From contig CALDSE010000009.1 in NCBI GenBank assembly GCA_937911175.1, positions 1 through 34,343 on the forward strand: a DNA stretch of 34,343 nt, read 5' to 3'. The notes under the pieces were generated by a model, which was given only the letters and a program-made list of their open reading frames with translations, was not told where the DNA came from and did not search any database. Below, in pieces: positions 1 to 34,343 of the stretch (positions are counted from its first letter, which is position 1; every line of letters starts with the position of its first letter). The position numbers were made by a program, and so were the translations under genes. Source of the DNA: an uncultured Sediminibacterium sp. Its GTDB lineage: Bacteria > Bacteroidota > Bacteroidia > Chitinophagales > Chitinophagaceae.

Positions 1-398
1 TAAGTGTTTTATCTTATGCAGTAGAAGTTTTGAAAGTAAAGCATATTATAGTCTGTGGTCACTATGGTTGCGGAGGTGTGCAAGCTGCTATGGAAAATAA
101 ACAATTTGGATTAATTGATAATTGGCTAAGACATATTAAAGATGTGTATCGCTATCATCATAAAGAATTAGATGCTATTGAAGATAAAACGCAAAGAGCT
201 AGAAGATTTGTAGAAGTAAATGTTATGGAACAAGTACATGATTTGTGTAAAACATCCATTGTTCAAAATGCTTGGAAAAATAAACAACCTTTACATGTCC
301 ACGGCTGGGTGTATGACATTCATGACGGTATTATTAAGGATTTAAATGTGAGTTTTACTTGTACCAAGGATTTGCATAAAGTATATCATTTAGATTAA
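1..398 (+). CDS. Beta-class carbonic anhydrase, C-terminal part (5' end outside window)
   Basis: Zinc enzyme interconverting CO2 and bicarbonate in the cytoplasm. The reading frame is open from base 3 to the stop at 396-398 and continues past the left edge, so the N-terminal part (roughly 80-90 residues in this family, including the first zinc cysteine) is missing. The visible part starts SVLSYAVEVLKVKHIIVCGH and contains CGHYGCGG, whose His and second Cys are the remaining two zinc ligands of beta-class enzymes. Further on, the segment LHVHGWVYDIHDGIIKDLNV is the usual C-terminal strand region of this family. A TTG at 30 could be read as a start, but the homology to the family runs upstream of it, so it is internal. 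The next gene follows after 43 bases in the same direction but is unrelated in function. Confidence 0.9.
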   Translation, partial: SVLSYAVEVLKVKHIIVCGHYGCGGVQAAMENKQFGLIDNWLRHIKDVYRYHHKELDAIEDKTQRARRFVEVNVMEQVHDLCKTSIVQNAWKNKQPLHVHGWVYDIHDGIIKDLNVSFTCTKDLHKVYHLD

Positions 399-441
399 TT
401 TTTTATTTAACCATATTTATTTCAAGCTTTAATTTTCCATT

Positions 442-1761
442 ATGAAAAATTTTATTTTATCTATTCTTTGTCTATTTGTTTTGTCGGCTCAAGCGCAAAC
501 CTATACACCTACTAAAGCAAATATAGCAGCAAGGGCTGCTTTTCAAGACCGTAAATTTGGAATGTTTATACACTGGGGTGCTTCAAGTGTACTAGGCGAT
601 GGCGAATGGGTAATGGACAACAAAGGCATTAATAAGGACGATTATAAAAAACTAATTAAAGTATTTAATCCAGTTGATTTTGATGCGGCTAAGTGGGTAA
701 GCATTGCTAAGAACGCTGGCATGAAATATATTGTTCTTATTACAAGACATCATGATGGTTTTTCTAATTGGGACACTAAACAATCAGATTGGAAAATTAC
801 CAATACACATTATAAGCAAGATCCTTTAAAATTATTAGCAGCAGAATGTAAAAAGCAAGGTATAAAATTAGGTTTTTATTATTCCACCTTAGATTGGATT
901 AGAGATGACTACCCTTATGAGACAGGAAGAACAGGAAAAAAATCGGGAAGGACTGTTAAGAGTAATTACGATTCTTATTTGAAATTTATGAAGGGTCAAT
1001 TAACGGAATTACTTACTAACTATGGAGATATTTCTTGTATATGGTTTGATGGTCATTGGGATCAAACCAATCCGGAAGGGTCCAAGGATAGAAGCTCTCG
1101 CATTAATTGGAAGTATGATGAAATTTATAGTTTAATTCATAAGCTGCAACCTGCTTGTATGATTGGGAATAATCATCACTTAGATCCCATACCAGGCGAA
1201 GACTTTCAAATGTTTGAACAAGACTTACCAGGCCAAAATACTTCAGGCTTAAGTTTTCAAACAGCTTCTAGTTTGCCAATAGAGTCTTGCATTACGATGA
1301 ACGATGCCTGGGGTTTTAAAATTACCGATCGCAATTATAAATCCTATACGAATATTATACAAACCTTAGCGGGAGCAGCTGGTCGTAATTCTAATTTATT
1401 ATTAAATGTAGGGCCCATGCCCAATGGCGAAATCCAAATTGAATTTAGAGATACACTGGCCTTAGTAGGCAAATGGGTAAAGCAATATGGAGCTAGTATA
1501 TATGGTACAAGGGGCGGTCCTTTAACACCACAAAGCTGGGGAGTCACTACACAAGATGCCAAACATATTTATGTGCACTTATTTAAGCAAAGAAAAGAGT
1601 CAGGTTTATTCATTCCGGGTAATTTTAAAGCAAAAAAAGTAAGTCTAATGGGTACCAATACAAGTCTTCCATTTAGTCCTAGACAAAATGGAATTTTAAT
1701 AGATACACGCGGCTTATTGGTGACTGGTCCTGATACTATTATTGCCATTGATTTTCAATAG
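442..1761 (+). CDS. Secreted alpha-L-fucosidase, GH29 family
   Basis: Retaining glycosidase that removes alpha-L-fucose from glycans, probably in the periplasm or outside the cell. The 439-residue product begins with a clear Sec signal peptide (MKNFILSILCLFVLSAQAQ, cleavage after AQA). GH29 signatures follow: KFGMFIHWGASSV near residue 38, RHHDGFSNWDTKQSDW near 102, and IWFDGHWDQ, in which Asp203 is the expected nucleophile. LLLNVGPMPNGEI near 320 is also typical of the family. The length matches single-catalytic-domain GH29 enzymes; I see no carbohydrate-binding module. The gene does not sit in a SusC/SusD polysaccharide utilisation locus; the receptor gene downstream has its own promoter and no SusD. 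Substrate linkage cannot be read from sequence. Confidence 0.92.
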   Translation: MKNFILSILCLFVLSAQAQTYTPTKANIAARAAFQDRKFGMFIHWGASSVLGDGEWVMDNKGINKDDYKKLIKVFNPVDFDAAKWVSIAKNAGMKYIVLITRHHDGFSNWDTKQSDWKITNTHYKQDPLKLLAAECKKQGIKLGFYYSTLDWIRDDYPYETGRTGKKSGRTVKSNYDSYLKFMKGQLTELLTNYGDISCIWFDGHWDQTNPEGSKDRSSRINWKYDEIYSLIHKLQPACMIGNNHHLDPIPGEDFQMFEQDLPGQNTSGLSFQTASSLPIESCITMNDAWGFKITDRNYKSYTNIIQTLAGAAGRNSNLLLNVGPMPNGEIQIEFRDTLALVGKWVKQYGASIYGTRGGPLTPQSWGVTTQDAKHIYVHLFKQRKESGLFIPGNFKAKKVSLMGTNTSLPFSPRQNGILIDTRGLLVTGPDTIIAIDFQ

Positions 1762-1809
1762 CTTATGAAAAAAGTAGTGCATTTGATTTTTTTCTAGAGT
1801 TAATATTAA

Positions 1810-1855
1810 GTTCACATTGAGGTAACATTACGGTAACATTGGAATCTAATCTTTG
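1810..1855 (+). promoter_or_regulatory. Pho-box-like triple direct repeat plus -7 element upstream of TonB receptor
   Basis: Seen directly: three repeats in phase at 11 bp: GTTCACATT (1810-1818), GGTAACATT (1821-1829) and GGTAACATT (1832-1840). Heptamers separated by 4 bp are the architecture of PhoB/PhoP boxes (for example GTTCACC units in Streptomyces). Seven bases further lies TAATCTTTG (1847-1855), a near match to the Bacteroidota -7 element, and no TTG stands at the usual -33 distance, as expected of an activator-dependent promoter. The GTG start at 1875 follows about 20 bases later. Regulation by PhoB and phosphate is inference. Confidence 0.5.
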
Positions 1856-1874
1856 CGGTATAAATATTTATACT

Positions 1875-4637
1875 GTGAAAAGGTTATTAATACTCATCGG
1901 ATTTATTGGAATTGCAACTATAACTCAAGCTCAAAAAGCTAAATTAACTGGTAAAATTACTAGTTCAAAGAACGAAGCACTTGCTAGTGTTTCTCTTTCT
2001 TTACAATCAGATAAGACACAGGTTTCAAAAACAGACATTGAAGGAAGATATAGTTTTACCATTGACGTAGCAAAAAACTATACATTGGTTTTAACCTATG
2101 TTGGTTACAAAAACAAAACTGTTCAAGATATTAAGGCTACTACTGCTAATGAAGATTTAGTAGTAGATGTAGTATTAGAAGAGGCTAATTCAAAATTAGC
2201 AGATGTAACCGTTTCTGCGAATAGAGCATCTAACAAAGGCGCTACCGACAACGCTTTAATTTCTTTTCAAAAGAATACCAATACAGTAGCTTCTGTAATT
2301 TCTGCAGAGACTATCAAAAGAAGTCCAGATAGAAATACAGCAGAAATTTTAAAAAGAACTCCAGGCGCTTCTATTCAAGAAGGTAAATATATTATTGTAA
2401 GAGGTTTAGCGGATCGTTATAACCAAGCTATGTTAAATGGTATTTTATTAACTAGTACCGAGCCTGATCGTAAAACTTTCTCTTTCGATTTATTCCCATC
2501 TCAAATTATTGATAACATTATTATTAATAAAGCCTTCGTTCCAGAATTACCGGGTGAGTGGGCGGGTGGTTTAATTCAAGTAAACACAAAGGATGTACCT
2601 ACAAAGAATTTCTTTAATATTCAATTAGGTACAAGTGCTAATAGTTTAATTACTGGAAAAGATTTCTTTAAAGATAAAGGCGGTAAAACAGACTGGTATG
2701 GTATAGATGATGGAACAAGAGCATTACCTATTGGTTATACAACAAAGTCAAATTTTGATACTTCTAGTATTGGTGCAAAAACAGCATTAGGTAAAACTAT
2801 GTCAAGTAATTGGGCTCCAATACAAACTACAGCGAAGCCAAATATTAACATGCAAATGAATGGTGGTTTTGCTGGAACACTATGGGGTAAGAAAATTGGG
2901 GGTATGATTGGTATTAGTTATGCAAATGCATACCGTTTCCAAGATAATGTCAATAATCAAAATGCTATCTCTAATGACAAATTTGTTCCAATTACTGAAT
3001 TAAAGGATAGCAAGTATTTCCAAGATATTAATATGGGTGCCATTGCAGGTTTATCTATATTCTTAAACCCATTGAATAAAATTAGTTATAAGGCAATTGT
3101 AAACGTTAAAACTGCCAATACTTATAACTCAAGATTGGGTACCGACTATTCAAGACAAGATTTAGTAAAAGGAAATGAGTTTATTTTTGGCCAAAACGTA
3201 TTTTTCACAAATCAACTGACTGGTGATCATAGCTTGTCTAGTAAATTGAAGTTCAATTGGTACGGATCATTTAATATTTTAGATTCCTATTCTCCAGACC
3301 AAAGAAGAATTACGTATACTAAAAGTATAACTGGAAGCGATCCTTATGTACTAAATATTTCAAATACTTTATCTCAACAGTCTGGTAGTCGTGTATTCCA
3401 AACCTTATCTGATTATATTTATACAGCAGGTGGCGATTTAACTTTTAAAATAAATCAACAAAATACCATTAAGGCGGGTTATATGGGACAAGTAAAGGAT
3501 CGTTTATATGACGCTCAATTATTTGCCATTACCATGCCTATCGACAACCGTGCTTTAAGATTATTGCCAGCAGAATCTGCTTTTGTGCCAGATAATTACG
3601 GAACAGGTACAGATAATAAATTTGCTTTCAATTCTATTCAAAATAGAAATTTCAGATACTTAGCCAACACAATTTTAAATGCGGGTTATATACAATTTGA
3701 CAATAAATTATCTGATGGCTTAAGAGTAGTTTGGGGTTTAAGAGTAGAAAATTTCGACCAATTAGTAGGTTCTGTTAAGAAGTGGGATCCTCGTCATACT
3801 TATTCTCAAGTTACAGACTACTTACCAGGTGTGAATGCAACAATTAAAGTGGGCGATAAATCAAATTTAAGAATCACAGGTTCTCAAACAGTAATTCGTC
3901 CAGAATTAAGAGAATTATCTGCTTTAAATATATATGACTTTGAATTAAACGCTTCAGTTTCTGGTAATCCATCTTTAAAGCGTACAAAAATTACCAATAC
4001 CGACCTTCGTTATGAATTGTATCCAGCAGCAGGTGAAATGTTTACAGTAGGTGTATTCTATAAGAATTTTGATAATCCTATTGAAAGTATTTTTCAAGAA
4101 GCTGGAGGTGGTACAAGCTTATTCTCTTTCCAAAACGTTTCAAAAGCCACTGCATTTGGTTTTGAAATAGAAGGACGTAAAAAATTATCTAAGCGTTTCA
4201 CATTACAAGCAAACGGTTCTTATATCAATTCAAAAATTGATGACGCTGCTTTAAATGTAAGCAGAGCGTTACAAGGTCAATCACCTTATATCATCAACAC
4301 TGGCTTATTGTATGATGTGGTTGAAAAAGGGTTCAATGCTACAGTATTATTCAATCAAGTGGGTAAACGTATTTACCTAGTAGGTGATATTCAGGCTGGA
4401 GCAGGTGCTCCTGATGTATATGAAAATCCAAGAGCCTTGGTTGATTTTCAAATTAGCAAGAAATTCTCAAATAATAAAGCAGAGATTAGGTTTACAATAT
4501 CTGATATCTTAAACCAAAGACAAATTTTCTATCAAAATAACAATAGTGATACTGAATATGACAAAGCAAATGATGCTACTCGTTTTTCAAGAAAATTTGG
4601 TACTACTTATGGCGTAACACTTAATTACTCTTTATAA
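1875..4637 (+). CDS. TonB-dependent outer membrane receptor with CarboxypepD_reg-like N-terminal domain
   Basis: Outer membrane beta-barrel transporter driven by TonB; substrate unknown. I chose the GTG at 1875 rather than the TTG at 1839 because it opens directly with a signal peptide (residues KRLLILIGFIGIATITQAQ) and because the TTG overlaps the promoter repeats. The product is 920 residues. Order: signal peptide, a carboxypeptidase-regulatory-like beta-sandwich (about residues 22-105, with SVSLSLQSDKTQVSKTDIEG and YVGYKNKTV), the plug (about 125-235; SVISAETIKRSPDRNTAEIL, IIVRGLADRYNQAMLNG, ELPGEWAGGLIQV), then a long barrel ending in the aromatic-type C-terminal strand TTYGVTLNYSL. It is not of the SusC type and no SusD is adjacent. 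The next gene, 38 bases downstream, encodes a lipoprotein that probably works with it. Confidence 0.92.
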   Translation: MKRLLILIGFIGIATITQAQKAKLTGKITSSKNEALASVSLSLQSDKTQVSKTDIEGRYSFTIDVAKNYTLVLTYVGYKNKTVQDIKATTANEDLVVDVVLEEANSKLADVTVSANRASNKGATDNALISFQKNTNTVASVISAETIKRSPDRNTAEILKRTPGASIQEGKYIIVRGLADRYNQAMLNGILLTSTEPDRKTFSFDLFPSQIIDNIIINKAFVPELPGEWAGGLIQVNTKDVPTKNFFNIQLGTSANSLITGKDFFKDKGGKTDWYGIDDGTRALPIGYTTKSNFDTSSIGAKTALGKTMSSNWAPIQTTAKPNINMQMNGGFAGTLWGKKIGGMIGISYANAYRFQDNVNNQNAISNDKFVPITELKDSKYFQDINMGAIAGLSIFLNPLNKISYKAIVNVKTANTYNSRLGTDYSRQDLVKGNEFIFGQNVFFTNQLTGDHSLSSKLKFNWYGSFNILDSYSPDQRRITYTKSITGSDPYVLNISNTLSQQSGSRVFQTLSDYIYTAGGDLTFKINQQNTIKAGYMGQVKDRLYDAQLFAITMPIDNRALRLLPAESAFVPDNYGTGTDNKFAFNSIQNRNFRYLANTILNAGYIQFDNKLSDGLRVVWGLRVENFDQLVGSVKKWDPRHTYSQVTDYLPGVNATIKVGDKSNLRITGSQTVIRPELRELSALNIYDFELNASVSGNPSLKRTKITNTDLRYELYPAAGEMFTVGVFYKNFDNPIESIFQEAGGGTSLFSFQNVSKATAFGFEIEGRKKLSKRFTLQANGSYINSKIDDAALNVSRALQGQSPYIINTGLLYDVVEKGFNATVLFNQVGKRIYLVGDIQAGAGAPDVYENPRALVDFQISKKFSNNKAEIRFTISDILNQRQIFYQNNNSDTEYDKANDATRFSRKFGTTYGVTLNYSL

Positions 4638-4675
4638 TACAACAAAATCAAAAACTTTTTTTAAATACAAAAACA

Positions 4676-6214
4676 ATGAAACAATTATTTATTTTATCCC
4701 TAGCTTTTTTAGCCGTTACTGGTTGCAGAAAGATTGAAATGGATGGCGAAAAAGAAATCTTCGTGGTAACGAAGGAAGTTGCTCCTGTAGGTGTGGTAGT
4801 TAATACCATTACTTTAACAGGTAAAATTACAAAAGACACTACTTTACTTGCAAAAGATATAAATTATCTTTCAGGTATTGTATATGTAACAAAAGGAGTT
4901 ACACTTACAATAGAAGCAGGTGCTAAAGTACAAGGCAAATCTGGTTCAAATGTATCGGCCTTAGTCATCACGCGTGGTGCTAAAATTATCGCAAAAGGTA
5001 CTGCAGAAAAACCTATCGTATTTACTTCTGCTCAACCAAATCCTGCATCAGGAGACTGGGGTGGCATAGTTATATTAGGAACTGCTAAAGTAAACCAAGT
5101 ATTAACTTGGAAAGGTGCTGCTGTAACTGGTTTAACTTCAGTGGAAGGTGGTATCAATGATACAGAAGTTGGTTATGGTTTAGCTGGTTCTGGTGATGCA
5201 GCTTTCCCTACAGGAAGCGATGCTGATAATTCTGGTTTTTTACAATATGTAAGAATTGAATATGCAGGATACGCTTTCCAACCAGATAATGAGTTGAATA
5301 GCTTAACAATGGCTGGTGTGGGTAATGGTACAACTATTGACCATATCCAAGTTACTTATGCAAAAGATGATGCTTTTGAGTGGTTTGGTGGTACTGTAAA
5401 CTGTAAGTACTTAATTGCATACAAAACACAAGATGATGATTTTGATACAGACTTTGGATATGCTGGTAATGTTCAGTTTGGTATTGTATTAAGAGATTCA
5501 GTTATTGCCGATATCTCTCAATCTGAAGCTTTTGAATCAGATAATGATGGTAAAGGATCTTCTTTATCACCAAGAACTTCAGCAGTATTTTCAAATATCA
5601 CTGCCATTGGACCAAGAGCTACATTAGCTAATGTAGGAAATAGTTTATATAGAGCTGGTGCACATATTAGAAGAAATACAGGTATTTCTATCATGAACTC
5701 TATTATTACTGGTTGGCCTGTTGGTCTTAATTTTGATGTTGCATTAGGAAATGTTGATAAGAATATTAATGACAGCAGTATTAGAATTAAAAACACTACA
5801 CTTGCTGGTAATACTTCAAATATAACTTTAAGTGGTACATCTACTGTTGGAACTACAGCTGCAAGTTTATTGACTTGGTTCTCCACTCCAGCATATGGCA
5901 ATACAATTTTAACTGCTGCATCTGCAGATAGATTAAAATTAATCCAACCATTTAACTATACAAGTCCAGACTTTACTCCTTACGCTAATAACTCTACTCC
6001 ATCTACTACTCCAGCAACACCTAGTACAGATCCTATAACTGCTGCTACTTGGGGATCATTAGGTACTTGGGATAATGTTAACTTCACTAAAAACGGTTCT
6101 TTCACAGATGCTAAATTACAAAATGCTTTCTTTGAGAAAGTTACATTCAGAGGTGCAGTTGCAGTATCTGGTGATAATCAAACATGGTGGAAAGGTTGGA
6201 CAGTTTTCAAATAA
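4676..6214 (+). CDS. Predicted surface lipoprotein with right-handed beta-helix-like repeats
   Basis: A 512-residue lipoprotein of a Bacteroidota-specific family; function not established. The signal peptide MKQLFILSLAFLAVTGC ends in a lipobox with Cys17. After a short acidic linker, the chain carries rungs typical of parallel beta-helices: GVTLTIEAGAKVQGKSG, LVITRGAKIIAKGTAEKPIV and GDWGGIVILGTAKVN, followed by Asp/Asn-rich turns such as DNDGKGSS and further short beta repeats. The C-terminal about 70 residues, after a Thr/Pro/Ser linker (TPSTTPATPSTDP), form a separate aromatic-rich segment ending GDNQTWWKGWTVFK. Members are often named only as hypothetical or misnamed transporters. It follows the TonB receptor by 38 bases and the unit is closed by a strong terminator, so I infer a two-gene operon and a role as an accessory surface protein of the receptor. 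Confidence 0.75.
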   Translation: MKQLFILSLAFLAVTGCRKIEMDGEKEIFVVTKEVAPVGVVVNTITLTGKITKDTTLLAKDINYLSGIVYVTKGVTLTIEAGAKVQGKSGSNVSALVITRGAKIIAKGTAEKPIVFTSAQPNPASGDWGGIVILGTAKVNQVLTWKGAAVTGLTSVEGGINDTEVGYGLAGSGDAAFPTGSDADNSGFLQYVRIEYAGYAFQPDNELNSLTMAGVGNGTTIDHIQVTYAKDDAFEWFGGTVNCKYLIAYKTQDDDFDTDFGYAGNVQFGIVLRDSVIADISQSEAFESDNDGKGSSLSPRTSAVFSNITAIGPRATLANVGNSLYRAGAHIRRNTGISIMNSIITGWPVGLNFDVALGNVDKNINDSSIRIKNTTLAGNTSNITLSGTSTVGTTAASLLTWFSTPAYGNTILTAASADRLKLIQPFNYTSPDFTPYANNSTPSTTPATPSTDPITAATWGSLGTWDNVNFTKNGSFTDAKLQNAFFEKVTFRGAVAVSGDNQTWWKGWTVFK

Positions 6215-6250
6215 GCTAGTATTTAAAAAATTGTTAGATTCTATATACAA

Positions 6251-6280
6251 AAGCGTCCCGAATTTCGGGACGCTTTTTTT
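6251..6280 (+). terminator. Intrinsic terminator after the receptor/lipoprotein operon
   Basis: Perfect 10-bp stem AAGCGTCCCG (6251-6260) with CGGGACGCTT (6266-6275), 5-base loop, followed by a run of seven T ending at 6280. It lies 37 bases after the lipoprotein stop. On the minus strand the T run after the stem is only four bases, so it may weakly serve the converging arsC transcript as well. Confidence 0.92.
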
Positions 6281-6366
6281 ATGTTAACCAAAATAGTTAT
6301 TAAATAAATATTAGAGCTAAGTATAATTGCATATTATAAAGTGCCCTAAATTTTTTACGCTACTTC

Positions 6367-6783
6367 TTAATTTATATATTCTTCAACAAATTTCTCGCAA
6401 TAAGTTTTAATCATTGCTCTTACGCTTCTAAACTGCTCATTTATTTCATCATCCGTTCCTATAGCTTTCGCAGGGTCTGGAAAATTATAATGTAGTTTCA
6501 CTGCCTTGGTCGGAAAATAAGGGCATCGTTCTTTAGCATTGTCGCATACGGTAATGACATAATCAAAATTTACATCAAAGTATTCAGTAATATTATTAGA
6601 GCTATGATGGGAAATATCAATACCTATTTCTTTCATTGTAGAGATAGCTTTAGGGTTCACGCCATGCGTTTCCACGCCTGCAGAATATACTTTGGCTTTA
6701 CCTGCAGTCATAGAAGCTAAGAACCCATGGGCTATTTGACTTCTGCAACTATTACCTGTACATAAGACTAAAATATTTTTCAT
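6367..6783 (-). CDS. arsC: Arsenate reductase, thioredoxin-coupled (low-molecular-weight phosphatase fold)
   Basis: Cytoplasmic enzyme reducing arsenate to arsenite. The 138-residue product has the P-loop CTGNSCR (Cys8, Arg14) of low-molecular-weight tyrosine phosphatases and the two further redox cysteines in VCDNAKERCP (Cys80 and Cys87). The spacing matches the Staphylococcus aureus pI258-type enzyme (Cys10, 82, 89) shifted by two residues, so electrons should come from thioredoxin rather than glutaredoxin. The general-acid Asp lies in FPDPA. It is the last gene of arsR-arsM-arsC, 37 bases after arsM. No arsenite efflux gene follows in this window; arsenite made here could feed the methyltransferase ArsM upstream. 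Confidence 0.93.
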   Translation of the reverse strand: MKNILVLCTGNSCRSQIAHGFLASMTAGKAKVYSAGVETHGVNPKAISTMKEIGIDISHHSSNNITEYFDVNFDYVITVCDNAKERCPYFPTKAVKLHYNFPDPAKAIGTDDEINEQFRSVRAMIKTYCEKFVEEYIN

Positions 6784-6820
6784 AAGCTTATTTTGCTTTT
6801 ACTAGATTGGATTCAAAAAT

Positions 6821-7660
6821 TTAGCAACAACCAGCTCCTGGCACACAGGCAGCTTTTGGTTTTTGTGCAAATACGGTTACGGAAAAAATGCCCATTTGAG
6901 AAGCTCTAAAAGCAGCAATTTCTGCTGGGTTTAAATAATTCACTAAAATATCATCAGGGATAATAATAGCTTTTTCTTTTTGTATAGTTACATTTTCAAA
7001 ACCATTCGCATCAATTAATTCCATGTAGACTTGTTTTTGAATAGCCCCAGACACACAACCCGCATACATTTCTGCAGCATTTCTTATACCTTCTGGAAGT
7101 GCACCTACTAATACCACATCAGAAATACTAAAATGTCCACCTGGTTTTAAGACTCTAAATATATCTTGAATGACTGCATGTTTATTAGGCACTAAGTTGA
7201 GTACACAATTACTTACAACTACATCTGCACTATTAGCGGTAATAGGCATATGCTCTATATCGCCTTGTCTAAATTCAACATTATGGTAGCCCATTTTTTC
7301 AGCATTGGCACGCGCCTTTTCAATCATGGCGGGTGTAAAATCAATGCCTATCACTTTACCAGTAGCCCCTGTACTTCTTCTAGCTACAAAACAATCATTG
7401 CCTGCACCCGATCCTAAGTCTACTACAACATCTCCTTCTTTTATTTTCGCAAATTCAGTGGGTAAGCCACAGCCTAGTCCTAAATCGGCACCTTCAACAT
7501 AGCCAGGTAGTTTAGTATAGTCGTCCGACATGATATTGTATATTTCAGTACTGCAACCACCTGCACCACAACAAGAAGACATATTGGTCTCTTTGTCTTG
7601 TAAAGCAATCTCACTGTATTTTGCTTTTACGATTTCTTTTAATTCTAATTCTGTTTTCAT
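6821..7660 (-). CDS. arsM: Arsenite S-adenosylmethionine methyltransferase
   Basis: Methylates As(III) using S-adenosylmethionine, giving methylated arsenicals that can leave the cell as volatile or diffusible products. The 279-residue chain has the SAM-binding motif VVDLGSGAGNDCFVARR near residue 78 and the acidic loop GIDFTPAMIEKA near 105. The arsenite-binding cysteines of the family are present: Cys64 (LGLGCGLP), Cys152 (SNCVLNL) and Cys202 (YAGCVSGA). An N-terminal cluster SSCCGAGGC (Cys30, 31, 36) and a C-terminal GAGCC add further thiols. The gene starts 18 bases after the arsR stop, so the two are co-transcribed. Confidence is high because all three catalytic cysteines are in place. 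Confidence 0.93.
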   Translation of the reverse strand: MKTELELKEIVKAKYSEIALQDKETNMSSCCGAGGCSTEIYNIMSDDYTKLPGYVEGADLGLGCGLPTEFAKIKEGDVVVDLGSGAGNDCFVARRSTGATGKVIGIDFTPAMIEKARANAEKMGYHNVEFRQGDIEHMPITANSADVVVSNCVLNLVPNKHAVIQDIFRVLKPGGHFSISDVVLVGALPEGIRNAAEMYAGCVSGAIQKQVYMELIDANGFENVTIQKEKAIIIPDDILVNYLNPAEIAAFRASQMGIFSVTVFAQKPKAACVPGAGCC

Positions 7661-7678
7661 AGTTTGAATTTTATATTG

Positions 7679-7993
7679 TTAACAACAAGATTTTGCTTTG
7701 TAAGTAGTGGTAAATAAGCCATCAAATAGTTTCCCTATTTTTTTCCAGTTAGACTCATTAATACAATAACATGTTTTTACACCTGTTATTTCTCCCTGTA
7801 TTAAACCCGCTTCTTTTAATTCTTTTAGATGTTGTGAAACGGTGCTTTGCGAAAGCGGTAGTTCGTCTACAATATCTCCACAAATACAGGTTTGTTTTTT
7901 TAACAACAATCTAATAATAGCTACCCTGGCTGGGTGCCCCATTGCTTTGGCAAGCAATGCTATTTGTTCATCTTTTTCTGAATAGGGAGTCAT
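7679..7993 (-). CDS. arsR: ArsR/SmtB-family arsenic-responsive repressor
   Basis: Winged-helix repressor of 104 residues, expected to bind its own promoter and release it on binding As(III)/Sb(III). The DNA-recognition helix is in [20 protein letters not shown] (about 45-64). Candidate metal thiols: Cys36 and Cys38 (QTCICGD, the position of the E. coli ArsR alpha-3 site), Cys75 and Cys77 in the wing (KTCYCIN), and a terminal pair Cys103-Cys104. First gene of arsR-arsM-arsC. A 12-bp inverted repeat just upstream of its start (8001-8026) is the likely operator, so the gene is probably autoregulated. Confidence 0.93.
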
Positions 7994-8000
7994 AGTATCT

Positions 8001-8026
8001 TATTAATCGTAAAATTACGATTAATA
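8001..8026. promoter_or_regulatory. Inverted repeat, probable ArsR operator
   Basis: Perfect 12-bp arms TATTAATCGTAA (8001-8012) and TTACGATTAATA (8015-8026) with a 2-base spacer. It lies 8 to 33 bases before the arsR start and has the ATCG...CGAT form common for ArsR/SmtB operators. Its position over the -7 region of the predicted arsR promoter fits repression by blocking RNA polymerase. Confidence 0.8.
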
Positions 8027-8040
8027 TTTACTCCACAAAA
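8010..8040 (-). promoter_or_regulatory. Predicted sigma-A promoter of arsR-arsM-arsC
   Basis: Read on the minus strand: TTTTG (8040-8036), an 18-base spacer, then TAATTTTA (8017-8010), a 7/8 match to the Bacteroidota -7 element TAnnTTTG. The -7 element lies inside the inverted repeat. Transcription would begin close to the arsR start, leaving a very short leader. Confidence 0.5.
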
Positions 8041-8097
8041 TATTTTACAAACTATTTTTTAAAAACTGATTAAGATCATTCAAAAAAGCCCATACAT

Positions 8098-8126
8098 AAA
8101 AAAGCCCAGTCTTTTAAGGACCAGGC
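8098..8126 (-). terminator. Intrinsic terminator of the alanine dehydrogenase gene
   Basis: On the minus-strand RNA, GCCUGGUC pairs with GACUGGGC (8126-8119 with 8111-8104) using two internal G-U pairs, loop of 7, followed by six U (8103-8098). It begins 27 bases after the ald stop. On the plus strand the same arms leave a mismatch, so it is oriented for the minus-strand gene. Confidence 0.8.
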
Positions 8127-8152
8127 TTTTCATTCTCAAACTCATATGAATA

Positions 8153-9238
8153 CTATGCGTTGAAAGCGTCGGCTACGCCTTTATGTAAAATTTTTCCTGC
8201 TTTAATATTTAATCCTTTTGCTAAAGCTGCATTTTCAACACATGCTTTTTCCCATCCTTTATTGGCAATAGAAATGGCATAAGGTAAAGTAGCCTGTGTA
8301 AGTGCGCGTGTAGAAGTTTGTGGAACCGCCCCTGGCATATTGGCTACGCAGTAATGCAAAATATTTTGCTCCATGTAAACAGGGTTCTCATGCGTGGTAG
8401 GTTTGCAAGTTTCAATACAGCCTCCTTGGTCAACGGCAACATCTACTACTACGGTACCTGCTTCCATTAAAGCTAAATCGGCTTTCTTAATTAAATGCGG
8501 CGCCTTCGCACCATGTAATAATACCGCACCTATTACTAAATCAACAGTAGGTAATTTTTCTTGAATAGCCATTAAAGTAGAATACTGCGTAACTACATTC
8601 GCTGGCATTACATCCGATAAATATCTTAAACGTGTTAAGTTAGTATCCATTATAGTAACATGGGCGCCTAAGCCTGCAGCCATTTTAGCGGCCTGTGTTC
8701 CTACAATACCACCACCTATAATTAATACTTCTGCTGGTTTCACACCTGGTACTCCTCCTAATAATTTTCCTTTTCCACCAAATGGTTTGCCTAAATAATA
8801 AGCACCCACATTCACAGCCATTCTTCCTGCTACTTCAGACATGGGTACTAATAGTGGCAATGAGCCATCAGGTAATTCCACTGTTTCATAAGCAATACAA
8901 ACTGCATGAGATTTCATCATCGCATCTGTTAATTCTTTTGATGCTGCAAAGTGGAAATAAGTAAATAAAATTTGTCCTGGTTTAATAAGAGGAAATTCTG
9001 CAGCAAGTGGTTCTTTTACTTTAATAATCATTTCAGCAATGTCGTATACATCTTTAGCCGTCGCTAAAATTGTTGCACCTGCTTTTATATAAGCCTCATC
9101 AGAAAATCCAGAGCCAAGACCTGCCTTAGTTTCTACATTCACTGTATGACCTTGTCTTGTAAGTGCGTCCGCGCCTTCTGGTGTCAAACCCACTCTATAC
9201 TCTTGAATCTTAATTTCTTTAGGAACTCCAATAACCAT
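8153..9238 (-). CDS. ald: Alanine dehydrogenase
   Basis: NAD-dependent enzyme converting L-alanine to pyruvate and ammonia, and the reverse; cytoplasmic, linking amino acid catabolism with central carbon. The 361-residue product begins MVIGVPKEIKIQEYRVGLTP, the family N-terminus, with Arg and Lys residues of the substrate pocket. VLIIGGGIVGTQAAKMAAGL near 171 is the Rossmann nucleotide-binding loop, followed by the acidic residue of IMDTN. VVVDVAVDQGGCIETCKPT and NMPGAVPQTSTRALTQATLP are also typical. Length is normal for the family. The gene diverges from an Lrp/AsnC regulator across 156 bases, an arrangement often seen for alanine dehydrogenase and its regulator, and has its own terminator. 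Confidence 0.95.
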   Translation of the reverse strand: MVIGVPKEIKIQEYRVGLTPEGADALTRQGHTVNVETKAGLGSGFSDEAYIKAGATILATAKDVYDIAEMIIKVKEPLAAEFPLIKPGQILFTYFHFAASKELTDAMMKSHAVCIAYETVELPDGSLPLLVPMSEVAGRMAVNVGAYYLGKPFGGKGKLLGGVPGVKPAEVLIIGGGIVGTQAAKMAAGLGAHVTIMDTNLTRLRYLSDVMPANVVTQYSTLMAIQEKLPTVDLVIGAVLLHGAKAPHLIKKADLALMEAGTVVVDVAVDQGGCIETCKPTTHENPVYMEQNILHYCVANMPGAVPQTSTRALTQATLPYAISIANKGWEKACVENAALAKGLNIKAGKILHKGVADAFNA

Positions 9239-9342
9239 GATTTTTTGTTTTTATTTCTGTACAAATATCTATTAAAAGGAAATATTCATTTAATAATGAT
9301 AATATTCAGTAAAATATCTTGTTAATTTGGGTAATTAGCAAA

Positions 9343-9356
9343 AAATAACGTTATTT
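9343..9356. promoter_or_regulatory. 14-bp palindrome in the ald/lrp intergenic region
   Basis: AAATAAC/GTTATTT is a perfect palindrome 38 bases before the Lrp-type regulator start. In the same AT-rich gap, AATATTCA occurs twice about 20 bases apart, at about 9280-9287 and 9300-9307. These are candidate Lrp/AsnC-family binding sites for control of both divergent genes, but AT-rich DNA yields short palindromes by chance. Confidence 0.35.
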
Positions 9357-9394
9357 ACAGTAGAATTTATCCTAAAAACAGAAATTATTTCTCT

Positions 9395-9853
9395 ATGGCA
9401 CTTGACGCTATTGACCAATCTATCTTACGCATTTTACAAAAGGATGCATTGGCTACATTAAAAGACATTAGTGCGGCCATTAATTTATCACTAAGCCCTA
9501 CACATGACCGTATTAAAAGACTAGAAGCAGAGGGCTATATTTTACATTATGTAACCCTGCTGGATAGAAAAAAATTAGACCTTGGTTTAGTGGTACACTG
9601 CCAAGTAACTTTAGACAAACAAACCCGTTCACATTTTTCTGAATTTGAAAAAACCATTTCAAAATTTCCAGAAATTATTGCTTGCAGTTTAGTATCGGGC
9701 AGCTTTGATTATTATTTAAAATTAGTGACCAAGGATGTAGAGTCTTATAATAAATTTTATCAGGAACAATTAGCCGTGCTGCCCATGGTGGCGCATATTA
9801 ATAGTTTATTTGTAATGGATGAAATTAAAATAACGACCGAGCTTCCCATTTAA
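9395..9853 (+). CDS. Lrp/AsnC-family transcriptional regulator
   Basis: A 152-residue DNA-binding regulator. The N-terminal helix-turn-helix covers about residues 5-60 (ALDAIDQSILRILQKDALAT, then LSPTHDRIKRLEAEGYI as recognition helix). The C-terminal RAM ligand-binding domain covers about 65-150, with the conserved stretch ACSLVSGSFDYYLKLVTKDV that lies at the effector pocket. It diverges from the alanine dehydrogenase gene. By analogy to known Lrp/AldR-alanine dehydrogenase pairs I infer that it controls ald in response to alanine or another amino acid. The downstream PaiB-like gene starts 72 bases later and could be co-transcribed. Confidence 0.9.
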   Translation: MALDAIDQSILRILQKDALATLKDISAAINLSLSPTHDRIKRLEAEGYILHYVTLLDRKKLDLGLVVHCQVTLDKQTRSHFSEFEKTISKFPEIIACSLVSGSFDYYLKLVTKDVESYNKFYQEQLAVLPMVAHINSLFVMDEIKITTELPI

Positions 9854-9925
9854 TATTTAAGTAGAAATATACTTATACTTTGAGTAATTAAAATAAATTT
9901 AAATAAGAATAATAACTTCCGAACC

Positions 9926-10567
9926 ATGTACAATATACCTCATTTTAAAGCCAAGGATCATCAAGAAGTATTGGACTTTATGCAAGCGAACCCCTTTGTA
10001 ACTATTTGTGGTGTTGACCAAGCAGGCTTTCCGGTGGCTACACAAGTTCCCGTTTTATTGACTATAGAAGAAGATAAAATTATTATTAGTGGTCATGTTA
10101 TGCGCAAGCAAGAACATACCAATGCTTTTGAAATGAATAATAAAGTATTAGTTATTTTCTCTGGGCCATCGGCCTTTGTAAGTGCCAATTGGTATACCAC
10201 CAAAAATATGGGTAGCACTTGGAACTACCAGTCGGTGCAAGCAAAAGGAAGTTTAGAAATTAAAGATGAAAAGCATTTATATAATTTATTAGAAAAGCTT
10301 ACCCTACATTTTGAAAAAGATGCGAATGCGCCTACACAAGTGAAAAATTTATCAGCTGAATACCTGGAGCAAAATATGAAAGCCATTTATTCTTTCGATA
10401 TTATGGTGAGTGATTTGCAACATGTTTTTAAATTAAGTCAGAATAGAGATGAAGCTTCCAAAGCTAATATACACGCTGAATTGAGTAAGGGAGATGCGGC
10501 TTGCAAGCATATGGCAGCAGCTATGAAGGCTCAATCAAATCCCAAAGATTCCCATAAAAATCTTTAA
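9926..10567 (+). CDS. PaiB-like FMN-binding split-barrel protein
   Basis: A 213-residue protein of the pyridoxamine-phosphate-oxidase-like split-barrel fold, closest in motif order to the PaiB/FMN-binding negative regulator family. Seen: MYNIPHFKAKD start, PVATQVPVLL near 35, SGHVMRKQEHTNAF near 58 (the GHMARxN-type motif), VLVIFSGPSAFVSANWY near 76, and TWNYQSVQAKG near 99 (the family TWNYxxVxxxG). PaiB in Bacillus was named for an effect on protease and sporulation genes, but for most members the real substrate is unknown, so no regulatory role is asserted. Its 3' end overlaps the converging VOC gene by 47 bases. Confidence 0.82.
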   Translation: MYNIPHFKAKDHQEVLDFMQANPFVTICGVDQAGFPVATQVPVLLTIEEDKIIISGHVMRKQEHTNAFEMNNKVLVIFSGPSAFVSANWYTTKNMGSTWNYQSVQAKGSLEIKDEKHLYNLLEKLTLHFEKDANAPTQVKNLSAEYLEQNMKAIYSFDIMVSDLQHVFKLSQNRDEASKANIHAELSKGDAACKHMAAAMKAQSNPKDSHKNL

Positions 10568-10913
10568 ACACCGCAACGGTTCCATAAGCTTCGACATGCG
10601 GAGGGATGGTGAATTCAACTCCTTTGGAAATATAGTTTTGATAATCCCTTTCAAAATTATCGGTGTATAAAAATAAAAATACACGACCACCTGTTTGATA
10701 ACCAATAAACTTTTCTTGCTCGGGGGTAGCTGCTTTGGCAAGTAATAACATACAACCATTATTGGCCCCAGTTGGTTGCACCATTACCCATCTTTTGGTT
10801 TCAGATAAAACGGTGTCTTCAATTAATGTAAACCCTAAAGTGTTAGTATAATAAGTAATGGCTTCGTCGTAATCACGAACCACCACAGCAATATGTGCCA
10901 AGCTTTGTTTCAT
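10521..10913 (-). CDS. VOC-family (glyoxalase/bleomycin-resistance-like) protein
   Basis: A 130-residue single-domain vicinal-oxygen-chelate protein. The first beta-alpha-beta-beta-beta unit starts LAHIAVVVRDYDEAITYYTN with His7 as a likely metal ligand. The second ends AVFKDFYGNLWDLIEP, where the Glu of LIEP is the usual last metal ligand. Substrate is unknown; the family includes glyoxalases, dioxygenases and antibiotic-binding proteins, and VOC proteins this general are often detoxification enzymes. Its last 47 bases are convergent with, and overlap, the end of the PaiB-like gene; codon logic holds in both frames, so both genes look real. Confidence 0.85.
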   Translation of the reverse strand: MKQSLAHIAVVVRDYDEAITYYTNTLGFTLIEDTVLSETKRWVMVQPTGANNGCMLLLAKAATPEQEKFIGYQTGGRVFLFLYTDNFERDYQNYISKGVEFTIPPHVEAYGTVAVFKDFYGNLWDLIEPS

Positions 10914-10984
10914 ATTTCAAATATACAATAATTAAAATCTTTCTTTAACTTCACCACACTATTTATTCTTAAAATTCAATATCA

Positions 10985-11608
10985 ATGGCTGCTGTAAAAA
11001 ATTTAATTTTCGATTTAGGCAATGTCATATATGATATTGATTTTAAAAAAATGAATACCGCTTTTGCCTCCATTGGTATAGAAGACATTGACCAGCATTT
11101 TACTTTGAATAAATCACATCAATTATTTTTAGACTTAGAAATGGGCTTTGTGAATGAACAGGCATTTTATGATGGTGTGAGGGCCTTAGTGAATTTACCT
11201 TTAACGAATGAGCAAATTCATTTTGCTTGGAACGCACTACTTGTAGGCTTTAGAATAAATAGCATTGACTGGATTCAACAAAACAATACTAAGTACAATA
11301 CTTTTTTATATTCCAATACCAATCAAATTCACCACGACCATTTTATAGCTGAGTTTGAAAGCAAGGTGGCTGCTTACCCTTTTGTATCTCTTTTTAAGAC
11401 GCCCTATTATTCTCATGAAATGGGTATGCGCAAACCCGACCCCGCTTCTTTTACTTATATAGTAGAGAAAGAGGGCTTGGTGGCAAGTGAAACCCTATTT
11501 ATTGACGACAATGAACCCAATATTATAGCAGCCGCCTCTGTGGGGCTTCAAGTGCTTCATTTAAAAGAGGGGATGAGGGTGGAAAAGGATATCGAGGCCT
11601 ATTTATAG
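10985..11608 (+). CDS. HAD-superfamily phosphatase, YihX-like
   Basis: A 207-residue haloacid-dehalogenase-type hydrolase. Motif I is IFDLGNVIYDIDF with nucleophile Asp10; the usual second Asp of DxD is Gly, as in YihX. Motif II is LYSNTNQIHH (Ser/Thr of SNTN), motif III is GMRKPDPASF (Lys), and motif IV is FIDDNEPNI (two Asp). This motif set resembles the E. coli alpha-D-glucose-1-phosphate phosphatase YihX, but HAD substrates cannot be assigned from motifs. The cap is the small helical type between motifs I and II. It stands 71 bases after the divergent VOC gene start. Confidence 0.88.
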   Translation: MAAVKNLIFDLGNVIYDIDFKKMNTAFASIGIEDIDQHFTLNKSHQLFLDLEMGFVNEQAFYDGVRALVNLPLTNEQIHFAWNALLVGFRINSIDWIQQNNTKYNTFLYSNTNQIHHDHFIAEFESKVAAYPFVSLFKTPYYSHEMGMRKPDPASFTYIVEKEGLVASETLFIDDNEPNIIAAASVGLQVLHLKEGMRVEKDIEAYL

Positions 11609-11624
11609 CCTCTATTTCTTCACT

Positions 11625-11879
11625 CTACTTTTTCTTAACTTCCTCAAATTCAATGTATTCTGCTTCCACTGGCTCCTCTTTAGGAGCGTAGTTGGCGCTT
11701 GTATTTTGACCAGCCTTCTGACTGTTTTGCGCATTTCTTACTGCTTCGGCCTGCTTCTTCTGCATCTGCTCCATATTCTTCCTTACAGACCTCACTCCCT
11801 TGGTTACGGGAACCACTACCTGAAATATTACTTTGTACAAAAAGTAAATCAAGAACCCATATAAAATAAACTTCGTCAT
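11625..11879 (-). CDS. Small membrane-anchored DUF4834-type protein
   Basis: An 84-residue protein with one N-terminal membrane helix (TKFILYGFLIYFLYKVIFQV) followed by a charged, Gln/Lys/Ala-rich cytoplasmic tail that ends in EPVEAEYIEFEEVKKK. The pattern matches small Bacteroidota proteins known as DUF4834, of unknown function. I placed the start at the ATG at 11879 because the helix begins there; an upstream extension to 11945 would add 22 polar residues overlapping the rimP promoter. A TATTTTTG element (11891-11884, minus strand) stands only 4 bases before this start, which would give an almost leaderless mRNA. It is encoded next to, and divergent from, rimP. Confidence 0.7.
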   Translation of the reverse strand: MTKFILYGFLIYFLYKVIFQVVVPVTKGVRSVRKNMEQMQKKQAEAVRNAQNSQKAGQNTSANYAPKEEPVEAEYIEFEEVKKK

Positions 11880-11906
11880 ACTGCAAAAATAAGGGCCTTG
11901 CCAATA

Positions 11907-11941
11907 TTTTTGGGATATTTCATCCTGTTTTATTACCTTTG
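11907..11941 (+). promoter_or_regulatory. Predicted promoter of rimP-nusA-infB
   Basis: TTTTTG (11907-11912), a 21-base spacer after its TTG, then TACCTTTG (11934-11941), an exact match to the Bacteroidota -7 consensus TAnnTTTG. The start of transcription should lie near 11947, giving about 53 bases of leader before the rimP ATG at 12000. Confidence 0.65.
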
Positions 11942-11962
11942 GCATAGAATAGAAGAAAATGT

Positions 11963-11996
11963 GAAGGGAACGAAATCGTTCCCTTCTTCTTTTTTA
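11963..11996 (+). terminator. Terminator-like hairpin in the rimP leader (putative attenuator)
   Basis: Perfect 11-bp stem GAAGGGAACGA (11963-11973) with TCGTTCCCTTC (11976-11986), followed by TTCTTTTTT, all between the predicted transcription start and the rimP ATG at 12000. The leader segment AGAAGAA (11951-11957) is complementary to TTCTTCT (11984-11990), which includes the end of the stem and the U run, so an alternative pairing is possible. The orientation is only right for plus-strand transcription. No plus-strand gene ends nearby that would need this terminator: the nearest is the HAD gene at 11608, with a minus-strand gene in between. Confidence 0.7.
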
Positions 11997-11999
11997 AGT

Positions 12000-12470
12000 A
12001 TGCAAGCAAACGAGATTATAGCCTTAGTGAATCCAATTTTGGAACAACTTCTTAAAGAGGAGCCTAGTTATTTCTGCGTTTCGGTGAAAGTGAAGCCAAC
12101 CAACAATATCAAAATATTCTTGGACGGCGACCAAGGCCTGCCTATTGAAAAATGCACATTTATCAACAGGAAATTATACCGCATTATGGAAGAAGCGGCC
12201 TGGTTTCCGGAAGGCGACTTCTCTTTAGAGGTTTCTTCCCCAGGAATAGATGAGCCTTTAGTCTTGAATCGTCAGTATATCAAGAATATGGGACGCAAGG
12301 TAGAAGTCACTTTTTTGGATGAGACCATTAAAGAAGGAGTTTTGAAAGAAGTAACAGAGAAAGACATATTAATAGAATGGACAGATGGGAAAGGTAAAAA
12401 AGCAGCCGTGCAAACTTTATTAATTCCTTTTGATCAAATAAAAACAACAATCGTTCAAGTTCAATTTTAA
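12000..12470 (+). CDS. rimP: Ribosome maturation factor RimP
   Basis: Needed for late maturation of the 30S ribosomal subunit. The 156-residue product has the family layout: N-terminal alpha/beta domain with IKIFLDGDQGLPIEKCTFIN near 40-59, then DFSLEVSSPGIDEPLVLNRQ (the characteristic EVSSPGxxxPL motif), and a C-terminal Sm-like barrel (GRKVEVTFLDETIKEGVL). I chose the ATG at 12000; the frame is open further upstream to 11898 but that region holds the predicted promoter and terminator hairpin, and the family starts at this Met. It is followed by nusA 42 bases later, the conserved rimP-nusA-infB order. Expression may be set by the leader hairpin just upstream. Confidence 0.93.
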   Translation: MQANEIIALVNPILEQLLKEEPSYFCVSVKVKPTNNIKIFLDGDQGLPIEKCTFINRKLYRIMEEAAWFPEGDFSLEVSSPGIDEPLVLNRQYIKNMGRKVEVTFLDETIKEGVLKEVTEKDILIEWTDGKGKKAAVQTLLIPFDQIKTTIVQVQF

Positions 12471-12512
12471 CAAACAAATCATCAAGCAAGTAGCTTGAAA
12501 AAAAATTATGTT

Positions 12513-13763
12513 ATGGCAAGTATAAATTTAATTGAAGCCTTTCAGGAGTTTAAAGACGCAGAAAGCATTGACCGTCCTACCATGATGAAAGTGGTAGAAG
12601 ACGTATTCAAAACCTTATTGAGAAAAAAATACGGTAGTGATGAAAATTTTGACGTTATCGTAAACGCTGAAAAAGGCGACTTAGAAATTATTCGTCGTCG
12701 TCAAATTAGAGACGATGATGATGTAGATAATCCTTTAGAAGAGGTTTCTTATTCTGAAGCTATTAAAATTCAACCCGACTATGAAGTAGGAGAGGATTTA
12801 TTAGAAGAAGTAGACATCTTGGACTTCGGAAGAAGAGCCATACTAGCGGCTAAGCAAACATTGGCCTCTCGTATCAATGACTTGAAGAAAAACGCTTTAG
12901 TAAAGAAATATTCTGATAGAATTGGAGACATCATGAATGCTGAAATTTATCAGGTATGGAAAAAAGAAGTATTGTTATTAGATGAAGAAGGCAATGAATT
13001 AATTCTTCCTAAGTCGGAGCAAATTCCACAAGACTTTTTTAAGAAAGGAGAAAATATTAGAGCGGTTATTGCTAGAGTGGATATGAAAAATAATTCACCA
13101 GTGATTATCTTATCTAGAACAAGCCCCTTATTCTTAGCAAAATTATTAGAAATAGAAGTACCAGAAATTTTTGATGGTTTAATTACTATTAAGAAAATTG
13201 TTCGTGAGCCAGGTGAGCGTGCGAAAGTAGCGGTGGAGTCATTCGATGATAGAATTGATCCAGTAGGTGCTTGCGTAGGTATGAAAGGAAGTCGTATTCA
13301 TGGTATCGTAAGAGAATTGAAAAATGAAAATATTGATGTAATTAATTTCACTACCAATACACAATTATTAATTCAACGTTCATTAACACCTTCTAAAATT
13401 AGTTACATGAATATTGATGCTGAAAAAATGCACGCCGAAGTGTATTTAAAAGCAGATCAAGTTTCATTAGCCATTGGACGTAGAGGAGTGAACATTAAAT
13501 TAGCTTCTGAATTAACGGGTTACGAATTAGATGTATACCGTGAAGATGAAGAAATCGTTGATGAATTTGATATTGACTTAGATGAATTTAGCGATGAGAT
13601 TGAAACATGGATCATTGATGAATTTAAGCGTGTGGGTTGTGATACGGCAAGAAGCATATTAAACCTAGGCGCTGAAGAATTAGAGAAAAGAACAGACCTA
13701 GAAAAAGAAACGATTGCAGATGTGCGTCGAATCTTACAAGAAGAATTTGATAAAGGTGAATAA
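12513..13763 (+). CDS. nusA: Transcription termination/antitermination factor NusA
   Basis: Binds RNA polymerase and nascent RNA, stabilising pauses and hairpin-dependent termination. I chose the ATG at 12513 (MASINLIEAFQEFKDAE) over a TTG at 12495, giving 416 residues. Domains: RNA polymerase-binding N-terminal domain (about 1-125), S1 domain (about 135-205, starting near NAEIYQVWKKEVLLL), KH1 (about 235-290, GACVGMKGSRIHGIVREL), KH2 (about 300-365, SLAIGRRGVNIKLASELTGY), then an acidic tail and a helix-hairpin-helix-like region (VGCDTARSILNLGAEELEKR). The long AR repeats of E. coli NusA are replaced by this shorter end, as in other Bacteroidota. Second gene of the rimP-nusA-infB unit; infB starts 43 bases after it. 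Confidence 0.95.
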   Translation: MASINLIEAFQEFKDAESIDRPTMMKVVEDVFKTLLRKKYGSDENFDVIVNAEKGDLEIIRRRQIRDDDDVDNPLEEVSYSEAIKIQPDYEVGEDLLEEVDILDFGRRAILAAKQTLASRINDLKKNALVKKYSDRIGDIMNAEIYQVWKKEVLLLDEEGNELILPKSEQIPQDFFKKGENIRAVIARVDMKNNSPVIILSRTSPLFLAKLLEIEVPEIFDGLITIKKIVREPGERAKVAVESFDDRIDPVGACVGMKGSRIHGIVRELKNENIDVINFTTNTQLLIQRSLTPSKISYMNIDAEKMHAEVYLKADQVSLAIGRRGVNIKLASELTGYELDVYREDEEIVDEFDIDLDEFSDEIETWIIDEFKRVGCDTARSILNLGAEELEKRTDLEKETIADVRRILQEEFDKGE

Positions 13764-13806
13764 CCTTTCGATTTAGTAAATAATAACTGGGACAAAAAAC
13801 AACAGA

Positions 13807-16659
13807 ATGTCAGAATTGAAACTACCAAGATTGTTAGCAGCTGCTAAAGAATTCAACATCGGTCAAGATACCTTGATTGAATTCTTAGTGAAAAAAGGTT
13901 TTCCTAAAGATGACCTTAAGCCAACAGCTAAATTAACTGAGGATCAGTATTATTCTCTACAAGCAGAATTTCAAAGCGATAAAGTAGCTAGAGATAAAGC
14001 AGACCATGTGGAGCTTCCTAAAAATGCTGTGGCCGATAAAGACAAGGCAAAGAAGCCTGTACTGGCAGAACCTGAAGCGGCTAAGCCTGCAGCAAAAGCA
14101 GAAGTAGAAAAACCAAAGACAGTGAAGGCTGCTGAAAAAGAAGTAGAAAAACCTGCTACTGTTAAGATTGATGCCCCTGAAGTAGAGTCGCCTAAAGTAG
14201 TTGACAAAATAGATTTATCCTTAATAGACTCTTCTACTCGACCTAAAAAATCGGCAAAGAAAGAAGAGCCAGCTGAAAAACCAGCCAAAGAAACGCCTGC
14301 TAAAAAATCGGCGAAAAAAGAAGAGCCAGCAGCAAAGCCAGTAAAAGAAACACGTGCTCCAGTAGATCATTCTATATCACCTGAAAATGTGCATGGCAAA
14401 ATTGAAAACATTACTTCAAAAAAATTAGAAGGTCCTAAAGTAATGGGTAAAATTGATTTACCTATTAACAGCGATACACGTCCTAAGCCATTGAGTCAAG
14501 AAGAAAAACGTAAACGTAAACGTATTCCTTCTCAAGGTCCACAACAAGGTGGTGGCGGTCAGGGTCAAGGGGGTAATCAAACACAGGGCGGAGGTCAAAG
14601 ACCAGGTGGCGGATACCAAGGACAAGGTGGTGGACAAAGACCAGGCGGTGGATACCAAGGACAAGGTGGTGGTCAAAGACCAGGTGGCGGACAAAGACCA
14701 GGTGGAAATAGAAATGCACCACAAACTGCAGAACAAAAAGAAATTGGTCAAAAAGCCATTCAAGATAAGATTAAAGAAACGCAAGCAAAATTAGCAGGCG
14801 CAGGTGGAAGAGGAAAAAGTTTGAAATCGAAATACAGACGTGCTAAAAGAGATGAAGCTGCAGAAAATGAAACCAATGAAATAACAGATAATAAATTACA
14901 AGTTACCGAGTTTGTAACGGTAAGTGAGTTATCAAGTTTGATGGATGTAAGTTTTGCAGACATTATTAGCAAGTGTATGAACTTGGGTATCATGGTTTCA
15001 ATTAACCAACGTTTAGATGCAGAGGTTATTGAACTAGTAGCCAGTGAATTTGGTTTTGAAGTAGAATTTGTGGGATTAGAAGATGCAGAAGAAATGGATG
15101 AAGAAGAAGAAGCAGACGATTTAGCCAACTTGGTAGAGCGTCCGCCGATTGTAACTATTATGGGTCACGTTGACCATGGTAAAACTTCTTTACTAGATTA
15201 TATCCGTAATGCCAATGTAGTAGCGGGTGAGGCAGGAGGTATTACACAACATATTGGTGCTTATGAAGTGACTTTGCCGAATGGTAAAGCCATTACTTTC
15301 TTAGATACGCCGGGTCACGAAGCCTTTACAGCCATGCGTGCGCGTGGTGCGAAAGTAACTGATATCGCTATTATTGTGGTAGCTGCCGATGATGCGGTGA
15401 TGCCACAAACCAAGGAAGCCATTAGTCACGCGCAAGCAGCGAATGTGCCTATGATTTTTGCGGTGAATAAAATTGATAAAGATGGTGCACAGCCACAGAA
15501 AATATATGAGCAACTTTCTCAAATGAATATTTTAGTAGAAGCTTGGGGTGGTAAATTCCAAAACCAAGAATTATCTGCTAAGCAAGGTTTAAATGTAGAT
15601 ACTTTATTAGAGAAGGTTATTTTAGAATCTGATTTATTAGATTTAAAAGCCAACCCGAATAGAGAAGGTTCTGGAAGTATTATTGAAGCCTCTTTAGATA
15701 AAGGACGTGGATATGTTGCTACTATTTTAGTTCAGAATGGAACTTTAAGACAAGGTGATTTAATTTTATCTGGTCAGTTCTATGGTAGAGTGAAGGCCAT
15801 GTTTAACGAGCGTAATCAGCGTATCGAAGTAGCGCCGCCTTCAACACCAGTGGTTATCTTAGGTTTAAATGGTGCACCACAAGCGGGTGAGAAATTTAAA
15901 GTATATAATGACGAGGCAGAAGCAAAAGAATTAGCGACTAAGCGTGCTCAATTATTAAGAGAGCAAGGTTTAAGAACTAGAAAACATATTACACTAGATG
16001 AAATTGGTCGTCGTTTAGCCTTAGGTAACTTTAAAGAATTAAATATTATCATTAAAGGTGACGTGGATGGTTCTGTTGAAGCCTTAAGTGATTCATTACA
16101 AAAATTATCTACTGAAGAAATTGCGATTAGAGTTATTTTAAAAGGAGTAGGTCAAATTTCTGAATCGGACGTACTACTTTCTGCAGCTTCTGATGCCATT
16201 ATCATTGGATTTAACGTTCGACCTTCTATGCAAGCTAATAAATTAGCAGAAACGGAAGGGGTAGAGATTAAATTATACTCTATTATCTACAACGCTATTG
16301 ATGAAATCAAGTCTGCGATGGAAGGTATGTTGGAACCAAAAATTCAAGAAAAAATTGTGGCCAACGTAGAAGTAAGAGAAGTGTACAAATTTGATAAGGC
16401 TACCGTTGCTGGATGTTTCGTTTTAGATGGCAAGTTGAGTAGAAATAGTAAGATTAGAATTATACGTGACGGTATCGTTGAATATCCTAAAGGTGAAGGT
16501 CAAAGTGCTGAGTTAGGTAGTTTAAAGCGTTTCAAAGACGACGTGAAAGATGTCGTATCGAATATGGAATGTGGTTTAACAATTAAAAACTTTATCGACC
16601 TTAAAGTAGGGGATATTGTGGAAGCCTTTGAAGAAGAGGAAGTAAAACGTACTTTATAA
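13807..16659 (+). CDS. infB: Translation initiation factor IF-2
   Basis: GTPase that brings initiator tRNA to the 30S subunit and promotes subunit joining. The 950-residue chain starts with an IF2 N-terminal helical domain ([20 protein letters not shown]), continues with a Lys/Ala/Glu/Pro-rich linker and a Gly/Gln/Arg/Pro repeat region (about 243-300), then a second IF2-N-like module ([20 protein letters not shown] near 363). The G domain has G1 GHVDHGKTS (about 453), G3 DTPGHE (about 500) and G4 NKID (about 554). Domains II-IV follow, ending [18 protein letters not shown]. All catalytic motifs, including the His of DTPGH, are intact. Third gene of rimP-nusA-infB. Confidence 0.97.
14587..14691 (+). 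repeat. 39-bp in-frame tandem repeat inside infB
   Basis: Two full copies (14587-14625 and 14626-14664) and a partial third (14665-14691) encode [13 protein letters not shown] units in the disordered linker of IF-2. Copies differ at a few third-codon positions. The number of units is likely to vary among strains; it is not a separate gene. Confidence 0.9.
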
Positions 16660-16678
16660 AAAAATTAAGATTTGCTAT

Positions 16679-16695
16679 TTGGGTAAATGACCCAA
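16679..16695. repeat. Short inverted repeat before the SurA-like gene
   Basis: TTGGGT (16679-16684) and ACCCAA (16690-16695) with a 5-base spacer, 33 bases before the SurA-like start. There is no T run after it, so it is not an intrinsic terminator. It could be a regulator site or a processing hairpin between infB and the next gene; the evidence is only the symmetry. Confidence 0.35.
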
Positions 16696-16727
16696 GTGGC
16701 AGAACTTTACCAAATAATAAAAAATCG

Positions 16728-18119
16728 ATGAAATTAATTAGTATTGCATTTTCTTTATTTTGCTTGACCATTTCTTTTTCAGTGAAAGCGCAAGTAAAAA
16801 AAGTATTAGCAGATAAAATTATTGCCACTGTGGGTGATAAATTTATTTTAAAATCAGATGTTGAAAATGCCATTGGCGATTATAAGCGTCAAGCGCAAGG
16901 TCAAGAAAATATAGGTATACCTTCTGAGTGTCAAATCGTGGAAGGTCAATTAATTCGCAAGGCCTTAGTATTACAAGCACTCATCGATTCTATCATAGTT
17001 ACAGAAGAAGACGTAGAAGTAGCGATGGAAAGTCGTGTTCGTAGTTTCATTCAACAATTTGGCTCTAAAGAAGTATTAGAAGAAGTAGCAGGCCGTACTG
17101 TCTTCCAACTAAAAGAAGATTTTCGCATTTTAATTAAAGAGCAAAAATTAGCTGACGAAATGCAGGCTAAAATTGTAGAAAAAGTTAAGATCACCCCTAC
17201 TGAAGTTAAAAATTACTATGAAAAAATACCTTTAGATAGCCTGCCTCTATATGAAAGCGAAGTGCAAGTAACAGAATTAGTGATGCATCCTAAAGCCAAT
17301 AGAGATGTGGAAGAATATGTGATCCAACAAATGTTAGAGTATAGAAAACAAATTGAGTCAGGTGCTAATAAATTTGATCAATTAGTTAAATTATATTCCG
17401 AAGACCCTAGTGCCAAGGAAAACCTAGGCATGTTTAATTTAAACCGTAACGAGAAAAATTTTGATCCTGCATTTATGTCGGGTTCTTTCCGTTTAAAAGA
17501 AGGTCAAATTTCTGCCCCTATTAAATCTAAATTCGGCTACCATATTATTCAGCTTGTTTCAAGATCAGGTGATGAAGCGGTGGTAAAACATATTTTACGT
17601 ATTCCTCCAATTACCAACGACGAAATCAATGAAACAAAATTGTTTTTAGATAGTATTAGAAAAGAGATGACCGCTAATAGATTAAGTTTTGGCGAAGCCG
17701 TTAATAAGTTTAGTGATGATGAAGGCAGTAAGTTTAGTGGTGGTGCTATCACTGGTCGTGATGGATCTACTTATGTAAATATTGACCAATTAGACAAAGA
17801 AATGGTGGTCTTAATGAAGAATATGAAGCCAGGTGATATCTCTACACCACAGGTATACTTAGACGATCGTGGTAGAAAAACAGTAAGACTTATTTATTTT
17901 AAAGAGCGTACTATACCGCATAGAGAAAATTTAAAAGAAGATTATAATAAAGTTGCACAACGTGCACTAGAAGAAAAAAAGGCAAAGTCAATGGAGACTT
18001 GGTTTAAAGAGCATGTTCCTAGTTATTATGTTTTTGTTGATGATTCTTTTCAAGGCTGCGTTGAATTAACGGATTGGACTAAGGTGGCCAATCAGATTGT
18101 GAAAGAAAAAACGTTTTAA
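16728..18119 (+). CDS. SurA-like periplasmic peptidyl-prolyl isomerase/chaperone
   Basis: Periplasmic chaperone that helps outer membrane proteins fold. The 463-residue product has a signal peptide (MKLISIAFSLFCLTISFSVKAQ), a SurA N-terminal helical domain (ADKIIATVGDKFILKSDVEN onward), then two parvulin-type PpiC domains (about 178-275 and 280-385). The first contains FDQLVKLYSEDPSAKENLG and FGYHIIQLVSR; the second contains NKFSDDEGSKFSGGAI. It starts 68 bases after infB and the pirin gene follows after 14 bases, so it may be partly read through from the rimP operon; a short inverted repeat lies in the gap before it. Bacteroidota genomes usually carry several such proteins, so I do not assign the name surA. 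Confidence 0.9.
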   Translation: MKLISIAFSLFCLTISFSVKAQVKKVLADKIIATVGDKFILKSDVENAIGDYKRQAQGQENIGIPSECQIVEGQLIRKALVLQALIDSIIVTEEDVEVAMESRVRSFIQQFGSKEVLEEVAGRTVFQLKEDFRILIKEQKLADEMQAKIVEKVKITPTEVKNYYEKIPLDSLPLYESEVQVTELVMHPKANRDVEEYVIQQMLEYRKQIESGANKFDQLVKLYSEDPSAKENLGMFNLNRNEKNFDPAFMSGSFRLKEGQISAPIKSKFGYHIIQLVSRSGDEAVVKHILRIPPITNDEINETKLFLDSIRKEMTANRLSFGEAVNKFSDDEGSKFSGGAITGRDGSTYVNIDQLDKEMVVLMKNMKPGDISTPQVYLDDRGRKTVRLIYFKERTIPHRENLKEDYNKVAQRALEEKKAKSMETWFKEHVPSYYVFVDDSFQGCVELTDWTKVANQIVKEKTF

Positions 18120-18133
18120 TTTTACTTACTCCT

Positions 18134-18853
18134 ATGTCATCTATTTTTTATCCAGCGCATGAAAGAGGCCATGTTCAATTTGATTGGCTAGATACTTATC
18201 ATAGTTTTAGTTTTGGACAATACCATGATCCTACTAAAATTCATTTTGGAGCGCTGCGTGTTTTAAATGATGATAAAATTGACGCAGGTATGGGTTTTGG
18301 CACCCATCCCCATGATAACATGGAAATTATTACCATTCCTTTATTCGGAGACTTACACCATAGAGATAGCACAGGAAGAGATTGTATCATTAAAGAGCAC
18401 GATGTTCAAATAATGAGTGCAGGTTCAGGCATCAAACATAGCGAGGTCAATCCCAATAAAGATAAAAGGGTAGAATTATTCCAAATTTGGATCTTCCCGA
18501 AAGAAAGAAATATTACCCCTAGGTATGATCAAAAATCATTTCTTCCAGAAGACAGGGTGGATCAACTGCTCACGGTAGTTTCTCCCAATGAGCCTAATAC
18601 CTTATTCATCAACCAAGATGCTTGGTTGTCCTTGGGTCATTTTAAAAAGCCATTTACTACTAAATACCCTATGCACCAGGCAGGCCAAGGCCTTTTTGCC
18701 ATCTGTATTGAAGGGACTTGCACCGTGGGAGGTCAAGTCTTAGGTCGTAGAGATGCAGTGGGCATTTCGGGGGTAGAAGCGGTCCAAATTGAAGCGACTG
18801 CAGGCTCCGACCTGCTACTTATTGAGATTCCTCATTTTACGACGGGGGCTTAG
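18134..18853 (+). CDS. Pirin-family bicupin protein (YhhW-like)
   Basis: A 239-residue bicupin. The N-terminal cupin holds the metal ligands His58 and His60 (FGTHPHDNMEI) and His102 and Glu104 (SGIKHSEVNP), matching the YhhW/pirin set. The motif WLDTYHSFSFGQYHDPTKIH is characteristic of the group. YhhW-like members have quercetin dioxygenase activity in vitro, but the physiological role is unknown. The C-terminal cupin lacks the metal ligands, as is usual. It sits 14 bases after the SurA-like gene and probably shares its transcript. Confidence 0.9.
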   Translation: MSSIFYPAHERGHVQFDWLDTYHSFSFGQYHDPTKIHFGALRVLNDDKIDAGMGFGTHPHDNMEIITIPLFGDLHHRDSTGRDCIIKEHDVQIMSAGSGIKHSEVNPNKDKRVELFQIWIFPKERNITPRYDQKSFLPEDRVDQLLTVVSPNEPNTLFINQDAWLSLGHFKKPFTTKYPMHQAGQGLFAICIEGTCTVGGQVLGRRDAVGISGVEAVQIEATAGSDLLLIEIPHFTTGA

Positions 18854-18896
18854 AAATTTTTTTACTTCTTTACTAGTATCCAATAGCTAACTATTG

Positions 18897-18904
18897 TAAA
18901 TTTG
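18897..18904 (+). promoter_or_regulatory. Candidate -7 element for the PurF-like gene
   Basis: TAAATTTG is an exact match to TAnnTTTG, 19 bases before the ATG at 18924. No clear TTG lies 17-23 bases upstream, so the promoter is supported only by the -7 element. Confidence 0.4.
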
Positions 18905-18923
18905 GGGCTCCTTAAACTCCATC

Positions 18924-20771
18924 ATGAGCGACGAAATCAAACACGAATGTGGCCTAGCCTATATTCGACTTAGAAAGCCTCTTTCTTATTATCTTCAAAA
19001 AAGAGGGTCGGTTACCTACGGATTAAACAAATTATACTTGTTGATGGAAAAACAGCACAATCGTGGTCAAGATGGTGCGGGTTTAGCTACACTTAAATTA
19101 AATATTGAACCAGGCAATCCTTTCTTATATCGATTACGCAGTAATGCACAACAACCTATTGCCGATTTATTTTATAAAATAGGTTTAGAAATACAAGAGC
19201 TTGAAAAGTTTCAACCAGATATTGCCAAACATCCAGGTTTAATGAAAGGACATCTTCCTTTTATGGGTGAAATTTTATTGGGTCATTTGCGTTACGGCAC
19301 CCAAGGAAAAAACAATCTTGATTTTTGTCATCCTTTTATCAAGCGCAATTTAATACCAGGTAAAAATTTAGCCTTAGCAGGTAATTTTAATTTAGTCAAT
19401 ACCGACGAATTATTTGAAAAAATTAATTTAGACCCAGCTCCTTTTGAAAAACAAAGTGATTTAGCAGCCATGATGGAAGTGATTCATCATTTCCTAAGCA
19501 ACGAAGAATCAATTAATCCTAATAATCCCAATATTACTAATGCATTAAAAAAGGCGCTGCCTTTATTTGACGGAGGCTTTACAGTGGGTGGTTTGGTAGG
19601 TAATGGTCATAGCTTTATTTTAAGAGATGCCCATGGTATCAGACCTGCTTATTATTATATCGATGATGAAGTAATTGTAGCAGCCAGCGAGAGAGCTGCT
19701 ATTAGAACTACATTTAATGTGGGTGAAAACGAAGTCTTAGAACTCATGCCTGGACAAGCATTACTAGTAGACGATGAAGGAAATTACAAGATTGAACAAA
19801 TTATTGAACCTAAAGAAAGACGCGCTTGCTCATTTGAAAGAATTTATTTTTCAAGAGGTAGCGATGAAAAAATTTACAGAGAAAGAATTGCATTGGGCAA
19901 TCATTTAAGTAAAATAGTTTTAGAGCGTATTGAAAAGGATTTAAAAAATACTATTTTCTCTTATATACCCAATACAGCTGAAGTAGCTTTTTATGGCTTG
20001 GTAAAAGGAATGGAAACATACCTTAATAAAATTAAAGTTGAAAGAATTTTAAGTTGGGGTACTGATGTGACTGAGGAGAAGTTAGAGGCCATGATTAATC
20101 GTAAGATTAGACAAGAAAAAATTGCCATTAAAGATGTGAAACTACGCACTTTCATTACAGAAGATACCAATAGAAATGAGATGGTACAACACGTATACGA
20201 TATTACCTATGGTACAGTGCGCAAGGATGAAGATACCTTAGTGATTATTGATGATAGTATTGTAAGAGGCACCACTTTAAAAGAAAGCATTATAAGAATG
20301 TTGTCTCGCTTAGGTCCTAAAAAAATAATAGTGGTTTCTTCTGCCCCTCAAATTAGATACCCCGACTGTTATGGAATAGATATGAGCAAGATGAATGATT
20401 TCATTGCCTTTAGAGCAGTGATTGCCTTATTGAATGAGAAGGGTATGACGAATGTTATTGACGAGACCTATCAAAAAATAATTGCTTTAGAAGCTTCTAA
20501 TGAATTACATACTGAAAATGTGGTACGTCAATTATACAAACCATTTACGCCTGAAGAAATTTCAGATAAAATTGCGCAGTTAATTACCCCTGAAGATATT
20601 AAAATACCTGTTGAAGTTATTTATCAAACAATTGAAGCTTTACATGATTGTTGTCCTACCAATACCGGCGACTGGTATTTCACGGGCAACTATCCCACAC
20701 CTGGGGGTAATAAGGTTTGTAATAAAGCCTTTAAAAATTATGTAGAAGGGAAAAATGTCAGAGGGTATTAA
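18924..20771 (+). CDS. PurF-like protein: class II glutamine amidotransferase with phosphoribosyltransferase domain
   Basis: Resembles glutamine phosphoribosylpyrophosphate amidotransferase, the first enzyme of purine synthesis. At 615 residues it is about 100 longer than typical PurF. An eight-residue leader precedes Cys9 (KHECGLAY), the expected N-terminal nucleophile after processing. HNRGQDGAGL (45-54) and GHLRYGTQG (120-128) match the glutaminase domain. Instead of the usual NGN of the oxyanion hole it reads AGNFNLVN (Asn154, Phe155, Asn156). The phosphoribosyltransferase domain has the PRPP loop VIIDDSIVRGTT near 438. The C-terminal extension carries CCPTNTGDWYFTGNYPTPGG and another Cys, so an Fe-S cluster is possible. 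Large forms like this occur in Bacteroidota; whether it is the housekeeping PurF or a divergent paralogue cannot be decided from this window. Confidence 0.8.
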   Translation: MSDEIKHECGLAYIRLRKPLSYYLQKRGSVTYGLNKLYLLMEKQHNRGQDGAGLATLKLNIEPGNPFLYRLRSNAQQPIADLFYKIGLEIQELEKFQPDIAKHPGLMKGHLPFMGEILLGHLRYGTQGKNNLDFCHPFIKRNLIPGKNLALAGNFNLVNTDELFEKINLDPAPFEKQSDLAAMMEVIHHFLSNEESINPNNPNITNALKKALPLFDGGFTVGGLVGNGHSFILRDAHGIRPAYYYIDDEVIVAASERAAIRTTFNVGENEVLELMPGQALLVDDEGNYKIEQIIEPKERRACSFERIYFSRGSDEKIYRERIALGNHLSKIVLERIEKDLKNTIFSYIPNTAEVAFYGLVKGMETYLNKIKVERILSWGTDVTEEKLEAMINRKIRQEKIAIKDVKLRTFITEDTNRNEMVQHVYDITYGTVRKDEDTLVIIDDSIVRGTTLKESIIRMLSRLGPKKIIVVSSAPQIRYPDCYGIDMSKMNDFIAFRAVIALLNEKGMTNVIDETYQKIIALEASNELHTENVVRQLYKPFTPEEISDKIAQLITPEDIKIPVEVIYQTIEALHDCCPTNTGDWYFTGNYPTPGGNKVCNKAFKNYVEGKNVRGY

Positions 20772-20791
20772 TTAGAAATAAACGTATTCAC

Positions 20792-20825
20792 AAAAAAGGA
20801 TCCTAACTTATTAGGATCCTTTTTT
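20792..20825. terminator. Bidirectional intrinsic terminator
   Basis: AAAAAAGGATCCTAA (20792-20806) and TTAGGATCCTTTTTT (20811-20825), perfect 15-base arms with loop CTTA. On both strands the G/C-containing stem is followed by T6, so it can end both the PurF-like transcript and the converging ketoacyl synthase transcript (stop at 20847). Confidence 0.92.
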
Positions 20826-20846
20826 ATAAGTGAACTATTATAATAC

Positions 20847-21911
20847 TTAAACTCTATAACAAATAGCATTAATATTCATACCTGCACCAACGGATGCGAA
20901 TATAACAACGTCTCCTTTATCTAATTGGTGTTCCTTGTACTTGCCACGCTTTACCATATCGTATAAAGTAGGAATAGTAGCAACCGAGCTATTACCTAAT
21001 TCGTGAATGCTCATAGGCATTACATTTTCAGGAATATCTTTAATGCCGTATAATTTAAACAAGGCCTTAATAAAACCTTCATCCATTTTTTCATTGGCCT
21101 GGTGTAAAAAGAATTTTTTCACCTCATGAATATCAACCCCTGCTTTTTCAATACATTCTTTCATCGCAATAGGCACGTTCTTAATAGCATACTCATATAC
21201 CTTACGACCTTTCATCTTAATATATCTTGTAGCCTCATCTCCTTCTGGATGATATGACTTGCCTAAGTATAAGTAGTAAGCTTCATCCATGCAGTGGCTT
21301 TGCACACTGCTAGCGAGTATACCACTGGTGTTATCTGTTGAATTTTCAACAATGCAGGCGCCGGCACCATCACTAAAAATCATGCTGTCTCTATCGTGTG
21401 GGTCTATGACTCTGCTTAAAGTTTCAGCCCCTATGACCAAACATCTTTTAGCTAAGCCCGATTTTATAAAAGAATCGGCATGTATAACGCCTTGTATCCA
21501 ACCCGGGCAACCAAATAATAAATCATAGGCTACGCAACTAGGATTACGAATACCTAATAAATTTTTTACCCTTGAGGCAATGGAAGGGACGGCATCGGAT
21601 TGAATCGTACCTGCAATAACATTACCGAAATTATGGGCTACAATAATTTGGTCAATGGTTTCAGGGTCAATGCCTGCATCTTCAATGGCTAAGGCAGCTG
21701 CCTTGAATGCTAGGTCAGAGGTATTTACATTTTCTTCAGCATACCTTCTTTCATAAATACCTGTGATATCTTTAAATTTCTCAAAAATTTCGGCATTGGG
21801 TGTATTAATTAATACCCCATCTTCTCCATAAAAGCTATGGTCGCTAAAGGAATCATTGGGTATTACAAGACCAGGTATATAGCTGCCTGTTCCAGTGATA
21901 ATGGTTGCCAT
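20847..21911 (-). CDS. 3-oxoacyl-ACP synthase III (FabH/KAS III) family protein
   Basis: Thiolase-fold condensing enzyme of 354 residues. The catalytic triad of KAS III is present: Cys135 (LLFGCPGW), His270 (FFLHQANEKM) and Asn307 (HELGNSSVATIP). The C-terminal GAGMNINAICYRV is typical of this group. It is somewhat longer than E. coli FabH (317), and the 20-50 region (SFYGEDGVLINTPNAEIFEK) is an insertion seen in FabH-like secondary-metabolism or specialised starter enzymes. It is therefore not certain that this is the housekeeping FabH. Last gene of the minus-strand cluster kdsD-manC-KAS III, 62 bases after manC, closed by the bidirectional terminator. Confidence 0.88.
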   Translation of the reverse strand: MATIITGTGSYIPGLVIPNDSFSDHSFYGEDGVLINTPNAEIFEKFKDITGIYERRYAEENVNTSDLAFKAAALAIEDAGIDPETIDQIIVAHNFGNVIAGTIQSDAVPSIASRVKNLLGIRNPSCVAYDLLFGCPGWIQGVIHADSFIKSGLAKRCLVIGAETLSRVIDPHDRDSMIFSDGAGACIVENSTDNTSGILASSVQSHCMDEAYYLYLGKSYHPEGDEATRYIKMKGRKVYEYAIKNVPIAMKECIEKAGVDIHEVKKFFLHQANEKMDEGFIKALFKLYGIKDIPENVMPMSIHELGNSSVATIPTLYDMVKRGKYKEHQLDKGDVVIFASVGAGMNINAICYRV

Positions 21912-21973
21912 TTGGGAAATTTAGGTTTATGAAGCTAATGCGTTCTAAACTAAGATAAGAATTTCTGCCGAAT

Positions 21974-23059
21974 TTAGATGTATTTATCGCCCTTATGTCT
22001 TTTTACTTCAGCAACATATTCTTTAATGGATTGCTCTTTTTCTTTACTGCAAATAAGAAGTACATCCTTGGTGTCTACTACAATAAAATCATCTAAGCCC
22101 TGCACCACCACTAATTTATCCTTAGGTGCATTAATCATACATTTCGTAGCGTCAATTACAATCACATTATCAGAAGCCACGGCGTTGGCGAAATAATCTT
22201 TCTCCATGGCCTCATAAGCACTATTCCAAGTACCTAAATCACTCCATCCAAAGCTTGCAGGTATTACATATACATTATCTGCTTTTTCCATAATGGCAAT
22301 ATCAATAGATATATTTACACACTGCGGATATATTTTTTGAATAGATTGTTTTTCTGATGCCGTATTAAAATTTGCTTTTTCCCCATCAAATAATTCAAAC
22401 ATTTCTGGTTGGTACTTTTCAAAAGCAGCAATAATAGTGCTTGCTTTCCATGCAAAAATACCGGCGTTCCATAAAAAATCGCCACTGGCTAAAAAGGACG
22501 CTGCAATTTCTACAGTGGGCTTTTCGGTAAATGTTTTTACTTTATAAACGCCCTTGCTTACTTCTAGTCCCTCATATTGAATATAACCATAACCAGTATT
22601 GGGATTTGTAGGCATAATACCTAAGGTAGCCAAGGCCTTGATATTCGAAACAAAATCAAGTGATTGTTCTACAATTTTTTGAAAATTTTCTTGCTCTAAA
22701 ATTAAGTGATCACTTGGGGCTACTACAAAAGTGGCTTGAGGATCCTTCTGGGCTAATTTAAAAGAGATATAAGCTATGCAAGGCGCTGTATTTTTTTTAC
22801 TAGGCTCTGCTAAAATATTTTCTTTCGGTAAATTAGGTAATTGTTTTTCTACAATAGAAACATATTCTTCTGAAGTAACAATGTAAATATTCTCAGCTGG
22901 TATAAACTGCGTATATCTTTCGTAGGTCCACTGAATTAAAGTTTTCCCCGTATTAAGTACATCTAAAAATTGCTTAGGATAAGCCGTTCTACTCATTGGC
23001 CAAAATCTGCTTCCTATTCCTCCAGCCATAATGGCTACATAATGATGTTTGTTTTGCAT
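21974..23059 (-). CDS. manC: Mannose-1-phosphate guanylyltransferase
   Basis: Makes GDP-mannose from mannose-1-phosphate and GTP, the precursor of mannosylated envelope sugars and of GDP-fucose. The 361-residue product has the nucleotidyltransferase signature AIMAGGIGSRFWPMSRTAYP (9-28) with KQFL following, the sugar-binding motif FTEKPTVE near 178, and FLWNAGIFAWK near 195. It lacks the C-terminal phosphomannose isomerase domain of bifunctional AlgA/ManC enzymes, as usual in Bacteroidota. It starts 13 bases after the end of the arabinose-5-phosphate isomerase gene and is surely co-transcribed with it. Confidence 0.93.
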   Translation of the reverse strand: MQNKHHYVAIMAGGIGSRFWPMSRTAYPKQFLDVLNTGKTLIQWTYERYTQFIPAENIYIVTSEEYVSIVEKQLPNLPKENILAEPSKKNTAPCIAYISFKLAQKDPQATFVVAPSDHLILEQENFQKIVEQSLDFVSNIKALATLGIMPTNPNTGYGYIQYEGLEVSKGVYKVKTFTEKPTVEIAASFLASGDFLWNAGIFAWKASTIIAAFEKYQPEMFELFDGEKANFNTASEKQSIQKIYPQCVNISIDIAIMEKADNVYVIPASFGWSDLGTWNSAYEAMEKDYFANAVASDNVIVIDATKCMINAPKDKLVVVQGLDDFIVVDTKDVLLICSKEKEQSIKEYVAEVKRHKGDKYI

Positions 23060-23072
23060 ACTTATCTTTGAT

Positions 23073-24035
23073 TTATAAAATCCCCTCTTTCATTAAGTCG
23101 TGTATATGTATCATTCCCACAAAACTATTGTCTTTCGCTACTATTAATTGACTTATATCTTTTTGTTCCATCAAGGCCAAGGCTTCTACTGCTAATGCAT
23201 AAGGCGCAATGGTAATAGGGCCTGCGTGAAATATAGTAGCTGCTGTTAAGTCTTGAATACTTGAATGATTTTCTAACATTCTACGAATATCTCCATCTGT
23301 AATAATACCTAATACTTTTTCGTTTTCATCTATCACTACTGCGGCGCCTAATCTGTTTTTAGAAATTACAAGTATCACTTCCTTTAAAGGTGTACTAGTA
23401 TGAACAGATGGTTTTGGATTTACTTGCGCCATTTGACCTGTAGTCAATGTTAATCTTTTTCCCAAATTACCTCCAGGGTGAAATTTTGCAAAATCACTTG
23501 CCTTAACTTTTTTCAATTCCATTAAACAGATAGCCATCGCATCTCCCATAGCCATTTGTGCAGTCGTAGAAGAAGTAGGTGCTAAATTATGTGCGCAAGC
23601 TTCTTTATCTACCGTAGTATTAATGACCCATTTTGCATGACTCGCTAAATAACTTTCGGTATTACCCACCATGGCAATAATGGAATTGCCAAAGCTATTT
23701 ACAAGTTGTACTAAATTTTTTATTTCAGGACTTTCGCCACTTTTGCTAATAATTAAAACAAGGTCTTTTTGATTGATCATACCTGAATCGCCATGGATGG
23801 CATCAGCAGCATGTAGAAATAAGGCAGGGGTTCCAGTGGAGTTACAAGTAGCTACCATTTTTTGAGCAATGATGGCGCTTTTACCAATACCACTTACTAC
23901 TAATCTTCCTTCCGAAGTATAAATAGCTTTCACCGCTTCTATAAAAGGGGTATCTATAAATTTTTGTAAGCCAGTAATGGCTGCCGCTTCAATTTCTAGC
24001 GTTCTTTGGGCAATAGCGGTTATTTGTTTATCCAT
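23073..24035 (-). CDS. kdsD: D-arabinose-5-phosphate isomerase (KpsF/GutQ/KdsD type)
   Basis: Interconverts ribulose-5-phosphate and arabinose-5-phosphate, the first step toward Kdo in lipopolysaccharide. Structure: SIS domain (about 20-175, with VVSGIGKSAIIAQKMVATCN and IISKSGESPEIKNLVQ), then two CBS domains (about 195-320). The conserved HPGGNLGKRL links them. I chose the ATG at 24035 (MDKQITAIAQRTLEIEAAAI, 320 residues); an upstream ATG at 24080 would add 15 hydrophobic residues but would lie before a good -7 promoter element (24061-24054). First gene of the envelope-sugar cluster with manC. Confidence 0.92.
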   Translation of the reverse strand: MDKQITAIAQRTLEIEAAAITGLQKFIDTPFIEAVKAIYTSEGRLVVSGIGKSAIIAQKMVATCNSTGTPALFLHAADAIHGDSGMINQKDLVLIISKSGESPEIKNLVQLVNSFGNSIIAMVGNTESYLASHAKWVINTTVDKEACAHNLAPTSSTTAQMAMGDAMAICLMELKKVKASDFAKFHPGGNLGKRLTLTTGQMAQVNPKPSVHTSTPLKEVILVISKNRLGAAVVIDENEKVLGIITDGDIRRMLENHSSIQDLTAATIFHAGPITIAPYALAVEALALMEQKDISQLIVAKDNSFVGMIHIHDLMKEGIL

Positions 24036-24053
24036 ATGCGGTTTAAGAATCAG

Positions 24054-24061
24054 CAAAGTTA
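24054..24061 (-). promoter_or_regulatory. Candidate -7 element for the kdsD-manC operon
   Basis: On the minus strand TAACTTTG, an exact TAnnTTTG, ends 18 bases before the ATG at 24035. No convincing TTG was found at the -33 distance. Its position argues for the shorter kdsD start. Confidence 0.4.
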
Positions 24062-24211
24062 ACGTTTCAAGCATATTCATCCCTATTTTTAAAAAATCCT
24101 TAAAAAAAAGATTTTCAGTAAAATATTAGAGGACTTGAGTAATAGTGAATTAAATTCGCTAACTTATATAGCTATTTTAAACCGAAATAGTTGATTTTAA
24201 GATAATTACAG

Positions 24212-26467
24212 ATGGCGACCACCAAAAAACCAATAAAAAAGGCCCCCGCTACTAAGGCTAATAATAACTCAGTTAGCCCTGCCGTATTATTAAAGGCATT
24301 AGAAGAGCAGTTTGGATTCAAGCAGTTTAAGGGTACCCAAGAAAAGGCCATTGTCTCTTTATTGAGTGGTCGAGATACTTTTGTGATCATGCCCACTGGT
24401 GGTGGTAAAAGTTTATGCTATCAATTACCTGCTTTAATGCTACCTGGTTGTGCCATTGTGGTATCGCCTTTGATTGCCCTGATGAAAAACCAAGTAGACC
24501 TTGTGCGTGGCTATAGTGAAAAAGACGAAGTGGCCCATTTCTTAAATTCATCTTTAAATAAAGGACAAATTAAATTGGTAAAAGAGGACTTGCTAAGTGG
24601 CAAAACCAAATTATTATATGTAGCACCTGAAACTTTAACAAAGCAAGAAAATTTAGATTTTTTTAGCGACTTAAATGTTTCCTTTTTTGCAGTAGATGAA
24701 GCCCACTGTATTTCAGAGTGGGGCCATGATTTTAGACCAGAGTATAGAAGACTCAAAGAAATGATGGAAGAGATTAATGCAAATGTACCCATCATTGCTT
24801 TAACTGCAACCGCTACACCTAAAGTACAAAGTGATATTGTTAAAAATTTATCGCTCCGAGATCCCGAGGTTTTAATTTCTTCTTTTAATAGAGCTAACCT
24901 GTATTATGAAGTGCAGCCCAAGGTAAAAAAAGAAGTAACTGTAAAAAGTATTGTAAGATATATTTCTGGGCATAAAGGAAAGAGTGGCATTATCTACACC
25001 CTTAACAGAAAAACCACAGAAGAATTGGCCGATTTATTAATTGCGAATAAAATCAAAGCTGTCGCTTATCATGCAGGCTTGGATCAAAAATTAAGAGCCA
25101 ATAGACAGGATCAATTTTTAAATGAAGATGTGCAAGTTATTGTTGCCACCATTGCTTTTGGAATGGGTATTGACAAGCCAGATATTCGATTTGTCATTCA
25201 TTATAATATTCCTAAGTCCATTGAAAATTATTATCAAGAAACGGGCCGTGCAGGCAGAGATGGCTTAGAAGGAAATTGTATTTTATATTATTCTCATAAA
25301 GACGTTTCTAAGCTAGAACATTTTTTAAGAGACAAGCCCTTGAGTGAAAGAGAAGTGGGTGCACAATTAATAGATGAAACAGTGGCCTTCGCAGAAAGTG
25401 GTGCTTGTCGTAGAAGAAGTTTATTGCATTATTTTGGAGAAAGCTGGGAAGATAAAAACTGTGGCAAATGTGATAATTGCTTACAACCTAAAGAAAGAAT
25501 TGAAGCAAAAACACAGTTAGTTCAATTATTAAAAACAATTGAAGCTTTGAATGAGCGTTTTGTGGCAGACTATGTTATACAAGTAATTATGGGCGATTAT
25601 ACGCCCCAATTAGGTTTATACAGACATGAAAAATTACCCGAATTTGGAATAGGCAAAGACCATGAACCTTTGTTTTGGAATAGCTTAGTAAGACAGGCCA
25701 TGCTTGAAACCATTATTGAAAAAGATATAGAGGAATATGGCCTACTTAAAATAACGCAGAAGGGTAAAAAGTTTTTAAAAAAACCTACTAGCTTCAAATT
25801 TGTTTTAAACAATGTATTTGCAGATGAAAACGCCGAAGACGATGACGCAGAAGGTCCGCAAACGGCTGGTGCTACCGATGAAGTCTTATTTGAAATGTTA
25901 AAAGACTTGCGTCAAAAAGAAGCAAAAAAAATTAGCCTTCCACCCTTTGTTATTTTCTTAGAGACTTCTTTGCAAGACATGGCTACGCTATATCCTACAA
26001 GTGTTGAAGAGCTAGACAGATGCCAGGGCGTAAGCAAGGGCAAGGCCATTAAATATGGCAAGCCTTTTGTGACAATGATTGAAAAATATGTGACTGAAAA
26101 TAATATTGAAAAGCCCGATGATTTTGTAATGAAATCGGTGGCCAATAAATTCAATCATAAAATTTACATTATACAAAATGTAGATAAAAAAATTCCTTTA
26201 GAAACCATTGCTAAAAATAAAGACCTTAAACTAGAAGCTTTATTAGAAGAAATGGAAACCATTGCGGCTAGTGGTACTAAATTAAATTTAGATTATGCCA
26301 TTGATGAATGGCTAGACGAATACGATCAAGAAGAAATTTTAGAATATTTCAAAAATTGTGAAACCTCTTCACTTCAAATTGCACAAGAAGAGCTAAGTGA
26401 AAACAATTATTCTTGGGAGCAATTAAAAATAATGCGCATTAAGTTTTTAAGTGTCGTAGGTAATTAA
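24212..26467 (+). CDS. recQ: ATP-dependent DNA helicase RecQ
   Basis: Superfamily 2 3'-5' DNA helicase for recombination and repair. The 751-residue product has a Lys-rich N-terminal tail, Walker A MPTGGGKSLCYQLPAL (60-75), DEAH box VDEAHCISEWGHDFRPEYRR near 160, motif V/VI VATIAFGMGIDKPDIRFVIH and YYQETGRAGRDG, then the RQC zinc site (CRRRSLLHYFGESW with CGKCDNC) near 399-425. Winged helix follows, then HRDC (about 570-645), and a C-terminal helical extension of about 90 residues resembling the helix-turn-helix domain found after HRDC in Bacteroidota and Bacillus RecQ. All zinc Cys and helicase motifs are intact. The last four bases overlap the converging gene. Confidence 0.96.
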   Translation: MATTKKPIKKAPATKANNNSVSPAVLLKALEEQFGFKQFKGTQEKAIVSLLSGRDTFVIMPTGGGKSLCYQLPALMLPGCAIVVSPLIALMKNQVDLVRGYSEKDEVAHFLNSSLNKGQIKLVKEDLLSGKTKLLYVAPETLTKQENLDFFSDLNVSFFAVDEAHCISEWGHDFRPEYRRLKEMMEEINANVPIIALTATATPKVQSDIVKNLSLRDPEVLISSFNRANLYYEVQPKVKKEVTVKSIVRYISGHKGKSGIIYTLNRKTTEELADLLIANKIKAVAYHAGLDQKLRANRQDQFLNEDVQVIVATIAFGMGIDKPDIRFVIHYNIPKSIENYYQETGRAGRDGLEGNCILYYSHKDVSKLEHFLRDKPLSEREVGAQLIDETVAFAESGACRRRSLLHYFGESWEDKNCGKCDNCLQPKERIEAKTQLVQLLKTIEALNERFVADYVIQVIMGDYTPQLGLYRHEKLPEFGIGKDHEPLFWNSLVRQAMLETIIEKDIEEYGLLKITQKGKKFLKKPTSFKFVLNNVFADENAEDDDAEGPQTAGATDEVLFEMLKDLRQKEAKKISLPPFVIFLETSLQDMATLYPTSVEELDRCQGVSKGKAIKYGKPFVTMIEKYVTENNIEKPDDFVMKSVANKFNHKIYIIQNVDKKIPLETIAKNKDLKLEALLEEMETIAASGTKLNLDYAIDEWLDEYDQEEILEYFKNCETSSLQIAQEELSENNYSWEQLKIMRIKFLSVVGN

Positions 26468-27516
26468 TGCGTGAACTCGTTGCCTGCAGTTAAATAACTA
26501 TTTACTCTCTCTGCTACATTTTTTCTTACACTCAAGTAATAAAAATTGTAATCGGCAATATGATAATCCTCAGTTTTGTACAAAAAGCTACCAAAGAAAT
26601 GAGGCTTTGCTGTCCATAAAACACCTTTATGGTTTATGGCGCCTGCTACATAAGGCGTTATTTTATTAAAGTCATAAAGTACAGCCCCTTTGTTTTCAAA
26701 CCTGTCTACATTCGTAATAGCAGCAGACCAAGAAAGAGGGTTGGTTACAATGGCCGTAAATTTTTCTTTTTTCACGAATTGAGTTTCATAACCTTCGTGA
26801 AAAGTTCTCCATGAACAAATGCAACCTGTTGCATTGGGTGTCTCGCAGGCTTTCAGTGATGTATAAATTGCAGGGTTCACTGGAATACCTACTACATAGG
26901 CTACTACTAATTTTTTACTTAATGGTTTGCCGTCAAAAAATTCTTTTAGTAATCTAATGGTATGAGTAGAGCCTTGACTATGAGATGCAATAATAATGGG
27001 TTTACCATTATTATAATGCTCCATATAATATTCAAAAGATTTTTTTACATCCTGATAAGCTAATTCAAAAGCAGCCATTGCATAACCTGTATCTACTTTA
27101 TTATTCGGTGTATAGGATTTAATATGTGCTTGACGATACCTTGGTGCAAAAATTCTACCTGCCTCATTGAATACTGAAGCTTGGTTAAGTAGGGTTGGGT
27201 AATCTGTTTTCAGATTGGTTTTATAATCATTGAAAGAAGCAGACCATCCAAAAGGTTTAGTGCTATCTAAATAAGTAGTAGGGTGCACAAAAAATACATC
27301 TGCATTAGCACTAGGCGTATAACTAGCTTTCAGTGGAGCAGGTACACTATCGGAGGGATCATTTTTTTCAGGATGGGCAGCCCAGTATTGTAAATTGCTG
27401 TAATCGGGTACCTCTTGGTATTTTTCTTGCGCGTAAACAAGTTCCAATTTTGTATAATTGCTATTCGAACAACTACTCAATATAAATAAGGCGATAAGGG
27501 GTAAAAAGGCTTTCAT
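26464..27516 (-). CDS. DUF3089-type lipoprotein, alpha/beta hydrolase fold
   Basis: A 350-residue predicted lipoprotein: signal peptide MKAFLPLIALFILSSC with lipid-modified Cys16. The body matches the DUF3089 pattern: ADVFFVHPTTYLD near 72, then IIIASHSQGSTHTIRLL near 175, where Ser180 in HSQG is the likely nucleophile of a serine hydrolase. The later segment CICSWRTFHEGYE is typical. The role is unknown; it might act on an envelope or extracellular ester. The gene is single, ends overlapping recQ by 4 bases, and diverges from chrA across 211 bases that contain two symmetric elements. Confidence 0.82.
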   Translation of the reverse strand: MKAFLPLIALFILSSCSNSNYTKLELVYAQEKYQEVPDYSNLQYWAAHPEKNDPSDSVPAPLKASYTPSANADVFFVHPTTYLDSTKPFGWSASFNDYKTNLKTDYPTLLNQASVFNEAGRIFAPRYRQAHIKSYTPNNKVDTGYAMAAFELAYQDVKKSFEYYMEHYNNGKPIIIASHSQGSTHTIRLLKEFFDGKPLSKKLVVAYVVGIPVNPAIYTSLKACETPNATGCICSWRTFHEGYETQFVKKEKFTAIVTNPLSWSAAITNVDRFENKGAVLYDFNKITPYVAGAINHKGVLWTAKPHFFGSFLYKTEDYHIADYNFYYLSVRKNVAERVNSYLTAGNEFTH

Positions 27517-27574
27517 GGTAAATGTATTTCTCTACTTTTTCAATAGTAGACGCAAAGGTATAAAAATGTCATTA

Positions 27575-27595
27575 ACTTGAATCAAGTAAACTTGA
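27575..27595. promoter_or_regulatory. Cluster of three ACTTGA half-sites (MerR/SoxR-like operator candidate)
   Basis: ACTTGA (27575-27580), inverted TCAAGT (27582-27587) and ACTTGA (27590-27595). The pair TCAAGT-AA-ACTTGA has the layout of known SoxR-type MerR-family operators (TCAAGT-TA-ACTTGA). It lies between the divergent DUF3089 lipoprotein gene and chrA. Which gene it would control is unclear, and no MerR gene is in this window. Confidence 0.4.
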
Positions 27596-27670
27596 CTTCA
27601 CTATATGATAATCATCAACTCTATTCTAAGACAATCGTTTTAGCATTTTGTTTAAGGATAATTGGGTTAA

Positions 27671-27701
27671 ATGCCCTAAAATTGAATTATTTTTAGGGCA
27701 T
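27671..27701. repeat. Perfect 11-bp inverted repeat upstream of chrA
   Basis: ATGCCCTAAAA (27671-27681) and TTTTAGGGCAT (27691-27701) separated by 9 bases, 26 bases before the chrA start. It could be an operator or a leader hairpin. It lacks a following T run on either strand, so it is not a standard terminator. Confidence 0.6.
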
Positions 27702-27727
27702 AGCACTCAATATTTGAAATCACTTAT

Positions 27728-29008
27728 TTGAAATTATTACGCCATATCCCCTTTCTGATAGCTGTTTTAAAGCACAGTATTACCGCTTTTGGTGGCCCGC
27801 AAGTACATTTAGGTCTAATGCAGCACCGTTTTGTAGAAAAGCGCAAGGATATCACCAGCGAGGAGCTAATGGAATACAATGCTTTTTGCCAGCTCTTGCC
27901 CGGGGCTTCTTCTACACAAACTATTATTTTAGTGGCTTTTAAAAGAGGGGGCATGGCACTTGCCTTTTTAACCTTACTAGTTTGGATTTTACCTGCTACT
28001 TTTTTAATGACCCTAGTAGCCATTACTTATAACTATTTTGATTTAAGATCTGGGCTTCAAAGTTTTATATTAATACAACCTATGGCCATTGGATTTATTG
28101 TGAGTGCCACTATTGTATTATATCAAAAAGCAATTAATAGTCTTATCACTAAAATTATTTTTATACTCACTGCGGTTTTTGTTTTTCTAGCATTCAAGTC
28201 ACCTTGGGCTATTCCCGTTGTTATTATTGTGGCAGGCATTGTAACTAATTTTAGTCAAAAAAGAATTCCCAATGATGGCGCTGCGCCAAAAACCGTGAAA
28301 TGGGGGGCCTTGTTTATTTTTATATTTTTATTTTTAGCAGCAGGTATTGTATCTGAAGAAGCCACTAGAAAAAATTGGGAGCAACGCAAAATCATTAATT
28401 TATTTGAAAATAATTATCGTTTTGGAAGCTTTGTTTTTGGAGGAGGGGATGTACTCATTCCTATGATGTATGAACAATATGTGGCAAGGCCCAATTCGGA
28501 TCGGGTGAAGAAAAATAAAAGAGATGTATTAAAAATTTCCAAAGACGCATTTTTAATGGGTGCTGGAATGGTAAGAGCCATGCCTGGTCCTGTGTTTTCG
28601 GTAGCCAGTTATACCAGTGTGATGGCCTTAAAAGAAAAAACACTGCCCATACAAATAATGGGAGCGGTGATGGGAAGCTTCGCCATTTTTTTACCAAGTT
28701 TTTTCATTGTTTTATTCTTTTTTCCTATCTGGCAAAATTTAAAAAAGTATGCTATTTTTTATAGGTCCTTAGAGGGTATATATGCAGCAGTAGTGGGCGT
28801 TATGCTAGGGGCTACGCTTCATTTAATAGGCGGCATTTCCATTAAAATGGAGTACAATTCCTCCCTTACTTTGTTTGCTTATATTTTTGTATTTGTGGCC
28901 AGTACTTATTTAATTTATAAACAAAAAATTGCAGCACAATGGGTTGTTTTATCTACCATAGCCCTTGGCTTTTTACTTACTTTTATAAATACATATTGGC
29001 TTTTCTAA
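27728..29008 (+). CDS. chrA: Chromate transporter ChrA, two-domain form
   Basis: Inner-membrane transporter of the CHR family, reported in other bacteria to export chromate. The 426-residue product has two CHR halves: the first with TAFGGPQVHLGLMQHRFVEK and FCQLLPGASSTQTI, the second with FGSFVFGGGDVLIPMMYEQ and MGAGMVRAMPGPVFSVASY, separated by hydrophobic helices. The start is a TTG at 27728; the frame is closed by a stop just upstream (27701) and no ATG lies between, while the family N-terminus (LRHIPFLIAVLKHSI) begins here. A CHR protein may also serve other oxyanions. Upstream lie the ACTTGA half-sites and the TGCCCTAAAA inverted repeat. Confidence 0.92.
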   Translation: MKLLRHIPFLIAVLKHSITAFGGPQVHLGLMQHRFVEKRKDITSEELMEYNAFCQLLPGASSTQTIILVAFKRGGMALAFLTLLVWILPATFLMTLVAITYNYFDLRSGLQSFILIQPMAIGFIVSATIVLYQKAINSLITKIIFILTAVFVFLAFKSPWAIPVVIIVAGIVTNFSQKRIPNDGAAPKTVKWGALFIFIFLFLAAGIVSEEATRKNWEQRKIINLFENNYRFGSFVFGGGDVLIPMMYEQYVARPNSDRVKKNKRDVLKISKDAFLMGAGMVRAMPGPVFSVASYTSVMALKEKTLPIQIMGAVMGSFAIFLPSFFIVLFFFPIWQNLKKYAIFYRSLEGIYAAVVGVMLGATLHLIGGISIKMEYNSSLTLFAYIFVFVASTYLIYKQKIAAQWVVLSTIALGFLLTFINTYWLF

Positions 29009-29084
29009 ATAAAAGGTAAAAGCCTGTTAATTATATTGCAAAACGCAGTTAATTAAAGATGGCTTTAGTAATATTGCAGACTGA

Positions 29085-29816
29085 ATGATTTACCGAATTA
29101 GTTATATTATTTTTTTCTTGCTTTTTTTGTCTTTCAAAATGAATGCACAAACTATACCGGTCAGCGGCGTGGTCTATGATATTTCAGGAAGAAGGCCCAT
29201 TGAAGCCGTCATGGTCTATAGTAATTCTAATTATGCATTCACCGATTCTTTAGGACGCTATTTAATAAATGTAAAAGCGAAAGATTCTCTTTGGTTTTCC
29301 TTATTTGGAAAAGCAACACATAAATATCCAATTGACACCATTGAAGACTTACGCAATTTCAATGTCATGATTCATGTCACAGGATTCGATTTACCAGAAG
29401 TGCGCGTTAGAAATAGTTATTATAAATTGGACTCTATTCAAAACAGAATCGATTATGCTAAATATTTTAACTATCAAGCGCCAGGTATTAGATTAAGTGG
29501 GGGGCAGCAATTATTTGGTTCCAATGGTATGACAATGGGATTTGATTTGGATGAAATAATTAATATGTTTCGCGTAAAAAGAAATCGAAACTTGCTTTTT
29601 TTACAAAGGAGATTGATCTCTCAAGAACAAGAGAAATATGTGCAGTACCGTTTTACCAAAAGGTTTGTGATAAAATTGACCCGTTTAGAGGGTGAGGAGT
29701 TGGACCGTTTTATGGATTTTTGCAAGCCTTCCTATGAGGTCCTTGGCTTATTAAATGACCTAGAATTGGGCTATTATATTCAAAAGAAATTCGAAGAATT
29801 TAAAAATACCCCTTGA
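29085..29816 (+). CDS. Exported protein with carboxypeptidase-regulatory-like domain
   Basis: A 243-residue protein, function unknown. It has a signal peptide (MIYRISYIIFFLLFLSFKMNAQ) and one beta-sandwich of the CarboxypepD_reg-like type (about 24-90: VSGVVYDISGRRPIEAVMVY, AFTDSLGRYLINVK), the domain that usually opens TonB receptors in this phylum. There is no plug or barrel; the C-terminal 130 residues are charged, mostly helical (FDLDEIINMFRVKRNRNLLF, RFTKRFVIKLTRLEGEELDR) and end at a stop, so it is a complete gene of a small Bacteroidota family and not a truncated receptor. It sits between chrA and the RND genes with 76 and about 98 base gaps; no operon is evident. Confidence 0.75.
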   Translation: MIYRISYIIFFLLFLSFKMNAQTIPVSGVVYDISGRRPIEAVMVYSNSNYAFTDSLGRYLINVKAKDSLWFSLFGKATHKYPIDTIEDLRNFNVMIHVTGFDLPEVRVRNSYYKLDSIQNRIDYAKYFNYQAPGIRLSGGQQLFGSNGMTMGFDLDEIINMFRVKRNRNLLFLQRRLISQEQEKYVQYRFTKRFVIKLTRLEGEELDRFMDFCKPSYEVLGLLNDLELGYYIQKKFEEFKNTP

Positions 29817-29914
29817 GCCCCAGTATTAAAGCCTTTGGGATAGACCGCCACTCATCTATTTTGTTTTTAAAAAATGTAATTTTTGGCTATCTTGAGTAGC
29901 TAAAATTGACCACT

Positions 29915-30964
29915 TTGAGAAAATTATTTATTCTTTCTTTTGTCTGCCTGATGGCAGCTGTTGGCTGTAAAGAAAAGTCAAAATCTTTTGACAAATTCAA
30001 CGCGAATGCACCCGTTTTTGTTGACGTAGCCTTAGCGGCTACTCAAATCGTAGATAAGTCGGTAGAAGTAACTGGCTCTGTACTCGCATCCGAGTCAATT
30101 GAACTGCGTCCTGAAACCAATGGCAGAATTACCTATTTGCAAATTCCAGAGGGCAGATTGGTTCAAGCGGGAACGGTCTTGGCTAAATTAAATGATGCCG
30201 ACTTGCAAGCGCAGTTGGAAAAAATTAAAGTACAATTAGAATTAGCCACCATTAATGAGCAAAGAAATTTACAACTCTTAAAGGCGAAAGGAATTAACCA
30301 AAGTGATTATGATATTTCTTTACAACAAGTAAAAAGTTCAAAAGCCGATTTAGCCTATACTCAATCTTTAATTGACAAAACAATTGTGAAGGCTCCTTTT
30401 ACAGGACAAATTGGTTTAAGACAAGTGAGTTTGGGTGCTTTTATCAGTAGCACGACTACCATTGCCAGTTTACAAAAAACAGATAAACTTAACATTGATT
30501 TTACCGTTCCAGAAATGTATGAGTCCTATCTTAAAATAGGAAAGTCAATTCAGGTGGAAGGAATTGATGAGTCAGCAAAAAAAATGAATGCAAGTATTTT
30601 TGCCATCGAGCCTCAAATTATCGCCACTACTAGAAATATTAAAGTCCGTGCACAATTGCAAGGCAAAATGTTACCTGGAGCTTATGTAAAAGTGTATTTA
30701 AGTGAATCGAATAAAAAGCCCACTATCATGGTGCCTACCAATGTTATTATTCCTGAATCAAAGAGCAAACAAATTGCTATCGTAAAAAATGGTATGGCCC
30801 AATTTGTAGATGTAGAAACTGGGTATAGAACTGTGGGTGCCGTTGAAATTACAAAAGGGCTCAATGTTGGAGATAGCGTTATTGTTGCAGGAATGCTTTT
30901 TGTTAGACAGGGTAGTAAAATAAAAGTGGGCAAAACATTGCCTATCATAGATATTACTAAATAG
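29915..30964 (+). CDS. RND efflux periplasmic adaptor (membrane fusion protein), lipoprotein
   Basis: Links the inner-membrane RND pump to an outer membrane channel. The start is a TTG; I prefer 29915 (MRKLFILSFVCLMAAVGC) over the TTG at 29906 because it opens directly with the signal peptide, whose lipobox gives Cys18. Order: lipoyl/barrel-sandwich strands (EVTGSVLASESIELRPETNG, KAPFTGQIGLRQVSLG), a short helical hairpin with QLEKIKVQLELATINEQRNL, beta-barrel and membrane-proximal domain ending QGSKIKVGKTLP. The short hairpin indicates a 349-residue HlyD/AcrA-like family member. The permease gene begins 38 bases downstream, so they form one operon. Confidence 0.92.
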   Translation: MRKLFILSFVCLMAAVGCKEKSKSFDKFNANAPVFVDVALAATQIVDKSVEVTGSVLASESIELRPETNGRITYLQIPEGRLVQAGTVLAKLNDADLQAQLEKIKVQLELATINEQRNLQLLKAKGINQSDYDISLQQVKSSKADLAYTQSLIDKTIVKAPFTGQIGLRQVSLGAFISSTTTIASLQKTDKLNIDFTVPEMYESYLKIGKSIQVEGIDESAKKMNASIFAIEPQIIATTRNIKVRAQLQGKMLPGAYVKVYLSESNKKPTIMVPTNVIIPESKSKQIAIVKNGMAQFVDVETGYRTVGAVEITKGLNVGDSVIVAGMLFVRQGSKIKVGKTLPIIDITK

Positions 30965-31002
30965 TCCTCTTAAAGCCCCCTTAAATAAAATAATCTTATT
31001 AG

Positions 31003-34000
31003 ATGAATATATCTGAACTTTCGTTAAAACGTCCGGTACTTGCAGTTGTCATGAACTTAGCCATTATTATTTTTGGCTTAGTAGGCTTTTCATTTTTGGC
31101 TTTGCGTGAGTATCCTGCCATTGATCCTCCCATTATCAATGTGCAAACTTCTTATTCTGGAGCGAATTCTCAAGTCATCCAAAATCAAATTACAGAACCT
31201 TTAGAAAAGTCAATCAATGGAATTCCCGGCATTAGAACTATTAACTCTTCTAGTTCTGTAGGTTCTTCCAATATTACTGTTGAATTTAATTTAGGCGTCA
31301 ATTTAGAAACAGCGGCGAATGATGTGCGTGATAAAGTAAGTCAAGCGGCTAGAAGTTTACCAGAGGATATCAATAACCCTCCCATCGTTTCAAAAGCCGA
31401 TGCCAATACAGACTTCATTTTATTATTGACCTTAAGAAGTAAAACAAAGAGCGCTTTTGAATTAACTGAATATGCTGAAAACGTATTACAACAACGTTTT
31501 CAAACCATCGATGAAGTAAGTAGTGTAAATGTGAGAGGAAAAAGATTCTCCATGCGTATTTTCCCTGATCCCGACTTATTAAATGCTTATGGCATTGCAT
31601 TTAATGATATTCAAACTTCATTGAACAAAGAGAATGTAGAATTACCTTCTGGCAAAATTTATGGTAAAAAGACCGAGTTTATTATTAGAACTTTAGGAAG
31701 ACTCACCACCGAATTAGATTTTAGAAATATTATTTTAAAACAAGATGCAACAGGTATTGTTAAATTAGGAGATGTTGCTAAGGTTGAATTAGGTCCAGAT
31801 CAGGAAGATCAAGGTGCCTTTTTTAATGGCTTACAAACAGTGAATATTACTTTGTCACCACAACCTGGTGCGAATTATATAAAAATTGCAGATGAATTTT
31901 ACAAAAGATTAGAGGAAGTAAAAAAATCAAATAAATCGGATATTGAATTTGCTGTTCCTATTGACAATACCAAAACCATTCGTCGCGCCTTGCTAGAAGT
32001 AAGAGAGACTATTTTTATTTCATTCGCATTAGTTGTACTAGTTATTTTCTTCTTTTTTAGAAACTGGTTAATTGCTATAAGGCCTTTAATTGACATTCCT
32101 ATTTCTTTGATTGCTACTTTCTTTATTATGTATATGGCTGGGTTTTCTATCAATGTATTAACCTTATTAGCGATTGTACTGGCCACGGGTTTAGTGGTGG
32201 ATGATGGAATTGTGGTCACGGAAAATATTTTTAGAAAATTAGAAGAGGGGCTTCCACTTAAACAAGCCGCGAGAGAAGGAAGTAGAGAAATTTTCTTTGC
32301 AGTTGTATCCACCTCTATTACACTAGCCGTGGTATTTATGCCTGTTATTTTCTTGCAAGGTTTTATTGGCTCTTTGTTTAAAGAATTTGGAGTGGTCATT
32401 GCAGGTGCAGTATTGGTATCGGCATTTGTTTCTTTAACTATTACACCCGTATTAAACGTATACTTAAGTAGAAAAGATGGCAGGCAAGGAAGTTTTTATG
32501 AAAAAACAGAACCCTTCTTTAAAGGCATGGAGCTAGGGTATAAGAATTTATTAGTAAAATTTTTGAAAATACGTTGGATGGCTTGGGTGATTGTTCTAGC
32601 CTGCGTAGTTATTATTGTTGCTATTGGTAGTAATATTCAAAGTGAACTTGCCCCCATTGAAGATAAAGGGGCCATAAGGGTAAACTTATCAGGACAAGAA
32701 GGAATTAGTTATGAAGAAACAAAAGGTAATTTCTTTAAAGTGGTTAGTCTTATTCAAGACTCTGTTCCTGAACATGCTTTCACCTTTGGTAGTGTTCCTG
32801 GATGGGGCGGAGGGGGAAGTTCAGTAAGTAGTAGAGTAGGTTTTGTGCCTATTGCTAATAGAAATAGAACACAGTCTGAGATAGTGATTGATTTAAATAA
32901 GAAGTTTAAAAAATTCAAAGATGTAAGGGTATTCTCTATTGAAGAGCAAACTATTTCTGTGGGTTTGATGTCTAGAGGTTCCTTGCCTGTTCAATTTATT
33001 ATTCAAAATTTAGACTTTGATAAACTGCATGCAGCCATTCCTAAATTTTTAGAAGCTGCAAGAAAAGATAAAACTTTTCAAAACGTAGATGTGAACTTGA
33101 AATTTACTAAACCAGAATTTGATTTAACTATTGATAGAATGCGCGCCCGTGATTTAGGGTTAAACACTGCCGATATCTCTCAAGCTTTACAATCTGCTTT
33201 TAGTGGTGCTCGTTCTGCCTATTTTGTCATGAACGATCGTCAATACGAAGTTATTACACAAGTCAAAAGATCAGACAGGTCGAAGCCTACCGATATTAAT
33301 AAATTATACATAAGAAATAGTAGAGGAGAAAGTATTCCTATTTCAACCGTGCTTAAATTAGAGGAGAATAGTAATCCTCCTACTTTATATCATTATAACC
33401 GATTTAACGCAGCTACTATTTCAGCATCCTTAGCAGAAGGTAAAACCATTGGTGATGGAGTAAACACTATGAATAGAATTTCTAAAGAAGTACTAGACGA
33501 GTCTTTTCAAACTTCTTTAAGCGGCCCTTCAAGAGATTTTCAAGAAAGTTCTTCTAATATTTCTTATGCATTATTTTTAGCCTTGATTTTAATTTATTTA
33601 GTATTGGCCGCTCAGTTTGAAAGTTTCAAAGATCCATTTATAATTATGATTACGGTTCCTTTAGCCATTGCAGGTGCTTTAATATGCTTGTGGTTATTTG
33701 GACAAACCTTAAATATATTTTCTGAAATTGGCATTATCATGCTAATTGGTTTAGTCACCAAGAACGGTATTTTAATTGTAGAATTTGCGAATAAGAAAAG
33801 AGAAAAAGGTTTAGCCATTCGTGATGCAGTATTAGAAGCAGCCGCGCAGAGGTTCAGACCTATCTTAATGACTAGCTTAGCCACAGCATTGGGCGCATTA
33901 CCAATTGCTATTAGCCTAGGTGCAGCAGCCACTAGTCGTAAACCCTTAGGAACTGTGGTGGTGGGAGGCTTGCTATTTTCATTAGTGCTTACCTTGTTTG

Positions 34001-34056
34001 TGATACCTGCAGTATATACTTATGTATCATCGAAGCATAAAAGAGTAATAGACTAA
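31003..34056 (+). CDS. RND efflux permease, AcrB/HAE1 type
   Basis: Proton-driven inner-membrane exporter of 1017 residues. It begins NISELSLKRPVLAVVMNLAI with the first of the expected 12 helices, followed by the large periplasmic porter domain (NVQTSYSGANSQVIQNQITE), and the conserved helix-4 motif LATGLVVDDGIVVTENIFRK near 395-414 with the paired Asp of the proton relay. The second half has QSAFSGARSAYFVMNDRQYE and GLVTKNGILIVEFANKKREK, with the conserved Lys of helix 10. Length and all motifs are normal. Multidrug against narrow-range specificity cannot be told from the sequence. The outer membrane channel gene usually seen third in such operons is not next; a glycosidase-like gene follows after 9 bases. 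Confidence 0.95.
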   Translation: MNISELSLKRPVLAVVMNLAIIIFGLVGFSFLALREYPAIDPPIINVQTSYSGANSQVIQNQITEPLEKSINGIPGIRTINSSSSVGSSNITVEFNLGVNLETAANDVRDKVSQAARSLPEDINNPPIVSKADANTDFILLLTLRSKTKSAFELTEYAENVLQQRFQTIDEVSSVNVRGKRFSMRIFPDPDLLNAYGIAFNDIQTSLNKENVELPSGKIYGKKTEFIIRTLGRLTTELDFRNIILKQDATGIVKLGDVAKVELGPDQEDQGAFFNGLQTVNITLSPQPGANYIKIADEFYKRLEEVKKSNKSDIEFAVPIDNTKTIRRALLEVRETIFISFALVVLVIFFFFRNWLIAIRPLIDIPISLIATFFIMYMAGFSINVLTLLAIVLATGLVVDDGIVVTENIFRKLEEGLPLKQAAREGSREIFFAVVSTSITLAVVFMPVIFLQGFIGSLFKEFGVVIAGAVLVSAFVSLTITPVLNVYLSRKDGRQGSFYEKTEPFFKGMELGYKNLLVKFLKIRWMAWVIVLACVVIIVAIGSNIQSELAPIEDKGAIRVNLSGQEGISYEETKGNFFKVVSLIQDSVPEHAFTFGSVPGWGGGGSSVSSRVGFVPIANRNRTQSEIVIDLNKKFKKFKDVRVFSIEEQTISVGLMSRGSLPVQFIIQNLDFDKLHAAIPKFLEAARKDKTFQNVDVNLKFTKPEFDLTIDRMRARDLGLNTADISQALQSAFSGARSAYFVMNDRQYEVITQVKRSDRSKPTDINKLYIRNSRGESIPISTVLKLEENSNPPTLYHYNRFNAATISASLAEGKTIGDGVNTMNRISKEVLDESFQTSLSGPSRDFQESSSNISYALFLALILIYLVLAAQFESFKDPFIIMITVPLAIAGALICLWLFGQTLNIFSEIGIIMLIGLVTKNGILIVEFANKKREKGLAIRDAVLEAAAQRFRPILMTSLATALGALPIAISLGAAATSRKPLGTVVVGGLLFSLVLTLFVIPAVYTYVSSKHKRVID

Positions 34057-34065
34057 TTAGCAAGT

Positions 34066-34343
34066 ATGAAACCTAATACTTTACTAAATACTTTATTATT
34101 ATTTTTAATTTTATTAGCTGCTTGTACAAGTAGTACAAATGAAAATAATAATATAAGCGACTGGGCCCCTAGTTTTCATAAGGTAGATATAGTCAATCCC
34201 ATTTTAGTGCCAGACACCAGCAGTCGTTTTTTCTGCCCTTTGCAAAATGATACCGTACAATGGGAAGCAAAAAATGTATTAAATCCTACAGCACTTGTAA
34301 AAGACGGTAAAGTATATTTATTATACCGTGCACAAGACAGTGC
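34066..34343 (+). CDS. GH130-like lipoprotein, 5' part (cut by window end)
   Basis: A coding region open from the ATG at 34066 to the window edge, 92 residues visible. It starts with a lipoprotein signal (MKPNTLLNTLLLFLILLAAC, Cys20), then a Ser/Thr/Asn-rich linker. NPILVPDTSSRFFCPLQNDT and WEAKNVLNPTALVKDGKVYL, followed by LYRAQDS, match the N-terminal blades of five-bladed propeller GH130 proteins (beta-mannoside phosphorylases and hydrolases), where NPxxVxxDGKVYLLYRAxD is conserved. The remainder is needed to separate GH130 from the related GH43-like groups. It lies 9 bases after the RND permease, close enough to share its transcript. Confidence 0.65.
   Translation, partial: MKPNTLLNTLLLFLILLAACTSSTNENNNISDWAPSFHKVDIVNPILVPDTSSRFFCPLQNDTVQWEAKNVLNPTALVKDGKVYLLYRAQDS

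Follow-up and report, generated by a model that had tools for sequence, protein, structure and literature searches.

The window (the whole stretch of DNA analysed here, 34,343 nt from an uncultured Sediminibacterium sp.) carries the operon rimP-nusA-infB on its plus strand, preceded by a promoter, a hairpin and a U-rich tail (Table 1). The element TTTTTG, which we take to be a -33 element of the Bacteroidota sigma-A type, is followed by a -7 element, and the transcription start site would lie near 11947-11948. The hairpin reads GAAGGGAACG-AAAT-CGTTCCCTTC, its tail is broken by one C, and 13 nt separate the end of the stem from the rimP ATG. An earlier note on this DNA had described the promoter, hairpin and ATG in this arrangement, and they were read at the same places. 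The same note called the hairpin a perfect one of 11 bp, which is right for the DNA palindrome, while the RNA forms 10 bp with a loop of 4 nt.

Table 1. Features of the rimP leader and operon in the window (positions are those of the window).
Feature	Position	Strand	Evidence
-33 element TTTTTG	11907-11912	+	direct reading of letters
-7 element TACCTTTG (pattern TANNTTTG)	11934-11941	+	direct reading; 21 nt from TTTTTG
Leader stem-loop, 10 bp, AAAU loop, intrinsic-terminator type	11963-11986	+	terminator scan, folding, covariation
U-rich tail TTCTTTTTT	11987-11995	+	direct reading, terminator scan
rimP, operon gene 1	12000-12470 (ATG 12000-12002)	+	Pfam PF02576, PF17384
nusA	12513-13763	+	Pfam PF08529, PF13184; start codon read from sequence
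infB (IF-2)	13807-16659	+	Pfam PF11987, PF04760, GTPase matches

Upstream on the plus strand, the HAD-like gene already stops at 11608, ahead of the promoter, and the intervening small ORF is encoded on the minus strand. A terminator thus appears to be needed by no upstream gene, as the earlier note had held, and the layout disfavours the hairpin as the terminator of such a gene. In the scan of 7000-18000, 16 terminator-like sites were found versus a shuffle average of 7.8, and the leader hairpin (10 pairs, 6 of them G-C) tops the list. The RNA of 11947-11997 has a folding energy of -19.5 kcal/mol (z -4.76), which was equalled by none of 200 shuffles; the longer RNA of 11947-12060 is less striking (z -2.42; 5 of 200 shuffles equal). 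Besides, the rimP reading frame is open over the whole of 11898-12470, so automatic annotation could place the RimP start too early, within the promoter or leader. Between rimP and nusA there is also a small inverted repeat (12482-12498), with a plus-strand A run and then the nusA start behind it, which scored as terminator-like on the minus strand only.

For the comparison across loci, we took 220 nt before each RimP match and counted a hairpin when the stem had at least 5 pairs with 4 G-C, the loop 3-10 nt and the tail at least 5 T in 8. RimP matches were found in 269 genomes of the class Bacteroidia, from which 101 loci were read: the 30 returned, and 71 chosen so as to represent families. 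These 71 were drawn from the better-scoring matches listed, and families with a lower-scoring RimP lie outside that set. A separate search gave 11 extra class loci (3 of them from the window's family), and 35 loci of the phylum from outside the class served as outgroup. The named set consists of 38 loci minus L069 (Acidobacteria) and overlaps the genus set, so the sets are not additive. Among 49 matches in one locus search, L031 (gene cut at the contig end) and 10 further ones were left out, and L045 has only 61 nt of upstream sequence. One assembly, G226 (contamination 4%), gave two RimP matches and is possibly a mixed bin.

The earlier note had made its reading depend on conservation of the hairpin in relatives, and a hairpin with a U-rich tail was present at all genus loci (29 of 29 and 9 of 9), with averages of 0.38 and 0.06 in 50 shuffles. 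It was also found at 35 of 37 named loci (shuffle average 0.90, 50 shuffles), 96 of 101 and 9 of 11 class loci (1.80 and 0.32) and, outside the class but within the phylum, 25 of 35 loci (1.72). The rule thus found no hairpin at 7 of 112 class loci and at 10 of 35 in the outgroup. On visual inspection, a hairpin with a longer loop or an imperfect stem can be made out in most of these (for example L145, L183, L188, L237 and L243), and none is seen at L133 and L088. L237 and L238 (family f22), both missed by the rule, have an imperfect stem with other letters upstream of RimP, perhaps a diverged form.

The promoter accompanies the hairpin in most loci of the class. With the same strict box TANNTTTG applied to loci and controls, a -7 box is present in the 60 nt that precede the hairpin in 71 of 73 Chitinophagales (control windows further upstream, 3 of 143) and in 102 of the 105 class loci with a hairpin (5 of 210), and none occurs in the 68 nt after the hairpin (0 of 73 and 0 of 105). 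Elsewhere in the phylum, it is present in only 6 of 25 (control, 2 of 50). At 18-26 nt upstream of the -7 box, TTTG is seen in 52 of 71 Chitinophagales but only 47 of 102 class loci (1 and 5 in controls 100 nt upstream). The median distance from box to stem start is 21 nt (quartiles 19-21 in 72 Chitinophagales and 17-26 in 102 class loci), which would put the stem start about 15 nt after the start site. With a looser box, TANNTTT, the order of promoter, hairpin and start is found at 29 of 29 and 9 of 9 genus loci, 34 of 37 named loci, 93 of 101 and 9 of 11 class loci; in the other classes of the phylum it is seen at 10 of 35.

The same order is rare in the window's own genome (2.03 Mb in 81 contigs), of which we sampled 200 ORFs of at least 120 codons (283 kb, window included). 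For 56 of them TANNTTTG occurs in the 200 nt upstream and for 16 a hairpin with a T-run, while promoter, hairpin and start in order at spacings of 8-60 nt were found for a single ORF, which is rimP. These ORFs were scored with the strict box and taken to start at their first ATG, an assumption that may fail for some genes, and the rimP sets compared in this order were scored with the looser TANNTTT. The hairpin is not a repeated or mobile element either, as its sequence occurs at one place in this genome with up to 3 mismatches allowed.

An in-frame ATG follows the end of the stem at a median distance of 13 nt in Chitinophagales (66 loci) and of 15 nt in the class (94 loci); no such ATG stands downstream of the hairpin in another 6 and 8 loci, respectively. 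A gap this short would suit a hairpin that acts after transcription, by guarding the mRNA 5' end or by limiting ribosome access to rimP, and the fixed stem letters described below could then be the site of a bound protein. Yet the distance varies from 5 to 81 nt in the class, and the U-rich tail directly 3' of the stem, which such a role does not need, is conserved, so that we regard this explanation as quite improbable.

An alignment of relatives had been proposed in the earlier note as a way to look for covariation in the stem. In alignment A1 (50 distinct leaders, all picked from leaders in which a hairpin had been detected, a choice that favours pairing), 88.2% of the cells are paired and changes on both sides occur at 8 of 10 pairs. 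The 80 double-change cells compare with 25.6 in shuffles (0 of 500 as high), whereas the number of pairs with double changes is less telling (8 versus 6.5; 80 of 500). When the partner is slid by 1-3 columns, pairing falls from 88.2% to 43-69%; together with the hairpin counts against shuffles, this argues that selection bias is not the whole cause of the pairing. RNAalifold gave the same helix with 9 pairs, 7 of which have changes on both sides.

The palindrome could in principle be a DNA operator that binds a repressor just behind the start site, as it is an inverted repeat of 11 bp with the same letters throughout the genus set. A rigid dimer site would hardly tolerate the arm gap of 5, 6, 7 or 8 nt seen in 4, 33, 12 and 1 of 50 distinct Chitinophagales leaders, or loops of 3-9 nt across the class, and the U-rich tail is on one side only. 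The variable loop and arm gap and the one-sided tail favour an RNA terminator hairpin, and an operator seems highly improbable. Judged by the layout in most loci, the covarying stems, the variable arm spacing and the singling out of rimP in the own-genome sample, the element is a terminator-type leader. The attenuator-like leader of the earlier note is in this respect borne out by the conserved unit of promoter, hairpin and start and by the covariation.

The antiterminator that the earlier note had suggested, a pairing of AGAAGAA with TTCTTCT, did not stand up. It can be drawn on paper, but the hairpin stays and the fold is weaker: the stem alone has -17.0 kcal/mol, the claimed pairing with a residual 7-bp stem -16.0, and the stem with an outer helix -19.5. 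In the predicted ground state AGAAGAA forms this outer helix and prolongs the stem. AGAAGAA is absent from all but the closest relatives (L011, L015-L017 and L019, for example, are without it). Neither this pairing nor the ensemble pairing of short leaders supported a mutually exclusive antiterminator structure, and no other conserved motif was seen in the leader comparisons. The mean pairing probability of the stem is predicted to be high (medians 0.995 and 0.986).

Within the genus not only the structure but also the letters of the stem are kept. The arms AGGGAAC and GTTCCCT occur in 38 of 38 genus leaders, and the four leaders without them (L061, L064, L065 and L066) are all outside the genus set. 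The 18 stem letters are identical in 37 of 37 genus leaders compared, and since the stem was found by its motif, this identity of 1.00 carries weight only because there is no leader without the motif. The pair comparison covered 28 genomes. In pairs with RimP identity below 0.70, agreement is 0.35 and 0.41 at the four-fold sites of rimP and 0.29 and 0.40 over the 14 nt preceding the stem; in closer pairs the values are 0.48 and 0.64 for four-fold sites and 0.80 and 0.94 for the 14 nt. The 10-nt tail has a mean identity of 0.87-0.96 in genus pairs. As controls we took the 3' terminators of two other genus genes, in which the hairpin is kept (30 of 30 and 16 of 17) and the letters vary, with 18 distinct arms in 30 and 14 in 16. 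The mean best arm identity there is 0.63 and 0.59, to be read with the reservation that the arms partly differ in length, that there are two genes only, and that 7 of 17 loci of the second gene, about 39-41% identical, may be paralogues.

Across the 112 class loci, the arms are GGGGAC/GTCCCC in 59, another GGGG form in 26, another GGG form in 13, GGGAAC in 6 and reversed in 1, and 7 have no hairpin. GGG is therefore in the 5' arm of 104 of the 105 class hairpins. The exception, L092, is the only one with a C-rich 5' arm, a polarity that is common in the other classes of the phylum, where 13 loci are CCC-first, 11 GGG-first, 2 other and 9 without hairpin.

R1, a model of the element, has its top match at rimP among 19 matches in the own genome, with rimP itself being 1 of the 50 training rows. 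The 9 distinct sites inspected were rimP, one site after tRNA-Ser, six after ORFs and one upstream of an ORF; 7 of the 8 besides rimP are thus placed like ordinary terminators. Matches at E <= 0.1 were found in 35 of 40 class genomes, with up to 48 per genome, so R1 is not specific to rimP. A terminator-like hairpin at L256 1501-1550 (C28:80165-80214, minus strand) lies about 110 nt upstream of a 215-aa ORF; no ORF of at least 80 codons ends on its strand in the preceding 300 nt, and neither a tRNA nor an Rfam match was found there. It might terminate a second leader or mark where an unannotated small RNA ends.

Rfam at its cut-offs gave 0 matches in the window. At E <= 1, six loci gave 5 matches, namely one tRNA and four below cut-off; a Termite-leu match on the minus strand over the L048 leader (22.1 bits versus a cut-off of 51, E 0.52) was taken as chance. 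The Rfam model RF01770 (rimP), with 102 positions, describes a leader of the same gene. It matched 57 of 61 phylum genomes at E <= 10 and none of the 61 over cut-off, which indicates that at this threshold it finds hairpins in general.

At the head of the rimP-nusA-infB operon, promoter, hairpin and start codon are conserved together as a unit, and this is best read as premature termination within the leader. We think it probable that the hairpin is a promoter-proximal intrinsic terminator acting as an attenuator of the operon, with the terminated share most likely set by NusA. RNA polymerase would start about 15 nt before the hairpin, and the stem would form on leaving the enzyme. A part of the polymerases would stop in the U-rich stretch near 11990-11995 (about +45), giving a leader RNA of about 45-50 nt, and the remaining ones would read on into rimP. 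NusA, encoded by the second gene, would stimulate hairpin-dependent pausing and termination, so that more NusA would lead to more stopping. There would be no second RNA form, and the switch, if any, would be protein-driven. Sigma may still be bound at about +45, which could hinder NusA. The C in the U tail, the loci without a hairpin and the strict -7 box in only 6 of 25 outgroup loci also count against the attenuator.

A simpler possibility is a passive terminator, which would stop a fixed share of polymerases and damp a strong promoter without any regulator. Neither an antiterminator nor another conserved leader motif was found, the stem is predicted to form nearly always, and the R1 matches elsewhere in class genomes, which we assume to be ordinary terminators, fit such a role as well. 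A passive terminator needs structure only. In the genus, however, the stem keeps its letters whereas the two control 3' terminators do not, and the operon itself encodes a termination factor; we therefore consider a passive terminator unlikely.

More tentatively, and with some doubt, the attenuator might read the letters themselves: an operon protein (NusA first, RimP or IF2 second) could recognise the emerging stem GGGAAC/GUUCCC in Chitinophagaceae or GGGGAC/GUCCCC in many other Bacteroidia and force a stop at about +45. If true, this would be an unusually compact autoregulatory attenuator, a class-wide family with leaders of about 50 nt. Counting against it, R1 matches many other sites in the class, those in the own genome mostly follow ORFs or a tRNA, and both polarities occur in other classes of the phylum.

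To our knowledge, few attenuators have been worked out in the class Bacteroidia. Elsewhere, the closest known system is the rimP-leader (Naville and Gautheret 2010, PMC2965389), given there as the most ubiquitous attenuator, with rimP first among attenuated gene families in 302 genomes. The main text of that paper names Firmicutes and Gammaproteobacteria and contains no word beginning with "bacteroid", and its supplementary rimP-leader list may hold Bacteroidetes members. The paper proposes NusA as the effector and cites repression of the operon by NusA. In a 2025 review (PMC12288461), Bacillus subtilis NusA is described as autoregulated through NusA-stimulated termination in its own 5' leader. 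These two precedents make NusA the candidate here, as a regulator by analogy; termination in the B. subtilis leader is stated as shown, whereas the present case is one of anatomy. According to PMC2965389, the rimP leader of B. subtilis is 180 nt long, compared with the roughly 50 nt that we infer. For E. coli, two terminators upstream of rimP are mentioned (PMC6511841).

As described in PMC2965389, the rimP-leader is a terminator hairpin with a G-rich 5' arm, a C-rich 3' arm and a T-stretch in the 5' UTR of rimP-nusA-infB, and GAAGGGAACG/CGTTCCCTTC followed by TTCTTTTTT agrees with this. Its distance from the start, 4-130 nt, includes the 13 nt of the window. In its general form it likewise has no larger conserved element or visible antiterminator and an unusually conserved stem sequence. 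Its motif is GGGc...gCCC (lower case taken as weaker conservation), compared with GGGa...uCCC in the window, where the next pair is A-U, and GGGGAC in 59 of 112 class loci. The letters differ in that Bacteroidia mostly have GGGGAC/GTCCCC and Chitinophagaceae GGGAACG/CGTTCCC.

The earlier note knew of no description of a hairpin in this position in Bacteroidota. In 2021, however, a structured 5' element preceding rimP was named for Flavobacterium psychrophilum and other Flavobacteriaceae genera, with no Rfam match (PMC9723704). It concerns the same gene, phylum and transcribed 5' region and is named in a list in the main text; going by this description, it is likely the same hairpin. The GUCCY-hairpin (PMC2864571) recalls the GUCCCC arm by its name and taxa (Bacteroidetes, Proteobacteria), which makes it a lead by name only, and rimP, nusA and infB are absent from the main text of that paper. 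In the main texts of two B. thetaiotaomicron transcriptome papers, word searches for rimP and nusA gave no hits, and no other accounts for Bacteroidota were found in a literature search covering the main texts of open-access journal papers.

In conclusion, the leader most likely represents, in Bacteroidota, the known kind of rimP leader with which the operon can throttle itself. New here are its spread over the class Bacteroidia, its position so near the promoter (the stem begins about 15 nt downstream of the presumed start) and its genus-fixed stem letters, the layout, letters and covarying stem coming from comparison of loci. This suggests that control of the supply of RimP, NusA and IF2 by a transcription stop in the leader extends across the class, and so short and uniform a leader would make NusA self-control testable with small constructs in which structure can be separated from letters.
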